In this document: piece by piece, positions 1 to 64,000 of the stretch
Layout: each line of letters begins with the position of its first letter
Numbering within the stretch: position 1 is the first letter of the stretch
Assembly (NCBI GenBank): GCA_030549835.1
Contig: JAUQQR010000002.1
Span: 1-64,000, forward strand
DNA length: 64,000 nucleotides
Origin: Thermoproteota archaeon
GTDB lineage: Archaea; Thermoproteota; Thermoprotei_A; Sulfolobales; Acidilobaceae
Reading direction: 5' to 3'
Made by a program: the position numbers and the translations under genes
Notes under the pieces: generated by a model
Databases searched by the model: none
What the model saw: the letters and a program-made list of their open reading frames with translations, nothing else
Told to the model about the DNA's origin: nothing

Positions 1-2
1 TC

Positions 3-98
3 TATGATGGCCCAGTATTTAGAAAGTACATAAAGCTATCTATAGAAGGTTACGAGAGAATTGAGAATAGAGTATACTGTAAAGTAAAGAGTATGTAG
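3..98 (+). CDS. C-terminal end of an unrecognised protein (partial)
   Basis: The frame is open from base 3 and ends at TAG (96-98), leaving 31 codons of a gene that begins before the window. The visible tail is charged and probably helical, but it is too short to name a family. Bases 99-311 after it show no gene. It converges on the radical SAM gene that follows. Confidence 0.5.
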   Translation, partial: YDGPVFRKYIKLSIEGYERIENRVYCKVKSM

Positions 99-311
99 AG
101 CCCCATAGCTATAATGTAAATAAGCCTCTGATACTATAATACGGTGAGCTTGGGAAGCAATGGGGAGTATTACTCTAAGCCTCCCAATGATTTAGCTAGC
201 TTGCAATGGTGTCCATGGCTTCTACTAGAGTAGCTAGTAGTCATAGTTTAGCTTAAGGTAGAGGTTTAGTTTGCTTTAGAGAAGTCTAGGGTAGAGGTAT
301 GAGTGTTTAAT

Positions 312-1568
312 CTAGCTTGTGATTTTGATTTTTGGAGTTCTTCTCGCTAGTGATATTATTAGGTGTTTTAGTACTCTACATTTATCTGGCTTATCTATAC
401 ACTTTATATTTACTATGTTGTTTTGAATTCGTACTTGGCTAACTCTTACGCCTAGCGCTTTGCATGCTCCTATCACTCCTTCTTCATCTACTTCTGGTAG
501 TTTTTCTTCTAGTCCACATGGTCCCATGTAGCATGCTGCACATGCTTGTCTATGTGAGTCTATGTTTGCTGAGCAGCTTGCTGGTAGTATTCTTATCCCT
601 CTTTTCTCAGCTTCTCTTATTATATGGCTTTTTAGGTCTGAGCTCTTGATTGCTTCTTGTACTCTTGGTTTAAGGTTCTCAGGTATCCTGTTTTTCAGCT
701 GGTTTATGTCTACTACTCTACTTACCTCTAGGTTTTTGAGTATTCTAGGTGTAACTCTTAGTGTTCCGGTTACGATAGTCTCTATATTATAGCTAGATGC
801 TTTATCTAGAATATCCTTGATTTCTCTATCTGTTATTGATGGTATTATTGGTCTAAGGAATAGTGTGACGTGGAAGCCTCTCTTGATAAGTTTACTTGCA
901 AATACTAGCCTAGACTCTGGTGGTGGAGCCCTTGGTTCTAGCTTATCTGCATGTCTCAACGTTGATAGTGATATTAAGATGCTAATATCTGGATCTACAC
1001 TTAACCTAAGATCATCTATCAAATTATCTGGGATAATAGCCTTAGTAGAGACTTGCTGTGGGTTGCCTAGATAATCTCTTAGACTCCTAAAATACTCTAG
1101 AGTCCTACTCAGAGTATTATCCATGAATGGCTCAGTAACACTACCAAAAGCAAGTAAGGTGCCATGAACTCCTGGAGTAAAGTATGGGTTAACTGTTAAA
1201 GCATAGACAAGCTGTAAACCAGATAGGTTATATGGTTTAGGCTTACCAGTAAACCCCATATCGTATATATAACAGTAAAGACAGCCAAAATCACAGCTTA
1301 TACCAGTATGGATTGTCATACCACAAGGTATAGGATTTCTCTTAGCATGCCAATCGCTAGAAGCCTCCATAATAGCTCCATGATCTAATACACTCTCAAT
1401 TCTAGCTCTAACTTCCTTCTTAAACTCTAATACTCTAATCACACTATCATAGTCGAATCTCAAGTTTACCCAAGAAGTATTTAGTATGATAAAACTTAAA
1501 TTACTGACCTCTTCGCCTTTAAAGGCAAAACTATCAATAGCTGGTGATAATAGCTTTAGCGTATACAC
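312..1568 (-). CDS. Radical SAM protein
   Basis: The 418-residue protein carries a radical SAM cluster motif CX3CX2C (Cys92, Cys96, Cys99 in SCDFGCLYCY), which would bind a 4Fe-4S cluster and S-adenosylmethionine. A second cysteine group lies near the C-terminus (ACAACYMGPCG), which could bind an auxiliary cluster. The N-terminal 80 residues before the core resemble spore-photoproduct-lyase-like or Elp3-unrelated radical SAM proteins of archaea, but I cannot assign a substrate. It is a single gene with its start ATG at 1566-1568, and the downstream gamma-glutamyltransferase-like gene on the same strand is separated by about 80 bases. Confidence 0.85.
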   Translation of the reverse strand: MYTLKLLSPAIDSFAFKGEEVSNLSFIILNTSWVNLRFDYDSVIRVLEFKKEVRARIESVLDHGAIMEASSDWHAKRNPIPCGMTIHTGISCDFGCLYCYIYDMGFTGKPKPYNLSGLQLVYALTVNPYFTPGVHGTLLAFGSVTEPFMDNTLSRTLEYFRSLRDYLGNPQQVSTKAIIPDNLIDDLRLSVDPDISILISLSTLRHADKLEPRAPPPESRLVFASKLIKRGFHVTLFLRPIIPSITDREIKDILDKASSYNIETIVTGTLRVTPRILKNLEVSRVVDINQLKNRIPENLKPRVQEAIKSSDLKSHIIREAEKRGIRILPASCSANIDSHRQACAACYMGPCGLEEKLPEVDEEGVIGACKALGVRVSQVRIQNNIVNIKCIDKPDKCRVLKHLIISLARRTPKIKITS

Positions 1569-1648
1569 ATATTAATTTAGCGTGATGGGCTTTAGACTTG
1601 TAGACTTTAAGATTATCATAAAATATAGAATAGTTTAAAATGATTGTG

Positions 1649-3181
1649 TTAAGGTGCGGCTACAGGTATCCCATAGCCTCTCCTGTCCGTTGCAGCCTTC
1701 TTCATCCTACCTCTAACTTGAACAGCATTGGCTACTCCTAGTCTTTCAACTATGAATGTTTCAAGTCCTAGGATGTTTCTTAAGTTAATTTCACGTTCTA
1801 CAGCTATTCTTCCTGTTTTGGGGTCCCATGCTGCTCTTGGAGTGTTTATTGCTTCCTCTATTGGCATATTATAGTCTATTATATTGGTTATGAATATAGC
1901 GTGTTGTTGGGGTCTATAGTGCCCACCTGAGGCTCCAAGAGCTATTCTATTATCCTCTCGTTCTATTATGGCTGCTGAGAGTGTGTGGAGGGGTTTCTTC
2001 AAGGGTTCTAATGTATTTGGTAATCCTTTCACTATGGAGAAGTCTGCAGCTCTATTATTTAAGGTTACCTGGAATCTAGGCTCTGTGAGTCCAGAGCCAA
2101 AAGGATAATATAGGCTTTGTATTCCAGCAACTATTAAGCCTTCTCTATCGGCTACGGCGAAGAATGTTGTATCCACGCTACTCCCTGAGGCTTCCCTAGG
2201 GTTTAAGTCCCCCTTCAACATCTTAATATCTTCTATGATCTTATTGGATAAGAGGTCCTTTAGACTAATCTTCATACTTCTAGGATCGCCTACGTTTAGG
2301 TCACGCCACTTATAGCTTGGAATTGCAACCTCTACTAGAGTCTTAAATCTCTCAGTACTCAGAGGATGAGGCTCTACTGAGAGCTCCTCGAGAAGCTTAA
2401 GTATATGGAGTGTTGTGACCCCCTGAGTATTTGGAGGCATCTCATAAATAGTCCAACCTCTATATGTTGACGTGAGAGGGTCTCCCCATTCTGGCTCATA
2501 GGATTTCATATCATCAACATCGAGGACCCCGCCTCTCTCAGAGACATAGCTTGCTATGGCTTCAGCAGGCTCACCTCTATAAATTGCTCTAGGATCCTCC
2601 TGGAGATACTCTATCAGGGAGGCTAGCCCAGCCATCTTAAAAGGCTCCCAGGCTGAAGGCTTAGGATCTAAGTATGTAGCCTTAGATCCAGGGTCTAGCT
2701 CGAGGATTTTAGAGTCAATGTTGATAGCTCTAGCTAGGTTAGGGAGGACTGGGAACCCTATTGAAGCAAGGATACGGGCAGGTTCTAGGAGCTTAGACCA
2801 CTCAACACTACCGAGCCTCCTCCACATCTCATAAACAGCCCCTGTAAATCCAGGGATGGTAATGCTTAAAGGACCTCTCAAAGGAATAGAGGCTAAACCC
2901 TTAGACTCGAGGAGATTTAAGCTTAGCCTTCTAGGTGAATAGCCTGAGCCATTTAGAAACAAAACCCTACCATCAGGGTGGGAGATTAAAGCAAAGAAAT
3001 CGCCACCAAAACCGCCAAGGTGTGGAACAAGAACAGCCAGTGAAAAAGCAACGGAGACAGAAGCATCTACAGCATTACCACCAGAATCTAAAACCCTAAC
3101 ACCAACATAAGATGCAAGAGGAGCCTCGCAAGCAACAACACCACCGAAGCCAGCAGCAACCGAAGTCAAAAATAACACCAA
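1649..3181 (-). CDS. Gamma-glutamyltranspeptidase-like Ntn hydrolase
   Basis: At 510 residues this has the usual length of the gamma-glutamyltransferase family, in which a precursor cleaves itself and uses the new N-terminal threonine as nucleophile. The N-terminal family signature GGNAVDA is at residues 35-41, GGFGGD at 56-61, and the predicted cleavage site lies before Thr338 in VDTTFF, aligned with the TTHYS motif of bacterial enzymes. The histidine after the two threonines is replaced by Phe, as in some family members. The first 20 residues are hydrophobic but do not form a convincing signal peptide, so a cytoplasmic location is possible. The substrate (glutathione, gamma-glutamyl peptide or other amide) cannot be told from sequence. 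Confidence 0.88.
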   Translation of the reverse strand: MVLFLTSVAAGFGGVVACEAPLASYVGVRVLDSGGNAVDASVSVAFSLAVLVPHLGGFGGDFFALISHPDGRVLFLNGSGYSPRRLSLNLLESKGLASIPLRGPLSITIPGFTGAVYEMWRRLGSVEWSKLLEPARILASIGFPVLPNLARAINIDSKILELDPGSKATYLDPKPSAWEPFKMAGLASLIEYLQEDPRAIYRGEPAEAIASYVSERGGVLDVDDMKSYEPEWGDPLTSTYRGWTIYEMPPNTQGVTTLHILKLLEELSVEPHPLSTERFKTLVEVAIPSYKWRDLNVGDPRSMKISLKDLLSNKIIEDIKMLKGDLNPREASGSSVDTTFFAVADREGLIVAGIQSLYYPFGSGLTEPRFQVTLNNRAADFSIVKGLPNTLEPLKKPLHTLSAAIIEREDNRIALGASGGHYRPQQHAIFITNIIDYNMPIEEAINTPRAAWDPKTGRIAVEREINLRNILGLETFIVERLGVANAVQVRGRMKKAATDRRGYGIPVAAP

Positions 3182-3270
3182 AACGATACTATAAACAAAA
3201 ACTTATAAGTAGCCATAAGCTCGAATTTACTAAAGACCTAGAGAATAATGATTAAATTAGGAGTTTTAGT

Positions 3271-3765
3271 ATGGGTAAGTGTCTGAAATATGTAATTTTG
3301 AAGGGCTATGTTAGAGAGGATAAGGTGCTTGTAAGATTTTTAAGATTTATAGAGGATGCTAGCGGTAAAGTTATTGAGGTTGATGAGTTTAATAGGAGGG
3401 TTATTTGTGTTGTTCCTGTAAGTAAATTCAATGATATAGTGGATACTATAATTGATTATACTAGAGGATATTCTTTTAATGTTAAAGCTTCTTGTAGTGT
3501 TGATAGTATTAGTAGTATTGAGCATAATATTAAGTCTATCGGGTTTTTCTTGAGAGTAGGACTTAATATGTATTATGTTCTAGTTTGTGGTAGAGTTGTT
3601 GAGGTTGTTTTTAAGAGGAATAATATCAATATTAAAGTTGGTGCTCCTAGGAATACTCTACCTAAGCCTCCCATACCTCCATCTCTATTTATATTTGATG
3701 ATCATAGCATAGCTTATGCTATAAAAGATTTAGATGAGATTATTAAAGTCTTGGGGTTAGCTTAA
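3271..3765 (+). CDS. Hypothetical protein
   Basis: This 164-residue protein is not recognised. It has a mixed alpha/beta pattern with alternating valine-rich strands, four scattered cysteines, no membrane segment and a proline-rich stretch near residue 131 (PKPPIPPS). The stop lies 3 bases before the TTG start of the MgtC-like gene, so the two are probably cotranscribed. Its codon use matches the neighbours, which supports a real gene. The antisense open frame at 3340-3525 is a shadow. Confidence 0.7.
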   Translation: MGKCLKYVILKGYVREDKVLVRFLRFIEDASGKVIEVDEFNRRVICVVPVSKFNDIVDTIIDYTRGYSFNVKASCSVDSISSIEHNIKSIGFFLRVGLNMYYVLVCGRVVEVVFKRNNINIKVGAPRNTLPKPPIPPSLFIFDDHSIAYAIKDLDEIIKVLGLA

Positions 3766-3768
3766 ATT

Positions 3769-5109
3769 TTGAGTGAGACTCTAGCATATGCAGATTTCGT
3801 ATTAAGAATAATAATTGCCACAATTGGAGGAGTACTTATAGGTATTGAAAGAGAGAGATTACAGCTAATTAAACCAGCAACTAGAGCCTCTAGTCTTCCA
3901 GGTGTTAGGAGTTTCGGTTTATTAAGCCTCTACGGCTGCCTAGCTACACTCCTCTCATCTATAGTCTCTAATGGTGATATGCTAGTTTGGAGTATAGTAT
4001 TCCTAGCCTCTACCTTAGGTGTAGCCTTATTCTTTTCAATATACTCTTACCTCACAATGTCTTCTCGTAGGACTCCAGGTATAACAACATTTATAGTAAT
4101 ACTAGTAGCTTATATGGTTGGAGTTTTTGCAGGTATAGGTAGGCTCATGGAGGCCGCTTCTATAAGTATACTAGCAACACTACTCCTAGCCCTTAAGAAT
4201 CCTGCTGTTAAGTTAGCTAGAGAGCTTAAATACGAGGAGCTTACAGCTATAGTTGAAGTTGGAGCATTAGCCATAATAGTAGGGCCGCTAGTAGCTATAT
4301 ATTCTAGAGAAGTACCTCTAATAGATATCTATAAGATATACTTATTCTTCCTCCTAGTCTTAACTCTAAGCCTCGCGAGCTATGGAGCATCAAGGATATG
4401 GGGAGCTAGGGGGTTAATGTATGCTACAGTACTAGGTAGTATATTTAATAGTGAGGCAACTATAGCTGGTACAACCAGGCTCATAGGCTCTATTAAACTA
4501 GAGGAGTCTAAGAGAGAGTATTTAACTAAAGTAACGACGTTGGCAATAGTATCTACTATGCATGTTAAAGCTGCTATTTTAGCAATTATAGCCCTAGCAT
4601 TATTCCTAGAATATTCATCCTTAAAATACTCCCTCGGCCTACTACTATTAACCCTAGTAGGGTCAACAATACTATTTATTGTGTTAAGGAGGAGTTTAGA
4701 TGAGAGTATACCGAGAATTGAGACTACTAGTCCTTTAAGCTGGTATACTGCTATTAAGGTTACATTAACCTATACTATATTAATCCTTATGTTTAAGATA
4801 CTAGAGCTAGTAGAGGCGCCACTACCATTATTCTATGCACTATCTATCCTAGGAGGGTTTGCTAACGCTACAGCTTCAATAATAGGCTTAGCGTCGTCAG
4901 CCTCATTCTTAGGATCAAGCATAACTATAGCTTTAATGTTAGGCTCTATAGCCTCAGCTACACTAAATAAGATAGTATACGCGGATACAAGCCAGCTAGG
5001 AGCTAATTGTAGGAGGATTATAGTATACTATAGTATACTATTATCGTTAATACCACTACTATTATCGCTAGGATACCTTGTCCTCATTAGTAGTAATATA
5101 TTTTTCTAG
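3769..5109 (+). CDS. MgtC/SapB plus DUF4010 polytopic membrane protein
   Basis: The 446-residue protein is hydrophobic throughout, with about 12 predicted membrane segments. The N-terminal third has the MgtC/SapB signature GGVLIGIERE around residues 20-29 and LPGVRSFGLLSLYG at about 43-56. The rest matches the layout of DUF4010 proteins, which are fused to MgtC domains in many archaea. Function is unproven; MgtC proteins are linked to magnesium or membrane-potential homeostasis. The start is TTG directly after the upstream stop. The last 42 bases overlap the 3' end of reverse gyrase on the other strand. Confidence 0.85.
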   Translation: MSETLAYADFVLRIIIATIGGVLIGIERERLQLIKPATRASSLPGVRSFGLLSLYGCLATLLSSIVSNGDMLVWSIVFLASTLGVALFFSIYSYLTMSSRRTPGITTFIVILVAYMVGVFAGIGRLMEAASISILATLLLALKNPAVKLARELKYEELTAIVEVGALAIIVGPLVAIYSREVPLIDIYKIYLFFLLVLTLSLASYGASRIWGARGLMYATVLGSIFNSEATIAGTTRLIGSIKLEESKREYLTKVTTLAIVSTMHVKAAILAIIALALFLEYSSLKYSLGLLLLTLVGSTILFIVLRRSLDESIPRIETTSPLSWYTAIKVTLTYTILILMFKILELVEAPLPLFYALSILGGFANATASIIGLASSASFLGSSITIALMLGSIASATLNKIVYADTSQLGANCRRIIVYYSILLSLIPLLLSLGYLVLISSNIFF

Positions 5110-8100
5110 ATCATTCCATAATTCTCTTATGATATTTTTAGGGTCTACACCGTTAACTTCTATCATGTCAAGCTTCTCTTCTAATAACCTAGTATAGTCT
5201 TCGGAGATTATTGGGTTAAACTTATTCTTTAAGATACTATAAACCTCTAATCCTAGCTTTGTAGGTATTAATAGTTTCCTCTTCTTACTCTCAACTATAT
5301 ATCCATGTCTCTTATTCGCCTCTATAGCTTTATGGTATGTGCTAGGTCTCCCTACATTTTTCTCCTTCATAATCTTAACTATGTCTCCACTCGTGTAGAG
5401 TGGAGAAAGGCTACTTTTGAATATCTTAGCATCTAAAACCTCTATAGAGTCTCCCTGCTTAACGGTTAGGGTCCAAGGCTCAATCTTATAGCCATATACT
5501 CTAGTGAAGCCATATATTTTAAAGTCTCCAATCTCCTCTATACTAATACTTCTACTTCCTACAGTTAGGGTTATAATTGATTTTATGGCTTTAGCTTCAA
5601 TCATTTGACTAGCTATAAAGCGCCTAAATATAGCATCATATAGAGCCTTATGCTGCCATGTTAACCTAATAGGTATTCTGAGTGTGCCCTCACTTAATGC
5701 TTTCTCTAAACCCTCTAAGTCTAGGGGTTTCGTAGGTCTTATACACTCATGGGCTCCACTAGAGCTCCATACTCTAGGTTTAAAGTATTCTTGGAGACCT
5801 CTCTCCTCTAAATAGTTCTTAGCTACTAGTATACCTTGCTGTGATACTCTAGTTGAGTCTGTCCTATGATATGTTATTAGTCCTGACTCGAAGAGATCCT
5901 GAGCTATCCTCATTGATCTCTCAGCATTTAAGCCTAGCTTATTAGATGCGTCATAGAGTAGAGTATCTGTAGTATATGGTGGTGGGGGGCTTAGATCCTC
6001 TATTAAGTATGCTACATTAGATACCAGTATATTATCAGTTAATGCTATACTCTCAGCTATACTCTTACTCTCTACAGGCAAGCATAGGTTATAGCCTACT
6101 TTTAGCTTAAAACACACCTTATAGACTATACTATTAGCCCACGCATTAAACCTCTCTATAATCCAGCCTAGTACTGGTGATTGAACTCTACCAGCACCAA
6201 GCCACTTATAACCATAAATATTCTTAAGGTAATCACTTAGAGTATAGCCAATTAACCTATCAGATATCCTCCTAGCAATCTGAGACTCTACAAGCTTTAT
6301 ATTTATTAAAGTAGCATTCTTTAAAGCTTCAGTAAACTCCCTCTTAGTAACTTCTCTAATCACTACTCTCCTAATATTCTGGTTATAGGCTTTCAATGTT
6401 AAGTATATATCAAAAGCTATCTTCTCCCCCTCTCTATCTGGATCTGTAGCTATTATAATCTCATCTACAGTTAAAGCTAGCCTCCTTAGAGCCTCAACTA
6501 TAATCTTAGAATCAAATACTTCGCTGGAGCCGCATCTAGGACATGTAGTACTTGATATAAATTGGTAACCACACGATTTACATCTCTTAATACTACCATA
6601 GATTGGGATATAGTCTGAGTTACTACCATTTACTATAACACCGTATCTTGAATTATTAAGATTCTCTACAAGTTCAAATATATGGCCACGAGATGCAGTA
6701 ATTTGTAGGAGGATAACATTACCACTAGCATCATCAACCATCGACGTCTCATATACTATAAGCCTCCCAATCCTCTTCTTTCCGGGTCTGCCCCAGAACC
6801 ATGCGATAGTCCTAGCTTTTGTTGGAGACTCTACTATAACTAGAGAACTTTTTACATTAAATTCTCTACCATTCCCACTCCTACTATCTTCTAATGTCTT
6901 CTTAATAGACTCTATGTTTAGGGTACTATAATCTATGATTTTAGAGTCTGAATATAATTGAAGCCTAGACTCTAATGCTCTAACTAAGTTAAGCCTAGAC
7001 TCTATTATAATACTTAAACCGAGAGTCATCTTACCATCAAGGAGCCTACTAGCCCTCCCACTAGCTTGAATATATGTCAGGACATCTGGGATATAAATAT
7101 AGTCTTCTAAACCCTCATGTGTGGCTAGCATTGTTCCAATCATGTACTCTCTACTCTCTAATAACTTTCTTTTAAGCCAGCTAGTAGCCCACCTATAGGC
7201 ATTAATTAATATGTTGACAGTATCAGCCATTAAACCCTCAGCCTCACCTCTCCTAAGAGCTCTTAATAGCATACTATAGTCAGAGACTTTCTCTAGGGTC
7301 TTAGAAACATTTGATAGGATAGATTGAGCATCACTAACACCCTCATCTCTAGCTTGTATTAAGACTCTAGTAAGCCTCATAGGGTTTAGTAGTGCATCTT
7401 CAACTCTAATCTTCCTAGCTGGGACGCCTATGAATATAGTATACTTTATAGCTCTTGGGGCATCTAGGCCCCTAACAGCAACCCCATACCTACTAGCTAT
7501 AGATACTATAACATCGATATCTCCCCTCTCAAGTTTGAGAACGCTTCTCCAGGAACCTGCTATAGCCTTCTCTACCCTAATACCATTTCTTCTAAGAGCT
7601 ACTACTACTTGGTCAATATAACTCTTGCCTAGGTATTGACTTACAAAGATTAAACCTCCGGGTCCTAGACTCTTTACTAGCTTAACTATGCAATCTAACG
7701 TATTATCATCTATAATGTATGAGTCAATAATATTCCTAATATAGTCACTCCCACCTCCAACTTCAAAGTTTAAGAGCTCTCTAAATACAAGATGCCTGTA
7801 ACCTCTAGGTCTACCAGTAGCTGATGCTACTATAAGCTGACCATTATTTGTAGTCTGTTGCAGTAGTCTTCTAAGTTTTGACTCGAGCTCGAGGCTCGTA
7901 TACTCGAGTTTCTCAACTATATCACTAGGATTAGAAGCTCTAATCTTAGATAATCTAAGTTTAACCTTAATGAGTTCTAGGGCAGTTCTTATAGTCTCTT
8001 CACTAAAACCTAGTAGTATTAAGATTCTATCAATATTCCTACTATCTCTCATAAGGCTATCGACATCATCAACTACAATTAAGTTGAATCGCCTTAATGC

Positions 8101-8694
8101 TATATCCTTAAATCTCTTCTCTAAGAAACTTGTAGTTACTACTAAGACTCTATAATCACCACTACTAATCTTATTTAAAACATCTTCCCTAATCCTCCTA
8201 GGCATGCTAGAATAGTATACTATAACACTACTAGTAATCTTAGCTAGCCTTTCCCCAACCTGCCTGGCTAAATTCTCAGTAGGAGTTACATATAGTATCC
8301 TCCAGCCATACCTCTCAGCTCTAAAAGCTACATATGCTATTAATAGCGTAGTCTTACCTACACCAGTAGGAGCTATAATAGCGAAACTCTCTAAAGATAA
8401 TAACCTCTTAGCCCAGCTAGTCTGAGCACCCCAAAGCTTAAACCCAAGCCTAGACTCAAAAAATTTAGAGAAATCACTAAACTCATCACCTAGAATCTTA
8501 AGCCACTTGAGTCCATAAAGTCTTTGAAATCTACTCAGAATATCTATGACCTCACTAGAATCACCACTAATAAAAGAATCTGGAAGACACCTATCACAAG
8601 GCAAACCTTTAAGTAATCTATCTAAACTTATATCACCCATACAGTTAGGGCAGAGTCCAACATATACAGCATTAAATCTCAAAACATACGCCAC
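5068..8694 (-). CDS. rgy: Reverse gyrase
   Basis: The 1208-residue enzyme introduces positive supercoils into DNA using ATP and is the hallmark of hyperthermophiles. Order of domains: an N-terminal zinc finger (Cys15, Cys18, Cys33, Cys36), an SF2 helicase-like ATPase with Walker A around 109-116 (PTGVGKTT) and DDVD at 209-212, a latch/second RecA region with SGRASR near 545, then a topoisomerase IA module. That module has the Toprim glutamate in VESPTKA (621-627), a second zinc finger (CKSC...CPRC, 705-721), DPDRE at 751-755, and the catalytic tyrosine Tyr942 in GLITYHRTDSTR. Both zinc fingers are intact. Length is typical. It converges on the MgtC-like gene with a 42-base overlap. Confidence 0.98.
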   Translation of the reverse strand: MAYVLRFNAVYVGLCPNCMGDISLDRLLKGLPCDRCLPDSFISGDSSEVIDILSRFQRLYGLKWLKILGDEFSDFSKFFESRLGFKLWGAQTSWAKRLLSLESFAIIAPTGVGKTTLLIAYVAFRAERYGWRILYVTPTENLARQVGERLAKITSSVIVYYSSMPRRIREDVLNKISSGDYRVLVVTTSFLEKRFKDIALRRFNLIVVDDVDSLMRDSRNIDRILILLGFSEETIRTALELIKVKLRLSKIRASNPSDIVEKLEYTSLELESKLRRLLQQTTNNGQLIVASATGRPRGYRHLVFRELLNFEVGGGSDYIRNIIDSYIIDDNTLDCIVKLVKSLGPGGLIFVSQYLGKSYIDQVVVALRRNGIRVEKAIAGSWRSVLKLERGDIDVIVSIASRYGVAVRGLDAPRAIKYTIFIGVPARKIRVEDALLNPMRLTRVLIQARDEGVSDAQSILSNVSKTLEKVSDYSMLLRALRRGEAEGLMADTVNILINAYRWATSWLKRKLLESREYMIGTMLATHEGLEDYIYIPDVLTYIQASGRASRLLDGKMTLGLSIIIESRLNLVRALESRLQLYSDSKIIDYSTLNIESIKKTLEDSRSGNGREFNVKSSLVIVESPTKARTIAWFWGRPGKKRIGRLIVYETSMVDDASGNVILLQITASRGHIFELVENLNNSRYGVIVNGSNSDYIPIYGSIKRCKSCGYQFISSTTCPRCGSSEVFDSKIIVEALRRLALTVDEIIIATDPDREGEKIAFDIYLTLKAYNQNIRRVVIREVTKREFTEALKNATLINIKLVESQIARRISDRLIGYTLSDYLKNIYGYKWLGAGRVQSPVLGWIIERFNAWANSIVYKVCFKLKVGYNLCLPVESKSIAESIALTDNILVSNVAYLIEDLSPPPPYTTDTLLYDASNKLGLNAERSMRIAQDLFESGLITYHRTDSTRVSQQGILVAKNYLEERGLQEYFKPRVWSSSGAHECIRPTKPLDLEGLEKALSEGTLRIPIRLTWQHKALYDAIFRRFIASQMIEAKAIKSIITLTVGSRSISIEEIGDFKIYGFTRVYGYKIEPWTLTVKQGDSIEVLDAKIFKSSLSPLYTSGDIVKIMKEKNVGRPSTYHKAIEANKRHGYIVESKKRKLLIPTKLGLEVYSILKNKFNPIISEDYTRLLEEKLDMIEVNGVDPKNIIRELWNDLEKYITTNEDKVS

Positions 8695-8820
8695 CAGTGA
8701 TAGTAAAAGATAAGATAGATTAGAGGATAGCCTAGATAGTGTTACCTAATAAAGAAACCTAATAGTACCACATACACTCCACATAGACATTTAACTTAGC
8801 ACACTATCACTTACTAGAGA

Positions 8821-8898
8821 CTTTTTTCATGAAAGTTTTAAGCTATTTTAACTACTATAGGTGCTCAGAATCAAAAAGTTGCCCCATCTCAATGACGG
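8821..8898 (+). repeat. Inverted repeat copy A (partner 11933-12010)
   Basis: A stretch of about 75 bases matches the reverse complement of 11933-12010; I count 54 identical of 60 over 8821-8880, with one small indel after that. It contains a TATA-like segment (ttttaagctatttta) and runs into the fossil reading frame that follows. The pair brackets a 3-kb block holding the PEBP, PadR, inositol-phosphate synthase, tRNA-Met and CBS genes. Confidence 0.8.
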
Positions 8899-9028
8899 CG
8901 AGATAGCCATTAGAGACGGGAGAATATACCTATTCCTCAAGGCGGGAATAATGGAGTCTGTCAATGTAGCCCCCAGTGACCTTACAATAGGTGAGCAAGT
9001 ATTGAGGGGGAAGCCCGTGTTAATATGA
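8879..9028 (+). pseudogene. C-terminal fossil of a transposase-like gene
   Basis: An open frame of 49 codons in a gene-free gap ends at TGA (9026-9028) with the tail VAPSDLTIGEQVLRGKPVLI. It has no proper start or upstream domain, and its 5' end lies inside a repeat that occurs elsewhere in the window. I read it as the end of a decayed tnpB-type or similar transposon gene, by analogy with the clearer fossils at 19855-20930 and 47880-48075. The rest of the gap (8695-9219) holds only a short palindrome near 9135-9149 (CTCCTA-ATA-TAGGAG) and the promoter of the next gene. Confidence 0.4.
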
Positions 9029-9219
9029 ATAACATGGGCAATCACTAATGTAATCCACTTATCATTAAAGTATTTAGTGTCAGAAACACAAGCCTACATC
9101 ATTGGCATTAAGCCTCTGAGCTGTGGCGATCATCACTCCTAATATAGGAGTATACTCGGACACCTATAAGGTCAAATTAATTTTTAATATTTTTAAGTTT
9201 CAAATAGAATATATTCTAA

Positions 9220-9729
9220 TTGGCGATGGGTTTGTCTCTATACACTCCTATGGACTTATCTGATTTAATCAAGAGCTCTAGGGAATATATTAAAGTTGAG
9301 GTTGAAGGCTTAACGAGTACTGGAGATAAGCTAAGGGTTGAATTCTCATGCGATAGTATTGGTAGGATGCCGAACTTATCATGGAGTAGAGTTGAGGGGG
9401 CTAAGAGCTACTCTATAATATCCTATGATCCGGATGCCCCTATAGGTATATTCTACCATTTAGTAGCCTACAATATACCAGGTAATGTTAATAGTGTTAC
9501 TTATAGCGATCTACATAAAATAGCTATTCTACTGCCAAATACTGGGGGTAAGCGGGATTGGTATCCCCTATGTCCTCCTAGAGGTCATAAACCTCATAGA
9601 TACTACTTCATAGTTCTAGCTTTATCAGAAGAGTTACCTAGAAATATTGAGGATTTAAGGGGGCTTATAGCTTCAATGAGGGGTAAAGTATTGGCTTATG
9701 GCTGGAATATGGGTGTTTTTAGTAGGTAA
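9220..9729 (+). CDS. PEBP/YbhB-type phosphatidylethanolamine-binding-like protein
   Basis: A 169-residue cytosolic protein with the family's ligand-pocket motifs: SYDPDAP at about 69-75 and, later, a GGKRDWYPLCPPRGHKPHRY block around 109-128. Archaeal and bacterial YbhB/YbcL members share this fold; their ligand and role are unclear. An AT-rich box (tttttaatattttt, 9181-9194) lies about 30 bases upstream, which suits a leaderless start at TTG 9220 or ATG 9226. The gene stands alone and converges on the PadR-like regulator. Confidence 0.9.
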   Translation: MAMGLSLYTPMDLSDLIKSSREYIKVEVEGLTSTGDKLRVEFSCDSIGRMPNLSWSRVEGAKSYSIISYDPDAPIGIFYHLVAYNIPGNVNSVTYSDLHKIAILLPNTGGKRDWYPLCPPRGHKPHRYYFIVLALSEELPRNIEDLRGLIASMRGKVLAYGWNMGVFSR

Positions 9730-9744
9730 AGTTGTCTTGTGAAA

Positions 9745-10071
9745 TTAGCTTATAGATTCTCTAACCCAATCTAAAAATCTTCTAGCTTCTCCCAATGCTT
9801 TTAACCCCTTCTCTGTAGGCCTATAGAGGGTATCTCCGCCAATATTTACAGTTTCTAGTAGCCCCTCCCTAGTCATCTTATATATTACAACATATACTGT
9901 TATTATTGCTGGCTTAATATTATACTCCTCCTCTAACTTCTTCTTAATCTCATAGGCTTTAAGAGGACCGGTTTCAGTTAGTACCCTAATTATGTACATC
10001 CATAAATTTTCTATTGTTAGTTTCCTTTTAAGTCTTATTAGAGCTTTTGTCTCAAACTCCAGTCTTAACAC
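9745..10071 (-). CDS. PadR-like winged-helix transcriptional regulator
   Basis: The 108-residue protein has a winged-helix pattern: helices at about 20-35 and 38-51 (LKAYEIKKKLEEEYN), a recognition helix near 54-69 (PAIITVYVVIYKMTREG) and the wing LLETVNIGGDTLYRPTEKG. This layout fits the PadR family, which senses small ligands or stress. It is divergent from the inositol-phosphate synthase gene with about 60 bases between starts, so it could regulate that gene or itself. No target site is evident. Confidence 0.8.
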   Translation of the reverse strand: MLRLEFETKALIRLKRKLTIENLWMYIIRVLTETGPLKAYEIKKKLEEEYNIKPAIITVYVVIYKMTREGLLETVNIGGDTLYRPTEKGLKALGEARRFLDWVRESIS

Positions 10072-10130
10072 CTAGATTATATTTATCTGCGTAAAAGTTA
10101 TATAGCCTGGATATTTATAGCTGTAAATAG

Positions 10131-11255
10131 GTGGGTAGTTTGATTAATGTAGGCTTAGTAGGTATAGGTAATATTGCATCTATGCTTATTCAGAGTGTAG
10201 AGTATTACAGGCGCTTAGATTCTACATTCGGTCTTCTACACGAGCTTATAGGTAGGTATAGGGTTGGAGATATTAGATTTAGTTATGCTATTGATATTTC
10301 TAGAGAGAAAGTTGGCGTAGACTTATCAGATGCTATATTCGCCTACCCAAATATGGTTAGAAGATTTATAGATATCCCAAAATTAGGAGTTACTGTGAGG
10401 ATGGGTAAAGTTCTTGATGGTGTAGCTCCCCACATGTTAGAAGATTTTAGACCAGCACATCTACCAGAGCCTAGTTTGAAGGATATTGTGAGAGATTTAA
10501 TTGATAATGGCGTAGATATCCTAGTAAACCTATTACCAGTTGGTAGTGAAGAAGCATCTAGGTTTTATGCTAAGGCTGCTGTAGAGGCTGGCGTAGCTTT
10601 CGTTAATGCTATACCAGTATTTATAGCTAGTGGTAATGATACTATTAGAGATTATGCCTTCAAAAATAAGACTCCAATACTAGGAGATGATATTAAGGGT
10701 CAGCTAGGTTCAACAATTATTCATAGAGCTCTAGCAAGCTTAGTTAAAATGAGGGGGGCTAGAGTTATAGAGACATACCAGTTAAACATAGGGGGTAATA
10801 CTGACTTTAAAAACATGTTGTTACTAGAGAGACTAGCCAGTAAGAAAGAGAGTAAGACTATGGCTGTAGCATCAACACAAGATAACCCAGAAGAGCTTGT
10901 AAGAGAAGAGAGAGTATATGCAGGACCAAGCGGGTACATTCCATTCCTAGGAAATACTAAGATATCACATATGTATATAAAAGCTAAAGCATTTGCAGAC
11001 ACTGATGTTGAAATAGAAGTTAAATTAAAAGTAGATGATAAAGCAATGGCAGTAGCAGTACTAGTAGATACTATAAGAGTAGCTAAAATACTAAAAGATC
11101 ATAGAATAGGAGGTAGCATAAACTGGGCATCAGCATTCTACTTCAAACACCCACCACAACCAGTAAGAAGTGACTACGAAGCACTACAACTACTATATAA
11201 AGGCCTAGAAGAGCTAGGAGAACAAGTAAAACCAAGACTAATAGAATACTACTAA
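10131..11255 (+). CDS. ino1: myo-Inositol-1-phosphate synthase
   Basis: The 374-residue protein starts at GTG and opens with an NAD-binding Rossmann motif (VGLVGIGNIASM, about 6-17). The segments NAIPVFIASG near 163 and GDDIKGQLGST near 188 match the archaeal myo-inositol-1-phosphate synthase family, which converts glucose 6-phosphate to inositol 1-phosphate. In archaea the product feeds archaetidylinositol lipids and, in hyperthermophiles, di-inositol phosphate as a heat solute. Length is typical. The 3' end runs into a tRNA gene about 40 bases on. Confidence 0.95.
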   Translation: MGSLINVGLVGIGNIASMLIQSVEYYRRLDSTFGLLHELIGRYRVGDIRFSYAIDISREKVGVDLSDAIFAYPNMVRRFIDIPKLGVTVRMGKVLDGVAPHMLEDFRPAHLPEPSLKDIVRDLIDNGVDILVNLLPVGSEEASRFYAKAAVEAGVAFVNAIPVFIASGNDTIRDYAFKNKTPILGDDIKGQLGSTIIHRALASLVKMRGARVIETYQLNIGGNTDFKNMLLLERLASKKESKTMAVASTQDNPEELVREERVYAGPSGYIPFLGNTKISHMYIKAKAFADTDVEIEVKLKVDDKAMAVAVLVDTIRVAKILKDHRIGGSINWASAFYFKHPPQPVRSDYEALQLLYKGLEELGEQVKPRLIEYY

Positions 11256-11295
11256 AAAATTTAAAGGTACAACACTATAAGACTAAATAGAGGGT

Positions 11296-11425
11296 GCCGC
11301 CGTAGCTCAGCCCCGGTAGAGCGCCGGACTCATACGGCCCAATCAGTTAGGAGTCGATAGAAGAGAGGGGAAAATGGGCCTGGGGGATCCGGAGGTCCCG
11401 GGTTCGAATCCCGGCGGCGGCACCA
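11296..11425 (+). tRNA. tRNA-Met(CAT), elongator type, with 52-nt intron
   Basis: The acceptor stem GCCGCCG pairs with CGGCGGC (11415-11421), A73 follows, and CCA is encoded at 11423-11425. The anticodon stem CCGGA (11324-11328) pairs with TCCGG (11388-11392). CAT is at 11331-11333. An intron at the canonical position 37/38 spans about 11335-11386; its ends (ggccca and tgggcc) can form the central helix of a bulge-helix-bulge for the archaeal splicing endonuclease. The G1-C72 pair and the CCGGA stem argue against an initiator tRNA; a tRNA-Ile2 (modified CAT) is the alternative. Confidence 0.93.
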
Positions 11426-11427
11426 CA

Positions 11428-11865
11428 TTAACCTGTAAAAACTTTCATCTCAGAGCTTGCTGCTTCTTCAGCTATCATACTCTTAATCTTATCAATAATA
11501 TCTCTAATAGATATAACGCCTATAAGCTTCCCATCATCACCTATGATTGGGGTATGCCTAATATTATGAGTAGACATGACACTTATAGCTTTATAAATAG
11601 ACTCTTTAGCATTCAATACTATAAGATTACGACTCATAACCTCCTCAATAGGAGAATCTAGTGGAATGTCTTTAGCAATAACTCTAAGAGTATCTCTCTC
11701 AGTAAAAATACCGACAGGCCTAAAATCTTCATCGACAATAACAACACTACCAATATTATTAGAATACATAATCTTAATAGCATCCCTAATAGAAGTACCA
11801 AGTCTCACAGTAATAGGAGTCTTCTTAATAAGACTACCAACATTAACACTCAACCCAGACACCAA
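11428..11865 (-). CDS. Tandem CBS-domain protein
   Basis: The 145-residue protein consists of two CBS domains, with the conserved GIFTERDTLR around 52-61 and GVISIRDIIDKI around 116-127. CBS pairs bind adenosine nucleotides and act as energy sensors, but this one has no effector domain, so its partner is unknown. The stop lies 2 bases after the tRNA-Met CCA on the opposite strand, leaving no room for a separate terminator. It has an intact start and typical length for stand-alone archaeal CBS proteins. Confidence 0.92.
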   Translation of the reverse strand: MVSGLSVNVGSLIKKTPITVRLGTSIRDAIKIMYSNNIGSVVIVDEDFRPVGIFTERDTLRVIAKDIPLDSPIEEVMSRNLIVLNAKESIYKAISVMSTHNIRHTPIIGDDGKLIGVISIRDIIDKIKSMIAEEAASSEMKVFTG

Positions 11866-11932
11866 TTTAAAATTATAACCAAAACTTTAAACATCATATT
11901 CTCAAATCTAAAACTATATCATACTATAGAAA

Positions 11933-12010
11933 GCCATCATTGAAGGGGGTAACTTTTTGATTATGAGTATCTATAATAGTTGAAATAGCTTAAACCTTTC
12001 ATGAAAAAAG
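11933..12010 (-). repeat. Inverted repeat copy B (partner 8821-8898)
   Basis: The reverse complement of this segment matches 8821-8898 over about 75 bases. It carries no reading frame beyond the repeat, while the partner continues into a transposase-like tail. It lies in the 217-base gap between the divergently oriented CBS protein and the acyl-CoA synthetase, so it may also supply promoter sequence. Confidence 0.78.
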
Positions 12011-12082
12011 TCTAATAAATTGCATGTGTTAGAGTTTTAGGGATATTAGAGTATGAATAGAAGTTTTTAGGATTTTAGCTTA

Positions 12083-14080
12083 TTGTTTAAATATGGTGTT
12101 ATATTCGTGGGTTATAAATGGTTTCCTCCTAGGGATTTAGTCTACTCTAGTAATGTATATGCTTTTATGGAGAGGTTTGGTTTTATGAGTTATGGTGATT
12201 TTGTTAGGAAAAGTACTGAGGATGTTAGGTGGTTTTGGGGTAATTTGCCTGAGTGGCTTGGTGTTGAGTGGTTTAGAGAGCCTAGAGAAGTTGTTGACTT
12301 ATCTAGTGGTATTGAGTGGGCTAAGTGGTATCGTGGGGGTTTGATTAATCTCTCTTATAATGTTGTTGATAGGCCTGTTAAGCTAGGTTTTGGCGGTAAA
12401 GAGGCTTTTACATGGGTCGGGGAGGACGGTAGTGTTAAGAGGTATACTTATTCTGAGTTTAAGGATGAAGTTGATAGGCTAGCATCATTTTTTAGAGAGA
12501 TTGGTGTTAAGAGGGGTGATGTTGTATCAATATATGCTCCTATGTTGCCTGAGTCTATTGCTGCTATGCTAGCTTCTATTAAGATTGGAGGTATAGCTAG
12601 TCCTATATTCTCAGGTTTCGCCCCATCAGCTGTAGCTGAGAGGCTTACATTAGCTAATTCTAGGGTTATAGTTACAGTTGATGGCTACTATAGGAGGGGT
12701 AGTATTATAAATCTTAAGGCTAGTGCTGATGAGGCTATTAGAATATCAGAGTCTCAGGGTAATAAGATCGACTATGTTATTGTTATTAAGAGAGCTAATA
12801 TCGATATACCTTGGGTTGACAATAGAGACTACTGGTACCATGATGTTATTAAGGGTAAGCGGGTGGCTCCTGAACCTGAAGAAATGGATCCCGAGGAACC
12901 CTCACTACTACTGTTTACATCTGGAACTACTGGTAGACCTAAAGGTGCTGTTATAAGCCATGCTGGAGCACTACTACAACCTTCTAAGGAGCACTATTTT
13001 AACCTAGATATTAAGCAATTCTCTAACGATAGGCTATGGTGGATAACTGATATTGGGTGGATGATGGGCCCATGGCAGGTTATAGGTGCACAGTTTAACG
13101 TAGCATCACACCTCATGATTGAAGGTGCCCTAGACTATCCTGAGAGGGGTAGAGTTTGGAGGCTAATACAGGAGTATAAGGTTACACATTTCGGGTTTGC
13201 AGCTACAGTAGCTAGAATATTGAAGCGTACAGCTTCAGATATAATAGATGAATATGATATTTCAAGTATTAGAGCCTTCGGTAATACTGGAGAGCCCATA
13301 GATCAACCTACATGGATGTGGGTTATGAGAGATGTAGGTAGAGAAGAGAGGCCTATAATAAATCTTAGTGGTGGAACAGAGATTTTCGGATGCTTCCTAA
13401 TGCCGTCCCCAGTTGTTCCATTAAAACCATCAACTCTATGGGGTCCAGCTCTAGGTATGGATATTGATGTATTTGATGATGAAGGTAGGCCTATTAGAGG
13501 TGAGAGGGGCTATCTAGTAGCTAAGAAGCCTGCTCCAAGTATGACTAGAGGTTTATGGGGAGAGCCTGATAGGTATATTGAGGTTTACTGGAGTAGATTC
13601 TCTGGAGTATGGTATCATGGGGACTATGCACTAATAGATGAGGAAGGATTCTGGTATCTGCTTGGTAGAGCAGATGATGTAATAAAGATTGCAGGTAGAA
13701 GAATAGGCTCAGCTGAGGTTGAAGCAATAGCTACAAGCCACCCACAGATAGCTGAGGCTGCATGTGTAGGACTACCTCATGAGGTTAAAGGCGAGGTCTT
13801 AGTATGCTTTACAGTACCTAGAGGCCCCGTAGCTGATAGGGATAAGTTGGCTAGAGAAGTCCAAATACTAATAGCTGAGAAGCTAGGTAAACCATTTATG
13901 CCAGAGAAGGTTGTAGTTATAGATGACTTACCTAGGACTAGGAGTGGTAAGATAACGAGGAGAGTTATAAGAGACATTGCTAGAGGAGAAGAGCCTAGAG
14001 AGTTAAGCGTTATAGAGAATATAGATGCTGTTATCAAACTAAAAGACATTATAGGTATACTGAAGAGTGAGCTGAAGTGA
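12083..14080 (+). CDS. Acetyl-CoA/acyl-CoA synthetase (AMP-forming)
   Basis: This 665-residue protein is a member of the acetyl-CoA synthetase branch of the AMP-binding family, activating a short acyl acid with ATP and CoA. The P-loop LLFTSGTTGRPKG lies at about 273-285, SGGTEIFG near 428-435, the hinge region YHGDYALIDEEGFWYLLGRADD near 512-533 cut by GDYA, and the acetylatable lysine motif RSGKITRR near 619-626. The N-terminal 60 residues resemble propionyl- or other acyl-CoA synthetases of Crenarchaeota more than bacterial Acs, so the true acid is uncertain. Start is TTG. The next small gene overlaps by 4 bases. Confidence 0.93.
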   Translation: MFKYGVIFVGYKWFPPRDLVYSSNVYAFMERFGFMSYGDFVRKSTEDVRWFWGNLPEWLGVEWFREPREVVDLSSGIEWAKWYRGGLINLSYNVVDRPVKLGFGGKEAFTWVGEDGSVKRYTYSEFKDEVDRLASFFREIGVKRGDVVSIYAPMLPESIAAMLASIKIGGIASPIFSGFAPSAVAERLTLANSRVIVTVDGYYRRGSIINLKASADEAIRISESQGNKIDYVIVIKRANIDIPWVDNRDYWYHDVIKGKRVAPEPEEMDPEEPSLLLFTSGTTGRPKGAVISHAGALLQPSKEHYFNLDIKQFSNDRLWWITDIGWMMGPWQVIGAQFNVASHLMIEGALDYPERGRVWRLIQEYKVTHFGFAATVARILKRTASDIIDEYDISSIRAFGNTGEPIDQPTWMWVMRDVGREERPIINLSGGTEIFGCFLMPSPVVPLKPSTLWGPALGMDIDVFDDEGRPIRGERGYLVAKKPAPSMTRGLWGEPDRYIEVYWSRFSGVWYHGDYALIDEEGFWYLLGRADDVIKIAGRRIGSAEVEAIATSHPQIAEAACVGLPHEVKGEVLVCFTVPRGPVADRDKLAREVQILIAEKLGKPFMPEKVVVIDDLPRTRSGKITRRVIRDIARGEEPRELSVIENIDAVIKLKDIIGILKSELK

Positions 14081-14391
14081 TAGAAGATATTAAGAGAGCA
14101 TTCATAAGAGTATTTAATGATAGTATAGAGGATGCTAGAGTAATAGATCTAGGAGAATTCAGGGGATATATAGTATACTCTAAACTCTACGAGTTAACAC
14201 TAAGATGCGATAATGAGCTAAGATGTGAAGCAATGCTTAGGTATAATGATGAGCCGGTTATAACATGTACAGATAGGTGTGTAAAGGATAGACTCTCAAA
14301 GAATATTAGCAGTGATCTAGTTGAAGAGTTGAAGATTAAAGTTGAAGAGATACTTAAGGAAATTAAAGCTAAGCCACTAAGTATCCTATAA
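14077..14391 (+). CDS. Small hypothetical protein coupled to acyl-CoA synthetase
   Basis: This 104-residue acidic protein starts at GTG overlapping the acyl-CoA synthetase stop by 4 bases, which suggests translational coupling. It has four cysteines (CDNELRC and CTDRC) that could bind a metal or form a disulfide, and a C-terminal amphipathic helix. I do not recognise the family. Given the coupling, a role as a partner of the synthetase is a reasonable inference. Its 3' end overlaps the convergent glycosyltransferase gene by 6 bases. Confidence 0.7.
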   Translation: MIEDIKRAFIRVFNDSIEDARVIDLGEFRGYIVYSKLYELTLRCDNELRCEAMLRYNDEPVITCTDRCVKDRLSKNISSDLVEELKIKVEEILKEIKAKPLSIL

Positions 14392-15456
14392 CCTAGGTTT
14401 AATCCAGACAATTCTCCTAGCTATAGTATAGTTTACTATAAATCCAGCTATTATCCCTAAGAGCTGCCCGATTAAGGGGTTTAGCGATAGGATAGTGTAT
14501 AGTATCCTCATCACAGCATATTGTGTAGCTGCTCCTAAAATTACTGATACATGATAGCCTACGAATCTTGAAGCTACACCCTTAACTCCTCCCCTAAACA
14601 TATATTTAAATGTCCATACTTCATGCCATAGATAGTTCCAGGCTATACTAGACTCTATGCCTGCTAAGCTAGCAATATCTACGGGTGACCCTAAGGCGAG
14701 CATTAGGGCCATAACTCCAAGGTTAACAGGTATGCCTGATGCTCCTACTACGGCAAACTTTGATATCCTAGATAGCTCTAAGACTTGGATAATATAATCA
14801 ATTATATCCTTTAATCCTAGCTTACTCTCTCCATAGAGTCTCTCTCTGAAGACGTATGGTACATCTATGACTTTAGCGTTAGGGTTAGCTACTAGAATCT
14901 CTAGTAGAACCTTATACCCCTTACCCTTTACACAACCAATATCTACTCCCCTCTTCACTAGGAAGAAGCCAGATATGGGATCTCTAGTTCTCCTAGACTC
15001 AGCTATAAGGATGTAGGCTATTATTAGAGCGCCATAGCTTATAATCTTCCTTAATAGACTCCACCCTCTGACTCCTCCACCTCTACTATACCTTGAAGCT
15101 ACAACTATATCAGCACCTATACTAATAGCTCTCTCAATAAGCTCTGGGATAACTTCTGGAGGATGCTGGTAGTCTGCATCCATAACTATAATATAGTCTC
15201 CAGTAGATGCCCTCATACCATCAACTATAGCTGAGCCTAAGCCCCTAATATTGATTCTCCTAATAAGCTTAACTCTACTATCCCTCCTAGACTCCTCATC
15301 GACTATCATCCATGTGCCGTCAGGACTATTATCATCTACAATAATAATCTCAAAATTATTGTAACCATTGAGCTCAAGATTCCTTCTAATATCGGATATA
15401 AGCCTAGATATACTATCTGCCTCGTTAAACGTCGGGATAACTATACTAATCTTCAA
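14386..15456 (-). CDS. GT2 glycosyltransferase fused to GtrA membrane domain
   Basis: The 356-residue protein starts with a dolichol-phosphate mannosyltransferase-like GT-A domain (IVIPTFNEADSI near 4-15, VDDNSPDGT near 40-48, MDADYQHPP near 92-100). Residues from about 230 form four membrane helices of GtrA type (KFAVVGASGIPVNLGVMAL onwards). Such fusions make polyprenyl-phosphate-linked mannose or glucose and move it across the membrane, supplying S-layer or pilin glycosylation. An arginine- and tryptophan-rich end (RRIVWIKPRL) is typical of GtrA. The gene sits 6 bases after the DUF5622-type gene and is probably cotranscribed with it. Confidence 0.92.
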   Translation of the reverse strand: MKISIVIPTFNEADSISRLISDIRRNLELNGYNNFEIIIVDDNSPDGTWMIVDEESRRDSRVKLIRRINIRGLGSAIVDGMRASTGDYIIVMDADYQHPPEVIPELIERAISIGADIVVASRYSRGGGVRGWSLLRKIISYGALIIAYILIAESRRTRDPISGFFLVKRGVDIGCVKGKGYKVLLEILVANPNAKVIDVPYVFRERLYGESKLGLKDIIDYIIQVLELSRISKFAVVGASGIPVNLGVMALMLALGSPVDIASLAGIESSIAWNYLWHEVWTFKYMFRGGVKGVASRFVGYHVSVILGAATQYAVMRILYTILSLNPLIGQLLGIIAGFIVNYTIARRIVWIKPRL

Positions 15457-15462
15457 ATTAAA

Positions 15463-15675
15463 TCAAACCTTATAAAGTAGAGGTTTAACCTCTTCTGGGA
15501 GATCATTCTCACTAATAACCTGGAATGTTAAAGGCGGATTCTTAGTTACAGGCCCTACAGGTATATACCTCGATGAATCTTTCTCATCTCTACTCTTTAA
15601 AACTCTAACCTTAACAAAGAGACCATCACTCCTCCTAACATAAACATATTTACCATGCTTTCCACCCATCCCCAT
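15463..15675 (-). CDS. Small DUF5622-type protein
   Basis: I take the start at ATG 15675, giving 70 residues beginning MGMGGKHGKYVYVRRSDG. A TATA box at about 15703-15709 on this strand lies 28-32 bases upstream, as expected for a leaderless archaeal transcript, whereas the longer open frame starting at 15813 would run through that promoter. The basic, strand-rich sequence fits a small Crenarchaeota-specific family I recall as DUF5622, of unknown function. It precedes the glycosyltransferase by 6 bases. Confidence 0.72.
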   Translation of the reverse strand: MGMGGKHGKYVYVRRSDGLFVKVRVLKSRDEKDSSRYIPVGPVTKNPPLTFQVISENDLPEEVKPLLYKV

Positions 15676-15702
15676 CCACCCCAATACTAGGTCTATCCAA
15701 CC

Positions 15703-15709
15703 TATAAGT
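15703..15709 (-). promoter_or_regulatory. TATA box for the DUF5622-type and glycosyltransferase genes
   Basis: On the minus strand the sequence acttatagg lies 28-32 bases before the ATG at 15675. This is the spacing of an archaeal TATA box to the transcription start of a leaderless gene, and it decides the start of that gene. Confidence 0.55.
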
Positions 15710-15830
15710 ATGAATCTTCTCCTAAAACTTTTCTCTCTACCCTTCTCTCTATTCCCTCTAGGGGGTATAATACATCTCAGACTCTCTCTATCCATTAAAT
15801 TTCCGTTTTTCACTTGTCCCTAGACGTTTA

Positions 15831-15946
15831 TTCACATTTAGGGACTTCCAAATCGCCCACGTGGAGTCATGGGTGGCTGTTTAGCTCTGAATTAGATCAG
15901 GAAATCAAAACTTATAAACATTTTCTCGAAAAATTAAGAAGAAAAC
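15831..15946 (-). mobile_element. Transposon fossil, deleted copy of 31326-31506
   Basis: The segment matches the reverse complement of 31326-31506 with one internal deletion of roughly 65 bases. Shared blocks include ggaaatcaaa-cttataaaca and the gggacttcca block. In the fuller copy the sequence encodes the C-terminal end of a transposase-like frame on the other strand, preceded by a TATA-like element. It marks the left edge of the GC-richer filament island. The gap 15676-16118 holds this, the promoter above, and the AT-rich control region of the filament gene. Confidence 0.75.
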
Positions 15947-16030
15947 AGTCCTTTAAGTGTGCAATACTGCCCAGCGTAGAGACCGAGCACAGATGTTTTT
16001 AGCCTTAACATTGTTTTATTTCTAACCAAT

Positions 16031-16066
16031 ATATTAAAAATTAAAAACTTATATATTAAAAATTAA
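16031..16066 (+). promoter_or_regulatory. Direct repeat and TATA-like region upstream of filament gene
   Basis: The 14-mer atattaaaaattaa occurs twice (16031-16044 and 16053-16066), 22 bases apart, which is two helical turns. Between and after them lie TATA-like boxes (cttatatatt at about 16048-16057, and tttata at 16073-16078). This could be an operator plus promoter for the filament operon. No regulator gene is adjacent. Confidence 0.4.
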
Positions 16067-16118
16067 TTAGAGTTTATACGCTATAGGAACAATATAATAC
16101 TTTGAAGTGGTGGGTTTA

Positions 16119-16688
16119 ATGTACATAAAGCAAATAGCACTAAATGGACTTATCCTAGTGCTGCTAACAGCGGCTTTCGCCGCGGTCTTCGCCTACTATC
16201 CATTAGACATCATAGCACAGCCTACAGCACCTGGAGTAGTATTTGTGCCTGGAAGCAACGCCGGGCAGCCGGACATCGGAACAGGTAACCAAATAGAGGT
16301 CACAATTGGTGCAAGCCAGGCGAGCGCCACGGTCAAAATACACCCAACTTACCGAGAGAGCTACTACAAGGATGTCCTACAAGTCAATAACAAAGACGAT
16401 AACGCAATGAACGTGTATATCATTTTCTACGCGGTAACAAACAACCTCCCAGAAGGTAGCGTAGTCAAGCTCTTAGTGTACGAAGGAAACACGAAGGTTA
16501 AAGAGCTAGTCATAACTAGTCCCCCGCTCAACACGCCGGTATTTATAGGCACCCTACAGGTTAACGTGATCTGGCGATTTGATTTCTACGTGTACATACC
16601 CGAGGGGACAGACATCACAAATGCAATATACACAGCAGGTGCCAAGCTAGTGTACACACCATCAACAGAGACACCGCCAGTAATCTAA
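16119..16688 (+). CDS. Secreted filament subunit, TasA/AbpA (bundling pilus)-like
   Basis: I choose ATG 16119 (189 residues), preceded by a ggtgg ribosome site, over GTG 16107. A basic start is followed by a hydrophobic stretch (about 6-26) ending in AAVFAYYPLDIIAQ, a signal peptide of the type cut by signal peptidase I, not a class III prepilin. The mature part is strand-rich and Ig-like, with IEVTIGASQASATVKI near 59-74 and KDVLQVNN near 84-91. Together with the signal peptidase next door this resembles the TasA, camelysin and archaeal AbpA group, whose subunits join by donor-strand exchange into extracellular filaments. Homology to AbpA or cannula proteins is inferred from layout and pattern, not alignment. 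GC-rich codons differ from the flanks. Confidence 0.68.
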   Translation: MYIKQIALNGLILVLLTAAFAAVFAYYPLDIIAQPTAPGVVFVPGSNAGQPDIGTGNQIEVTIGASQASATVKIHPTYRESYYKDVLQVNNKDDNAMNVYIIFYAVTNNLPEGSVVKLLVYEGNTKVKELVITSPPLNTPVFIGTLQVNVIWRFDFYVYIPEGTDITNAIYTAGAKLVYTPSTETPPVI

Positions 16689-16701
16689 GCGGTAAGGTGA
16701 A

Positions 16702-17814
16702 ATGCAAGCTAGACAGTTTGAACCTAAAAGTTTTTTCCTTAAGTCCCTTTCCCTTGCTTTAAGTATCATCTTCTTGTTATCTATACTTGTCGTTGTGCTT
16801 ACACTTCTCTCAAGGTTTGACTATCTGAACATCCTGGGAGCATCAGTAGTTATCTCTGATAGCATGGAGCCTACTATAAGACGCTGGGACATGGTCATCT
16901 ACGTAAACACTAATTTCACTGTTGGCGATGTAGTAGTTTACTGTGTGACCCCTAGCCACTGCATAGTTCACAGAGTCGTAGACTTCCTCCACTTAAACAC
17001 TGTTAATGGTTATAAAACTATGGTGACAGCAAAAGGGGATAATGTCAACATAACCGATAGCCCAGTAGAGATAGAGAAAGTTAGAGGTAAGGTTCTCTTC
17101 ACATTTCCTAGAGAGCTCTGGATACCGTTGCTAGTGGCCGTTACATCCTACATACTCTATGGACTTGCCAGGATCCCTTACGTTGGCCCCTCCTACGTCT
17201 TCGTACTATGCGTCTGGCTACTCCTGGTGGTGTCCGTCTACGCAGCAGTTCCGAGGCTAATTACACCAACGCCTGTGGTCGAGCCGGTGCTGAACCTAGC
17301 CGGTGTGTACTTAGACCAAGCATCATGCACTGTGAACATTTGCTACACGGGGACCCTGTTGCCAACTAGTGTCAAAGTGAATGTGAACGGAGCTCTCGCA
17401 GAGGTTGTCTCGATATCTTGGAGGGAAGTGGTTGTGAGGCCAGACCCTAGGTTACTACAAGGAGCTTTCGAGGGTAGGAGGCCCCTACTGGTAGAGGTTG
17501 AAGCAGAGCTGAACTATGTAGGCAGGCTATATGGCAGGTACAAGCTACTCGTAGGCGGGGCGAACCCGGAGCTAAGTGTTATAAACGGGGTTCTCCTGGT
17601 CAGGAACCCGAACTGTTTTCCAATAGCAGTGGATGTTGCGGTAAGATACCTGGTCAATAGTACCTGGGCGTGGAGTAATAGTACATTGATTGTTGAAGGC
17701 GCTTCAGACGCGGTGATCGAGCCACCTGAAGACGCTAAGTACGTGTACGTTTACGTGTACTGGTTTAACCAAGGTGAGAAGCGATGGGTTGGACTATCAG
17801 TGAAAACCGGTTAA
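16702..17814 (+). CDS. SipW-like signal peptidase I with extracellular C-terminal domain
   Basis: The 370-residue protein has an N-terminal membrane helix (about 12-37), the nucleophile Ser54 in SDSMEPT, and a histidine, His90 (IVHRVV), in place of the bacterial lysine, as in archaeal and ER-type S26B peptidases. KGDNVNITDSP at 111-121 supplies the aspartate box. A second and third helix (about 140-157 and 164-184) follow, then about 185 outward-facing residues of strand-rich unknown domain, much longer than normal for the family. The start ATG has an aaggtga site. Position between the filament subunit and the large lectin-like protein points to a dedicated peptidase, as SipW serves TasA. Confidence 0.85.
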   Translation: MQARQFEPKSFFLKSLSLALSIIFLLSILVVVLTLLSRFDYLNILGASVVISDSMEPTIRRWDMVIYVNTNFTVGDVVVYCVTPSHCIVHRVVDFLHLNTVNGYKTMVTAKGDNVNITDSPVEIEKVRGKVLFTFPRELWIPLLVAVTSYILYGLARIPYVGPSYVFVLCVWLLLVVSVYAAVPRLITPTPVVEPVLNLAGVYLDQASCTVNICYTGTLLPTSVKVNVNGALAEVVSISWREVVVRPDPRLLQGAFEGRRPLLVEVEAELNYVGRLYGRYKLLVGGANPELSVINGVLLVRNPNCFPIAVDVAVRYLVNSTWAWSNSTLIVEGASDAVIEPPEDAKYVYVYVYWFNQGEKRWVGLSVKTG

Positions 17815-19847
17815 GCATGCTCATCAATATGCTTATGCTAGTATCAGGCGTGGCTTGTGCTATAGTATCCACAATCTACATCTTAGTAGTAGTGCTCCCA
17901 GTTTACTACTTCCACGGCTACATCCAAGGATACTACTCTATCCTTGACTACAGGCTCTACTACATCGTAGACCAGCAGCCTGTTTCCATGCAGCACACAG
18001 ACTACATTAGACATGTATCCCTTTCATTCACAGTATTATCACTCACAATTCTATCTCTCTCAATATTATCCATAGTTCTCTCAAGAGGGAGGGCGACCCT
18101 GGCTGCAGGACTAGCTTTCGGGTGCTCATCTGCTCTAATCCTCCTCTACGGGCTCTTCAATGGCTACATCTACAGGGCTATGGAACTAGACCTAGCTAGG
18201 TTTCGAGGCCTTCTCGGAGATATCATCACGATGAGAACGACAGCAGGTAACATTACGTTCACTGGAGTCAGGCTAGAGCAGGCAGGTGTTCTCGGGTTAG
18301 CACTAAACAACTGGATAATGCTAATGCTAATAGCTATAGCAGTTGTGGCTTCCTACGCATCCGTCTTACTAGTCTCGATGAGACTACCTAAACACATCTT
18401 AAGACACAGCGCCTGGTACGGCAGGATCGGGCAGGGACTAGTATACACAATGACAGCAGTCCTAGTACTCTCATCCCTCGCATCAATCTTCAGTTACTAT
18501 CCATCCTCTCTAGTCATAGTACCCCAGCCACCACCAGCTACACTAGAACAATCACAATACACTTACACGTGCACTGACTTGGCTAGAACAAGTAGAGGAG
18601 CACTAACAAACACTGACTTCGAAGAATACCCTATATCCGGGTGGACTAACTACGGTGGTAATTGGGAACTTTCAACTGGAGGAGGCTTCAAGGGCAACGC
18701 TCTAAGGGGGAGAGACAACAATCGTGGTGTAGGAGCTTCATCCCAGTACTACTGGAACACTAGGATAGATGGGTACACCTCACTATGGGTATCAGTGAAA
18801 GTTAGAGCAGAAACAATAGATGGCAGAAAGGGGATAGGACTGCTTAACGCTGATAGGAACAGGCTCTACGAGATATCAGTGAGTAACGGCCTAGCCACTA
18901 TACGCAAATATGATGGGTCTTGGGTATCAATAGGCAGTTCACCGGTTTCAGGGTATAGTGCCACTAGATGGTACACTCTCGTTCTACACTACAATGTAAC
19001 CGCTGCACGTGTCAGCTTCAGGTTATGGGTATACGATGATACAGGGACCTTAGTTTCTACACTATCAGCTAGTGACGTGGGGGGAACGAGATTCACCCCT
19101 GCTTACGCGGGTGTTACAATAGATGCTCCTCAAGCTCGTCGGTTTAGATTTGATGACTTCATAATATCAACGGTAGACCCTAGGATAATCATGTTCACGG
19201 GCTTCTACACAGGCATGAGGGTTAAGGTATGGGACAACCTAGGAAACCTTGTGAGCTCTGAAACTACTACAGCAACCTCATTCACACTGGATGTTACGAG
19301 AGATATTGTTGTGGGTACTGGTGTTGATGGAAGGATTGCAGTGGAGTACCCAGATGCGTACCTCTGCGGCACCCTCACAGTACCCAGCACCGACGCCATA
19401 CTGGGCGGAGACACATACACCCTGACCACAGCCTCAATCTCGGTGAGCCTAGGTAGCAATAAGACCAGCGCTAGTTTAACGCTAAAAATTTCAGGGACTA
19501 CCCGGTTCAACACGACGGCAAGAGTCCTCCAAATAAGCACCTCCCAGATTCTCTACGCTAGACTGATACTGGACTCTGCATCAGCCTTGCCCACACTAAA
19601 CTTAAACATATGGATCGAGGGCGCCACAAGCTCTACGAGCATAATTATAAAAGACGGCGTGCCGATTGCTGACTCGACGAGCTTAGTGCAGCTCAACCTC
19701 GGAGCGGGGAACAGCATCTCTATATCTGGCTACTTCACAGCGACTGACCAATTAGCAACACTAAACCTAAAGCTAAAACTCTGCACTGTAAGCAATGAAG
19801 CTGGTGTATGCATATACTATCCAATAGTATTATCAGTAAATTCCTGA
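17784..19847 (+). CDS. Five-helix membrane protein with lectin-like and filament-subunit-like domains
   Basis: ATG 17784 follows a strong aaggtgag site and overlaps the peptidase gene by 31 bases. Of 687 residues, the first 200 contain four membrane helices (about 12-43, 79-100, 104-130, 174-199). A fifth hydrophobic stretch (217-248) ends SIFSYYPSSLVIVPQPPP, much like the end of the filament subunit's signal peptide (AVFAYYPLDIIAQPTAP). Residues about 275-462 look like a concanavalin/LamG jellyroll (NTDFE..., FRFDDFIIST). Residues 550-687 begin SISVSLGSNKTSASLTLKI and include ARVLQIS, matching the subunit's pattern. It may be cut at the internal site to release an adhesin or capping subunit. 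Homology of the C-terminal domain is my reading. Confidence 0.75.
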   Translation: MGWTISENRLSMLINMLMLVSGVACAIVSTIYILVVVLPVYYFHGYIQGYYSILDYRLYYIVDQQPVSMQHTDYIRHVSLSFTVLSLTILSLSILSIVLSRGRATLAAGLAFGCSSALILLYGLFNGYIYRAMELDLARFRGLLGDIITMRTTAGNITFTGVRLEQAGVLGLALNNWIMLMLIAIAVVASYASVLLVSMRLPKHILRHSAWYGRIGQGLVYTMTAVLVLSSLASIFSYYPSSLVIVPQPPPATLEQSQYTYTCTDLARTSRGALTNTDFEEYPISGWTNYGGNWELSTGGGFKGNALRGRDNNRGVGASSQYYWNTRIDGYTSLWVSVKVRAETIDGRKGIGLLNADRNRLYEISVSNGLATIRKYDGSWVSIGSSPVSGYSATRWYTLVLHYNVTAARVSFRLWVYDDTGTLVSTLSASDVGGTRFTPAYAGVTIDAPQARRFRFDDFIISTVDPRIIMFTGFYTGMRVKVWDNLGNLVSSETTTATSFTLDVTRDIVVGTGVDGRIAVEYPDAYLCGTLTVPSTDAILGGDTYTLTTASISVSLGSNKTSASLTLKISGTTRFNTTARVLQISTSQILYARLILDSASALPTLNLNIWIEGATSSTSIIIKDGVPIADSTSLVQLNLGAGNSISISGYFTATDQLATLNLKLKLCTVSNEAGVCIYYPIVLSVNS

Positions 19848-19854
19848 CTATTGA

Positions 19855-20930
19855 TGGTTATCCGTGGGGTTTGGGTTTTTTATGTTTGATATTAACTCTT
19901 GGCTTCATAGACCTCGGGGCGCCTTTCATTGGCTTTCATATCATTAGTTTTTGCAAACATTGATTATCTCGGGTTCACTGCTGTGGGGTAACCTCCACAT
20001 CTTAGTGAATCTATTTTATATGTTTAGGGATGCTAGCTTTTGCCTATCTACATACCTGCATCATAGGCAGGTTCTAGAAGTGTTATATGGAGGAACCTTG
20101 ACTGCAAGTGTTTTCTCTGAGAACTTGCTATGTATAATCTTCCAGGGTGTTCTAGCATTCCTCTTCCTCCTCTCTATGTTAGTCTTCCCTCTGGCTATCC
20201 TATATTCTTCCTCAAGATCTTCAAGTATATGTATAGCGTTTGGGATTAAACCCGTTATCTGCTTAACAAGCTTATTTATGAAGTCTTTCTCTTTATTTCT
20301 CTCTTCTAGTATATTACTCAAAGAGCTCTCTTACCAATAGATTGCTTCAAAGTTATTCTCACAGTTTTATTCTCATAGTCTACTTTTATTAAAGTTACCT
20401 TACATTTTGCAAATCTCCTCTTAATTCTCGGCTCATCTTCCCTAGCTTTACACTTTAGATATCTCTTCCTCCAAGACTAGATAATAGAGTATGCTATTCT
20501 TATAATAGCATCAACCTAGTGTTTAGCATATGGACACTCTTTGAGCATCGAGTCTCTAAGCATTTTCTTAAACCTCCCATCAACAGGTATTCTAGGGATC
20601 TTAACTTTACACCCTACTTTAACATTATTCTCTCCACTTCTCCAGGATAGCTTTGGGAGCTTGTACTCCTACACGATATTCTCCTATATAATATCTAATG
20701 CCTTCTGGAGCATTCTAGTATACCGTGTTATCAGCTCTCTAAGTCTCTCATCTCTTACTGGAACACTATACATTCTTACAACTTCACAAGTTTTCGATAA
20801 GTTTTCTTGCGCCTTCAACTACCTCCCTATACTTGCTGCTCCTCATACCGTAAAGCTTTCTAGCAAAGTAGTATAGCTTATACTAAGCCTCTCACAAACC
20901 TCCTTAGGTTTAAACAACAATATCCCAATA
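19855..20930 (-). pseudogene. Decayed tnpB-type (IS200/IS605-family) transposase gene
   Basis: On the minus strand broken frames run from about 20930 to 19855. Recognisable parts in order: RMYSVPVRDERLRELITRYTR (cut here as MYSVPVRDERLREL), KVGCKVKIPRIPVDGRFKK, EEEYRIARGKTNIERRKRN, then VPPYNTSRTC where the zinc-ribbon should begin, and a 3' tail homologous to 47880-48075. Several stops and frameshifts break it, so it is inactive. A TATA-like cttataaagg lies just upstream at about 20965. It fills the whole 1.2-kb gap after the filament operon and marks the island's right edge. The plus-strand open frames here are shadows. Confidence 0.85.
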
Positions 20931-21071
20931 ATTAAAAACGATATCAAACCTTATGAACCTTTATAAGACCTGAAACAGCTGTGCTAGGCGACTACATGGG
21001 AGCCTCTATGAATAGTCATCTACTGAGAAATGGTATTGTATAAAAGCTATTACTTATGTACTGTTTTAGTT

Positions 21072-21854
21072 TTAAGTGCTTGGAGCTATGATATATCTTA
21101 CAGTGCTTCCATCTGGGCTCTTAAATATTAACTCTAGTGGTTTATCTGTTGAGAATCCTATATCTATAGTGTCTGCTACTTTAGTGAGATTTAATACTTT
21201 TCTAATATATGATATATCATATTTTGCTTTAGCAGGACTCCTAACATTAAGATTTATTAATGCTGCCGAGTCTCTAGTTAGTGTTAATGATACCTTAGAG
21301 CCTGCCTCACCAGTTGATCTTAGAGTTATGTTATTTTCCTCAGCTTCAATCTCTACATTATCTGAGACTGTTTCTATATCTCTTAATGCTTTCTTTAAAA
21401 CATCACTTAGAATAGTAGCGCTTACATCATGCTCTAACTTAACCTCTAAAACTTCGGCTTGTACTTCAAAGTTTGGGAGAACAAATCTACGAGGTATAGT
21501 CCCCTCAATCATAATAATAACTTTATCTGATAATACCCTAAACTCTACGGGATTCCCCTTCTTACCAGTTGTAATCTCACATAAAGTACTTAGCTTAAAA
21601 CCCATATCAATACTCTCTCTGTCACTCTCAATATCAAACTCTAGAAAAGCTTCTCTAGGAATACTAACCTCAATATATGCTACCTTAGAAGAATCCATAC
21701 CTGCAACTTTTAAATTATCCCTTGTAATAGTAAATCTAGCTTCATCTAGTATGCTCGATAGTGCATCAATAAATTCACCAAATGTTTTAGCATCAGGATA
21801 CTTAAACCTACCAATAGGCTCTCCTAACTCCTCAAGAATACTCAAACTTAACAC
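21072..21854 (-). CDS. pcn: DNA polymerase sliding clamp (PCNA)
   Basis: The 260-residue protein has the two-domain PCNA pattern: FKYPDAKTFGEFIDALSSIL at about 18-37, MDSSKVAYIEVSIP near 53-66, and the C-terminal YDISYIRKVL and IIAPST tail. It forms a trimeric ring that tethers polymerase, ligase and Fen1. Crenarchaea often carry three paralogs; only one is in view. The start is either GTG 21854 or TTG 21845; a TATA box at about 21866-21873 places the transcript start near the second. The N-terminal extension of about 12 residues is unusual for PCNA. Confidence 0.95.
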   Translation of the reverse strand: MLSLSILEELGEPIGRFKYPDAKTFGEFIDALSSILDEARFTITRDNLKVAGMDSSKVAYIEVSIPREAFLEFDIESDRESIDMGFKLSTLCEITTGKKGNPVEFRVLSDKVIIMIEGTIPRRFVLPNFEVQAEVLEVKLEHDVSATILSDVLKKALRDIETVSDNVEIEAEENNITLRSTGEAGSKVSLTLTRDSAALINLNVRSPAKAKYDISYIRKVLNLTKVADTIDIGFSTDKPLELIFKSPDGSTVRYIIAPST

Positions 21855-21934
21855 CCAAGTTCTAGTTATAAAGTAGAAGTTTTAATCTAGAAAACACCCT
21901 CTAATGTATGCTCTTTTCTTTTTTCCTTTCAGTC

Positions 21935-22250
21935 TTTTTGATTGCTTTCTGTCCTTACTTTATCTAGCAAGCCTTATAAGCTTTATTGTTGGGTTTCGGA
22001 AAATTCATTAGGCATCATGAGGAGCTGGATGTCGGGTCATAGGTATGTGCATCTTGGCAGAGTCTTTTTAGTGTGGGGTTTTGAGTTTAGTTTTCGTAAG
22101 GCTTAGAGGGTGTTTAGGGTGACTCTCTGGGCTTCCCACGTCTTGTGTAATGCCACTCTCGGGGCGGGCTCTTTCATTCTTGGTGTTTATTGAGTTCTCT
22201 ATCTTCTCGCTGGGTGGCTCTCAGCGTTATGGATGGGGCCGTAGTGTTGT
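21935..22250. mobile_element. Transposon fossil fragments
   Basis: Two kinds of repeat fill the 456-base gap. Bases 21935-22035 match 33245-33350 in direct orientation, including ataagctttatt and catgaggagct. Bases 22147-22235 share a second family with 30620-30697 and 51020-51100 (ctttcatt...ggctctcagc). The second family is the tail of a tnpB-like frame on the minus strand, interrupted by stops. No intact gene is present. Confidence 0.65.
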
Positions 22251-22311
22251 ATCTTGTGGGAGAATAGTTTCATAAGTTAGAATTAAGGTTTTAAAGCCTT
22301 CTACCATGTAG

Positions 22312-22590
22312 ATGAATAGGGTTAGAAGAATGAGTGAGTATCTAGAACAGCTTAGAGAGTTAATTAAGGGTGAGGTTTCGAGATATAGGCTATCAATAAC
22401 ATTGACTAGAGATTCTCTTAGCTTAGTTAGAGATAGAGATGTGGTTATGATAGTTAGAGACTTAAGAGACTACGTAGAATTATCTTATCGTGGTAGAAAA
22501 TATACTTATGATAAATGGTATACGAAACCCCAACATCTAGCATCTACAATCCTAAATACTTTAAAAGTTCAAGAGAAGGCAGTAGAGTAG
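22312..22590 (+). CDS. Small hypothetical protein
   Basis: This 92-residue charged protein is not recognised. It has two helices (about 6-22 and 75-88) around a strand pair near RDRDVVMIVRDLRDYVELSY. The true start may be ATG 22330 (MSEYLEQLREL), which removes six basic residues. It lies between two transposon fossils but its codon use resembles host genes. No membrane or metal motif is seen. Confidence 0.6.
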   Translation: MNRVRRMSEYLEQLRELIKGEVSRYRLSITLTRDSLSLVRDRDVVMIVRDLRDYVELSYRGRKYTYDKWYTKPQHLASTILNTLKVQEKAVE

Positions 22591-22599
22591 CCTAATGCA

Positions 22600-22830
22600 A
22601 CTGCCCCGGGTTTTCCACAGCTGTTTATATTAGTTTTCATTCATCTAGTATAGGATAGAGAGCTTTAAGACTATTTCAAAGGATAGCAATACTCGTAATG
22701 TGGGGACTAGGAGTGCCCCTAAATACTCTCAAGCTCGGTGAGAACCTGCACGGGACGTGAGGAGTAGAGTTGGGGCATGAGCATATTGCTAGGGCTGGGG
22801 ATACTAGCTGAAGTAATCACTTAAGACTGG
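22600..22830 (+). mobile_element. Transposon 3'-end fossil
   Basis: The gap holds the interrupted frame GVPLNTLKLGENLHGT followed by a stop and GVELGHE, which parallels the GVALNAFKNNASPRQM tail of 39535-39660 and GVTLNGRRQM at 47880-48075. I read it as another decayed tnpB C-terminus. Nothing else is apparent here except the promoter of the DUF373 gene. Confidence 0.45.
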
Positions 22831-22898
22831 AAATAGTGGAAAGATCGGTTTTAAGCCTTGACATTTATATGTGAACATTGGGATTTGGGGTCTAGTAG

Positions 22899-23993
22899 AT
22901 GAGTGTTAGGCCATTAGTTGTGGTTGTAGATATTGATGATGATATTTCTGAGGTTTTGGGTGTTAGTGTTGTTAGAGGGGAAAAGATGGTTCTAGAGGCT
23001 GCGTTAAGTTATGCTAGTGTTAGGCCTGAGGATGCTGATTTGAATGCTATATTTTCTGGGTTGAGTTTGTATAGGAAGCTTATGTCTAGGGGGTTGAATC
23101 CAGATGTGGCTATAGTTGGTGGTTCTAGGTTTGATATTATTGATGCGCAGGTTAAGGTTAGAGAAAGGGTTAAGAGTATAATTGAGGGCTCTAATGATAA
23201 GTATGAGCTCTACATTGTTGGAGATGGGCTGGATGAGATTATGATAGCTGAGGTTTTAGGGGAGGTTGCTCCAGTAGCTGCTGTTAAGAGAGTTGTTGTT
23301 GAACAGCATGAGTCTTTAGAAGCAAGCTATGCTCTACTAGTGAGGTATTTGAGGAAGGCTTTAAGTGATCCTAGGCTTGCTAAGTATACTCTAGGTATAC
23401 CTGGTGTTATCATAGTTATACTAGCTCTACTCTCACTATTCAATCTATTACTAGAAGCTTTAAAGATATCACTCTTAGTATTAGGGTTAATTATGGTGAT
23501 TAAAGGATTTGGTATTGAGCATAACATAATAGACATATCAGTAAAGGTAATTAGAGGGTTAAGAGAGACTCCCCACATGAAGCTTGCTGGTATAGTACTA
23601 CTTCTAGCTCTAACAGTTAGTGGAATCTCTGTAACATACTATACATACTCTACAATCGGGCTTAATGAAGCGGTAGTTAGACTACTAGGATTAAGTATAC
23701 CCATAACCCTACTAGGCTTAGCGCTATATATGCTAGTAGGTAATGCTCTAGGAGAGCTGATAAGAGGTAATCTTAATATTCTAAACACACTAGCAGTAAT
23801 CATAGTACTCCTCTTCACAGCAGCGGCATTCCATAGCCTAGGCTCAAACCTAGACGATATACTACTAAAAGAGAATATAAGCCTAGCAGAAGCCTTACTA
23901 CAATCAATTCTAAATAGTAGATTTATATTCAACATAATTATAGGTGTATCTATAGCAGCCCTACTAGAAATACTCGTAAGACTATTAAAGTGA
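22899..23993 (+). CDS. DUF373 family membrane protein
   Basis: The 364-residue protein has a soluble alpha/beta N-terminal half (VVVVDIDDDI near 6-15, VAIVGGSRFD near 70-79, ELYIVGDGLDE near 103-113) and then about six membrane helices from residue 165. This layout is that of DUF373, an archaeal family of unknown function. The N-terminal aspartate-rich start could bind a nucleotide or metal. Start is ATG with a short leader. It is a single gene with fossils upstream. Confidence 0.88.
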   Translation: MSVRPLVVVVDIDDDISEVLGVSVVRGEKMVLEAALSYASVRPEDADLNAIFSGLSLYRKLMSRGLNPDVAIVGGSRFDIIDAQVKVRERVKSIIEGSNDKYELYIVGDGLDEIMIAEVLGEVAPVAAVKRVVVEQHESLEASYALLVRYLRKALSDPRLAKYTLGIPGVIIVILALLSLFNLLLEALKISLLVLGLIMVIKGFGIEHNIIDISVKVIRGLRETPHMKLAGIVLLLALTVSGISVTYYTYSTIGLNEAVVRLLGLSIPITLLGLALYMLVGNALGELIRGNLNILNTLAVIIVLLFTAAAFHSLGSNLDDILLKENISLAEALLQSILNSRFIFNIIIGVSIAALLEILVRLLK

Positions 23994-24160
23994 AATTATT
24001 TAAGGCAATGTTATTCATGTAAGTTAAAGCTTATCCTAGCAGATATGATTTAATAACAGCATAGTCTTTATATTAAACCTCCTCTACATTATAACCTAAA
24101 TGATTATAACTGTAACCATGTTAGCTATTATTTAACATGTATGAGGGGTGCTATTGTTTA

Positions 24161-24811
24161 TTAAACTCCAAAGTTTCTTCTCTGATTATAGAACCATGTG
24201 ATTGCCTCCTCTAATTCTCTCCTAGTGAAGTTAGGCCATAGCGTGTCTGTAAAGTATAGTTCAGCATATTCTATTAATAGTGGGAAGAAGCTACTTACTC
24301 TCCGCATACCTCCAGTTCTTATAACTAAGTCTATTGGGGGGAGGTTTTGGGATGGTGCTTTTAGACCTTTAGCTAGGTAGTTCTCAAATTCCCAGTAGAA
24401 GCTATAGCATAAGCCGGTAGTGATTATATAGTCACTTCTATCTTTTGTCTCCTCAACCAGAGATTTAATAGATGCTCTAAGCTTATCTGGTATTAAGCTT
24501 AAATCTCCCACTACTCTTATCGATATATCATATTTTTTTAGTGTATAATCACTTCTAAAATCCCATAATGCTTTATCTATTAGCTTAAATAGTATCCTCT
24601 TCTCATAATCACTTCTTCTAGTACAATTATCTCTACTCATAGCATAGACTGTTACATATTTAACATCATAATCTATAAACCACCTGATAGCATTCTTTAA
24701 TACCTCGTACCCTTTATCGTAAGCATATTCTAAGTCTAAACCCGTGCTATTAGCCCACCTCCTATTACCGTCAGGAATTATACCGACATGGCTTAACCTA
24801 TTAGTATGCAT
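24161..24811 (-). CDS. uppS: cis-Prenyltransferase (undecaprenyl/dolichyl diphosphate synthase family)
   Basis: The 216-residue enzyme extends prenyl diphosphates with isopentenyl diphosphate in cis to make the lipid carrier for glycan assembly. The catalytic motif GIIPDGNRRWA is at 10-20 with Asp14, and the C-terminal block DLVIRTGGMRRVSSF at about 160-174 with LYFTDTLWPNF at 186-196 binds the substrate. It is shorter than the 240-260 residues usual for the family, with a compressed middle helix region, so the chain length of its product may be shorter. It may supply the lipid used by the glycosyltransferase at 14386. Confidence 0.93.
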   Translation of the reverse strand: MHTNRLSHVGIIPDGNRRWANSTGLDLEYAYDKGYEVLKNAIRWFIDYDVKYVTVYAMSRDNCTRRSDYEKRILFKLIDKALWDFRSDYTLKKYDISIRVVGDLSLIPDKLRASIKSLVEETKDRSDYIITTGLCYSFYWEFENYLAKGLKAPSQNLPPIDLVIRTGGMRRVSSFFPLLIEYAELYFTDTLWPNFTRRELEEAITWFYNQRRNFGV

Positions 24812-24872
24812 TACTCTACACCTAGAAGCTATAATAATCTATGGTTTAAGTTAAAAATGTTTAAGTTGGAAA

Positions 24873-24985
24873 CACGACTTAGGGGTTCAGCTCTGATATA
24901 TGTTAATTGCCCTATCTCTGTTTCTCTTATATTCGTCTTGGGCTTGTATTACCCTCTGAAGGCTTATAGGGCGTCGAGCACTCCG
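24873..24985 (-). mobile_element. Transposon 3'-end fossil
   Basis: The plus strand shares ggggttcagct-c-gatat and cttgggctt blocks with 50910-51000 and, inverted, with 39535-39660. Read on the minus strand it ends in TYIRAEPLS, matching TYIGAEPL and DIGAEPL in the other copies. The open frame seen on the plus strand at 24806-25087 is therefore not a gene. Confidence 0.6.
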
Positions 24986-25108
24986 CATCTTAACTTATCC
25001 TACATTAGAAATAGTAGAGATATGTCTATGAGATATTCTCTATATGGAGGCATAGTGAATCTTAATACCAAAAAGCTTCTACTATAATAATCTACTAGGG
25101 ATTCCTAT

Positions 25109-25711
25109 TTGGGTAAGATGATTGTAGCTGTAGGTAGCTTAAATCCTGTTAAGATTAGGAGTGTATCTAGGGTCTTATCAAGATTCTATGATGTTGAAGT
25201 AAGACCTGTAAGTGTTGAGGTGAGTATTCCTAGGCAGCCTATAGGTATACTTGATGTTCTATTAGGGTCATTAGAGAGGGCATATAAAAGCTTAGAATTG
25301 GTCGAGAGCGCGTCATGGGGTATAGGAATAGAAGCTGGGCCTATAGAGTTTTACTCAAGCTCAGGATTCTTAGAGGCTCAAGTAGCAGTTATAATTGATA
25401 GGTTATGTAGAGTTAGTGTAGGTTTAAGCCCCTCTTTTGAGTTAAGACCTGAGATTGTAAAGTTAATGGTATCAGGGGTAGAGCTATCACAAGTAGAAGT
25501 AATACCAAGAGGTTTAGGTGATATAGGTGAACATATAGGGTATATAGGGTATGTAACTAGAGGGTATATTACCAGACAGGTATTAACAGAGATGGCCATA
25601 GCTATGGCACTAACTCCTAGGCTTCAAAATGCTGAGTGGCTAATGGATATTAATACTTTATTGTCAAATATGAATATAATTAAGAGATATGAATGCTTTA
25701 ATCATATTTAA
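25109..25711 (+). CDS. Inosine/xanthosine triphosphatase (DUF84/YjjX family)
   Basis: The 200-residue protein has the family start VAVGSLNPVKIRSV (about 6-19) and GIGIEAGP near 71-78, which are the substrate-binding segments of DUF84 phosphatases that remove deaminated purine nucleotides. The C-terminal part IGYVTRGYITR also fits. An ATG further in is possible, but TTG 25109 keeps the conserved first strand. The tail after residue 180 (NMNIIKRYECFNHI) is longer than usual and may be unneeded. It converges on tRNA-Leu. Confidence 0.85.
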   Translation: MGKMIVAVGSLNPVKIRSVSRVLSRFYDVEVRPVSVEVSIPRQPIGILDVLLGSLERAYKSLELVESASWGIGIEAGPIEFYSSSGFLEAQVAVIIDRLCRVSVGLSPSFELRPEIVKLMVSGVELSQVEVIPRGLGDIGEHIGYIGYVTRGYITRQVLTEMAIAMALTPRLQNAEWLMDINTLLSNMNIIKRYECFNHI

Positions 25712-25741
25712 TGATTGATATCTCCTAGACTCTCATGATTA

Positions 25742-25826
25742 TGCGGGGGGTGGGATTTGAACCCACGCAGGCCTACGCCATCGGGTCCTGAGCCCGACCC
25801 CTTTGTCCAGGCTCGGGCACCCCCGC
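25742..25826 (-). tRNA. tRNA-Leu(CAG)
   Basis: On the minus strand the acceptor GCGGGGG (from 25826) pairs with CCCCCGC, the T-arm GTGGG-TTCAAAT-CCCAC is canonical, and the anticodon stem TCGGG/CCCGA holds loop CTCAGGA with anticodon CAG. A long variable arm (GGCGTAGGCC) confirms a class II leucine tRNA. A73 is present, CCA is not encoded, and there is no intron. Confidence 0.95.
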
Positions 25827-25887
25827 GTCCTTTCTACTATATTCTAGTTAAGATTTTAAGTCTTCTATAGTAGTATGTTCTATTTGG

Positions 25888-27270
25888 TTGGTGCTGGAGG
25901 CTATGGTTGATTTTATTGGTGTTCTTGCTGGTATTGCTGAGAGGCTTCCAAGTGTTAGTAAGCCTGCTCCTAGGCCTACTCTTTATAGGAGGCTTATGTT
26001 AACTGGTATAGTTCTCGTTATATACTTTATAATGGCTAATATACCTCTCTATGGTATCCCTGAGCAGGATGTTACGACTGAGTTTACTCTTTTAAGGATA
26101 ATTTTTGCTAGTAGTGCTGGTAGTCTTATGGAGCTAGGTATTGGGCCTATAGTTACTGCTGGTTTAATCCTCCAGGTTCTTGTTGGTGCTAAGATTGTAA
26201 GAATAGATTTAACTAAGCCTGATGATAGGAGGAAGTTTACTGGAGCTCAGAAAACTCTATCTATACTATTTGCTTTTCTTGAAGCTTCAGCTTTTGTATT
26301 AGGCAAGAGGTACTGGATTGGTACTGGTGAGACTCCAACATACACTATTATGGCCATAGTTATACTTCAGTTAACTTTTGGGGCAGTCTTAGTAATATAC
26401 TTCGATGAACTTATACAGAAAGGTTGGGGTATTGGGAGTGCTGTTAGCCTATTTATACTAGCTGGTGTAGCTCAGGGTGTTATTTGGAGTTTCCTAGGCT
26501 ATATCCCGGGCATAGTAGCTTACGGTCTCATACCAGCTCTTATAATAGAGAGGAGCGCTATACTATTAGCTAGGCCTAACGCCTTCCCAGATATTACAGG
26601 AGCGCTAGCTACTATATCAATGATACTCCTCCTAGCATACCTTCAAGCTATGAGAGTTGAGATTCCAGTAGCATCTCCTAGGTTTAGAGGTATTAGGAGT
26701 AGGATTCCACTCCAATTCATATATGTTACTAACATACCCATACTACTAGTTGGTATCTTAGTAGCTAACCTACAACTAGTACAAGGTATACTTAGAGACT
26801 TTCTAGGCCCTACACATAATGTATACCAGTTATACTCAACAGCACTATACTATATAACACCACCACGAGGAATAATAGAGACTTCTCTAGATCCCCTTAG
26901 GACATTAACATTCGCTATATCATGGACTATAATGGCTATAGTATTCGGTCTACTATGGGTTGAGATAGCAGGACTTAATCCTAGAGAACAAGCTGAGAAA
27001 CTTGTGAAGAGTGGACTAGAAATACCAGGCTTTAGGAGGAGTCCTAAGTCTGTTGAGGTTGAGTTATCCCAGTATATATATCCGCTAGCACTACTTAGTA
27101 GTATCCTAGTAGCTGTAATAGTTATAGTAGCAGATATTTTAGGTGCTTACGGCACGGGGACAGGATTACTATTAGCTGTTGGAATAGTTAACCAATACTA
27201 TGCACTCATACTTAGAGAAAGGGCTTTAGAGGCATACCCACTAATAAAGAGGATACTAGGAGAGGAGTAA
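25888..27270 (+). CDS. secY: Protein translocase channel subunit SecY
   Basis: At about 460 residues with ten predicted membrane helices, this is the archaeal Sec61-alpha/SecY pore. The plug/TM2 region (EFTLLRIIFASSAGSLMELGIGP cut at LLRIIF and GIGPIVTAG) and the long cytosolic loop PVASPRFRGIRSRIPLQFIY, shown as FRGIRSRIPLQF, are typical. The start may be TTG 25888, GTG 25891 or ATG 25903; the family usually begins near MVDFIG. It heads the operon secY-adkA-DUF106-rpl34e-cmk-rpl14e. The preceding rpl15, normally next to secY in archaea, is replaced here by tRNA-Leu. Confidence 0.97.
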   Translation: MVLEAMVDFIGVLAGIAERLPSVSKPAPRPTLYRRLMLTGIVLVIYFIMANIPLYGIPEQDVTTEFTLLRIIFASSAGSLMELGIGPIVTAGLILQVLVGAKIVRIDLTKPDDRRKFTGAQKTLSILFAFLEASAFVLGKRYWIGTGETPTYTIMAIVILQLTFGAVLVIYFDELIQKGWGIGSAVSLFILAGVAQGVIWSFLGYIPGIVAYGLIPALIIERSAILLARPNAFPDITGALATISMILLLAYLQAMRVEIPVASPRFRGIRSRIPLQFIYVTNIPILLVGILVANLQLVQGILRDFLGPTHNVYQLYSTALYYITPPRGIIETSLDPLRTLTFAISWTIMAIVFGLLWVEIAGLNPREQAEKLVKSGLEIPGFRRSPKSVEVELSQYIYPLALLSSILVAVIVIVADILGAYGTGTGLLLAVGIVNQYYALILRERALEAYPLIKRILGEE

Positions 27271-27887
27271 TGGGCTATCTAAGGAATAGCTTTAAAGTAG
27301 TAATAGTAACTGGAGTTCCAGGTGTTGGTAAGACAACTGTGTTATCACACTTATCTAAGATAGCAAGTAGTAGAGACATGAAGATGATAATAGTAAATTT
27401 TGGTGATTTCATGACTGAAACAGCTATGGGAGAAGGGATTATTAAGAGTAGAGATGAGCTTAGAAGACTACCATTAAGGAAACAGTTAGAGCTCCAGTCG
27501 CTAGCTGCATATAGAATAATTGAGTATGCTAGTAGAGAGTTAGGTAATGAAGGTATCCTAGTTATCGATACACACGCTATAGTTAAAACACCTGCAGGCT
27601 ACTTACCGGGACTTCCAGGATATGTTCTTGATAAGCTTAAACCAGATACTATTGTTGTTATAGAAGCTGAGCCAGAGATTATAGTTGAGAGGCAAGCTAG
27701 AGATAAGGGGAGGTATAGAGCTGACTTTGGTGGTATAGAAGGTGTTAGAAGTCTATTAAGCTATGCTAGGACTGCTGCTATAGCTAGCTCTATAAGTTAT
27801 GCCTCAACAGTACTAATAGTATATAATAGAGAGGGGGAGCCTGAGGCTGCAGCCCTCGAGATTCTAAAAGCCTTAGAGGCTTTATGA
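27270..27887 (+). CDS. adkA: Archaeal adenylate kinase
   Basis: The 205-residue kinase balances ATP, ADP and AMP. Its P-loop VTGVPGVGKTTV is at about 14-25, VIDTHAIVKTPAGYLPG near 98-114 is the archaeal AdkA signature, and EPEIIVERQARDKGRYRAD near 139-157 is the lid. It begins one base inside the secY stop. This is the trimeric archaeal type, not the bacterial Adk. Position after secY is conserved in archaea. Confidence 0.96.
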   Translation: MGYLRNSFKVVIVTGVPGVGKTTVLSHLSKIASSRDMKMIIVNFGDFMTETAMGEGIIKSRDELRRLPLRKQLELQSLAAYRIIEYASRELGNEGILVIDTHAIVKTPAGYLPGLPGYVLDKLKPDTIVVIEAEPEIIVERQARDKGRYRADFGGIEGVRSLLSYARTAAIASSISYASTVLIVYNREGEPEAAALEILKALEAL

Positions 27888-27890
27888 GGA

Positions 27891-28319
27891 ATGGATCCAT
27901 TACCCCTAATAGCTGTACTACTATCTATCTCAGCACTATATACTGCCGGTTTCATATATAGGCTTATATATCCATACGAGGATGTGAGGAGAGCTCTAGA
28001 AGTAGCTTCAGAGTATAGGTCTATATCAGCATATATTAGGAGTAAGAGGGCTGTAAGGAAGCTTAAATCCATAGAGCCAGAGTATAGGAGAGCTAGGGGT
28101 TTAATTATTAAAAGTATCTTTATTAAGTTCATGCTTATAACACTACTCTATATTACCACAGCTTTTATGATAGTAATACTTAAGCCTATAGTAGAGGTTC
28201 CATTCTATATCCCACTAATAGTCATCCAGTATGAAGGCTCATACTATATGCCCATGCTATACCTCTACTTCATATCATTCATATACGGTATGCTACTATT
28301 CAGAGAGCTATTAATGTAG
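27891..28319 (+). CDS. DUF106/EMC3-TMCO1-like membrane insertase
   Basis: This 142-residue protein has three predicted membrane helices (about 3-25, 80-102, 118-138) and a charged coiled segment between the first two (RSKRAVRKLKSIEPEYRRAR). That layout, and its place directly after secY and adkA, is that of the archaeal DUF106 family, related to the Oxa1/YidC, EMC3 and TMCO1 insertases. It likely works beside SecY to insert membrane proteins. It starts 4 bases after adkA. Confidence 0.85.
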   Translation: MDPLPLIAVLLSISALYTAGFIYRLIYPYEDVRRALEVASEYRSISAYIRSKRAVRKLKSIEPEYRRARGLIIKSIFIKFMLITLLYITTAFMIVILKPIVEVPFYIPLIVIQYEGSYYMPMLYLYFISFIYGMLLFRELLM

Positions 28320-28369
28320 AGAGTGCTTTTAAGTTTTTATGTTTATGTCTAGAGAATTAGGGGTTGCAT

Positions 28370-28645
28370 ATGGTTAGACCAGGTCTTAGAGTTAGGAGTA
28401 TTAGGAGAGTTTATAGGAGAGCGCCTAGTGGTAGAGTAGTTATTCACTTTGAGGAGAAACGGCCGGGGAAACCTATTTGTAGTAATTGTGGTAAACCTCT
28501 AGGCGGAGTCCCCAAGCTTAAACATGTAGAGTTGAGGAAGCTTAGTAAGTCTAAGAAGAGACCTAATAGACCATATGGTGGTACTCTTTGCTCTACATGC
28601 CTATCGAGGCTAATAACGAGGGCGGTGTTAAGAGAGGCCCATTAA
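28370..28645 (+). CDS. rpl34e: Ribosomal protein L34e
   Basis: I take ATG 28370 as start, giving 91 residues that begin MVRPGLRVRSIRR. The zinc-binding pairs CSNCGK (about 38-43) and CSTC (about 76-79) and the basic RLSKSKKRPNRPYGG-like stretch identify L34e of the large ribosomal subunit. It follows the DUF106 gene by about 50 bases. The next gene, cmk, overlaps its 3' end by about 49 bases. Confidence 0.95.
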   Translation: MVRPGLRVRSIRRVYRRAPSGRVVIHFEEKRPGKPICSNCGKPLGGVPKLKHVELRKLSKSKKRPNRPYGGTLCSTCLSRLITRAVLREAH

Positions 28646-29190
28646 TAGTAATATCTGGATCCCCAGGTTCAGGTAAGTCTACATATGCTAGGAGGCTAGC
28701 CGAGGATTTCAATTTAACCTATTACAGTTCAGGAGCTATATTTAGGTCTATAGCTAGAGAGTTAGGTATCAGCCTAGTAGAGCTTAATAAGAGAGCTGAG
28801 GAGAGTATTGATATAGATGTAATGGTTGAAGCCAAAACATTAGAGTTAGCTAGTAGAGGTAATATTGTAATTGATAGTCATATAGCAGCATGGATACTAG
28901 CCAGTATAGCAGACATACTCATCTACGTTAAAGCACCCCTACATATTAGAGCTCAGAGGGTAGCAGGTAGAGATAATATTAGCTACTCTAAAGCGTTAGA
29001 GGATATAGTAGATAGAGAATTAAGCCACTGGACTAGATTCATGAAATACTATGGCATAGATACACTAGACCTATCAATATTCCACCTAGTAATAGACACA
29101 AGCATATATAGTATAGAAGAAGCATACAACATAATAAAACTAGCAGTAAAACAGAGACTAGAGAAACTAGGGCACACTAAAAGCTTATAG
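28597..29190 (+). CDS. cmk: Cytidylate kinase, archaeal type
   Basis: The kinase phosphorylates CMP and dCMP. The P-loop ISGSPGSGKSTYARRLA and the following YYSSGAIFRSIARE fit the archaeal Cmk group of about 180 residues. No start codon exists in this frame between ATG 28597 and the P-loop, so I use ATG 28597, which overlaps rpl34e by 49 bases and adds a short N-terminal tail. Gene order L34e-Cmk-L14e is conserved in archaea. Confidence 0.93.
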   Translation: MPIEANNEGGVKRGPLIVISGSPGSGKSTYARRLAEDFNLTYYSSGAIFRSIARELGISLVELNKRAEESIDIDVMVEAKTLELASRGNIVIDSHIAAWILASIADILIYVKAPLHIRAQRVAGRDNISYSKALEDIVDRELSHWTRFMKYYGIDTLDLSIFHLVIDTSIYSIEEAYNIIKLAVKQRLEKLGHTKSL

Positions 29191-29226
29191 GAGGCTAAAA
29201 ATAACTCTAAACCATAGGTGGAAATA

Positions 29227-29523
29227 TTGCCGGCTATAGAAATAGGGAGAATATGTGTTAAACTTAGAGGAAGAGAAGCTGGAAGGAAATGCGTAATAGT
29301 AGATATAATCGATGAAAACTTCATAGTAATAACAGGACCAAAGAACTTAACAGGAGTCAGAAGAAGACAAGTAAACATAAAGCACATAGAGCCATTAGAT
29401 AAAAAAATAAACATAAGTAAAAAAGCAAGCGATGAAGAAGTAATCAAAGCCATAAAAGAAGCCAACCTAGAAGAATATATGAAACTTCCAATTCCCATTA
29501 GGGAGTATCTTAGTAAAAGATAG
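29227..29523 (+). CDS. rpl14e: Ribosomal protein L14e
   Basis: A TTG at 29227, six bases after a ggtgg site, gives MPAIEIGRICVKLRGREAG, matching other archaeal L14e starts, so I prefer it to GTG 29218. The KOW-like core and NLTGVRRRQVNIKHIEP are typical. The last dozen residues (LPIPIREYLSKR) do not resemble the usual basic ending and are encoded inside the first CRISPR-like repeat, so the C-terminus seems to have been replaced by an insertion. It ends the secY operon. Confidence 0.93.
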   Translation: MPAIEIGRICVKLRGREAGRKCVIVDIIDENFIVITGPKNLTGVRRRQVNIKHIEPLDKKINISKKASDEEVIKAIKEANLEEYMKLPIPIREYLSKR

Positions 29524-29821
29524 TGAGCTAACGGTTAATCATCATGAGCATCTTTCTATTCCCATTAGGGGATATCGGGACTCCCATCTAGTTTTATCTG
29601 GGAAGCATATATAACAGGCTGATATAGCCTTAAATTCTTCGGATGATAACTAAGAAAAACCAATAATAATATTAAATATTTAAACTCTGAATAGTAATAG
29701 TTTAAGACTGGTTATCCTCCCTAAAGGGGCCTATATATAAGGGCGATGACAAAGCCCCTAATGGGGGAAATAAGAAAGATTAGGAAGGAGCCTAAAGTAT
29801 TTCCCTAAAGGGAATAGAAAA
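29485..29821 (+). repeat. Cluster of degenerate CRISPR-like repeats
   Basis: Two 25-base units, 29485-29509 and 29552-29576, share 21 of 25 bases (consensus CTTYCWATTCCCATTAGGGRRTATC shown in parts: CTTYCWATTCCC, ATTAGGG) and are separated by 42 bases, normal for a crenarchaeal array. An inverted third unit at 29797-29821 matches 29552-29576 at 19 of 25. Looser inverted units lie at 29751-29779 and 29711-29735. No cas gene is near. It may be a collapsed array; a set of palindromic transposon ends or RNA hairpins is the alternative. The remaining gap to secE shows nothing else. Confidence 0.45.
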
Positions 29822-29865
29822 TAAAGGCGATAGAAAGATTTTCTACTAGTGGTTAGGGGGGTTTA

Positions 29866-30048
29866 GTGGTGTTTGGTAGGGTTAGGGGTGTGGTGGCTGC
29901 GTGGCGTAGGATATTATTGTTGTCTAGGAGGCCTGATAGAGAGGAGTATATCCAACTACTTAGGTTGACTTTTATAGGTTTTGTTTTAATTGGTGTTATT
30001 GGTTATATGATTCATATGATATATATTCTATTAACTATTCAGAGGTGA
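29866..30048 (+). CDS. secE: Protein translocase subunit SecE (Sec61-gamma)
   Basis: The 60-residue protein has an amphipathic basic segment (RVRGVVAAWRRILLLSRRPDREEY in part: WRRILLLSRRPDREE) and a single C-terminal membrane helix (about 35-57), the usual form of archaeal SecE. It clamps SecY. The start is GTG 29866 or the next GTG. The Spt5 gene overlaps its stop by 4 bases, an arrangement conserved in archaea and bacteria. Confidence 0.92.
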   Translation: MVFGRVRGVVAAWRRILLLSRRPDREEYIQLLRLTFIGFVLIGVIGYMIHMIYILLTIQR

Positions 30049-30509
30049 TTGGTGTGGAGTCTAGTAGTGTTAAGTCTAGGTTTTACTCAGTACACGTTAC
30101 TGGGGGGATGGAGGTTAGGGTAGCACTAATACTAGGAGAGAGAGCTAGGAGTATGGGCTTAGATGTTAGGAGTATAGTAGTCCCTCCTGAGACTAAGGGG
30201 TATATTATAGTAGAGGTAGGGGATCCTGGAGCAATATACTATCTCATGAGGGGTATAAGGCATGTTAAGAGGAAGAGGCCTGTACAAGTTAAAGAAGAAG
30301 ATGTATTAAAGCTAGCTAAACCAGTAGTAGAAATACCTAAAATATCGAAGGGGCAAGTAATAGAGGTTATAGGTGGACCATTTAAGGGCATGAAGGGTAG
30401 AGTATTAGAGGTTTATGAGGCTAGAAAAGAGGTTGATATAACACTACTAGAATCAGATTATAGAATGGTAGTAACAATACCAATAGAGCTCGTGAAACCA
30501 ATATCTTAA
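30045..30509 (+). CDS. spt5: Transcription elongation factor Spt5 (NusG)
   Basis: The 154-residue protein has an NGN domain (FYSVHVTGGMEVRVALILG near 13-31, with GYIIVEV near 52-58) and a C-terminal KOW domain (GQVIEVIGGPFKGMKGRV near 103-120). It binds RNA polymerase with Spt4 and aids processive transcription. GTG start overlaps secE by 4 bases. The ribosomal L11 and L1 genes that usually follow are absent; a transposon fossil lies downstream instead. Confidence 0.96.
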   Translation: MIGVESSSVKSRFYSVHVTGGMEVRVALILGERARSMGLDVRSIVVPPETKGYIIVEVGDPGAIYYLMRGIRHVKRKRPVQVKEEDVLKLAKPVVEIPKISKGQVIEVIGGPFKGMKGRVLEVYEARKEVDITLLESDYRMVVTIPIELVKPIS

Positions 30510-30589
30510 AACTAACATTATGGAAGCATTACTAGGTTTTATCCTCTACTTAAAGCTAGCTATAGCATCCTCTACGGGCTACCCTTGAC

Positions 30590-30756
30590 TTCATAATTCG
30601 AGATCCTCTTGCCTCTCTGAGGCTATTCTTTGGGGGGAGCTTTCATTTATAACCTCATAACTCTCTCACTAGGTAGCTCTCAGCATTAGAGATAGTAGAG
30701 TTAATATATAAGCTTCTCTCTACACACAAACAGCTACATTAGGCGGGGAGGAGGTC
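30590..30756 (+). mobile_element. Transposon fossil downstream of spt5
   Basis: Bases 30620-30697 match 51020-51100 closely (tggggggagc-tttcattta, then the tctcactaggtagctct block) and 22147-22235 more weakly. The block ggcggggaggaggtc at 30743-30757 recurs at 42092-42106. This last part is used as the 3' end of the Mut7-C gene on the minus strand, which therefore ends in RADLLPA. Confidence 0.6.
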
Positions 30757-31266
30757 AGCTCTTCTCTTATACATGGTTTTATATTCTTTAGCTAGTTCTT
30801 TGGCATTTTCTATAAGTCTCCTTATATTAATCCAGTGTCCCCCTTCCCAGTATACTTTACTACACTTTGTACATATATAGAATGTGTTATATGAGGCTAG
30901 GGCTTGTGGTGGTACTCTATCCTTAACTCTGTTTTTATCATTTGTCTTCTCTAGTACCCCGTTACACTCTGGGCATCTACTCTTATCTGGGTCTACGCTT
31001 ATATTAATCTTAGCTTTTACTGCTACTTCAGCTATCTTCTCTCTAGTATCTATAGACTCTACTAGGATTACCTTAGCTAAGGCTTTCCTAGCTTTTATAT
31101 AGAGGCTTTTATCTCTAGTAATTATTACTCTATCTCCTAGTAATGCAATCTCTATAATCTGCTTATCATTATAGTTATCAGAGTATACAGTATCGTATCC
31201 CATAATCCTAAGCCATCTAGCTAGGTCTCCGAGCATTGTATCAACTACAAACTTAATATTCTCCAC
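30739..31266 (-). CDS. Mut7-C RNase domain protein (PIN-like) with zinc ribbon
   Basis: The 175-residue protein opens FVVDTMLGDLARWLRIMGYD (about 6-25), the hallmark of the Mut7-C PIN-like nuclease, with a second acidic pair near 29-36 and ITRDKSL near 48-54. A zinc ribbon follows (CPEC at about 98-101, CTKC at about 131-134). Stand-alone archaeal members are presumed RNases but unproven. The final residues are encoded in a transposon-like repeat, so the natural end may have been altered. No partner gene is seen. Confidence 0.88.
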   Translation of the reverse strand: MENIKFVVDTMLGDLARWLRIMGYDTVYSDNYNDKQIIEIALLGDRVIITRDKSLYIKARKALAKVILVESIDTREKIAEVAVKAKINISVDPDKSRCPECNGVLEKTNDKNRVKDRVPPQALASYNTFYICTKCSKVYWEGGHWINIRRLIENAKELAKEYKTMYKRRADLLPA

Positions 31267-31325
31267 ATTAATACTCCCCTCATATGACTATAAGTTAAAC
31301 TTAAATAACTACTAGTATCAAGGGG

Positions 31326-31545
31326 GTGTTTCTTCTTAATTTTTCTAGGAAATGTTTATAAGCTTTGATTTCCTGATCTAATTTAGAAAGCGATGTGATC
31401 ATTGCTCCAAGCCGCTCAGAGCTAAAACTAGATGGGAGCTCCTGTGCTGTTGGCTCAACAGCCACTCATGACTACATGTGGGCAAGGTGGAAGTCCCCAG
31501 ATGTGACAATGAATGAAAATAAAATGAAAATCTAGGGGCAAATTG
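31326..31545 (+). mobile_element. Transposon fossil: promoter-like end joined to transposase tail
   Basis: The left part carries a TATA-like tgtttataagctttg within an imperfect palindrome (aggaaat...atttcct, 31347-31373). It runs into the open frame DVIIAPSRSELK...SPDVTMNENKMKI ending at TAG (31543-31545). The whole matches the reverse complement of 15831-15946, which has a 65-base deletion. It looks like an internally deleted element. The rest of the gap, 31546-31780, shows only AT-rich promoter sequence (aatataaaatatata at about 31756) for the next gene. Confidence 0.65.
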
Positions 31546-31780
31546 TATATTAGTAGAATGCAATACCCATAAACTCTACCACATCACCCCCCGCTCTAAA
31601 CGGCGAGGTTTCCCTGGTTATAGATACATTCCTAAGCTAATACATGGAAATTAATATGGTAGAATAGTTTTCTAGTAGATATATATTCTAAGGCTAATAG
31701 ACTTAGTTAAATAAGAACTCCGAAAATATTCGGGGTTAGATTTATGACTATGTATAATATAAAATATATATGTAGGGCAG

Positions 31781-32668
31781 GTGTTAGAATTGAAGGATAC
31801 TATTAAGTTAGGTGTTAATATACCTCTCTTCGTCATAGGTACTCTAGTAGTTGGGTTTGGAGCATTTATTGGGATTATCGGAATTTGGGGTTATTTCGCT
31901 AGGGGCATTATTAGCCCTGAGTGGATTAAGATTAGTCATGGTCATATTGCTTGGTGGGGAGTATTAGTTCTCATAGCCTCAGTTATTCTACCCAGTCTTA
32001 ATGTTAAGAGTTGGTTTAAGAGTATTGTATTAATTGGTACCGCGCTAGCTCCCTTGGTGTGGGGTGTAGGATTTTACTTATATTATGCTAGAGATATTAG
32101 TGCAGCAATGTATCTATTACCTATAAGTGAGGCGGTTCTCTTCATAATCCTCTTAGCAGTTGCTCTTGTAGCTTCTGGTTTTAGATTGTCATTCATAACT
32201 ACAGAGGAGGTCACGAAGGGTAGATTCGAATTAATTACTAATATTGAAATTCCTAGGAGGATATTCATAGTACCAACTATAGTAGCTATCCTAGGAGTAC
32301 TTGTAGGTTTCTATATAACTTCAACTTTTAGAGTAGCTCATAAGCCTATAGAGCCTGCTGCCCTTGTGCAATTCCATACACATACAGTCATCCTAAGTGC
32401 TAGTGCTGTAATAATGCTTCTATTATTGAGGATTCTTAATGTTGAAGATAGAGTATTTAATATTGCTGTTAGGATATCTCAAGTTGCACTTCCACTAGTA
32501 TTTCTAGGCTTACTATTATTCAATATAGCTAAAATACACTCACTAGTATGGGTTATACCAGCAGGTATATACTACCTACTACCAATTGCAGTATTCCTAG
32601 CATCTATAGGGTTAATTAAGAGTAAACCAGTAGATATACCATACCATCCAGCAATGAAAACATCATAG
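31781..32668 (+). CDS. Polytopic membrane protein with paired histidine motifs
   Basis: The 295-residue protein has about eight membrane helices. Two contain closely spaced histidines: ISHGHIAWWG near 51-60 and QFHTHTVIL near 194-202, with another His at about 252 (KIHSLVW). Such histidine sets coordinate heme or copper in oxidases and related quinol-linked enzymes, so a redox role is plausible, but the canonical oxidase motifs are absent and I do not name a family. Start is TTG 31781 after a TATA element. The next gene starts 24 bases on and looks like its partner subunit. Confidence 0.7.
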   Translation: MLELKDTIKLGVNIPLFVIGTLVVGFGAFIGIIGIWGYFARGIISPEWIKISHGHIAWWGVLVLIASVILPSLNVKSWFKSIVLIGTALAPLVWGVGFYLYYARDISAAMYLLPISEAVLFIILLAVALVASGFRLSFITTEEVTKGRFELITNIEIPRRIFIVPTIVAILGVLVGFYITSTFRVAHKPIEPAALVQFHTHTVILSASAVIMLLLLRILNVEDRVFNIAVRISQVALPLVFLGLLLFNIAKIHSLVWVIPAGIYYLLPIAVFLASIGLIKSKPVDIPYHPAMKTS

Positions 32669-32691
32669 CATTTGCAACACTAGTACTTCTA

Positions 32692-33225
32692 GTGTTAATT
32701 GCAACAGGAGCATACATAGCTTTAAAGTGGGATACTACACCAGAAGTCACAGTTACATTCAGGCAGGAGGCTTTTCCACATGTAGGCCCATACTATGATC
32801 CAGAAAAGGGATATCCTGGAACAGCACCTGCGAGAAATACGCCTAGAGGCTTAGAGAATCTACACTATAGTCCCGGTAGCTGGTTACATGTAGCACTAAT
32901 GTGGCTAGTAGGCTTAACATTATTGTCTGCTAGCGGTGTATTCACAAATATACTAAATAAGCCTGGCCTACTATACCTATTCGCTATAACCATACCATTA
33001 GCACCATTCTTTAATGCCTTAGGAAGATACTTAGCATGGGCACCATATCTAGGCCCAGCAGCTCTAGCACTACAAATAGAAGAACCAATGTTCCCAGGGG
33101 CACCTGGAGGAATTGGAGCACTATGGTACGCAGGCCACCCACTCAAAGCATTCAATATACTAGCATTAGTAATACTAGGTATAGCATTAATATACATAAT
33201 CAGCAAGAAAACAGAAAAGACCTAA
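32692..33225 (+). CDS. Membrane protein, likely partner of the preceding gene
   Basis: At 177 residues this has an N-terminal helix, an outward loop rich in Pro, Gly and Tyr (PHVGPYYDPEKGYPG near 29-43), then about three helices. GTG 32692 is the only usual start after the frame's upstream stop, although the hydrophobic stretch seems to extend eight residues upstream, so a non-standard start is possible. Loop histidines (FPHVG, NLHYS, WLHVAL) parallel the histidines of the first gene. Function unknown; I infer a two-subunit membrane complex. Confidence 0.65.
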   Translation: MLIATGAYIALKWDTTPEVTVTFRQEAFPHVGPYYDPEKGYPGTAPARNTPRGLENLHYSPGSWLHVALMWLVGLTLLSASGVFTNILNKPGLLYLFAITIPLAPFFNALGRYLAWAPYLGPAALALQIEEPMFPGAPGGIGALWYAGHPLKAFNILALVILGIALIYIISKKTEKT

Positions 33226-33244
33226 ACATCTCTCTTTCCTAAAC

Positions 33245-33480
33245 TTTTTTAGTCTTTTCTTCCTTAATTGCTTCCCATCTTTACTCTATTTAGCTAGCTT
33301 TGTAAGCTTTATTGCAGAACTCTGGAAAACTCATAAAGCATATGAGGAGCTCTGAACTGTGTGAGGATATGGATAATGTGTCTGAGACTATGCGTAGGGC
33401 TAAACCAGGGCAGGAGCAGGGACTATAAACCTTCCCTAGAAGCTAATTAGAGCATGGAGGAGGTCAGTATATTCGTTATA
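33245..33480. mobile_element. Transposon fossil
   Basis: Bases 33250-33350 match 21935-22035 in direct orientation (tagctagctt-tgtaagcttt, catgaggagct region). Further on, ggaggaggtcag at 33455-33466 recurs at 30748 and 42097. No intact frame is present. The remaining gap to 33656 holds only the AT-rich promoter of the next gene. Confidence 0.55.
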
Positions 33481-33656
33481 GGGGGATGTTTCAGCTAAAT
33501 AGTATTAATGTAATGATGCGATAGCTGCTATAGCTTTTGTTTTTATGTATTCCTTGGTGATTGGTTTAAACTTAAATTATGGGTCGAGGGCTCATATGTT
33601 TGGATTTAAACTCATTTATACTCCTAGTATAGCATAGCTTATATGGTGTATGGTAC

Positions 33657-34655
33657 ATGTATATAGGTGTTAACTTTACTAGAGCTAGAGAAGTTGGCAG
33701 GCTACTATCACGTATAGCTTCTAATCTAGAAGTAGATATGTTCCTAGATACTGACTATTATCCCTCAGCTAGTGCTAGTAGGAGAACTATAACAGCATAC
33801 TTCCTAGTAATGGTGGCTATGGATCATAGATTAAGTAGGCCTGGTAAGCCATATGAGGCTGTTATCGATGGTAAAGTGTATCATGGGGCAGATCTACTAT
33901 ATAGGCTTGGTAGTATGAGGTTAAATGATGATCCAGGCTTCTTTGAGGCTGAGAGGTTAGCTAAAGTAACTACTAGGGATATTATAGACTGGCTTACACT
34001 TAATGGTAAGCTAAATGTTAAGCCTCCAGATCCAGATATTAGAGCTGAGCTCTTGAGAGATATTGGCTTAAAGCTATATAAGCTATTTGATGGAGATCCA
34101 TATAATATTATTATAGAGTCTAGAGGTAGACTTAGAGACTCTACGGGAGGCTTCCTTAACATCATTAAAGTATTTAAAGCATACCAGGACCCTGTAGAGA
34201 AGAAAGCGTTACTACTAGCAAAATTCCTTGAGAGGAGGGGAGTATTAGAGATAACAGACCAGTATAATAAGGAGGTTCCGGTAGATAATCATTTAGTTAG
34301 AATAGCTTTAAGAACAGGAATAGTTGAGGTTGATGATGAGACTATTGAGGCTATAGCTGCTGGAGTAGAGTTTGAAGAGGAGAGAGACATAATCCTTAGG
34401 TTTACTACTAGGAGAGCCTATAAGGAGGTTTCAATAGCCTCAGTCTTAGACCCATTCATACTAGATGATATACTATGGAGTTTTGGTAGGAGATGCTGTA
34501 CTAGAGATAAGCCTACATGTAGAGACTCTTGTAGAGCTGAGTGTATAAAGCTTAGAGGATGTAATGGGGGCTGTATTCTATCTCCTATATGTAGAGCATT
34601 TAGGGAACCTAAGTATATGGTTCCAGAGCATAACTTTATAACGTTCTGGTATTAA
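33657..34655 (+). CDS. Cysteine-rich protein, possible iron-sulfur protein
   Basis: This 332-residue protein is not named with confidence. The N-terminal 230 residues are helical, with YYPSASASRRTITAYFLVMVA near 38-58 (part shown) and VDNHLVRIALRTGIVEVDD near 221-239, which recall helix-hairpin-helix glycosylase or queuosine-salvage-like folds. The C-terminus has ten cysteines in about 35 residues (CC...CRDSC...CNGGC...C), enough for a 4Fe-4S cluster. An enzyme acting on nucleic acid or nucleoside is a guess. It is followed by thiI 47 bases on. Confidence 0.65.
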   Translation: MYIGVNFTRAREVGRLLSRIASNLEVDMFLDTDYYPSASASRRTITAYFLVMVAMDHRLSRPGKPYEAVIDGKVYHGADLLYRLGSMRLNDDPGFFEAERLAKVTTRDIIDWLTLNGKLNVKPPDPDIRAELLRDIGLKLYKLFDGDPYNIIIESRGRLRDSTGGFLNIIKVFKAYQDPVEKKALLLAKFLERRGVLEITDQYNKEVPVDNHLVRIALRTGIVEVDDETIEAIAAGVEFEEERDIILRFTTRRAYKEVSIASVLDPFILDDILWSFGRRCCTRDKPTCRDSCRAECIKLRGCNGGCILSPICRAFREPKYMVPEHNFITFWY

Positions 34656-34702
34656 TTTAAAGGTCTTTACCTACTCTTAATAATTAAGGGTTCTAGTACA
34701 CT

Positions 34703-35881
34703 ATGTCTAATGTCATCTTAGTAAGATATGGGGAAATAGCTATTAAAGGTGTTAGGACTAGGAGGAGTATGGAGAATTTATTAGCTAATACTCTAAGATT
34801 AGCATTAGAGAAGTTTAATGTAAAAGCTGAAATTACTGTCTCAGAAGGTAGGATATTTATATGGAATCCTTCAGATATTGAGGGCGCTATTAAGGCATCT
34901 AGTAGAGTATTTGGAGTTAAGAGTATCTCACCAGCATATTTTCTCAAGTTCTCAGATCTAGAAGATTTGATAGATAGAGCTTTAGAATTCTTCTCTCCTA
35001 GAGTTAAGGGTAAGATATTTAGAGTTAGAGCTAGACGTGTAGGCTCCCATAACTTCACTAGTAAGGATGTAGAGAAGCTTCTAGGATCTAAACTCTTAGA
35101 GAGTGGAGCTTTAAGAGTTGACCTTGAGAATCCAGAGTATACAGCTTACTTAGAGATTAGGGGTCTTATAGCTTTCCTATATGACACTATAATTGATGGG
35201 CCTGGAGGGTTACCCTTAGGGAGTGAGGGTACGGTACTTGTACTCTTTAGTGGAGGCTTTGATTCTACAGTTACGAGCTGGAGGCTTATGAGGAGAGGTT
35301 GTAGAGTACACTTATTACACTATGATATAGGTTTCCCAGAGACTGTTAGAGTGGCTATTGAGGTAGCAAAATACCTAGCAGATAACTGGAGCTTTGGACA
35401 CTCAATGAGACTTTTCATTATAAACTTTAGGGGGCCTGTTAGAATAGTTAATGGTCTAGTCTCTCCACCATACAGGACTTTAGTAATTAGGAGGCTTATG
35501 ATGGAGTATGCTGTAAGTTTAGCTGAGAAGATTGGAGCAGAAGCTATAGCCACTGGAGAGTCTATAGGCCAGGTAGCAAGCCAGACTATTAGGAATCTAT
35601 ACCTGCTAGGTAGAAATTTAAGACTCCCGGTTTTAAGACCACTATTAGGGTCTGATAAAGATGAGATTATTAAGGAATCTATAAGAATTGGAACTTATGA
35701 TTTAAACAAGAAACAGGTAGAAGTATGTGGATTAGCCGCTACACCTACACCTAGAGGTAACCCTAAGAGATTTGAGAAGGAGTATGATAAAGTCTCTGAC
35801 ATCATAGTTCCAGATCCTATAGAGATTAATCTTACGAGCGAATCTTTAGATAGTATACTGAGTAAGCTTAAGCTAGGATGA
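34703..35881 (+). CDS. thiI: tRNA 4-thiouridine synthase ThiI
   Basis: The 392-residue enzyme adenylates and sulfurates U8 of tRNA. The N-terminal start LVRYGEIAIKG (about 6-16) and THUMP region to about 165 are followed by the PP-loop SGGFDST near 180-186. The C-terminal rhodanese domain of bacterial ThiI is absent, as is common in archaea; VEVCGLAATPT near 343-353 holds a conserved cysteine. The next small gene overlaps its stop by 4 bases. Confidence 0.95.
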   Translation: MSNVILVRYGEIAIKGVRTRRSMENLLANTLRLALEKFNVKAEITVSEGRIFIWNPSDIEGAIKASSRVFGVKSISPAYFLKFSDLEDLIDRALEFFSPRVKGKIFRVRARRVGSHNFTSKDVEKLLGSKLLESGALRVDLENPEYTAYLEIRGLIAFLYDTIIDGPGGLPLGSEGTVLVLFSGGFDSTVTSWRLMRRGCRVHLLHYDIGFPETVRVAIEVAKYLADNWSFGHSMRLFIINFRGPVRIVNGLVSPPYRTLVIRRLMMEYAVSLAEKIGAEAIATGESIGQVASQTIRNLYLLGRNLRLPVLRPLLGSDKDEIIKESIRIGTYDLNKKQVEVCGLAATPTPRGNPKRFEKEYDKVSDIIVPDPIEINLTSESLDSILSKLKLG

Positions 35882-36330
35882 TGTATGTGGTGAACGCGTT
35901 ATCCTTCAAGTGGTTTAAGGGTTTTATTAGGATTGAGTTGTTAAGTGATGGTTTAGTAGTTAGAGCTCTAAAGTCTAGCATAATGCTCGAGCCTAGAGTA
36001 ATTCAAACCATAAACTTAGACTATCATCTTAGAGAGTTTAAGTCTAAGAGAGATAAGGTGATATACTTAGATTTAAAATCTAAGCTTACTGGTGAGTCTA
36101 GATCTGCGCGTGTAATGGCTTATAATAGTGATCATGATACCTACTTAGGCCCCTATTGGCTAGTTTATACTCTAATAGGAGATCTCCCCTACCTTACAAT
36201 ATACTCTCAGCCAGGCGCTCTATACGATTACGTTATCTTATCGATAGATAAGATTATGGTTAAGACTAATAGTAGGAGGGAGGTCTATATATTAGATGAG
36301 AATGGATCTAGAAAGCTTATGCTATTATAA
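35878..36330 (+). CDS. Hypothetical protein coupled to thiI
   Basis: The 150-residue protein starts at ATG overlapping the thiI stop by 4 bases. It is strand-rich with basic patches and no cysteine, metal motif or membrane segment. I do not recognise it. The coupling suggests cotranscription with thiI, and so perhaps a link to tRNA modification, but this is inference only. Confidence 0.68.
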   Translation: MMYVVNALSFKWFKGFIRIELLSDGLVVRALKSSIMLEPRVIQTINLDYHLREFKSKRDKVIYLDLKSKLTGESRSARVMAYNSDHDTYLGPYWLVYTLIGDLPYLTIYSQPGALYDYVILSIDKIMVKTNSRREVYILDENGSRKLMLL

Positions 36331-36375
36331 TTTTAAACTTTCAACTCTAGTATTTATTGGCTGGGTTGTAATTAT

Positions 36376-37263
36376 ATGGTTGATATACTAATAACAGGAT
36401 CTCTAATATTCACTGGTGAAGAGATCATTAAGAATGGCTACGTCTATATAAGTAATGGCCGTGTAGAGGCTGTAGGTGAGGGGGTAGTCCCAGAAGAGTA
36501 TACTTACGCTACGCTCTTAATTGGAGGAACTGGGAGAATTATAGTTCCAGGACTAGCAGCTATAGCTAGTGTAGCCTCATATCCATTAAGGTTTAAGAAG
36601 CCTAGTATGAGGGATAGAGTTAACTTTTATAGAGAAACTGGGATTAAAAATCTTTTATTAGCAGCACTTCCAGCTATATATGAGCTTCATATGAGTGGAG
36701 TTACTGTAATAATAGCTGAAGGTTTAACAGTAGAGCTCCCCCTAGAGTTATCTAAGCTAATTGGGGGATTCTACGGGTTAGCTATTCCAGCTTGTAGTGG
36801 TATAGAACCCATGTATACTCCCGGCCTTGCTTCTATTATTAAGCTATCTTCTAGAGACTGTGAGGGTGAGGCTGAGATAATAGAAATTAATGAGAGAGGA
36901 TATAAGGGCTCTAAGCCTGTACTTAGCTTATTTAATACAATATCTTATAGTATACCAGCTTCCACTATAGAAGATCCATGGGTAGAGAATTTAGAGTTAA
37001 GGAGGGCATTAATGCTACCTCCGTCAACTATAAAGCCTGGTAAGTTAGCGGAGATAGCAGTATATGATGTTAGTAAACCACCAGCAATGCTCTTAGACAT
37101 GGCATCAGAGCAGGATGTAATGAAGATATATAAGAGTGGAGCAAAACTTGAAACGCTAATAGCTGGAGAAGATATACTCGTAGATGGTGGAGATCACCTC
37201 TATATAGTTGAGAAACATTTTAGAGAAGCTAGAGCCCTAGCAGAGAAGCTCCTAAGTAGATAA
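36376..37263 (+). CDS. Amidohydrolase-like protein lacking metal ligands
   Basis: The 295 residues include the composite beta-sandwich start of the amidohydrolase superfamily (ILITGSLIFTGEEI, IVPGLAAIA) and its usual end (IKPGKLAEIAVYDV). The expected HxH after PG is missing: the sequence reads PGLAAIASVASYP. The barrel between the two halves is shortened to about 130 residues and has no clear lysine, histidine or aspartate ligands. It is therefore probably not a hydrolase, but a non-catalytic or rebuilt relative. Codon use matches the host and the frame is intact. Confidence 0.75.
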   Translation: MVDILITGSLIFTGEEIIKNGYVYISNGRVEAVGEGVVPEEYTYATLLIGGTGRIIVPGLAAIASVASYPLRFKKPSMRDRVNFYRETGIKNLLLAALPAIYELHMSGVTVIIAEGLTVELPLELSKLIGGFYGLAIPACSGIEPMYTPGLASIIKLSSRDCEGEAEIIEINERGYKGSKPVLSLFNTISYSIPASTIEDPWVENLELRRALMLPPSTIKPGKLAEIAVYDVSKPPAMLLDMASEQDVMKIYKSGAKLETLIAGEDILVDGGDHLYIVEKHFREARALAEKLLSR

Positions 37264-37392
37264 TACTAATTACCATATAATACTTAATACTTACTCCTAG
37301 AATACATGGTTATATTAATTGCATGTATACCAGGTAATATTTAATAGTCTCTATGTTCATAAGTTATATCATGGTACAAGTTGGTGTAAAAG

Positions 37393-38946
37393 TTGCCTGA
37401 GACTGGTAGTTTATACGTAGTTGACTTAGACTCTATACTCGATGGTAGTGTTAGGTCTATTATTGAGAAGAGTATAGTTAAAGGTAAGATACTAGTACAT
37501 AAGGCTATTATAGATTATTTAAGCTTAGAGGCTAGTAGTGGTAGGACACTCGGCTTTACTGGCTTAGAGGAACTTAAGAAAATACTAGATTATAATGGTC
37601 AATATGTTGAGATTAGTGTTGTTGATGAAGAGAGGAGGCCATATAAAGATTTAGATAGGAGTACTGTTAAGAGTATTATAAGAGATTATGCTTGGAAAAT
37701 TGGAGGAATACTTATAACGTCTGATAAAGTTCAAGCTGCTACAGCTCAAGCTCTAGGTATAAGAACGCTTTTCTCAGCTAAGGATGAACAAGTTAAGCTT
37801 AAATTCGAGCATTTCTTTGACTTAAAAACTATGAGTGTACATCTTAAGGAGGGGGCTCCTCCCTTAGCTAAAGTTGGTAGTCCTGGTAGGTGGGTATTTG
37901 TTAAGCTTAGAGAGGAGGCTATAAGTAGAGCTGAGCTTGAAGAGATGGCTAGGGAAATTATTGAAGCAGCTTCACGTGGCTATGGGTATGTTGAGATTGA
38001 TAGGCTAGGGTCGACTATAGTACAACTTGGGGATTACAGGATAATCATAGCTAGGCCTCCATTTAGTAATGGCTGGGAGATAACAGCTGTTAGGCCATTA
38101 GTTAAGCTTAGACTAGAAGATTATAATTTGCCAGAGAAGCTACTTAGAAGGTTAATGGAGAGAGCTGAAGGTATATTAATAGCTGGAGCTCCAGGTATGG
38201 GTAAGACTACTTTTGCTCAAGCACTAGCAGAGTTCTACTCTAGGCAAGGTAAGATTGTTAAGACTGTAGAATCTCCGAGAGATATGAGGCTCCCAGCAGT
38301 AATAACACAGTATTCTAAGGCTTACGCTGATGTTGGAGAGCTCCACGACATACTACTATTATCGAGGCCAGACTATACAGTGTTTGATGAGCTTAGAAAT
38401 GATGAGGACTTTAAACTATATGTTGATTTAAGGCTTGCAGGAATAGGGATGATAGGGGTACTCCACGCTACATCACCTATAGATGCAATACAGAGGTTTA
38501 TTAGGAGAGTAGAGCTAGGTATGATACCTAGTATTATAGATACTGTAATATTCATTAATGAGGGCAGAGTAGAGAAGGCTTACGAGATATCAATGACAGT
38601 AAAGCTACCATCAGGACTTAGAGAAGCTGAGCTTACAAGGCCTGTAGTAGAGGTTAGAGACTTTATGACAGGAGATTTAGAATTCGAAATCTATATCTTT
38701 GGAGAGCAGACTATGGTAGTTCCAGTTAAGGCTACGGGTGGGAGAGGTTATAGCGTAGCCTTAGCTGGAACTGCTATAGAGGATAGTGTAAGGAAAATCA
38801 TACCAGAAGCTAGTGTTGAAACTAGAGAGGGGGTTTTAATAGTTAGAATACCTAGACTAGGGGGTAAGATAACAGCTAGGAAGATTAAGAGACTTAAGAG
38901 TATAGCTGAAGAACATAACCTAAAACTTAGAATAATGCCAGGATAG
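37393..38946 (+). CDS. PIN-domain ATPase (PINA-like) with C-terminal KH-like domain
   Basis: The 517-residue protein starts with a PIN nuclease fold (YVVDLDSILDG near 8-18, GGILITSDK near 107-115). Next comes a secretion-type/PilT-like RecA ATPase with Walker A GAPGMGKTT at 265-273 and VFDELRND near 334-341. The end (VETREGVLIVRIPRLGGK) is KH-like. This is the layout of crenarchaeal PINA, reported to drive Holliday-junction migration and to bind Hjc. Here hjc lies 11 bases downstream, which supports that assignment. Length is typical. Confidence 0.9.
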   Translation: MPETGSLYVVDLDSILDGSVRSIIEKSIVKGKILVHKAIIDYLSLEASSGRTLGFTGLEELKKILDYNGQYVEISVVDEERRPYKDLDRSTVKSIIRDYAWKIGGILITSDKVQAATAQALGIRTLFSAKDEQVKLKFEHFFDLKTMSVHLKEGAPPLAKVGSPGRWVFVKLREEAISRAELEEMAREIIEAASRGYGYVEIDRLGSTIVQLGDYRIIIARPPFSNGWEITAVRPLVKLRLEDYNLPEKLLRRLMERAEGILIAGAPGMGKTTFAQALAEFYSRQGKIVKTVESPRDMRLPAVITQYSKAYADVGELHDILLLSRPDYTVFDELRNDEDFKLYVDLRLAGIGMIGVLHATSPIDAIQRFIRRVELGMIPSIIDTVIFINEGRVEKAYEISMTVKLPSGLREAELTRPVVEVRDFMTGDLEFEIYIFGEQTMVVPVKATGGRGYSVALAGTAIEDSVRKIIPEASVETREGVLIVRIPRLGGKITARKIKRLKSIAEEHNLKLRIMPG

Positions 38947-38957
38947 GAGTAGTACTT

Positions 38958-39398
38958 ATGGCTAAAATTAAGAAGCCGAAAGCTAAAGGTTCTAGAGCTG
39001 AGAATGAGCTAGCAATAATACTCTGGAATCTAGGCTATGCAGTAATACGAGGTCCTTCAAGTGGCGGAGGAGTAAGGAGGAGGTTTCAGCCTGACATAGT
39101 GGCTATAAAGAATGGGCATATACTAATATTTGAGGTTAAAACTGGGAGAGAAGGAGAACCTATATATGTAGAGGCAAGTCAGGTAATAGGAATACAAGAA
39201 TTTGCTAGAAGATCAAATGGTAAAGCCTATATAGCAGTAAGACTAGCTGGAGGAGAGTGGAGAATACATAATATAGATATGTTATCTATAACAAAAGGTG
39301 GAAACTATAAGCTTGAAGCACCAGAGAAAGGGTTAAAGATTAGAGATTTAGATGAGACCCTATTCCCTAAAGATAAGAAAATAACCTCATACCTTTAA
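38958..39398 (+). CDS. hjc: Holliday junction resolvase Hjc
   Basis: The 146-residue nuclease cuts four-way DNA junctions. KGSRAENELAIILWNLGY near 9-26 contains the catalytic glutamate, PDIVAIKNGHILIFEVK near 45-61 holds the acidic and lysine residues of the PD-(D/E)XK site. It is close to the usual length. Its place just after the PINA-like ATPase gene fits their known physical partnership. Confidence 0.95.
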   Translation: MAKIKKPKAKGSRAENELAIILWNLGYAVIRGPSSGGGVRRRFQPDIVAIKNGHILIFEVKTGREGEPIYVEASQVIGIQEFARRSNGKAYIAVRLAGGEWRIHNIDMLSITKGGNYKLEAPEKGLKIRDLDETLFPKDKKITSYL

Positions 39399-39534
39399 AC
39401 TAAAATATTCTCAATATATATTAATTTTAGCCTAACGTAACTGTTTTGGGGTTTCATATTGGTTTATGTATTTTAGTATTACTCCTTGGCTATATTAAAA
39501 GCTTATAAGTTACCTCTACTATCTTAAATGCAAG

Positions 39535-39660
39535 TACGTATGATGTAGAGTCTGGGGTCGCTCTAAACGCCTTTAAAAATAATGCAAGCCCAAGACAAAT
39601 GCGGGAGAATAAGAGATGAGGCAATGATATCGGAGCTGAACCCCTCCTAGGGTATGGATA
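39535..39660 (+). mobile_element. Transposon 3'-end fossil
   Basis: The frame GVALNAFKNNASPRQMRENKR, shown in part, is followed by a stop and GNDIGAEPLL. The reverse complement matches 24873-24985 and 50910-51000 (ggggttcagctccgatat block). It occupies most of the 382-base gap between hjc and the stomatin gene. The antisense open frame at 39490-39744 is not a gene. The rest of the gap is AT-rich promoter sequence. Confidence 0.65.
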
Positions 39661-39790
39661 GATTCTCTTAAGAATTAGCTCTGAGGCTCTAAAATTTCTA
39701 TGAGAGAGTCCATGAATACTATGAGGGGTAATTAGAAAGTACATTAATGATAACTTATTAGGGTTAAATCACAAAGTTATATTGGGTGCA

Positions 39791-40606
39791 AGTATGGTTA
39801 ATGGCCAACTTTTAACTCTAGGTCTTCTGATAGCATTAGTAGTAATATTCCTACTTGCAATGTCTATTAGAGTTATTAGAGAGTATGAGAGATCTGTCGT
39901 ATTCAGGCTTGGGAGGCTACTAGGAGTTAAGGGTCCAGGGTTATTCTTCTTAATTCCTTTCGTTGACTCAATGGTTAAAGTTGATCTTAGAGTAGTAGCT
40001 ATTGATATCCCGGAGCAGAAGGTTATAACTAGGGATAATGTTACTGTAGGTGTAGATGCTGTAGTATACTATAAAATCTTGGATCCCGAGAAAGCTGTAA
40101 CTAAAATTGAGAACTACCACTACGCTGTTTTGATGTTAAGTCAAACTACACTTAGAGATGTAATAGGCCAGGTCGAGCTAGACGATCTCCTAGCTAAGAG
40201 AGAGGAGATTAATAAGAGAATACAGGAAATCCTAGATACACTCACAGATCCTTGGGGTATTAAAGTAACAGCTGTAACCTTAAAAGAAGTTAAGTTACCT
40301 GAGGGAATGCTAAGAGCTATGGCTAAGCAAGCTGAGGCTGAGAGGTGGAGGAGGTCTAGGATTATAGAAGCTGAGGGTGAGAGGCAAGCAGCATCTATAA
40401 TGATTGAAGCTGCAATGATGTATGAGAAACATCCTGTAGCTGTACGTTTAAGAGAATTACAGACTCTAATAGAGATTGCTAGAGAAAAGAATATGATTAT
40501 TGTCACTCCAACACAACTAGGGACAAATGAGACTCTAGCAGTAGCAGCAGGGCTCCTAAGATTACCGCAACCATCAACTACTCAGGCAGAGTCTAAGACT
40601 AAGTAG
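39791..40606 (+). CDS. Stomatin/slipin (SPFH) membrane protein
   Basis: One N-terminal membrane helix (about 7-28) is followed by the SPFH/PHB domain: IREYERSVVFRLGRLLG near 29-45, GPGLFFLIPFVD near 48-59, VTVGVDAVVYYKI near 87-99. The C-terminal coiled-coil is rich in AEAERWRR. I favour ATG 39794 or nearby as start; the frame also allows TTG 39782. It organises membrane microdomains and, in archaea, is the partner and substrate of the NfeD-type protease encoded 14 bases downstream. Confidence 0.93.
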   Translation, partial: SMVNGQLLTLGLLIALVVIFLLAMSIRVIREYERSVVFRLGRLLGVKGPGLFFLIPFVDSMVKVDLRVVAIDIPEQKVITRDNVTVGVDAVVYYKILDPEKAVTKIENYHYAVLMLSQTTLRDVIGQVELDDLLAKREEINKRIQEILDTLTDPWGIKVTAVTLKEVKLPEGMLRAMAKQAEAERWRRSRIIEAEGERQAASIMIEAAMMYEKHPVAVRLRELQTLIEIAREKNMIIVTPTQLGTNETLAVAAGLLRLPQPSTTQAESKTK

Positions 40607-40619
40607 AGTTTAGAGGTAA

Positions 40620-42032
40620 GTGGTGGATCTAATGAGATATCTTTTTTTAATAATCATAGTATCCTTAACCATACTATATTTAAATACAGGTATTGCTAGT
40701 GCTGAGGGTGGCGATTTAGGATCTGCTTATTGTGGAGTTGTAGAGAAGAATCAGGGGATAATTGGTAGAGATGCTCCTTATGATAGGGTTGCTGGCCCTA
40801 GTGCTATAATTATTAGAGTTGAGGGTGTTATAAGTAGCTGGACATACCAGTATATTATTAGAGCTATTAGAGAAGCTGAAAGTAGAAATGTACCATTAGT
40901 CTTAGAACTAAATACTCCTGGAGGTTTAGTAAATGCTGCTACAGATATAGTTTTAGCTATTAGTAGGAGTAGAGTACCAGTTATTGGTTATGTTGTTGAC
41001 AAGTGGGCTGAAAGTGCTGGGACACTTATCCTAGTATCTACGCATATAGCAGCAATGCAGGAGGGTACTATTATAGGATCTTTACAACCTGTAAGCTATG
41101 ACCCAACAACTGGTAGATATGCACCAATTAATGAGACTAAGATACTAAATCCTATAATAAAAACATTATGTGAGCATGGGGCCTCTAAGGGTAGGAATGC
41201 TACAGCCTTAGTTAGATTTGTCTTACACAATGATAACTATGGTGCGCGTGAGGCTAAGCGATTCAATGTAATAGATATTATTGCTAATAGTAGAGAAGAT
41301 CTCCTCAACCAGGTTAATGGACTTGTCGTCCAGGTCTATGGAGGGGATAGAGTGAAATTAGAGCTTAATGGTAAATACGAGTTTATAGGTTTAAACCCAT
41401 CAGAGCTACTTATAAGCATGCTATCAGATCCCTTAATCTCGGGGATACTATTATCTATTGGAGTCTTAGCTTTAATCTTTAGTATAGCTTCAGCAAATAT
41501 GCCTGGAGTAGCTCTTGGACTATTAATAGTAATACTAGGCTTACTTGGCACAGGCCTCAACCCTAATATAGCATCTCTAGCATTAATAGCCTTAGGAGCT
41601 CTACTTATAGCAGTAGAGATATTCACTCCAGGTTTTGGTATAATTGGGGGAACTGGAATAATAATGCTAGTATTAGGACTAATACTACTACCAGCAGTCC
41701 CAGGACCTGAGGGGTTCGCGATAACAGAGAGATACTTAAACCAGGTAATAATATACATATATGCTCTAGGACTAACCGTAGGGATAACTACAGCATTCAT
41801 AGTATACAAGATTCTACAAGTGAGGAGAGCAAAACCATATATATGGAGAATAGAGGGGTTAAGAGGGGAAGCAATAGAAGAAATAAGACCTGGGAAGCCT
41901 GGATTTGTTATAGTAGAGGGAGAGTACTGGAAAGCCATAAGTGATGAAGAAATAAAAAGCGGGGATAAAATAGAAGTTATTAGTAAGGATAACCATATAC
42001 TTAAAGTTAGAAAATTAAAAGAAAGCAAGTAA
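40620..42032 (+). CDS. NfeD family membrane serine protease (stomatin-operon partner)
   Basis: The 470-residue protein has a signal peptide (about 4-27), a ClpP-class protease domain with the catalytic Ser132 in WAESAGTLI and lysine expected near residue 175, four to five membrane helices (about 265-400), and a C-terminal NfeD OB-fold (GLRGEAIEEIRPGKPGFV region). Archaeal homologs cleave the C-terminus of stomatin. Gene order stomatin-NfeD is conserved, and both genes should be cotranscribed. Confidence 0.93.
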   Translation: MVDLMRYLFLIIIVSLTILYLNTGIASAEGGDLGSAYCGVVEKNQGIIGRDAPYDRVAGPSAIIIRVEGVISSWTYQYIIRAIREAESRNVPLVLELNTPGGLVNAATDIVLAISRSRVPVIGYVVDKWAESAGTLILVSTHIAAMQEGTIIGSLQPVSYDPTTGRYAPINETKILNPIIKTLCEHGASKGRNATALVRFVLHNDNYGAREAKRFNVIDIIANSREDLLNQVNGLVVQVYGGDRVKLELNGKYEFIGLNPSELLISMLSDPLISGILLSIGVLALIFSIASANMPGVALGLLIVILGLLGTGLNPNIASLALIALGALLIAVEIFTPGFGIIGGTGIIMLVLGLILLPAVPGPEGFAITERYLNQVIIYIYALGLTVGITTAFIVYKILQVRRAKPYIWRIEGLRGEAIEEIRPGKPGFVIVEGEYWKAISDEEIKSGDKIEVISKDNHILKVRKLKESK

Positions 42033-42059
42033 AGCTCTTAACACTCAACTATTACAAAC

Positions 42060-42130
42060 TATTTACAACCTGAAAGTTTCGCCTCTTTAGGGGCGGGGAG
42101 GAGGTCGTCTCTAATGAATTATTGTATTCT
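42060..42130. mobile_element. Short transposon fossil
   Basis: The block ggggcggggaggaggtc (42090-42106) matches 30743-30757 and in part 33455-33466. It is the only repeat found in the 325-base gap between the NfeD gene and the HerA-like gene; the rest is AT-rich sequence without a reading frame. Confidence 0.4.
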
Positions 42131-42358
42131 AGGAACTCCTACATAATCCTAGCTCAGAGACATGGAAGCATATAGTTTGAATTTCAATACTCAGAGATAT
42201 GACCATAAACAATAAAAATATTGTGAGTTAAGTAGATTATAAGAGGATCTTTAACTTTTAGTAATTATATGTAGTGTAGACTTTATTCTCTGATTTATTA
42301 TTTGTTTTAGCTTACTCTCTGCCTCTAACTATTAATTACGTATTAGTGGTGTTTTAGC

Positions 42359-44020
42359 TTGTGGTCTATCATAGATAATGCACCATTAGCTCTAAGACTC
42401 TCTCTGGCTATTATAGCGGTACTCCTAGTCTTATATTCTCTAGGCTTCTTAGAGTTTAGACTATTACTACTTAGTGGCTCTATTCTACTCTTACTCATAC
42501 TCTTATTTATTGGTTTGAGAGAATTTGGATTTCCTAGGGTTAATCTTAGTTCTAGTAGTGAGAGTTACTTTAGAGCTCTTGAAGTTGAGATTAGGAGTGG
42601 GAAGAGTGGTGCTGCTGGGGAGCTTTCTAGGATTATTAGTGATAGGGCTACTAAAACTAGTACTAGGTATATACTGTTATCTATTCTTGAGGGTGAGTTG
42701 AGGAGGTCATTTATAATTCTAGTCTCAGAGGATTCTAAGAAGATTAATGTTGAAGCTGAAGTTCTTAAAACACTATTAACTAGTCTAGTTGATGGTATAA
42801 GGGTTAGTGAAGTTAACTATGAGGAGTTAAGAGTTCTAGCCGACTGGGTATTAAAGTTAAATTTACACTCTAAGGGCTTACTCTTTATCTCAGATAAGAC
42901 TCTAGGCGAGAGGCAGTTAATCAATACTTCTTCAGCTAGTAGTGTAGAGAATAATTTAATCCTAGGAGAAGCTCTAGATAACCCCATGCCTAAGCCTTAC
43001 ACTTTAACTTTAAGAGATATTGAGGGACATATTGGTATTTTCGGATCTACAGGATCAGGTAAGTCTACAACATTATCTATAATAGTAGAGAGAGTGTGGA
43101 GAAACCTTAAAATACCAGTAATACTACTAGACTGGACTGGGGAACACGTAGTACTCTTCAAGACTCGAGGAATTCAATTTAAAGAGTATAATCCTATGGA
43201 TGGAGGAGCCTCTATAAACCCCTTAGATATTGAGAGTGATATAGACTACATTGTTAGTGTTATGGTTAAAGCTTTATCTCTAAGCCCTCCACAGGCATAT
43301 ATGCTTATGAGAGCCCTCGAGAGCTTTAAGCCTAGATCTTTAAGAGAATTAGAGGAGTCTATAGAAGCGTTAACTGAAGAGTCTAAGTGGGATAAGGAGG
43401 TTAAGAGAGCTCTCTTAAGGAAGATATCAATGCTAACTAGGGGGTCATATAATGCGTTTAAGGAAACTAAAAGTATAGAACTTAACGGTATAAGTATAGT
43501 AAGACTAGATTATATTAAGAATATATTAGCTAGGAAATCATATGCCTTATTCCTACTAGCTAGGATGTTTATGGAGAGATCTTCTAGTAATGAGAGTGAG
43601 CCTAGGATTCTAATAGCTATAGATGAGGCTCATAACATATTTAGTGGTGAAGAGTCCCACTTCATAGAGCAGTTATTCTCAGAATGTAGGAAGTATGGCG
43701 TAATACTAGCTATAGCTACCCAGTCTCCAGCATCAATACCTAATGGCATATTATTGAATACTAATACCAAGATTATACATGCCCTTAGGAGCTCTAGAGA
43801 TAAGACTATGATATCTGAGACTATGAGTCTTAAGAGAGAGTATGTAGATATTATTGATAAGCTCGGATCAGGTGAGGCTATAATACAAGCACCTTCAAAT
43901 CCAGAACCAACCCTTATACAAGTCCAGCTCGTGGATGAGTCTAGTAGTGAATTCAATAATATTAGGGTCTATAGAGAGCCAGTCAATATTGATACCAGTA
44001 TCCCAGGATTCTATTCTTGA
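42359..44020 (+). CDS. Membrane-anchored HerA/VirB4-like ATPase
   Basis: Two N-terminal membrane helices (about 12-30 and 32-53) precede a HerA/FtsK-type motor: Walker A GSTGSGKSTT near 227-236, Walker B LIAIDEAHN near 416-424, and ATQSPASIPNGIL near 447-459. Such anchored hexameric motors pump DNA or protein across the membrane or act in conjugation-like systems, but no pilus or relaxase gene is nearby. Start is TTG 42359. The last 126 bases overlap the convergent kinase gene, which is large for this genome. Confidence 0.85.
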   Translation: MWSIIDNAPLALRLSLAIIAVLLVLYSLGFLEFRLLLLSGSILLLLILLFIGLREFGFPRVNLSSSSESYFRALEVEIRSGKSGAAGELSRIISDRATKTSTRYILLSILEGELRRSFIILVSEDSKKINVEAEVLKTLLTSLVDGIRVSEVNYEELRVLADWVLKLNLHSKGLLFISDKTLGERQLINTSSASSVENNLILGEALDNPMPKPYTLTLRDIEGHIGIFGSTGSGKSTTLSIIVERVWRNLKIPVILLDWTGEHVVLFKTRGIQFKEYNPMDGGASINPLDIESDIDYIVSVMVKALSLSPPQAYMLMRALESFKPRSLRELEESIEALTEESKWDKEVKRALLRKISMLTRGSYNAFKETKSIELNGISIVRLDYIKNILARKSYALFLLARMFMERSSSNESEPRILIAIDEAHNIFSGEESHFIEQLFSECRKYGVILAIATQSPASIPNGILLNTNTKIIHALRSSRDKTMISETMSLKREYVDIIDKLGSGEAIIQAPSNPEPTLIQVQLVDESSSEFNNIRVYREPVNIDTSIPGFYS

Positions 44021-44509
44021 GATTAACTCTTCTACTCTAGGCTCACCATGTGTTGTATCTAGCTCTATAGTCATACTACTCCAGCTTCCTTCAACTATTT
44101 CCTCAGCTATTATATTAAAAGCTTCTGCTATAGTATTCTCTATTATCTTAGCCCTACTCCACCCCCTATCCTCAAGTCTCACTATTAATACTCTAGGATC
44201 GCATCTGAGTAGTATTATGAGTGGTATATAGTCACCTACAGTATTAAGCCAGAGTGATGGGTTTAATGTACTAACTACTAGGCAATTATCCTTCAAATTA
44301 TTTACATAGTCTTCTATAGTTTTTATAGCTTTAGACTCTACTATTACACTAGTCTCTCTACCTGTAGGATCTTCTACTAGAGCTCCTCCAGACTTAAATA
44401 GACTACTATCCTCTAAGCTTATGCAATTAAACTCTAAGGCTACCCTCCTAGAAAGAATACTCTTACCAGTTCCAGGCGTCCCAGTAACTATTATTATATA
44501 ATTAACCAA
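43895..44509 (-). CDS. AK6/Fap7-like nucleoside-monophosphate kinase
   Basis: The 204-residue protein has a P-loop VTGTPGTGKSILSRRVA near 7-23 and the compact LVVSTLNPSLWL and LIILLRCDPRVLIVRLEDRGW segments of the AK6/Fap7 group, which combine adenylate kinase activity with a role in small-subunit ribosome maturation. It carries a longer C-terminus than the usual 170-180 residues. That extra part is what overlaps the HerA-like gene, so the final 30-40 residues may be a recent extension. Confidence 0.82.
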   Translation of the reverse strand: MVNYIIIVTGTPGTGKSILSRRVALEFNCISLEDSSLFKSGGALVEDPTGRETSVIVESKAIKTIEDYVNNLKDNCLVVSTLNPSLWLNTVGDYIPLIILLRCDPRVLIVRLEDRGWSRAKIIENTIAEAFNIIAEEIVEGSWSSMTIELDTTHGEPRVEELISRIESWDTGINIDWLSIDPNIIEFTTRLIHELDLYKGWFWI

Positions 44510-44591
44510 AATTTACTACCACAATGTCTCTCCTAATTAAGCCTATTATTTTTATGATAGCATAGATATTAACCTTGTTTACAGAGAAAAG

Positions 44592-44599
44592 CTTATATA
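44592..44599 (+). promoter_or_regulatory. TATA box of the thermosome gene
   Basis: The sequence gcttatatag with a purine-rich segment just before it lies about 28 bases upstream of 44622. A transcript starting there would leave a 30-base leader with a gggggtgat ribosome site before TTG 44652. Confidence 0.5.
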
Positions 44600-44651
44600 G
44601 AAGTACCTTCATATAATATTATTGGAGAACAATATTAGGGGGGTGATAAGG

Positions 44652-46301
44652 TTGTCTACTAAACTACCTACTACTGAGGCTGTAGGAATACCAGTCATAA
44701 TATTAAAGGAGGGTACTAGTAGAACTTATGGTAGGGAAGCTTTTAGAGCAAATGCTATGGCAGCTAAAGCTATAGCTGAGATTCTTAAGACAACATATGG
44801 ACCTAAAGGTATGGATAAGATGCTTGTAGATAGTCTAGGCGATATAACGACAACTAATGATGGTGCAACTATACTCGATAAAATGGATCTCCAGCATCCT
44901 GCAGGTAAGATGCTAGTACAAATAGCTAAAGGTCAGGATGAGGAGGCTGGCGATGGTACCAAGACTGCTGTCATATTCGCTGGAGAACTCATAAAAGAAG
45001 CTGAGAAACTACTAGATAAGAATATACACCCAACAGTTATAATTGAAGGCTATAAGGCTGCTCTAGAAAAAGCTCTAGCGTATATTAATGAGTTAGCAGA
45101 GCCTATATCAATAGATAATGTAGATCTCTTAGAGCAAGTTGCTCTAACAAGCTTGAGTAGTAAGGCTATTAGAGAAGCTAAAGAGCACTTTGCTAAGCTA
45201 GCTGTAGAAGCTATTAGATCAATTGCTGAGCTTAGAGGAGATAAGTGGTATGTTGATCTTAGTAATATACAGATAATTAAGAAGCATGGAGGTAGCCTCC
45301 TAGACACTCAGTTAATTAAAGGTATAGTCCTCGATAAGGAGGTAGTACACCCTGATATGCCTAAGAGGGTTGAGAAAGCTAAGATAGCATTACTAGACGC
45401 ACCACTAGAAATAGAGAAACCTGAGATAGACTTAGAGATTAGCATCTCAAGCCCTGACCTAGTAAGGAAGCTTATGGAGAAGCAAGAGAAGATTCTAGGA
45501 GAGAAGGTAGAGAAAATAGCGGCTACTGGAGCTAATGTTGTTATAACTCAGAAAGGCATAGATGATATAGCTCAATACTATCTAGCTAAGAAAGGTATAC
45601 TAGCTGTTAGGAGAGTTAAGAGGAGTGATATTGAGAAGCTTGCTAGAGCAACTGGCGCAAAGATAGTAACTGATATTGATGACCTCAAACCAGAAGATCT
45701 AGGTGAAGCAGAACTAGTAGAGGAGAGGAGAGTTGGAGAAGATAAGATGGTATTTATTGAAGGAGCTAGGAATCTTAGAAGTGTAACTATAGTTGTAAGA
45801 GGAGGATTTGAGAGGCTCGTAGATGAAGCTGATAGAGCAATACATGATGCTTTAAGCGCTGTGGCAGACGCTGTAATGGATAATAAAATTGTAGGAGGAG
45901 CTGGAGCAGTAGAGGCTGAGCTAGCAAAACACCTATATGAATATGCTAGAACACTACCAGGTAAAATGCAGCTAGCAGTAGAGGCATTCGCTAGAGCACT
46001 AGAATCTATACCACAAATCCTAGCCTATAATGCAGGCCATGACCCAATAAATGTCCTAGTTAAACTAAGAAGTGCTCACGAGAAACCAGAAGGTAAATGG
46101 CTAGGAATAGATATAGAAACAGGAGACTTAATAGATACTATTAAAGCAGGTATAATTGATCCAGCAAGAGTTAAATCTAACGCATTCAAAGCAGGGGCAG
46201 AAGCAGCATCACTAATACTAAGAATAGATGATCTAATAGCAGCAAAGAGAACAGAAGAGAGGAGAGAGAAAGGTAGAGAAGAGAAGAAAGAGGAGGAGTA
46301 A
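44652..46301 (+). CDS. Thermosome subunit (group II chaperonin)
   Basis: The chaperonin folds proteins in a double ring. I choose TTG 44652 (MSTKLPTTEAVGIP) because a gggggtgat site lies 6 bases before it; the frame is open to 44622. Signatures: TTYGPKGMDKMLVD, TTNDGATIL, GDGTKTAVIFAGELI, and VVRGGFERLVDEADRAIHDAL shown in part. The tail is charged (ERREKGREEKKEEE) instead of the Gly-Met repeats of GroEL. Which of the crenarchaeal paralogs it is cannot be decided. Confidence 0.97.
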   Translation: MSTKLPTTEAVGIPVIILKEGTSRTYGREAFRANAMAAKAIAEILKTTYGPKGMDKMLVDSLGDITTTNDGATILDKMDLQHPAGKMLVQIAKGQDEEAGDGTKTAVIFAGELIKEAEKLLDKNIHPTVIIEGYKAALEKALAYINELAEPISIDNVDLLEQVALTSLSSKAIREAKEHFAKLAVEAIRSIAELRGDKWYVDLSNIQIIKKHGGSLLDTQLIKGIVLDKEVVHPDMPKRVEKAKIALLDAPLEIEKPEIDLEISISSPDLVRKLMEKQEKILGEKVEKIAATGANVVITQKGIDDIAQYYLAKKGILAVRRVKRSDIEKLARATGAKIVTDIDDLKPEDLGEAELVEERRVGEDKMVFIEGARNLRSVTIVVRGGFERLVDEADRAIHDALSAVADAVMDNKIVGGAGAVEAELAKHLYEYARTLPGKMQLAVEAFARALESIPQILAYNAGHDPINVLVKLRSAHEKPEGKWLGIDIETGDLIDTIKAGIIDPARVKSNAFKAGAEAASLILRIDDLIAAKRTEERREKGREEKKEEE

Positions 46302-46423
46302 AGTAGTATAACTAGATCTAAAATAATCCTCTATTCCTCTACAATTAAACTACTATTTTTCTTAATAATTGTTTAAATATGTTTTTAAGTTTCTCCTCCT
46401 AAATGCTATAATGAGGGGGTAGT

Positions 46424-46660
46424 ATGGGTAGGGTTAGGAGTGCTTTAGTTAAGAGAATTACTAGGAAACTATTAGAATCTTATCCAGACGTGTTTACTGG
46501 TAGTTTTGAGCATAATAAGAAAATTGTAGGCGAACTTATAGAATTTAAGAGTAAGAAGCTTAGAAACCAGATAGCAGGCTATATTACACATATTGTAAAT
46601 GCTTCTCTTAAAAGGAGAGGTTTAGTTAGAGGAGAGAGTGAGGAGTCTCTTCAAGGTTAA
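46424..46660 (+). CDS. rps17e: Ribosomal protein S17e
   Basis: The 78-residue protein MGRVRSALVKRITRKLLE, with FTGSFEHNKKIVGEL and IAGYITHIVN, is archaeal S17e of the small subunit. It begins with ATG after a ggggg site. The stop shares one base with the ATG of the following fusion gene, so the two are cotranscribed. Confidence 0.96.
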   Translation: MGRVRSALVKRITRKLLESYPDVFTGSFEHNKKIVGELIEFKSKKLRNQIAGYITHIVNASLKRRGLVRGESEESLQG

Positions 46661-47436
46661 TGCCAATAGTATACTCTACACTACTAGGTGTTAACTATAT
46701 GCCTATTATTAAGATTAAGTTGTTAGGTTACTTAAGGGAAGCTATTGGTAGTGACTACATAGATATTGAAGCTAATGATTGGGTTGAAGCTCTTATTAAA
46801 GCTAGAGAGATGCACTCTAGGATTAGTGATGCTATTAAACCTACAGGGGAGCCTAGCCCAGGCTACATGGTTTTCGTTGATGGAGTTGATTATAGGATAG
46901 CTAGTAGAGGTTATGCTAGAGAAGTAGCAATACTACCTATAGTCCACGGCGGGCAAGATAATGTCAGATTCCTAACATGGAATGATATAACTAGTACATG
47001 TAATATTGTAGCTGAGAGAATTATAAACTCAGGGTTTAAAGTAGATGTTATAGTAGGCATACTAAGAGGGGGAATTATACCAGCAACTATAATAGCTGAT
47101 ATTCTAGGTATAGAAGATATTGGAGTATTAGACATAAAATTCTACCAAGCACCTAATATTAGAAGAGAGAAGCCTATACTAAAACAACCCCTAACACTCC
47201 CAATATACAATAAAAACACATTAATAGTAGATGACGTTAGCGATACTGGAAGAACACTACAACTAGCCCTAGACTATATAAGACACTATTCTCCAAAAGA
47301 AATTAAAACAGTAACACTCTACGTAAAACCATGGACAAACCTAATCCCAGACTACTACGCAGAAATAACGGACAAATGGCTAGTATTCCCATGGGGCGCA
47401 TGGGAATACAAGAGGCAAATTACACAAACCAAATGA
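46660..47436 (+). CDS. Ubiquitin-like (MoaD/SAMP-type) domain fused to phosphoribosyltransferase
   Basis: Residues about 14-98 form a beta-grasp domain (MPIIKIKLLGYLREAIGSDY, VFVDGVDYRI) that ends AILPIVHGG, with the Gly97-Gly98 pair that small archaeal modifiers and MoaD use for activation. Without a stop the chain goes on as a purine phosphoribosyltransferase: FLTWNDITSTCNIVAERI (104-121), VGILRGGIIPA (132-142), and the PRPP motif LIVDDVSDTGRT (188-199). Start is ATG 46660, overlapping S17e, or ATG 46699. No start codon lies in frame between the domains. It could work as a fusion or be cut after the Gly pair. Confidence 0.8.
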   Translation: MPIVYSTLLGVNYMPIIKIKLLGYLREAIGSDYIDIEANDWVEALIKAREMHSRISDAIKPTGEPSPGYMVFVDGVDYRIASRGYAREVAILPIVHGGQDNVRFLTWNDITSTCNIVAERIINSGFKVDVIVGILRGGIIPATIIADILGIEDIGVLDIKFYQAPNIRREKPILKQPLTLPIYNKNTLIVDDVSDTGRTLQLALDYIRHYSPKEIKTVTLYVKPWTNLIPDYYAEITDKWLVFPWGAWEYKRQITQTK

Positions 47437-47879
47437 AACCATAAAAACATTAATATGATAGACTGCTCGTAGATTGTTTAGTTTTGGTTCCCCCCTAGTT
47501 ATTTAGGTTACTTCTATGGATTCCCTGAACTTGTTTAAGCTAATCTCTAACTCTAATGTTGAGTTTACCTAAACAAACTACTAAGAAGTATATAGGGACA
47601 TCTAGATATTAAATATTTCAAAGCCTATGAGCCTGTGAGCCAGTGACTCCTAAGAGCTGTAAACGGGAGAATGAGTATAAACAAGTAGGATGAGCTCATG
47701 CCCAGAAACCTAGTTAATAGACATGAGCAACCACTCATTAAATCTATCATAATATTTATAACAGAGGAATTTAATGAGTACATATGAAGAAGCATACAGA
47801 GCCTAACATAGCTATTTGGAGTTTATATTGATTTATATCTGCTAGTATTACTCTTCAACTACTACTTATGGGAGTAAAC

Positions 47880-48075
47880 CATCTCTATTATTTCGAATAT
47901 AGGTATATAAGATGTGGGAGCTCCCCCATAGCAGTGAACCTGAGATAATCTATGAGGGGGAGCTGTGGGTTGGGGTTACCCTGAATGGGCGGAGACAAAT
48001 GATATAAGAGCCGATGAAAGGCGCCCCGAGGTCTATGAAGCCAAGGGTTGATATCAAATATGAAACCAGAACCCC
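47880..48075 (+). mobile_element. Transposon 3'-end fossil, copy of 19855-20030
   Basis: The reverse complement matches the 3' tail of the tnpB pseudogene at 19855-20030 over about 170 bases (for example gttcactgct and cttcatagacctcggggcgc). The frame reads EIIYEGELWVGVTLNGRRQM, then a stop, then EPMKGAPRSMKPRVD. The rest of the 679-base gap (47437-48116) holds no gene; part of it (47590-47700) may be further fossil but I cannot match it. Confidence 0.7.
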
Positions 48076-48116
48076 TAGTTTAGATAGTAAATCAGTAGAA
48101 TTTAATAATATAGTTA

Positions 48117-48644
48117 CTAGGTTGTAAATAGTGTGAATAGAGTTAGTGTTGTTTCCTTAGAGGGGATAGAGTGGAGCTTCTCGAGTCTCTTAACAGTTAT
48201 ATTCTCTAGGCTATCAATACTACATTTTACATATTCTAAGTCTATCTTCTTTTCATAACTTATACCTAATTCTCCTAGAATATCTTTAATATTATCTCTC
48301 ACTTCTCCCTTAAACCCTATAGCTATAATTAAGTGAGAGTACTTGATATTATCCACAACATCTCTAACCTGCTTAAACCCTAGGAGATTCATGAGAAATA
48401 ATATTGCCTTATTCCTAACCCTAGATCCTAAAATTAAGTCCTCCATAGTATATAGGTAAGATATTCCTAGCGAGCACGCATCTAAGTCCTTAAATGGTAA
48501 CCCTACAATAATAGGCTTCTCTCTCTTAACCCTAGTAGCTACTTCACCTACATCTACAGGTTTCTCTAACTCGATACTTAAAACCTCCACCTCAGTCCAC
48601 TCTAAACTAATAATATTTAACTTAACACTCTTAACTTCCATCAT
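48117..48644 (-). CDS. cgi121: Cgi121-like KEOPS subunit
   Basis: The 175-residue protein contains SRVRNKAILFLMNLLGFKQVRDVVD, shown here as RNKAILFLMNLLGFKQV, which fits the core of Cgi121 (asparagine, lysine, hydrophobic helix, then G-x-[RK]-Q-[IV]). Cgi121 binds tRNA and activates Bud32 in the t6A-forming KEOPS complex. It follows thrS on the same strand with 50 bases between, a sensible setting because t6A is found in threonine and other ANN-decoding tRNAs. Similarity is moderate. Confidence 0.65.
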   Translation of the reverse strand: MMEVKSVKLNIISLEWTEVEVLSIELEKPVDVGEVATRVKREKPIIVGLPFKDLDACSLGISYLYTMEDLILGSRVRNKAILFLMNLLGFKQVRDVVDNIKYSHLIIAIGFKGEVRDNIKDILGELGISYEKKIDLEYVKCSIDSLENITVKRLEKLHSIPSKETTLTLFTLFTT

Positions 48645-48695
48645 ACTCTATCCTCAAGGAATATTATGGATTTCATCTTCTAGTTTAGGATCTCA

Positions 48696-50111
48696 TTAGA
48701 GCATATGGCTTAAATCTGCTGGGATACGTGGGGCAAAACCGCTTATCTTAATAACTCCTTCTTCTTCTCCTCTTATAATATTCTCTAATTCTGTTAAGGC
48801 CTCATCTAAGCTACTATATTTTATAGTTTTACTGATTCTCTTCATTTCTTTATGGCTAAATATGCTTATTGTTAATATTGATTCTCTAACTTCTCTTGCC
48901 CCAATATAGATTATTATGGGTGGTTTTATTGTTGATTCAATACTCCTAATATCTCCTGGTAGGCTTGTCTTAGTTGATTCTTTTAATCCTACTCTTAGTC
49001 CATTGCTTAGTAGCTTTTCTCTTATGTTTATTGTCTTATCGAGTATGACTTCATCTACTTTCCAGTCTCCTGTTTTAATTGCTATTATTGCTACTTGTAT
49101 TGGTGCTAGCGCTAATGGGAGTCTCCCCCTATAGTGTTCTAGGTATCCTCCTAGGAATCTCTCTATTGAGCCTATTAGTGCTCTATGTATAATGTATACC
49201 CTATTATCTCCATAGACTTCTCTAATGATATCGTATATTTTGAATCTTCTTGGAAGGTTGAAGTCGAATTGTATAGTGCCCATTTGCCACTCTTTAACTC
49301 CACTACTACTCTTAAGTGTCATAATTATATCTATTTTAGGGCCGTAGAATGCTGCTTCACCTACTCCTATACTAGCTTTTATACCATACTTCTCAGCTAT
49401 AATACTAGTTATTTTCTCTAGAGTATCTTCTGCAGAGCTCCACTCCTCAATTGTACCCATAAAATCTTTACCTATGAGGTTCTTATCTGAGAGGCTAAGC
49501 CTAATACGTATATTATCCTGGCTTATAGGTAGGTTAAATACTGATTCTAGGAGAAGCTTTATCTCGTCAAATACATTTAGTATAACATTTAGAGTATCAG
49601 ATTCAAAGGTTATTATATGTGCATCGTCTTGAGTAAAACCTCTAACTCTTAAAAGCCCGTAGAGGCTACCGCTAGGCTCAAATCTATGTACTCTACCAAT
49701 CTCAAATATCTTAAATGGGAGTTTAACTTTACTCCTAAACCTAGCTATATGATTCAAGAATATTAAGAGGTGGTAGGGGCAGTTCATAGGCTTAAGTACA
49801 AACTCTCTATCCTCTATATTAAGAATGTACATGTTACTCTTATAGAAATCCATATGGCCTGATAGCTTAAAAAGCTCACTACTAGCTATTAGAGGAGTCT
49901 CTACAACTAGGTAACCTCTCCTAGAATGGAAATTAACTAGAATCTGCTGGAGAGCATGCCTAAAATAGCCCCCACCAATACTAAATAATGGAACACCGGG
50001 ACCAGAGAAGACTCCATACTCTCTATTAATAATAGGTACGCTAGACTCAGGCTTAATAGCTAAATCAAGTTCATACGCATAATCAATGTGATCTTTAACG
50101 GTACCACTCAT
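48696..50111 (-). CDS. thrS: Threonyl-tRNA synthetase, catalytic form without editing domain
   Basis: The 471-residue enzyme holds the class II core: motif 1 region with FRHALQQILVNFHSRRGYLVVETP (part), motif 2 KLPFKIFEIGRVHRFEPSG (cut), RGFTQDDAHI, and motif 3 HRALIGSIERFLGGYLEHY (cut), then the anticodon domain. The N-terminal TGS and editing domains are missing; the chain starts about 30 residues before the core. Some crenarchaea split ThrRS into a catalytic form and a separate editing form, and this fits the catalytic one. No editing partner is in the window. Confidence 0.95.
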   Translation of the reverse strand: MSGTVKDHIDYAYELDLAIKPESSVPIINREYGVFSGPGVPLFSIGGGYFRHALQQILVNFHSRRGYLVVETPLIASSELFKLSGHMDFYKSNMYILNIEDREFVLKPMNCPYHLLIFLNHIARFRSKVKLPFKIFEIGRVHRFEPSGSLYGLLRVRGFTQDDAHIITFESDTLNVILNVFDEIKLLLESVFNLPISQDNIRIRLSLSDKNLIGKDFMGTIEEWSSAEDTLEKITSIIAEKYGIKASIGVGEAAFYGPKIDIIMTLKSSSGVKEWQMGTIQFDFNLPRRFKIYDIIREVYGDNRVYIIHRALIGSIERFLGGYLEHYRGRLPLALAPIQVAIIAIKTGDWKVDEVILDKTINIREKLLSNGLRVGLKESTKTSLPGDIRSIESTIKPPIIIYIGAREVRESILTISIFSHKEMKRISKTIKYSSLDEALTELENIIRGEEEGVIKISGFAPRIPADLSHML

Positions 50112-50288
50112 AACCTACACCTTAAGCCTAAACATAATCCATATATACTTAACCTTAAAAATTAAAATATTATGCTGATCAATGTAAATATTAGAAGCTA
50201 ATACTTAAACAAAGATAGCTATATAAACTTAAGATGTAATCAGTTAAATTGAATAAGAGATACTAAGCTTAACAGGGAGGTTATAGAA

Positions 50289-50603
50289 TTGAGCAAGAGA
50301 ATGAGCTTCCCGAAAAAGAGAGAAGACATAGAGAAGATTACTGAAGAAGTAGAATCAGAACACCGACACGAACAACACCACCATCACCATGGAGTAGAAG
50401 AGCATACAGCTAATATCCAGCTACTTATAGATGCACTAAGCACTAGAATAACTGGACTTGAAGATAAGATAATGAAGCAATCAATAGACATAGCTAGAGT
50501 ATACAAGGTATTAGCATATATAGTTGAGGCTATAGCAGTAGATGATATAGAAGCCAAAAAGAAAACATTAAGAGAAGCGTTAAAAATACTAGAAAGCCAA
50601 TAG
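50289..50603 (+). CDS. Small histidine-rich coiled-coil protein
   Basis: The 104-residue protein has a His-rich segment HRHEQHHHHHG near 25-35, followed by two long helices (about 43-75 and 78-103). The histidines may bind nickel, cobalt or zinc. I do not recognise the family. The cluster is natural, not a tag, since the surrounding sequence shares host codon use. The next gene starts 30 bases on and could form a pair with it. Confidence 0.6.
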   Translation: MSKRMSFPKKREDIEKITEEVESEHRHEQHHHHHGVEEHTANIQLLIDALSTRITGLEDKIMKQSIDIARVYKVLAYIVEAIAVDDIEAKKKTLREALKILESQ

Positions 50604-50633
50604 ATAAAATTTAAGAAGGAGGTTAAGGTTAAC

Positions 50634-50927
50634 ATGCGCAAATTATCACTAAAACCAGCAAATATTATCACAATAAGCACAAAAATAACAGAATATGAGA
50701 ATACGATACTAGATGTAATAGCAGATGAATGTAACTTAACAAAAAGTAAGCTAATAAAAATAGCTATAACTAAACTAATAGAAGAAATAATACAAAACGA
50801 TACAAGAAACATAATACAATCAAGGCTAATCTCAGGATACAATATAGTATTTAATACAATAAAAGAAGATTCAAAAATAACACTAGATAAATGTATATCA
50901 AGAATAAGGGGTTCAGCTCCGATATAG
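50634..50927 (+). CDS. Small protein, possible ribbon-helix-helix DNA-binding fold
   Basis: This 97-residue protein has a short strand (ANIITISTKI) followed by two helices (ENTILDVIADECN, TKSKLIKIAITKLIEEIIQ), the order seen in ribbon-helix-helix regulators. The assignment is tentative. The last five residues (GSAPI) are encoded in the first bases of a transposon fossil (ggggttcagctccgatatag), so the original C-terminus may have been cut. ATG 50634 follows an aaggaggt site. AT-rich codons match the preceding gene. Confidence 0.5.
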   Translation: MRKLSLKPANIITISTKITEYENTILDVIADECNLTKSKLIKIAITKLIEEIIQNDTRNIIQSRLISGYNIVFNTIKEDSKITLDKCISRIRGSAPI

Positions 50928-51115
50928 GTTCATTGCCTCATCTATTGTTCCCCGCATCCCGCTCGGGCTTTCATCGGACTTGGGGGCGTTCAGGTGACCC
51001 CTAGACACACCACATTTTGAGTAATGCTACCCTTTGGGGGGAGCTTTCATTTATAAGCTCTCTACTCTCTCACCAGATAGCTCCTAGCATTAAGGATAGG
51101 TAACGGTAGTTTACG
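50908..51115 (-). mobile_element. Transposon 3'-end fossil
   Basis: The plus strand opens with ggggttcagctccgatat and continues through cttgggggcg to the ctttcatttataagctc block shared with 30620-30697. On the minus strand broken frames end in TYIGAEPL. It fills the first half of the 505-base gap; the second half holds the tRNA-like structure described separately and an AT-rich promoter. Confidence 0.65.
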
Positions 51116-51229
51116 AGATTTCCTCTATACTCAGAGAATGATATAAACTAATATAAATAGCTATAAAACTCGAAATAGTTGCATTAAGCAATAAAGAATA
51201 TAGCCTTCAATCAATAGAAAAATATTATG

Positions 51230-51303
51230 GCCCCGCTAGTCTCACGTCACCAGAAGACTCTAAAATAGAGGATGAAGATGAAGGTCGAACGGTAAGGCGG
51301 GGC
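51230..51303 (+). other. tRNA-like structure, possible pseudo-tRNA or structured RNA
   Basis: GCCCCGC (51230-51236) pairs perfectly with GCGGGGC (51297-51303), 74 bases in total, the size of a tRNA. TA and a four-base GTCT/AGAC stem follow at the D-arm position, and GTCGAAC at 51284-51290 resembles a T-loop. The anticodon and T stems are not convincing, so it is not a normal tRNA. Parts of it can instead pair with 51341-51356 (agtcttccatcctcta). It lies upstream of xerA. Confidence 0.35.
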
Positions 51304-51433
51304 ACAATTATGTAATCTTGTCATATTAGATTCATGTCCTAGTCTTCCATCCTCTATGTCTTGGATGTTTCTGGGTATTATTTAGTTTTATTGTGGTTAA
51401 TCTTAAGCGTATATAGTATTTTTAGGGTTTGCT

Positions 51434-52390
51434 TTGAGTAGAGCTATTATGCAGTCTTATACTATTGGTGAGGCTTTAGAAGCCTTTATCTCTAATCTTA
51501 TGGCTCAGACTAGGAATCCTAGAACTATTAAATCTTATCATGTTGCTTTGAGGAATTTTACTAATTTTATTGGTTTTGATAGGAGTGTTAGTAGTTTATC
51601 TATTGAGGATTATCTTAGGTGGGTTTCATATCTTAGATCTAATAGTAGTTTAAGTGATTCTACTATACACTACTATACAATCTTTGTTAGGAGGTTTCTT
51701 AGATGGCTTGGTGTCGATGGTGATATACCTGTTCCAGGATCTAAGAAGGGGTTTAGTGGTGCTCTATCCTGGAGTGATGTTGAGAAACTCCTAGCTGCTT
51801 CCAGAGATATTATAGACTTAGTCTCTATAGCTTTAATGGCTGAGTCTGGTCTAAGGGCTTCAGAACTCTTATCACTTAGAGTATCAGATATAGACTTAGT
51901 TAATGGAGTAGTTAGAGTTATAGGTAAGTATGGTAAGCAGAGGCTAGTAGTCTTAGGTCCAATATCTAGGACAGTAATAGCAGAGTATATAACGTTAGCA
52001 GGTAAAACGCCTAGAGATAAACTAATAGAAATATCATACCAAGCACTATATAAGAGGATTAAGAAATTAGCAGAAAGAGCAGGATTAGATACTAGCATAG
52101 TAAGACCACATATACTAAGACATACATTTGCTACAGAAGCATTAAGGAGAGGAATGAGCCTACCAATACTACAAAAAATACTAGGCCATAGTGACCTAAA
52201 AGTTACACAACTATACCTACACCTAACAGCAGAAGATGTAAAAAGGGAATATGAGAAGATATTCGGATTACAATACTACCAAACACCTAACATACAATAC
52301 CAGTATAGGCCGTGGATTACAATACCGGGAGATATAGAAACAGCACACTTTACCACCTCAAGAAAGAATCAAAGACACTTTAAAAAATAA
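51434..52390 (+). CDS. xerA: Tyrosine recombinase XerA
   Basis: The 318-residue enzyme resolves chromosome dimers at dif. Catalytic residues are Arg141 (SGLRASELL), Lys165 or 168, His226 and Arg229 (HILRHTFA), His252 (GHSD) and Tyr261 (TQLYLH). The N-terminal SAM-like core-binding domain covers about 10-95. It is longer than typical archaeal XerA by a 40-residue C-terminal tail rich in Gln and basic residues. Start is TTG 51434 or ATG 51449. No integrase-type DNA-binding arm or provirus is seen, so I regard it as a host gene. Confidence 0.93.
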   Translation: MSRAIMQSYTIGEALEAFISNLMAQTRNPRTIKSYHVALRNFTNFIGFDRSVSSLSIEDYLRWVSYLRSNSSLSDSTIHYYTIFVRRFLRWLGVDGDIPVPGSKKGFSGALSWSDVEKLLAASRDIIDLVSIALMAESGLRASELLSLRVSDIDLVNGVVRVIGKYGKQRLVVLGPISRTVIAEYITLAGKTPRDKLIEISYQALYKRIKKLAERAGLDTSIVRPHILRHTFATEALRRGMSLPILQKILGHSDLKVTQLYLHLTAEDVKREYEKIFGLQYYQTPNIQYQYRPWITIPGDIETAHFTTSRKNQRHFKK

Positions 52391-52421
52391 TCTACTCTAC
52401 TATTCACTTTAAAGAATTTAT

Positions 52422-53624
52422 TTAGGTCAATTCTATGGCTATAGCAGCTGCTCCTCCAAGCCCATGACATATTGATGCTACTCCTCTCTCTCCCCTCCTA
52501 GTCTCTAGCACGTTTATTAGCTCTATCACTATTCTAGCACCACTTGCTCCTAGGGGGTGCCCCACTGCTATTGCTCCACCGTGAACATTTAGTCTATCAT
52601 ACGGTACTTCTAGAAGCTTATTCATCAGATAGTTGTTTACAGCGAATGCTTCATTATTCTCCCAGAAGTCTACTCTATCTATACTCCATCCTATCTTGCT
52701 TAGTAGCTTCTTAACGGCCACTATTGGTGCTACTGGGAATTCTACTGGGTCTACTGCAGCATACTCATACCCTATGATTCTAGCTTTTGGCTGTAGGTTT
52801 AGCTTTTTGACTGCTTCTCCTGATGCTAATAGTAGTGATGCTGCGCCATCACTTAGCTGACTTGATGTTGCTACTGTATGTGGCCCCTCTTTTGTGAATA
52901 CTGGCGTTTGTGCTCTAACATCTTCTATTTTTATATCAAATCTCACACCTTCATCTTTATCTAGTATAATCTTAGATCCTTGTGTGAACGACTCAACATA
53001 CCTCCTCATAACTCCACTATTCCATGCTTGAGCTGCTCTCTTATGGCTTTCATAGCCAATCCAATCTAGTACTTCTCTTGGTGCTTCATACCTCCTAGCT
53101 GTTATATCAGCCTCTTCACCCATAATATAGCCTAGTAGTGGATCTATTAGTCCATCGTATACCATAGAATCGTAGATTTGACCTTTACCCCTATCTAGTA
53201 TGAAATGTCTAACACCCCACCTATACGTGCTAGGTAAGATTAGCGGGGAATTACTCATAGACTCCATACCTCCAGCAATAACAATATCGTAGAAACCACT
53301 AGATATATGTAATGCTCCAACTATTATAGCAGCCATGCCACTAGCACAAACCATATCAACATTCATAGCATCAGTACTTAATGGAATACCTGCTTTAATA
53401 GCAGCCTGCCTAGCAGTATTCATACCAGTTCCAGCTCTAATAACATGACCCATAACTATGAAATCTATAATTGTAGGCTCTAAACCAGTCCTCTCTAGAA
53501 GCTTCTTTATAGTAAAACTTGAGAGATCAACAGCACTATAATCTTTTAAACTCCTACCAAATCTCCCTATAGGAGTTCTAATACCGTCAACTATATATAC
53601 TTCCCTCAATACTAGCACTCCCAT
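52422..53624 (-). CDS. Acetyl-CoA acetyltransferase (thiolase)
   Basis: The 400-residue protein has the nucleophile Cys in VDMVCASGM near 88-96, NEAFAVN near 334-340, GHPLGASGARI near 359-369 and ICHGLGGAAA near 384-393. The last motif has CHGLGG where many thiolases have CxGGG. In archaea such thiolases condense acetyl-CoA for isoprenoid synthesis, usually together with HMG-CoA synthase and a DUF35 protein, neither of which is adjacent here. The frame could start earlier, but ATG or GTG near 53624 keeps the usual REVYIVDGIRTPIG start. Confidence 0.93.
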   Translation of the reverse strand: MGVLVLREVYIVDGIRTPIGRFGRSLKDYSAVDLSSFTIKKLLERTGLEPTIIDFIVMGHVIRAGTGMNTARQAAIKAGIPLSTDAMNVDMVCASGMAAIIVGALHISSGFYDIVIAGGMESMSNSPLILPSTYRWGVRHFILDRGKGQIYDSMVYDGLIDPLLGYIMGEEADITARRYEAPREVLDWIGYESHKRAAQAWNSGVMRRYVESFTQGSKIILDKDEGVRFDIKIEDVRAQTPVFTKEGPHTVATSSQLSDGAASLLLASGEAVKKLNLQPKARIIGYEYAAVDPVEFPVAPIVAVKKLLSKIGWSIDRVDFWENNEAFAVNNYLMNKLLEVPYDRLNVHGGAIAVGHPLGASGARIVIELINVLETRRGERGVASICHGLGGAAAIAIELT

Positions 53625-53713
53625 CTTATAACATTAGCTTTTAATGTTAAAATAGTGTAGTATGAATTAGAATTAGGCAGTAGTCGAATAATGATTTAAA
53701 TAATTAAAATATC

Positions 53714-54496
53714 CTAGATGTACACGTAGGATGGTATACTACTATTAATCTCTAATAAATCCTCTATTTTCTCATGGTCAATCTTCTCGTATCTCTCAAT
53801 ACTACCAATATCGTACCATATATCTTCATGTATATACGCCTTCACCTTCATCCCATTCCTTATCATAGCTGGTATTAAGTCGCCTGCAATATCAAAGCTA
53901 AAACCTAGATTACTATTCTCTAATACCTTCTTTAAACTTGAAATTTTTAATACTAAGACTCCAATATTAGCATTAAGGTTAAGATCAGGCTTCTCAACCA
54001 TAGATAGTATATTCATATCTCTACCTATAGATACGACACCTACAGGAACCTTATAGTTAGAGGAGACAGCTATTGTTACATCAGATTCTGACATGTAATG
54101 TTTCTCTATGAGCTCGCCTAGCTTTATAGGAGCTATTATATCACCATACCATACTAATGCATCACTATAACCATCTAGTAATCCTAGATCTAAAGCTCTC
54201 CTAAGAGCCCCTCCAGTATTAGAGTATGGGTGCTTATCAACAACAAACTTCATCTTAACATTAAACCTAGAACCATCACCAAAATAATTAGTAATCTGCC
54301 TCCACTTATAACCTACGAGTATAATTATATCACTTATACTCCACTTACGCATCCATAAAATTATAAATTCTAGTATTGGCCTCTCACTCCTCCCTACAGG
54401 AATCATAGACTTAGGGATATAGTACGTGAGCGGCCTAAACCTCTTACCCTCACCGCCAGCCAATATTACGCCTATAATACTCAATCTTAAGGACAC
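53714..54496 (-). CDS. NDP-sugar nucleotidyltransferase
   Basis: The 260-residue protein begins with the signature VILAGGEGKRFRPLTYYIPKSMIPVG (shown as LAGGEGKRFRPLT), followed by DIIILVGYKW and NTGGALRRAL, as in glucose- or mannose-1-phosphate nucleotidyltransferases. It lacks the left-handed beta-helix of longer archaeal relatives. It would supply activated sugar for glycans. Substrate and base are not decided by sequence. It lies 46 bases downstream of the helicase on the same strand. Confidence 0.9.
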   Translation of the reverse strand: MSLRLSIIGVILAGGEGKRFRPLTYYIPKSMIPVGRSERPILEFIILWMRKWSISDIIILVGYKWRQITNYFGDGSRFNVKMKFVVDKHPYSNTGGALRRALDLGLLDGYSDALVWYGDIIAPIKLGELIEKHYMSESDVTIAVSSNYKVPVGVVSIGRDMNILSMVEKPDLNLNANIGVLVLKISSLKKVLENSNLGFSFDIAGDLIPAMIRNGMKVKAYIHEDIWYDIGSIERYEKIDHEKIEDLLEINSSIPSYVYI

Positions 54497-54542
54497 CTAA
54501 TAATAAACTATGACTACTTCTATAAATATCTTGCACTTAAAT

Positions 54543-57221
54543 CTAGTCATCTATGAGGATAGCAGTGAAGTACTTGTAATCTTCTAGCTGGCTTACTATA
54601 TTATCTATATTCTTACCCTTAAGTGTTAATACTATGAAACCCTTATCTAGAATCTTCTCTAGTCCATAGTAACTTATTAATGCTTTAAGCTTACTAAATC
54701 TCTCTCTACGAGCTCTAAGCGGCTTCTTAAATATTTCACTATACTTAGAAGCTATATTATCCCATGTCTCTAACATATCATAATATACTGTTAAACCCTT
54801 ATAGCCTAGTATTTTCTCAATCCTAGCTATTATACGTGCTATCTTATCATAACAGTCTCCCCTACACTCTACTCTCTTACCTATAATGTCGTCGATTCTA
54901 TCATCTGAGAATAGCCTCTCACTTTCTTCAAAATACTCTACTAGCCTACTCTTTAATATAGAGTCTTGATTTAAGCCTGTTAAAGCCTCCTCTATTAGTT
55001 CTCTTAACTTCTCAAGCTTCAACTCTCTTAGCGTAAACTCTCTTATATGTTGCTTAAAGAGCTCATACGGGAGTGTAGCTATCTTATCTATATCCCCTAT
55101 AGTCTCTATAATCAGTAATCTACTATTATCTCCTACATTAACCCATGGACCTAAGCATCTGCTACTAGTAGATAGCAGTATCTTAGAGTCATATAGTATA
55201 GTTACTGGGTTATATATAGGATTATTGAAGCACGCCTTATAATGGATATTGCTATGCCCACTACTACTTAATACTATATAGTTAGATTCTCCTACCCTCA
55301 TATAGTACTCGCCTTCAGGAGACTCTGATAGTCTAAGTGTGCCTCTAGATACTATATGATAATCTAGTAATCCAATACTCCTAAGTATCTCTAAAGCTCT
55401 AATAGCAAGCTTCTCTCTCTTAAAAACGCCTAGTGGTAATATAATATATCTATTATTATTATCTAAATTATCTCTAATAGCTACTAAGGTGTTATATACT
55501 CTGAGAGTAAAGCTAGGCTTTAGGGGGTTTACTAGGCTGAGTTTTAAGTCTATATCGCTAGGGTTGTAGAGTATTGTTGCGTAGGCTTTACGTCCATCCC
55601 TCCCAGATCTACCTACTTCCTGGTATAGCTCTTCTATAGAGTCGCTAATAACATAGTGTACAGTCCACCTAATATTAGGGATATCTATACCCATGCCGAA
55701 GGCTTTTGTTGATACTATTATAGCCTCTCTATGTAGCCTTCTAGCCATTATATCTTCAATACTCCTACGCTCTCTATCACCTAGTCTACCATGGTATAAT
55801 AATACTTTTACGTCTACTTTCCTCTCAATATACTCTCCTATAGTCTTAACGTTAGCCCACTTGGCTATATTACCTATAGCGTAGCTTGTAAAAATAACTC
55901 CAACCCAAGGCTCTCCCAGGCTTCTACAATACTCTACCCTAGATTTAACAATATCAGCTAGTATCTCAAGCCTCTTATATCCTTGCGGAGAAGCTATTAT
56001 ATTAAACTCTATATTATCTCTTATAGGACTAGACTTTAATACTATAGGCTTCTCAGGCTTAAACTCTCTAGGTAAGCTGTAGCTATCAATGTCTACGCTA
56101 TTGATTTCAATGATTAGCGGCTCGCTACTGTGGCCGAGGATTCTAGATATATCAGTTAAGCCTCTCTTAGATACTGTAGCTGTAAGAGCGAGTATTGGTG
56201 GTTTAAAGTTATTGGCTCTAATTGATGCTAATACTTTAGCCATATAAGCATATGCAGGTCTAAATGTATAGCCCCATTCTAGAATAGTGTGAACCTCATC
56301 TAGGACTATAAGAGATGGCTGATTATAGCTTATAAACTCTCTAATAGCAGGGTCTAGGAATCTCTCAGGCGATATATAGAGTAGATCGGCAAACCCCCTC
56401 CTAATACTCTCTAAAACCTCATCCCTAGCCTTAATGGGGACTGTAGAGTCTATATAGTAAGCTTTAAGCCCTAACCTCTCAGCTTTAAAGACATGCTCCC
56501 TCATAAGAGCTCTTAGAGGAGAAACAACTAGAGTATAGGAGCCTAGCCCATTTAATGCGGTAATCCTAGAAGCAACCTGAAATATACTAGACTTACCTGA
56601 GCCTGTAGGCATGACTACCATTAGTGTTCCCCCACGATTAAGAATAGCTGGGAGGAGCTTGAAGGCTAAAACCTGACCCTTACTAGGCTTAAAACCCCTA
56701 TATACTAGTGTGAACCCCTCAATTAACTCTCTACTAAGCAGATCCTCACTTAAGTCAGCATAGCTATAGGTAGGAGAGACTTTAAGCCTAAAATACTCAC
56801 TAATGTAGCTAGTTAAAGCTCTAGAAATAATAACACCACCATACCTACAAGTAATATTAGATACTAGATTAGTAAGATCACTCAGGCTACTACCACGTGT
56901 TCTTAAGTAAACCTCAGGATAAACCAGAATAACGCCACCCCTAATAGTCTCAACTTTTAAATCATCATAGCTCAAAACCTCTATGCCCTCATTCGAGACT
57001 ACTTCACTAATAAAAGATCTTAAAGTAAAACCGGGAACAATAATAGTGCGGTAACCACTCTTAGCATAGAATAGTATAAGCGAAGCTAGCACATGAAGAC
57101 TAATAGGAGAGTCGACAATAAATAACTGAGAACCTCCACAATTAATCTTCCTAATAGGTATCTCAAAGCTAGATCTAAATCCTAAAAATCTATCAAAAAA
57201 TCCCGGCAAGCCCGAGAGCAC
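54543..57221 (-). CDS. RecQ-like DEVH helicase with extra N- and C-terminal regions
   Basis: The 892-residue protein has an SF2 helicase core with Walker A MPTGSGKSS (Lys210), SPLRALM, DEVH at 308-311, TATVS and motif VI QEVGRSGRDGR. These motifs are of the RecQ group. The first 175 residues form an unassigned alpha/beta domain. The C-terminal 380 residues are not the usual RQC/HRDC: they contain CRGDCYDKI near 775 and long charged helices. I find no neighbour that clarifies its role; repair or restart at stalled forks is the family's usual job. Confidence 0.85.
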   Translation of the reverse strand: MLSGLPGFFDRFLGFRSSFEIPIRKINCGGSQLFIVDSPISLHVLASLILFYAKSGYRTIIVPGFTLRSFISEVVSNEGIEVLSYDDLKVETIRGGVILVYPEVYLRTRGSSLSDLTNLVSNITCRYGGVIISRALTSYISEYFRLKVSPTYSYADLSEDLLSRELIEGFTLVYRGFKPSKGQVLAFKLLPAILNRGGTLMVVMPTGSGKSSIFQVASRITALNGLGSYTLVVSPLRALMREHVFKAERLGLKAYYIDSTVPIKARDEVLESIRRGFADLLYISPERFLDPAIREFISYNQPSLIVLDEVHTILEWGYTFRPAYAYMAKVLASIRANNFKPPILALTATVSKRGLTDISRILGHSSEPLIIEINSVDIDSYSLPREFKPEKPIVLKSSPIRDNIEFNIIASPQGYKRLEILADIVKSRVEYCRSLGEPWVGVIFTSYAIGNIAKWANVKTIGEYIERKVDVKVLLYHGRLGDRERRSIEDIMARRLHREAIIVSTKAFGMGIDIPNIRWTVHYVISDSIEELYQEVGRSGRDGRKAYATILYNPSDIDLKLSLVNPLKPSFTLRVYNTLVAIRDNLDNNNRYIILPLGVFKREKLAIRALEILRSIGLLDYHIVSRGTLRLSESPEGEYYMRVGESNYIVLSSSGHSNIHYKACFNNPIYNPVTILYDSKILLSTSSRCLGPWVNVGDNSRLLIIETIGDIDKIATLPYELFKQHIREFTLRELKLEKLRELIEEALTGLNQDSILKSRLVEYFEESERLFSDDRIDDIIGKRVECRGDCYDKIARIIARIEKILGYKGLTVYYDMLETWDNIASKYSEIFKKPLRARRERFSKLKALISYYGLEKILDKGFIVLTLKGKNIDNIVSQLEDYKYFTAILIDD

Positions 57222-57471
57222 CCAATTATAATCTAGAAGGGGGAGGGGGGAGACTAAACGCTCAGCTTACAAGCTATCAAAAAATTAAGTATATCCATCC
57301 CTAGTAGTATATAAAATCCTAGGATGGGAAACGGAATCAAGAAATATCCTAGATTTTCAAGCTATAGTTACTTAGAGCTTAAACTGGTAAGAGTACAGCT
57401 TAGCACACTTTCTAAGGTGAATAGATAGTTGAGAGGATAGTTTCTAGAGGATGGAAGGAATATTAAGATAT

Positions 57472-57479
57472 TTTATAAA
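57472..57479 (+). promoter_or_regulatory. TATA box of the AMMECR1 gene
   Basis: The box tttataaa lies about 30 bases before TTG 57505, with a gggagg ribosome site at 57491-57496 between. The rest of the 283-base gap before it shows no gene. Confidence 0.5.
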
Positions 57480-57504
57480 GTGAATTATAGGGGAGGATGG
57501 TATT

Positions 57505-58212
57505 TTGCCTAGGCCTGATAAGGTGCTTGATATTTCAGTAGTTAATTTAGATTTAGCTAGGACTCTTATCGGGTTAGCTAGGAGTGCTATTAAGCATTTC
57601 CTTAGTGGTAGTATGAGGATGTTTGATATTCCGAAGGATGTTAGGGAGAGGTTTCCTGAAGTTGATTATTATGCTTCAGTATTTGTTACATTAGAGAAGA
57701 TCAGTATTAGAGAGGGTGTGAGAGGTAGAGAGCTTAGGGGTTGTATTGGCTTTGTTGAGCCAATATATCCTCTAGGTGTTGCTACTATTGAGTCTGCTAT
57801 ATCATCAGCATTTAATGATCCTAGATTCCCACCTCTTAGATCTAGAGAGCTTAGCGAGATAGTGATAACATTAACTATACTTAATGGTATGATTGATGTT
57901 AAGAGCCTAGATGAGATTATTATTGGGAGAGATGGGTTATATATTGAGAGAGTCTACTATAGGAGACTATTTACTGGAATACTACTACCAGAGGTTCCAG
58001 TCGAGTACTGCTGGGATATTGAAACTTTCGCTAATATGACATGTAGAAAAGCTGGACTAGAAGATAACTGCTGGAAAGAGCCTAGAACAAAACTATACAG
58101 GATACCTGGAAGGACATTTAAAGAAGTTGAGCCTGAGGGTGAAGTTATAGAAGTAGACTTAACTAAAGAATATAAAGAACACTGTAAAACATATAACGCT
58201 AGCCAGGAATAG
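57505..58212 (+). CDS. AMMECR1 domain protein
   Basis: The 235-residue protein has the family core ELRGCIGFVEPIYPLG near 76-91 and SAFNDPRFPPL near 99-109. The archaeal crystal structures of this family show a RAGNYA-type fold of unknown function. TTG start is supported by the promoter and ribosome site. The last 40 residues are acidic. It converges on the alaX pseudogene. Confidence 0.92.
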   Translation: MPRPDKVLDISVVNLDLARTLIGLARSAIKHFLSGSMRMFDIPKDVRERFPEVDYYASVFVTLEKISIREGVRGRELRGCIGFVEPIYPLGVATIESAISSAFNDPRFPPLRSRELSEIVITLTILNGMIDVKSLDEIIIGRDGLYIERVYYRRLFTGILLPEVPVEYCWDIETFANMTCRKAGLEDNCWKEPRTKLYRIPGRTFKEVEPEGEVIEVDLTKEYKEHCKTYNASQE

Positions 58213-58340
58213 AAGATAATGGTGATGAGAGTAGTCTGCTATGAGCATAAGCTATGATTAAGTCTCCGATCACTGAATAAACACTAACACTACCTTTAAG
58301 TTCTTCGAGTGTATAGTATATTCTCTTCTTCCTCTTACCT

Positions 58341-59025
58341 CTATTCTCTACGTCTTAACAATATTATCCTCCCAATTTCACACATATTCTTAACGTGGGG
58401 TCCTCCATCAGCTTTTATATCTATACCTGGTATCTCTACTATTCTAAGCTTATCTATATCTGGTGGTATTTTATCTGCTAGTTTTACTATACCTGGTATC
58501 TCTAATGCCTTACTCTTATCTAACCAGTATACCTTTACATCTATACACTTAGCTATAATCTCATTACACTCTACTACTGCTTCCTCGAAAGCCTTCCTTC
58601 TTCAACTACAATATCGAAGTCGTCTCTAGAATAATCTGGTGTTATATGGCCTCCAGTAACTAGAGCATTATAATTCTTATATAGGATAGATGCTATAATA
58701 TGTGCTGCTGTAGGAAGCCCCATCATATTATATCTACGAGTCCAATCAATAAAGCCTATAACCTCATCTCCAACCTTAAAGTATGCTAGAGAATCAACTA
58801 TATGGCCAACATATTCACCTATAATCTCAGCTCTTAAAACATTAACTCTAATACCCCTAACCTCAAAGTAGCCAGTATCAGCATCTAAGCCACCATAAGG
58901 AGTAGGATGAAAAGCTGTAGATTCTAAAATAATAGCATCTCTTACAACATCAATAACAGTAGACTTAAAAGACTTTAAATAGCTATCCTCCCGAAATAAA
59001 AGCCTAGTCTTTAACCCTAAACCTA
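58341..59025 (-). pseudogene. alaX: Frameshifted alanyl-tRNA editing protein AlaX
   Basis: Two minus-strand frames join into one protein. The first (from about 59025) reads RLLFREDSYLKSFKSTVIDV, has the zinc motif start PTAAHIIASIL and TGGHITPDYSR, and stops after KQ. The second, from about 58600 to TAG 58341-58343, reads AFEEAVVEC and ends with IKADGGPHVKNMCEIG, the standard AlaX zinc-binding end. The break lies within 58588-58603 (a G-A-rich run), and no usual start codon exists upstream in the first frame. It is either a pseudogene, a programmed frameshift, or a sequencing error. The plus-strand frame at 58309-58629 is its shadow. Confidence 0.75.
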
Positions 59026-59102
59026 CGAAATCTTACATGCTATCATTAAAGCTATGCCTTAAAACTTTATCCACCTAATATTCTATTAAAAAGCTTATGA
59101 TG

Positions 59103-59197
59103 TGGAGCCGCCGGCGGGATTTGAACCCGCGACCACCGGCTTACAAGGCCGGCGCTTTTGGCCCGCGCAGGCGGTCTACCAGCTGAGCTACGGCGGC
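59103..59197 (-). tRNA. tRNA-Thr(TGT) with 19-nt intron in the D-arm
   Basis: On the minus strand the acceptor GCCGCCG pairs with CGGCGGC, T73 follows and CCA is encoded (59103-59105). The anticodon stem CCGGC/GCCGG holds loop CTTGTAA with anticodon TGT. The D-arm reads GCTCAGCTGGTAGA and then 19 extra bases (about 59174-59156, CCGCCTGCGCGGGCCAAAA) before the closing GC. Removing them gives a perfect GCTC/GAGC D-stem. The extra segment forms its own hairpin (CCGC/GCGG). This is a non-canonical intron at about position 23/24; no anticodon-loop intron is present. Confidence 0.93.
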
Positions 59198-59245
59198 TTC
59201 CATCTATTATATTGATAGTGTTGGGATTAAAAGCTTTATTGATTG

Positions 59246-60019
59246 TTAGCTTTTAAACTCTATGTTCTCTAATTTGATTTCTATTGTTTTTATTTCACCT
59301 CTTAGTACTATGTTTATTGTTAGTTCTCCGGCTGTCACGATTCCTCTTATATTAGCTATTTTGGCGTGTACTTCTACACTATACCATTTGAGTGTTTGGG
59401 TTAATATATTGTAGAGCGGCTGTATTAGTATCTCTACTCCTCTATATGTTTCTCCTCCTAGATTTATGGTTGTGAATAAGTACTGTATATTTTGTGGCCT
59501 ATACTGGGCTCTAGGGTTGTATAGTGATTCCCAGTCTATTAGTGTAGCATTACCTATATAGTGTAGAGCGTAGAGTGGGGCTATCCCTGGGAAGGGCTCT
59601 ACACCTATTACGTTACCTCCCTGGTCTTGTATGAATCTAATATTTGTAGCAAATGCTTCCCCATATTCTCTAGGATTTAGTAGTGTCGTATTATATTGAG
59701 GTTTTAATATTCTAATTAGGACTAGGTTCTTCGTATAGTTGAATGTATACTCAACTATGGAGCCGTTAGAATACGTTAATCTTATAAACCCAGATCTTAC
59801 GGTGGGATTATTACTTACTTCAACTACGTAGATCTCACCATTAAACGTCATAGTATACGATATTTTAGTCACCTTATCTAGAATATCCCCTATACTAGGC
59901 TTCTCTGCTAATCCTCTTAATGGACTTATATATGAGTGGTAAATCCAGAGCCCACTTATGGCTGATAATAGTGTTAATATAAACATAGATACTACTATTA
60001 TCCTAATTATAGATACCAT
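59246..60019 (-). CDS. Membrane-anchored extracellular protein
   Basis: The 257-residue protein has one N-terminal hydrophobic helix (about 4-28) followed by a strand-rich outward domain with many NxS/T sites (for example NGS, NYT, NTT, NAT), as expected of surface proteins in archaea. No family is recognised. It starts at 60019, and the zinc-ribbon gene on the other strand begins about 70 bases away, so the two share a promoter region. Confidence 0.75.
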   Translation of the reverse strand: MVSIIRIIVVSMFILTLLSAISGLWIYHSYISPLRGLAEKPSIGDILDKVTKISYTMTFNGEIYVVEVSNNPTVRSGFIRLTYSNGSIVEYTFNYTKNLVLIRILKPQYNTTLLNPREYGEAFATNIRFIQDQGGNVIGVEPFPGIAPLYALHYIGNATLIDWESLYNPRAQYRPQNIQYLFTTINLGGETYRGVEILIQPLYNILTQTLKWYSVEVHAKIANIRGIVTAGELTINIVLRGEIKTIEIKLENIEFKS

Positions 60020-60059
60020 GACTATAGACCCTCCAAGACTTAGACATGTAATTGAGACT

Positions 60060-60067
60060 CTTATAAG
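60060..60067 (+). promoter_or_regulatory. TATA box deciding the start of the zinc-ribbon gene
   Basis: The sequence cttataagctt lies about 28 bases before ATG 60090, the spacing of a leaderless transcript. Longer open frame upstream would overlap the divergent gene and this box. Confidence 0.5.
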
Positions 60068-60089
60068 CTTAAATACTCTAGCCTCTAAT

Positions 60090-60368
60090 ATGACCTTGAT
60101 GGTGAAGTTATTGACTATAGGGTTAGCTAAAGGTATAAATGCGATGGGTCACCTAGGATGGGTTAGTGTTAGATGTAGGATATGCGCTACATGGCTAGAT
60201 ACTACGGGAGGTGTAGGTAAGACTAAGAAGACACTAACATACATGTGCCCTAGGTGTGCACAGCTATATCAAGCATACTTCTGTCATGCATGTGCTAGGA
60301 AGGTTAAATACACATGTCCATACTGTAAAGGACCCCTAACACTACTAACACCAATAGTTGAGACATAG
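60090..60368 (+). CDS. Zinc-ribbon protein
   Basis: Starting at ATG 60090 gives 92 residues with four cysteine pairs: CRIC, CPRC, CHAC and CPYC, enough for two zinc ribbons. The helical first 25 residues precede them. The family and function are not recognised; such proteins often bind nucleic acid or serve as adaptors. The gene is followed at 9 bases by a small unknown gene and then dph6, which looks like one operon. Confidence 0.75.
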   Translation: MTLMVKLLTIGLAKGINAMGHLGWVSVRCRICATWLDTTGGVGKTKKTLTYMCPRCAQLYQAYFCHACARKVKYTCPYCKGPLTLLTPIVET

Positions 60369-60377
60369 GATTAAGCA

Positions 60378-60704
60378 ATGAGCGTAGTAGTTGAAGAAGA
60401 GTACTTCGATAAATTTTATAGGGTTCTACGCATAGACTCTGGATCTACAAGAACCTATAGTATAGATGTTTATATGAGGTTAAATAATAGGCTGGATTGT
60501 AACTCTAGTATTTCTCTAGATAACGTAACAATATGTTACCATAAATTATCACAATGTGAAGCTGTAATAGTTGAGACTCCAGGTAGACTTGAATTAGTGA
60601 ATTTAAGGCTAATAACTACAACTACAAGCGACCCCGCTGAAGACTCCCTACTGAGAGCTAGGGAGTTATGCCTAGATGAGGCTAGGAGGATACTAGGTAT
60701 ATGA
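60378..60704 (+). CDS. Small hypothetical protein in dph6 operon
   Basis: The 108-residue protein is acidic and strand-rich with three cysteines (DNVTICYHKLSQCEA). No family is recognised. It starts 9 bases after the zinc-ribbon gene and its stop overlaps dph6 by 4 bases, so it is probably translated with both. Confidence 0.68.
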   Translation: MSVVVEEEYFDKFYRVLRIDSGSTRTYSIDVYMRLNNRLDCNSSISLDNVTICYHKLSQCEAVIVETPGRLELVNLRLITTTTSDPAEDSLLRARELCLDEARRILGI

Positions 60705-61426
60705 GAGTCTGTGCTCTACTATCTGGAGGTAAGGATAGTAATTACGCATTATATAAGGCTATACTAGGCGGATCTCAAGTATCATGTATTATAGTCGTAG
60801 AGTCTGGGAGAGAAGATAGTTGGATGTTCCATACTATTAATACTCATATAGCCCTACTACAATCAGAAGCTATGGGGTTTAGTGATAGAACATATACTAT
60901 TAGAGTCTCTGGATTTAAAGAGAGAGAAGTTGAAGAGCTACTAGAAGGTTTACTAAGAATTAGAGATAGAGTCGGCTTTGATACCATAGTAGCTGGCGCA
61001 ATAGCTAGTATTTACCAGAAGAGTAGAATTGATAGTATAGCTAAGAGACTTAATATTAAAATCTACACTCCAGCATGGGGGTTAAACCAGGAGGAGTACA
61101 TGAGGGCAATTATTAGAGAAGGCTTCAAGTATATAATTACAAGTATAACAGTTATGGGCCTACCATACAAGCTACTAGGCGTACCCATAGGTTTAGAAGA
61201 AGTTGAAGAAATAATAAGACTATCTAGGAAATACGGGTTTAACCCATCATTTGAGGGGGGAGAAGCTGAGACTCTAGTATATGATGCACCACACTATAGG
61301 AAGACAATATGCTTTAAAGGTAGAAAAGTTAAAATTAGAGAGTTCGATTATAGAGTTATAATAGAAAATGCATGGCTAGGAAGTAAGGGTGAGAATTGCC
61401 AAGAAATAATTGACGATTGGCACTAA
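60701..61426 (+). CDS. dph6: Diphthine-ammonia ligase Dph6
   Basis: The 241-residue enzyme has the PP-loop LLSGGKDSNYAL near 7-18, ESWMFHT-like EDSWMFHTIN near 38-47, and the family end EGGEAETLVYDAPHYRK near 185-201. It amidates diphthine on elongation factor 2 as the last step of diphthamide synthesis. The 4-base overlap with the upstream gene suggests coupling. After it, bases 61427-61779 hold no gene, only the promoter (TATA at 61733-61740) of the next one. Confidence 0.94.
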   Translation: MRVCALLSGGKDSNYALYKAILGGSQVSCIIVVESGREDSWMFHTINTHIALLQSEAMGFSDRTYTIRVSGFKEREVEELLEGLLRIRDRVGFDTIVAGAIASIYQKSRIDSIAKRLNIKIYTPAWGLNQEEYMRAIIREGFKYIITSITVMGLPYKLLGVPIGLEEVEEIIRLSRKYGFNPSFEGGEAETLVYDAPHYRKTICFKGRKVKIREFDYRVIIENAWLGSKGENCQEIIDDWH

Positions 61427-61779
61427 GCTAATAGGCTCCCACCATCATATATAGATCTCATCCCATTATAGCTCATATTACTCTTAGATATGTCTTGAAG
61501 TTATAGGTATTAGTGAGGATTGAGCTTTTAGTTTTACTATAAATTATGTTAGAGAAGTTAGATCAAATTCTGTCTAAATTTATAGTAATATTATGTAAGT
61601 TAATGGTTAGTGATATTTTAGGTTAGGGGATAGTATATGAGGTATTATTATTAGTGCTGGGTTTAAAGTTATTATAAGTTATTGTTTAGAGATACAATCG
61701 CGATCTGTCAAATCATGGTAGTATACTTTGACTTATAAATCTCTAATATTAGCTACTAGTTTTTAGGAGCTGGCTTAGT

Positions 61780-62277
61780 TTGGGTAAAACAGCTAAGCTT
61801 TTAGATTTCGTAGATTTTGGCGATATATGTAGAGGTTGTAAAGTTAACTGTTGTAGAAGATTCTATGCAGTACTACTCGATGAAGAAGAGAAGGAATTTG
61901 ACGGTGTAGCCAGTACACTAAAGACTCCTCTAGGTAGAGTTAAGACTCTAGGAGACCCTAATGGGAAGGTTTGCCCATTCCTATCAGGCGAGGGATTCTG
62001 TAAAGTATATAAAGATAGGCCTTTCGACTGTAGACTATGGCCTATAATGGTTCACTATGACTTTGAGACTGACGAGTACGTTATAGTATTAGACTTAGAG
62101 TGCCCAGCTGCAGCTGAAGGTAGGATACCAGAGGATTTAATAAAGAGAATGATTGGTACAGTTAAGAAAGCTAAATTAGATAAGAACTGGGTTAAGAAAT
62201 ATACTTTAACACCATGGCCTAAAAAACTAGTAGAGCTAGAGAGAATAAAATCACCTAAAGATAATAATAGCATGTAA
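61780..62277 (+). CDS. YkgJ-type CxxxCxxCC iron-sulfur protein
   Basis: The 165-residue protein has CRGCKVNCCRRF near 17-28 and CPFLSGEGFCKVYKDRPFDCRLWP near 66-89 (shown as FCKVYKDRPFDCRLWP), the arrangement of the UPF0153/YkgJ family, in which the cysteines bind a metal or Fe-S cluster. Function is unknown in archaea. TTG start is preceded by an aggag site and a TATA box about 40 bases before. Confidence 0.88.
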   Translation: MGKTAKLLDFVDFGDICRGCKVNCCRRFYAVLLDEEEKEFDGVASTLKTPLGRVKTLGDPNGKVCPFLSGEGFCKVYKDRPFDCRLWPIMVHYDFETDEYVIVLDLECPAAAEGRIPEDLIKRMIGTVKKAKLDKNWVKKYTLTPWPKKLVELERIKSPKDNNSM

Positions 62278-62368
62278 GAGTTAATCTAGCATTAGCTATG
62301 AGAGGGATAGATAAATCTAACATATTTAAACTCTAAGAAGTAAATGTTAATGATGGTGAGGCGATACA

Positions 62369-62551
62369 ATGGTATTTGGACCTTTTACAACAACAGAGCT
62401 CCTAATAATACTACTAATAATACTTATACTATTTGGAGCTGCTAGACTACCTCAACTTGCTAGAGCTCTAGGAGAGTCTATGAGAGAGTTTAGGAAAGCT
62501 GTTAGTGGTGAGACAGAACAAGAGCATCAGAAAGAGAAGAAGGAGGGCTAA
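62369..62551 (+). CDS. tatA: Twin-arginine translocation protein TatA
   Basis: The 60-residue protein has one short N-terminal membrane helix (about 8-24), the FGAARLPQLARALG hinge and a charged amphipathic tail, as in TatA/TatE. It forms the Tat pore with TatC, which is not in the window. ATG start follows a gatggtgagg site. The next gene, on the other strand, ends 6 bases after its stop. Confidence 0.93.
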   Translation: MVFGPFTTTELLIILLIILILFGAARLPQLARALGESMREFRKAVSGETEQEHQKEKKEG

Positions 62552-62557
62552 CAAATT

Positions 62558-63307
62558 TTAACTAAATATCAGCCTTTCACTATTTAACCTACTCTTCTCC
62601 ACTACATACTCTAAGCTTACACCCTTAAGCTCTGATACCTTAAGCATAGACTCTCTAATCATTAGCGGCGATAGCTTCAACCCCCTATAATTATATGGAC
62701 TATCACTCTCAAATACAATATAGTCTATTGGAGTATATGCCGCTACCCTAGCATGCTTCTCCTGTATCTTAATAGCTGGGTTTATAGATATCTTATAACC
62801 TCTAGATCCTATAACATCTATGAGATCTAATGGCCCAGTATACCAGTGGAACATAGCCTTACTAATATCATACTCTATAAGCATACCTAGAGCAGTACTC
62901 CAAGCATCAGGCGCATGAATATTGATAAGAGCACCAGTATCCCTAGCTAAGACTAAGAATCTCTTAAAAATCTCAACCTGTAAACTCCAGGTATACGGCT
63001 CTAAGAACCTCTTATCAAGTCCAACCTCCCCAATACACCTCAAGCCCTCACGAGCAGCTAACCTAATAATATAGTCTACAGTATGTAGAGGCTCCTCCCT
63101 AATACTCCACGGGTGGAAACCTACACATCCAATAACTCTACCAGGATAAGATCTCTCAATATCAAAAATTCTATAAAAAGAATCTAAATCATCAGACACA
63201 GCTACAATAACAATCCCCCTATCACTATCAAGAATATCCTCAATCTCTCTATCAGTAAACTCATAGAGATGGCAATGCATATCATAAATATACTCCACTC
63301 TCCACAC
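62558..63307 (-). CDS. TatD-like metal-dependent hydrolase
   Basis: Choosing GTG 63307 gives about 249 residues with YDMHCHLYEF (HxH metal ligands) near the start, GFHPW, GEVGLDKRF, INIHAPDA and ESDSPYN at the end, as in TatD nucleases. The longer open frame to 63391 adds a basic, cysteine-bearing tail unlike the family, and a TATA-like ttattaaac at about 63340 lies before the chosen start. Family members degrade DNA or act in quality control. Confidence 0.9.
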   Translation of the reverse strand: MWRVEYIYDMHCHLYEFTDREIEDILDSDRGIVIVAVSDDLDSFYRIFDIERSYPGRVIGCVGFHPWSIREEPLHTVDYIIRLAAREGLRCIGEVGLDKRFLEPYTWSLQVEIFKRFLVLARDTGALINIHAPDAWSTALGMLIEYDISKAMFHWYTGPLDLIDVIGSRGYKISINPAIKIQEKHARVAAYTPIDYIVFESDSPYNYRGLKLSPLMIRESMLKVSELKGVSLEYVVEKSRLNSERLIFS

Positions 63308-63487
63308 CAAAACTATACATCTACAAGAGAGGTTATGTTTAATAATATAGACCCCTCCCAACCATCTGAGCCTAGATCTTCCTCCAATCACTCTTAATTC
63401 ACAATAACATCTAGAGACTACCGTCTTCGGAGGAATTCTACGGGTTATGTGAACTTGGATGCTTGGATTATGTTTATTTGTAGATTC

Positions 63488-64000
63488 TTATGGTGCTTCT
63501 ACACTCACTACGTCTAGTTCTATGCATTTCGCATTTTTATTTAAGATTTCGGTTATACTTGGTTTGGTTCTTCCTTGGTCGCCGGTTACTAGTTCTTTTA
63601 TGTATAGTCCTCCAGATGTTTTTATGAGGCATTCTATGAGGTTTCTTGTTACTGCCTTGCATTTTATTTCATGTACTTTTCTCTTTCTTGTGACTTCTTT
63701 TCTTCTATGTAGTACTCTTAGTGGTGTTTTTTGTAGTATTGTTGAATTTTTAAATGTCTCTTCTAATAGTTTAATATCGTTATCTCCTATAGCGTCTTCC
63801 ACTAGTATTAATGTCTTGTATACTTTAGTCTTTATTTTCGACTCCTCCTTATATACTCTTATTAACTCTCTCCTCGTATAGTCTTCTAGAGATATTTCTA
63901 TTAAGCCGTTAGAGTTGCTTCTAACAGACTCCTCTAATACTCTGAAATCTACGTTTCTATTTCTTGGAGCCTTAACTTCTAGTATTAGTGGCCTCCCTGA
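63488..64000 (-). CDS. pus10: tRNA pseudouridine synthase Pus10 (C-terminal part)
   Basis: The frame is open to the window edge at 64000 and gives 171 residues of the C-terminal catalytic half. It includes GRPLILEVKAPRNR, TLILVEDAIGD and LHRRKEVTRKRKVHEIKC, with GGLYIKELVTGDQGRTKPS, which are typical of archaeal Pus10. The enzyme makes pseudouridine 54 and 55 in tRNA. The catalytic aspartate and N-terminal THUMP domain lie beyond the window. The plus-strand frame at 63459-63881 is a shadow. Confidence 0.95.
   Translation of the reverse strand, partial: SGRPLILEVKAPRNRNVDFRVLEESVRSNSNGLIEISLEDYTRRELIRVYKEESKIKTKVYKTLILVEDAIGDNDIKLLEETFKNSTILQKTPLRVLHRRKEVTRKRKVHEIKCKAVTRNLIECLIKTSGGLYIKELVTGDQGRTKPSITEILNKNAKCIELDVVSVEAP

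Follow-up and report, generated by a model that had tools for sequence, protein, structure and literature searches.

What do three tightly packed genes at positions 16119-19847 on the forward strand of a 64,000-nt stretch of archaeal DNA (the window) build, and how might the product be put together? The original prediction, made from the letters alone, had filed them as a TasA/AbpA-like filament locus with its own processing peptidase. We find instead that the operon probably builds a donor-strand filament of the type of the Sulfolobus thread on the surface of this hyperthermophilic archaeon, in which a peptidase (C), a second pilin (B) and a four-helix protein (D) have the putative roles described below. 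For the thread itself the published work (PMC9715654, PMC11607397) describes the assembly pathway as unknown, lists the neighbouring genes without function and does not decide at which end the cap lies (Saci_0405; PMC9715654).

Gene A and the spread of its locus

Reading frames and sequence give three genes in the order A, C and a fusion of D with B. A and C are spaced by 13 nt and the third gene overlaps the 3' end of C by 31 nt, which bears out the single tight operon claimed earlier; a GGTG-type ribosome site precedes each of the three starts. The features upstream and within gene A are as follows.

16073-16079, forward strand: candidate TATA-like box (TTTATAC) upstream of the operon, by sequence reading
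16119-16688, forward strand: gene A, putative major filament subunit of the thread (Saci_0406) family, 189 aa, from profile and fold matches
16119-16181, forward strand: signal helix of A (aa 1-21) with a predicted cut after Ala21, from alignments
16182-16232, forward strand: putative N-terminal donor strand of A (aa 22-38), consensus SVFVYYPxxVTVxP, from conservation, its role by thread homology

Gene A runs from an ATG at 16119 to a stop ending at 16688 and encodes a single N-terminal hydrophobic helix (about aa 6-24) followed by a beta-rich remainder, i.e. the small secreted, strand-rich protein with a signal that had been foreseen. Searches of Pfam, NCBIfam and, with single sequences, the PDB returned nothing usable for A, B or D; usable matches came from profile and structure searches. 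A profile built from 18 relatives of A had one sole match in the PDB, the thread subunit of Sulfolobus acidocaldarius (7pnb, E 0.0033, over 183 positions); the alignment is colinear from the signal helix to the C-terminus and places A/DVIYYY of the thread opposite A/SVFVYY (the slash marks the cut). A second profile, built without any Sulfolobaceae row, retrieved Sulfolobaceae thread homologues with per-genome E-values of 7.8e-8 and 3.4e-6. The AlphaFold (AF2) monomer model of A (pLDDT 91) also has 7pnb as its top match among PDB structures (E 2.4e-8, TM about 0.64), followed by the bundling pilus AbpA of Pyrobaculum calidifontis (7ueg, E 2.4e-6); these two are the sole PDB fold matches below 1e-3. 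Since the profile match, the fold match and the matches of the Sulfolobaceae-free profile agree, we regard A as a divergent relative of the thread subunit Saci_0406, and this homology is firm. By homology, A would function as the shaft subunit of the filament.

The fold comparison of A with AbpA, TasA and CanA that the original prediction had proposed for a multimer was made with the monomer model: AbpA ranks second, TasA is absent from the top 50 matches, and CanA (E 2.6e-2) follows the Hyper2 tube (9bab, E 3.2e-3). The A profile found no match to AbpA, CanA or Hyper2 among PDB sequences. The filing under TasA/AbpA thus gives way to the thread, the sole profile match and the best fold, while the model of A supports the donor-strand filament that had been inferred with it. 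Residues 18-38 form no strand in the monomer model and pLDDT drops to about 65 over aa 21-30, as would be expected for a donor strand without an acceptor. Within the family an HPTY motif is invariant and the (S)VFxYYP stretch is highly conserved after a near-invariant Ala; in the window this is Ala21, which aligns with the Ala23/Asp24 position of Saci_0406 and is invariant in an 18-row alignment and conserved to at least 90% in a 28-row alignment.

Relatives of A occur in 54 of 197 sampled genomes of the host's order and in 37 of 300 genomes sampled phylum-wide, 18 of these 37 lying outside the order; the relatives are mostly metagenome assemblies. Carriers of the locus are found in several families of the order and in two assemblies labelled Bathyarchaeota and Nezhaarchaeota, occurrences that may reflect transfer or mis-binning. 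These loci extend the known range of thread-type systems, so far the Sulfolobaceae, to many families of the order and to genomes outside it. Most relatives have the gene order A, B, C, D, a typical set consisting of subunit A, a secreted second pilin B of 340-500 aa, peptidase C and a four-helix protein D of about 200 aa. Outside the Sulfolobaceae, 43 distinct loci have 3 kb or more of downstream sequence, and among these an automatic rule placed C beside A in 35, B in 35 and D in 32; two further loci (L047 and L099) also have C near A. Because the gene set is conserved in dozens of genomes, the linkage exceeds chance. Two loci of the window's own genus (L112 and L113) contain A and B with C not nearby, as do other relatives, and a locus of its own family (L104) consists of A, an outer-domain protein, a four-helix-like protein and a B-like protein, i.e. 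the order of the window minus the peptidase.

The fused third gene and the peptidase

The third gene (17784-19847, forward strand, 687 aa) had been described as a large membrane protein with lectin-like and filament-like domains. Both kinds of domain are present, but the protein is in fact D (aa 1-216) joined to B (aa 217-687), with these parts:

17784-18431, forward strand: module D (aa 1-216), membrane protein with four helices, encoded separately in most relatives
18432-19847, forward strand: module B, second pilin with an inserted lectin-like domain, aa 217-687, a separate gene in most relatives
18435-18491, forward strand: fifth helix or internal signal peptide of B, with a predicted cut between Ala233 and Ser234 (SSLA/SIFSYYP), from alignment and conservation
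18483-18530, forward strand: N-terminal donor-strand copy of B, SIFSYYPSSLVIVPQP, recognised by the profile HMM of A (i-E 2.5e-6)
18606-19205, forward strand, approximate bounds: lectin/CBM66-like domain of B, from Foldseek (CBM66, E 2.2e-5, TMt 0.73; legume lectins)
19809-19841, forward strand: extra C-terminal strand of B (VCIYYPIVLSV region), proposed to be self-complementing, from the B model, in which residues 460-470 form a strand (pLDDT about 95)

The order A, C, D-B is found in the window and in eight relatives. In a tree of A the rows from fused loci form one clade (support 99/96), within which two unlabelled rows come from contigs that end too early for the fusion to be judged; a single D-B fusion event therefore fits. 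At the junction a cleavage site and a donor strand, both A-like, come directly after a helix, and the residue at -1 is small (Ala) in all nine fused proteins (window's row read by eye, SLA/SIFSYYP). Since this A-like site has been kept, the product is probably a polyprotein that is cut in two by C. The profile of D was built from the gene after C, so as to avoid the drift into A and B that the fusion causes; profile-profile comparison and ranking gave no detectable similarity between D and the four-helix proteins of the Sulfolobus clusters.

The A profile matches the D-B protein (P0003) at aa 220-256; the donor strand and portions of the core are common to B and A, with the inserted domain between them. 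For the window's B, modelled with AlphaFold at pLDDT 88, the top fold match is the CfaE-CfaB fusion of minor and major pilin (E 2.2e-7), followed by lectins and CBM66; whole-chain TM-scores against pilins are low (0.17), most of the fold signal coming from the lectin domain. B extends beyond the end of A by one confident strand with a YYP motif. The position of this extra strand and its prediction as a strand suggest that B may close its own groove and be a terminal subunit, possibly an adhesin with putative sugar binding. We word this conditionally because a matrix scan for a donor-like motif at the C-terminus gave a weak result: the motif was the best or second-best window in about 10 of 42 B proteins, the window's own B not being among them.

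The lectin-like domain favours a position of B at the distal tip, where it would be of more use than at the cell. B may also be a cell-proximal anchor (TapA-like, or a base pilin), an uncut D-B then tethering the filament to the membrane; this fits the covalent attachment of the window's B to four membrane helices and the open polarity of the thread cap. We nevertheless consider it rather unlikely, as B is a separate secreted protein in most relatives and the fused proteins keep the small -1 residue at the junction of helix and strand.

Gene C has the following features.

16702-17814, forward strand: gene C, S26 signal peptidase, ER/SipW-like, with an outer domain, 370 aa, from family profile and conserved residues
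16861-16971, forward strand: catalytic Ser54 (16861-16863) to His90 (16969-16971) of C, conserved in 38 of 39 and 39 of 39 homologues
17251-17811, forward strand: outer beta-rich domain of C, aa ~184-370 (about 185 aa), with a suggestive relation to Saci_0407/0408-type proteins

Among NCBIfam models C matches the archaeal signal peptidase I family TIGR02228 with 62 bits (cut-off 51.85), the SipW model being second, and two Asp positions are conserved in 38 and 39 of the 39 homologues. The signal peptidase with Ser54, His90 and an enlarged outer domain had therefore been recognised correctly. Apart from C, the host genome contains just one signal peptidase, an enzyme of the housekeeping type with 156 aa on another contig, and a third S26 gene was not found there; C is thus a second, locus-bound signal peptidase. 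Linkage, conserved catalytic residues and the conserved cleavage site together suggest that C cuts the precursors of A and B, so that a processing peptidase of the system's own, working in the manner of SipW, is a supported reading. Signal peptidase counts across the order were left out of the co-occurrence evidence because loci of the TasA/Abp type contribute an additional S26 gene.

We compared these loci with the thread clusters of nine Sulfolobaceae genomes. A C-type S26 peptidase is found near A in none of the nine; C is therefore not essential to thread making in general. Present in these clusters are a protein with one helix and an outer domain (Saci_0407/0408 type) and another with four helices. 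With the outer domain of C as the query, six of nine Saci_0407/0408-type proteins are among the 20 highest-ranked of 729 (p 1.5e-8, best E 3.5e-4), while the reverse search (p 0.31) and hhalign gave no link. The relation is suggestive, and because these two comparisons failed to support it we do not claim homology. Threads made without a clustered S26 gene would also suit the idea that C is a general second signal peptidase, co-transcribed by chance, and that the housekeeping enzyme suffices for the filament. This appears unlikely, however, given that the linkage between A and a peptidase with this specific outer domain recurs across many families.

A proposed route of assembly

With the genes, their linkage, the thread homology of A and the conserved catalytic residues established, the locus set gives a testable mechanism for thread-type assembly and supplies candidate parts for it: a peptidase of its own that has an outer domain, a cap with a lectin-like domain and a four-helix protein. 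A, the shaft subunit by homology, would be exported by Sec as a precursor anchored by its N-terminal helix. C would then cleave the precursors of A and B after the conserved Ala, liberating the (S)VFxYYP strand, and the liberated strand would occupy the groove of the next A, as in the Sulfolobus thread. In B, which has an A-like donor strand and an A-like core split by the lectin-like domain, the last YYP strand may shut the protein's own groove; B would therefore need no donor and could begin or cap the chain and, as the tip, would point its sugar-binding domain outward. If B is at the distal tip, each release of a tail by C would let a new subunit join the filament at the membrane. The membrane base may consist of D and the outer domain of C, which is a guess. 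In the lineage of the window, whose D-B fusion retains the cleavage site, C would probably split the product.

More tentatively, the locus may represent a distinct pilus pathway driven by a signal peptidase. Growth would begin at a lectin tip that complements itself, and each cut by the dedicated C, its outer domain holding the pilin, would free one donor strand and add one subunit, with no part played by a chaperone, an usher, a sortase or an ATPase. In one lineage the tip and the base would be made together as one polyprotein, which C would also cut. We offer this as a less probable reading that may well prove wrong.

Thread, TasA/Abp fibres and other known systems

The operon of TasA in Bacillus has a dedicated peptidase, SipW, and an accessory protein, TapA (PMC9674648), and the present operon likewise combines a SipW-type peptidase with an accessory protein; as with AbpA and TasA/TapA/SipW, a donor-strand filament is predicted. 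The SipW-like enzyme and the second rank of AbpA by fold are what speaks for a true SipW-dependent biofilm fibre of the TasA/AbpA type, a reading that we find quite improbable. The thread is the better match by both sequence and fold, A has no sequence match to AbpA or TasA, and the SipW-dependent signal family TIGR04088 does not match A. Furthermore, genes for TasA/Abp-like proteins with SipW-type signals occupy a separate locus type in the same order, beside an S26 protein of other architecture (about 400 aa, with the peptidase part at the C-terminal end), and for one pilin of such a locus the PDB gave a weak match to AbpX, an archaeal bundling protein (E 0.02). Both locus types co-occur in two genomes (G077 and G028); they are separate and can share one genome, each with its own S26 peptidase. 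The SipW analogy is good as a way of working, not as family membership.

A tube or cannula system of the CanA or Hyper2 type is highly improbable, although both are among the fold matches of A: these matches are distant and much weaker than that of the thread, sequence matches are absent, and the cannula-like reading of the original prediction is correspondingly weak. Its statement that the system is not a type IV pilus is supported; an A24 peptidase and a T2SSE ATPase are indeed absent from the operon genes, but the genome encodes an A24 peptidase (contig C59) and T2SSE-type ATPases (C7 and C23) elsewhere.

Compared with chaperone-usher and CFA/I pili, the likeness lies in donor-strand assembly and in a terminal subunit made of an adhesin domain and a pilin domain (the tip adhesin CfaE in the latter); the difference is that none of the operon genes is seen to encode a chaperone or usher and that release by a signal peptidase is proposed. 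The closest comparison is with the thread of S. acidocaldarius (Saci_0406 in the cluster Saci_0404-0408), whose subunit is of the same family as A by profile and fold. The two subunits agree in the order of signal helix, donor strand and core, a site of the class I signal peptidase type lies at the same aligned position with the tyrosine-rich donor strand directly after it, and in both clusters a second A-like protein is found among the neighbours, together with multi-helix proteins and proteins with an outer domain. The thread is heavily N-glycosylated, but the window's A has no N-glycosylation sequons, as against 2-6 in Sulfolobaceae subunits and a median of 2 in its relatives. Asp24, for which an inter-subunit isopeptide bond has been proposed in the Sulfolobus thread, is Ala or Ser in the A family; we therefore speak of a thread-type system and not of a thread in the strict sense. 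What the window's cluster has beyond that of the thread is an S26 peptidase that carries an outer domain as a fusion, a B with a lectin-like domain, and the joining of D to B.

Subunit genes among relatives of the window

The filament subunit (A, thread or Saci_0406 family) of the window has its nearest relatives in other families, at 57-66% identity. Within the genus to which the window belongs, two genomes carry, as their sole set, a distant A with the second, lectin-bearing pilin (B), and no S26 signal peptidase (C) nearby:
L112, 5483-7449, distant A and B pair without C
L113, 1581-3568, distant A and B pair without C
As A is distant within the genus and the window's A is closest to that of other families, the distribution suggests patchy inheritance or transfer. 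One genome, G003, holds two A loci (L110 and L111), and their C is shorter (243-255 aa). At another locus the subunit gene is split:
L106, 6585-7168, subunit gene as separate frames of 113 aa and 83 aa
This is either a broken gene or a sequencing error; the frames of C and of the fused D-B protein (D, four-helix membrane protein) are open despite the split.

Other features of the window

11296-11422, tRNA, 127 nt (Rfam)
37393-38946, gene for a 517-aa protein, weak match to T2SSE ATPases (31 bits)
The tRNA, missed by ARAGORN, probably contains an intron; for a second tRNA (59103-59197) Rfam and ARAGORN differ in extent. The 517-aa protein looks like a PIN/KH-type ATPase, not a pilus motor.

Thread clusters and TasA/Abp-type loci

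In four of nine Sulfolobaceae loci MinD/ParA-like ATPase genes (KGGVGKST) lie close to the thread cluster, in most cases adjoining the four-helix gene; in the parts of the thread literature consulted, we found no mention of such ATPase genes at these clusters.
L086, 3668-4327, ATPase gene
L088, 899-1489 and 4229-5116, ATPase genes
L089, 3412-3999, ATPase gene
L091, 3028-3618, ATPase gene
L084, 4825-6165, Saci_0404-type protein (446-aa frame)
In the last, a signal helix is followed by SASVYYFFQAQLIF, resembling a donor strand; the protein is possibly an adhesin of the Sulfolobus thread.

Six TasA/Abp-type loci, each with SipW-like signals and an adjoining S26 protein of ~400 aa, are distinct from the thread-type loci:
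L126, 3485-6013
L127, 4808-7637
L128, 5358-8728
L129, 5357-8739
L130, 4781-7391
L131, 1895-5383
In L126 the peptidase part forms the C-terminal end of the S26 protein, and one pilin weakly matches the archaeal bundling protein AbpX in a PDB search.

Follow-up and report, generated by a model that had tools for sequence, protein, structure and literature searches.

How might a ubiquitin-like modifier of the Urm1/SAMP type, a class characterised by a free C-terminal Gly-Gly, be supplied by a gene in which the Gly-Gly lies in the middle of the protein? The question is raised by a single gene in the window, by which we mean the whole 64,000-nucleotide stretch of DNA analysed here, from an archaeon of the family Acidilobaceae. 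In its translation, the Gly-Gly occupies residues 97-98 of a 258-residue frame, with no stop codon ahead of a purine phosphoribosyltransferase (PRTase); the encoded protein thus has an internal Gly-Gly, which only cleavage could free. We consider it probable, from the comparisons that follow, that the product is a proprotein that would be cut after its His-Gly-Gly (HGG) to give free Urm1 and free PRTase. The relevant features are as follows.

42359..44020, + strand: HerA-like ATPase, a conserved neighbour
43895..44509, - strand: adenylate-kinase-like NTPase (AAA_18), a conserved neighbour
44622..46301, + strand: thermosome subunit (Cpn60_TCP1), a conserved neighbour
46424..46660, + strand: ribosomal protein S17e (profile match), whose stop overlaps the first ATG of the fusion frame
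46660..47436, + strand: Urm1-PRTase fusion gene, a single open frame (longest form 258 aa)
46699..46953, + strand: Urm1/SAMP-type beta-grasp domain, residues 14-98 (Urm1_like profile, AlphaFold/Foldseek, hhalign)
46945..46953, + strand: His-Gly-Gly, residues 96-98, with the proposed cleavage point after Gly98 (invariant in aligned fusions; HGG-stop in separate genes)
46954..46974, + strand: variable linker QDNVRFL, residues 99-105 (sequence and alignment of fusions)
46975..47433, + strand: purine PRTase domain, GpT-2/HGXPRT-like, residues 106-258 (Pfam match, sequence and fold matches)
47227..47250, + strand: PRPP-binding motif VDDVSDTG, residues 190-197 (sequence motif)

What are the two halves of this protein? 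The preliminary description of this DNA had reported a beta-grasp domain that ends in Gly-Gly and continues in frame into a purine PRTase, and this architecture was confirmed by the reading frame, by the Urm1_like and Pribosyltran profiles and by AlphaFold modelling. The NCBIfam Urm1_like profile aligned with residues 18-98 through the last of its 79 positions (E = 6e-8), although its score of 32.7 bits is below the curated NCBI cut-off of 70, so that the match is a distant one, and hhalign gave a probability of 98.7 for the domain against a Sulfolobaceae Urm1. The beta-grasp fold, on which the preliminary description depended, also held: the AlphaFold model of residues 1-98 was confident (pLDDT 90.3), and its best solved Foldseek matches were the SAMP1 proteins of M. 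acetivorans (2L52) and H. volcanii (3PO0) and the Urm1 of S. solfataricus (4WWM). Translation probably starts at Met14 (46699), because it is at this residue that the alignment with relatives begins, and because residues 1-13, which are poorly conserved, have low confidence in the model. In the C-terminal part, Pfam Pribosyltran aligned with residues 113-246; the closest proteins were the HGXPRT (GpT-2) of S. solfataricus and the purine PRTase of P. horikoshii, with 4z1o and 1vdm matching by both sequence and fold. Residues V190, D191, D192, S194, D195 and G197 of the PRPP-binding motif are invariant. The PRTase domain is complete, with the fold and PRPP-binding motif of the GpT-2/HGXPRT type, and is predicted to be active.

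The preliminary description had further called the N-terminal domain MoaD/SAMP-type. The SAMP-type beta-grasp stands, but Urm1 is a better name for the domain than MoaD, because it ends in HGG and lies beside the S17e, HerA and thermosome genes, as Sulfolobales Urm1 does. Almost every locus has S17e next to the fusion; the thermosome, HerA and kinase genes follow beyond it wherever the contig extends that far. This arrangement matches the S17, HerA and thermosome neighbourhood reported for Sulfolobales Urm1 (PMC2948915), and the N-terminal domain is therefore very probably the Urm1 ortholog. A profile search of the fusion protein found no MoaE domain after the Gly-Gly, the C-terminal domain being the PRTase; true MoaD-MoaE fusions are encoded at other loci of these genomes.

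If the Gly-Gly must one day become a terminus, the junction should be conserved differently from the residues that follow it. Among 29 aligned fusions, nine of the 82 domain residues are invariant, and H96, G97 and G98 are among these nine; were nine invariant sites distributed at random, all three would be included with a chance of about 0.001. The residue immediately after the Gly-Gly has 11 identities in the same alignment, and the distance from HGG to the next Trp ranges from 5 to 15 residues, with 7 the commonest value. An invariant HGG followed by a variable linker is the pattern expected if the Gly-Gly terminus, rather than a spacer, has to be kept. The same pattern bears on the possibility that the fusion is a stable two-domain protein, in which an uncut Urm1 domain regulates, stabilises or localises the PRTase and HGG is kept for binding or structure. 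The frame, which has no stop or frameshift, would suit such a protein, as would the AlphaFold model of the whole fusion, in which a short linker (pLDDT of about 67 over residues 91-100) connects two well-folded domains; the linker right after HGG varies, however, while HGG does not, and we regard a stable fusion as unlikely.

We also considered internal initiation as a second source of a separate PRTase. In the window this was ruled out, because its linker holds no ATG, GTG or TTG codon at which the PRTase could start. The same is true of 18 of the 31 fusions; the other 13 have such a codon within the linker, and in these relatives internal initiation may occur.

How widespread is the fusion? 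A search of relatives, as the preliminary description had proposed, found it in 31 genomes, all of the same GTDB family (Acidilobaceae) and several of them single contigs; they include 23 of the 25 family members that are at least 90% complete. The two exceptions at that completeness are G003, in which the gene is split, and G006, which yielded no more than a distant PRTase. Of 96 further genomes of the order that were searched, none carries this fusion. In families f4, f8 and f10, modifier and PRTase are encoded by two adjacent genes, of which the first ends exactly at HGG-stop and the second has a start that overlaps or abuts it. That the separate Urm1 of these sister families ends exactly at HGG is a second point against a stable fusion.

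A third comes from the genus of the window itself. In a PRTase tree, the fused rows group together, except for an intruding long-branch Sulfolobaceae row and L034, a fragment truncated where its contig stops, which counts as unfused only for that reason. Two species of the window's genus, G002 and G003, fall within the fused rows as a pair with 99/93 support; each has two overlapping open reading frames, the modifier ending in HGGMLGG or HGGVFGG. This is, as judged from the tree and the sequences, a secondary split of the fusion that again left a Gly-Gly end, and separate genes function in these two congeners.

Could the fusion instead be an artefact of assembly, of stop-codon loss in a single strain or of gene decay? 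A single stop loss makes a fusion easily, and one locus (L092) has a single in-frame stop at the junction between HGG and the PRTase. However, the conserved motifs are intact in 31 genomes, several on single contigs, and such an origin is scarcely credible; a sequencing error or pseudogene was ruled out by the same 31 genomes. The preliminary description had named separate genes in all relatives, together with a sequencing error here, as the outcome that would count against it: separate genes do occur in part of the relatives (other families and two congeneric species), whereas the sequencing error does not hold.

The next question is whether the cell has the means to cut and use such a protein. 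The preliminary description had suggested looking for a JAMM protease in the genome, and one is present: a 129-residue protein at G000:C8:2921-3310 with an intact motif, consisting of the catalytic Glu (E22) and HTHP...PS..D. Among solved structures it matches JAMM1 5LDA best (E = 1.4e-21), and it is closest to PfJAMM1. A first search of the genome with PF01398 gave no match, as that model misses this class of JAMM; the gene is detected by PF14464 and by a home-made profile. Either search located a JAMM in 24 of the 25 good genomes of the family; none was found in G065, a 92% complete genome that carries the fusion. The window's genome also has two E1-like genes, and the Urm1 domain may undergo E1 activation followed by lysine conjugation or sulphur transfer.

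An apparent lack of JAMM in the Sulfolobaceae, seen with PF14464 alone, was overturned by the more sensitive home-made profile, which finds a divergent JAMM with an intact motif in that family. These JAMM-like proteins (L420-L425) were missed by the Pfam Prok-JAB model or fell under its cut-off. The Urm1 of the JAMM-bearing Sulfolobaceae ends exactly at Gly-Gly, which argues that JAMM does not require a fusion. A further point against the cutting role is that deconjugation alone may account for the presence of JAMM.

Does the presence of JAMM nonetheless go together with residues past the Gly-Gly? We recorded what follows the Gly-Gly in 230 ubiquitin-like proteins, a non-exhaustive sample drawn from 119 genomes of the order, and counted the association using the JAMM status given by the home-made profile only. 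Extensions past Gly-Gly occurred in 77 of 140 proteins from genomes with JAMM versus 4 of 90 from genomes without (Fisher, 4e-17), where the p-values here and below overstate independence, since the species share ancestry and JAMM and tails follow the same phylogeny, and where JAMM may have been overlooked in a genome counted as lacking it. When the MoaE and PRTase fusions were removed, the counts were 40 of 103 versus 2 of 88 (9e-11), and, outside the window's family as well, 20 of 43 versus 2 of 82 (2e-9); counted by genus, with MoaE fusions left out, they were 16 of 27 versus 1 of 24 (2e-5). In family f9, the genus with JAMM (g40) has tails such as SDLNPSSL and SNLNPSKLSN after VSGG, whereas related genera without JAMM stop at VSGG. 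The four extensions without JAMM are a single residue in G043, QQP in G111, a MoaD-MoaE fusion in the Ignicoccus-like G040, in which no JAMM was found, and the PRTase fusion of G065; another protease, or no cut at all, is possible in G040, G043 and G111. The tracking of tails with JAMM is the fourth point against a stable fusion.

The window's genome encodes three further ubiquitin-like proteins, which rules out the fused domain as the only one in this cell, and two of these also extend past the Gly-Gly (GGKLYCSTLGC and GGSINS). Both are MoaD-like (G000:C13:18189-18458 and G000:C24:32344-32598), and the second adjoins an aldehyde-ferredoxin-oxidoreductase-like gene. Family searches of the A. 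pernix-like G017 recovered only two convincing ubiquitin-like proteins, the Urm1 fusion and a MoaD-MoaE fusion; G026 and G034, which are related to it, additionally encode a ThiS-like protein that terminates in GG. The best match to the Urm1 profile in fused genomes is normally the fusion. The MoaD-MoaE fusions of the Aeropyrum-like G017 and G026 (L200 and L201) likewise have a Gly-Gly at the junction.

Of the two options in the preliminary description, a cut precursor or another role for the fusion, we favour the first, although it is not proven, because the HGG is invariant and the linker variable, separate modifiers of relatives end in HGG, congeners have re-split the gene, JAMM and E1-like genes are present, and JAMM and extensions track each other. 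The archaeal Urm1 would be synthesised as the N-terminal portion of the purine PRTase protein, and a PfJAMM1-like metalloprotease, whose gene lies elsewhere in the genome, would hydrolyse the bond after His-Gly-Gly. The freed Urm1 could then be adenylated by an E1-like enzyme to become a protein modifier, a sulphur carrier or both, while the released PRTase, with a short new N-terminus, would serve purine salvage. We infer that the bond is cut in this organism, that JAMM is the cutter and that free Urm1 has this role. A broader proposal would make JAMM a general maturase that gates the supply of ubiquitin-like proteins, many of them made as proproteins, in the JAMM-bearing lineages of the order, with the fusion coupling tag production to purine salvage and the enzyme becoming free or active only upon release of the tag; we consider this doubtful, though conceivable.

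Several known systems resemble the fusion. MoaX, the fused molybdopterin synthase of M. tuberculosis, is cut after Gly82 (PMC4326299), no protease having been identified for it, and the MoaD-MoaE protein DR2607 of D. radiodurans is cut by DRJAMM (PMC8832034). As in the window, a beta-grasp domain with an internal Gly-Gly is joined to an enzyme, and both are cut after the second Gly; MoaE, however, naturally works together with MoaD in a single reaction, whereas the window's tag is Urm1, its partner belongs to purine salvage with no known biochemical tie to the tag, and its cut is deduced by comparison. In Caldiarchaeum subterraneum, SAMP precursors are cut by CsJAMM and the CsUb precursor by CsRpn11, and PfJAMM1, which likewise cuts SAMP precursors, is described as a rather promiscuous SAMP protease (PMC6043591). 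These precursors are also archaeal modifiers with residues past Gly-Gly, matured by a JAMM-type protease, but their extension has not been described as a whole enzyme, whereas that of the window is a conserved enzyme domain of 150 residues.

Release might also be regulated, the fusion being a built-in urmylated, inhibited PRTase in which cleavage by JAMM would release the tag and at the same time activate the enzyme, as with HvJAMM1 and the SAMP1-inhibited molybdopterin synthase. SAMP1-linked MoaE is described as inactive until HvJAMM1 acts (PMC4443979, PMC8832034), and residual uncut MoaX occurs in mycobacteria (PMC4326299). The variable linker nevertheless speaks against a finely tuned inhibitory interface, as do the separate PRTases of neighbouring families against the idea as a whole, and we consider it very unlikely.

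Also similar is the Ubl-Cgi121 fusion of Thaumarchaea, for which SAMPylation or coordinated function was proposed (PMC2948915). In it, too, an archaeal ubiquitin-like domain is linked to a protein with a function of its own, and some genomes carry the gene next to S17; the attached protein, however, is a KEOPS subunit. In the window's order, G039 has a comparable Urm1-Cgi121 fusion. The Sulfolobus Urm1 (arCOG00540; 4WWM) shares the HGG end, the beta-grasp fold and the S17/HerA/thermosome neighbourhood, but is free-standing and terminates exactly at HGG.

JAMM-cut fusions at Gly-Gly junctions and Ubl-Cgi121 fusions are thus already known, while the PRTase partner and the order-wide link between JAMM and tails appear to be undescribed in the searchable literature. 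No prior report of a Urm1-PRTase fusion was found in the open-access literature, and an earlier report elsewhere is possible; a 2010 survey that included A. pernix (PMC2948915) does not mention phosphoribosyltransferases, nor does the passage on MoaD fusions in a 2024 survey of archaeal fusions.

If the precursor reading is true, archaeal Urm1 would be supplied by cutting an enzyme fusion, in close parallel to eukaryotic ubiquitin-ribosomal protein fusions, in which the modifier is synthesised at the N-terminus of another protein and freed by a cut after Gly-Gly; those differ in carrying ubiquitin rather than Urm1, another partner and other protease classes. JAMM proteases would also gain a lineage-wide maturation role besides deconjugation, with a simple comparative rule, that residues past Gly-Gly are found almost only where JAMM exists. 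The group that bears the fusion has cultivated members, so that the proposal is directly testable.

Some further observations concern other loci and the surroundings of the gene. Two JAMM-bearing genomes carry other in-frame Urm1 fusions across HGG: in L388 (G039:C1:21000-22200) the partner is a Cgi121 (KEOPS) domain (PF08617, E = 5e-8), and in L387 (G106:C10:76400-77700) it is a domain without a Pfam match that resembles Cgi121 by eye. By eye, the JAMM gene of the window's genome (L067, 2921-5362, G000:C8) lies downstream of a phosphodiesterase-like gene and ahead of a HAD-like phosphatase and an IMP-dehydrogenase-like gene, a possible purine link that is perhaps due to chance. A plasmid search gave no match. 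The thermosome gene is co-oriented with S17e in the window's genus, whereas most of the remaining family members have it inverted. A conserved-looking frame of 175 residues without a Pfam match (48117-48644, - strand) separates the fusion from a threonyl-tRNA-synthetase-like gene (48696-50111, - strand), in which no N-terminal synthetase domain is matched. Finally, a tRNA found by Rfam and missed by ARAGORN lies at 11296-11422 (+ strand), and its length of 127 nt suggests an intron.
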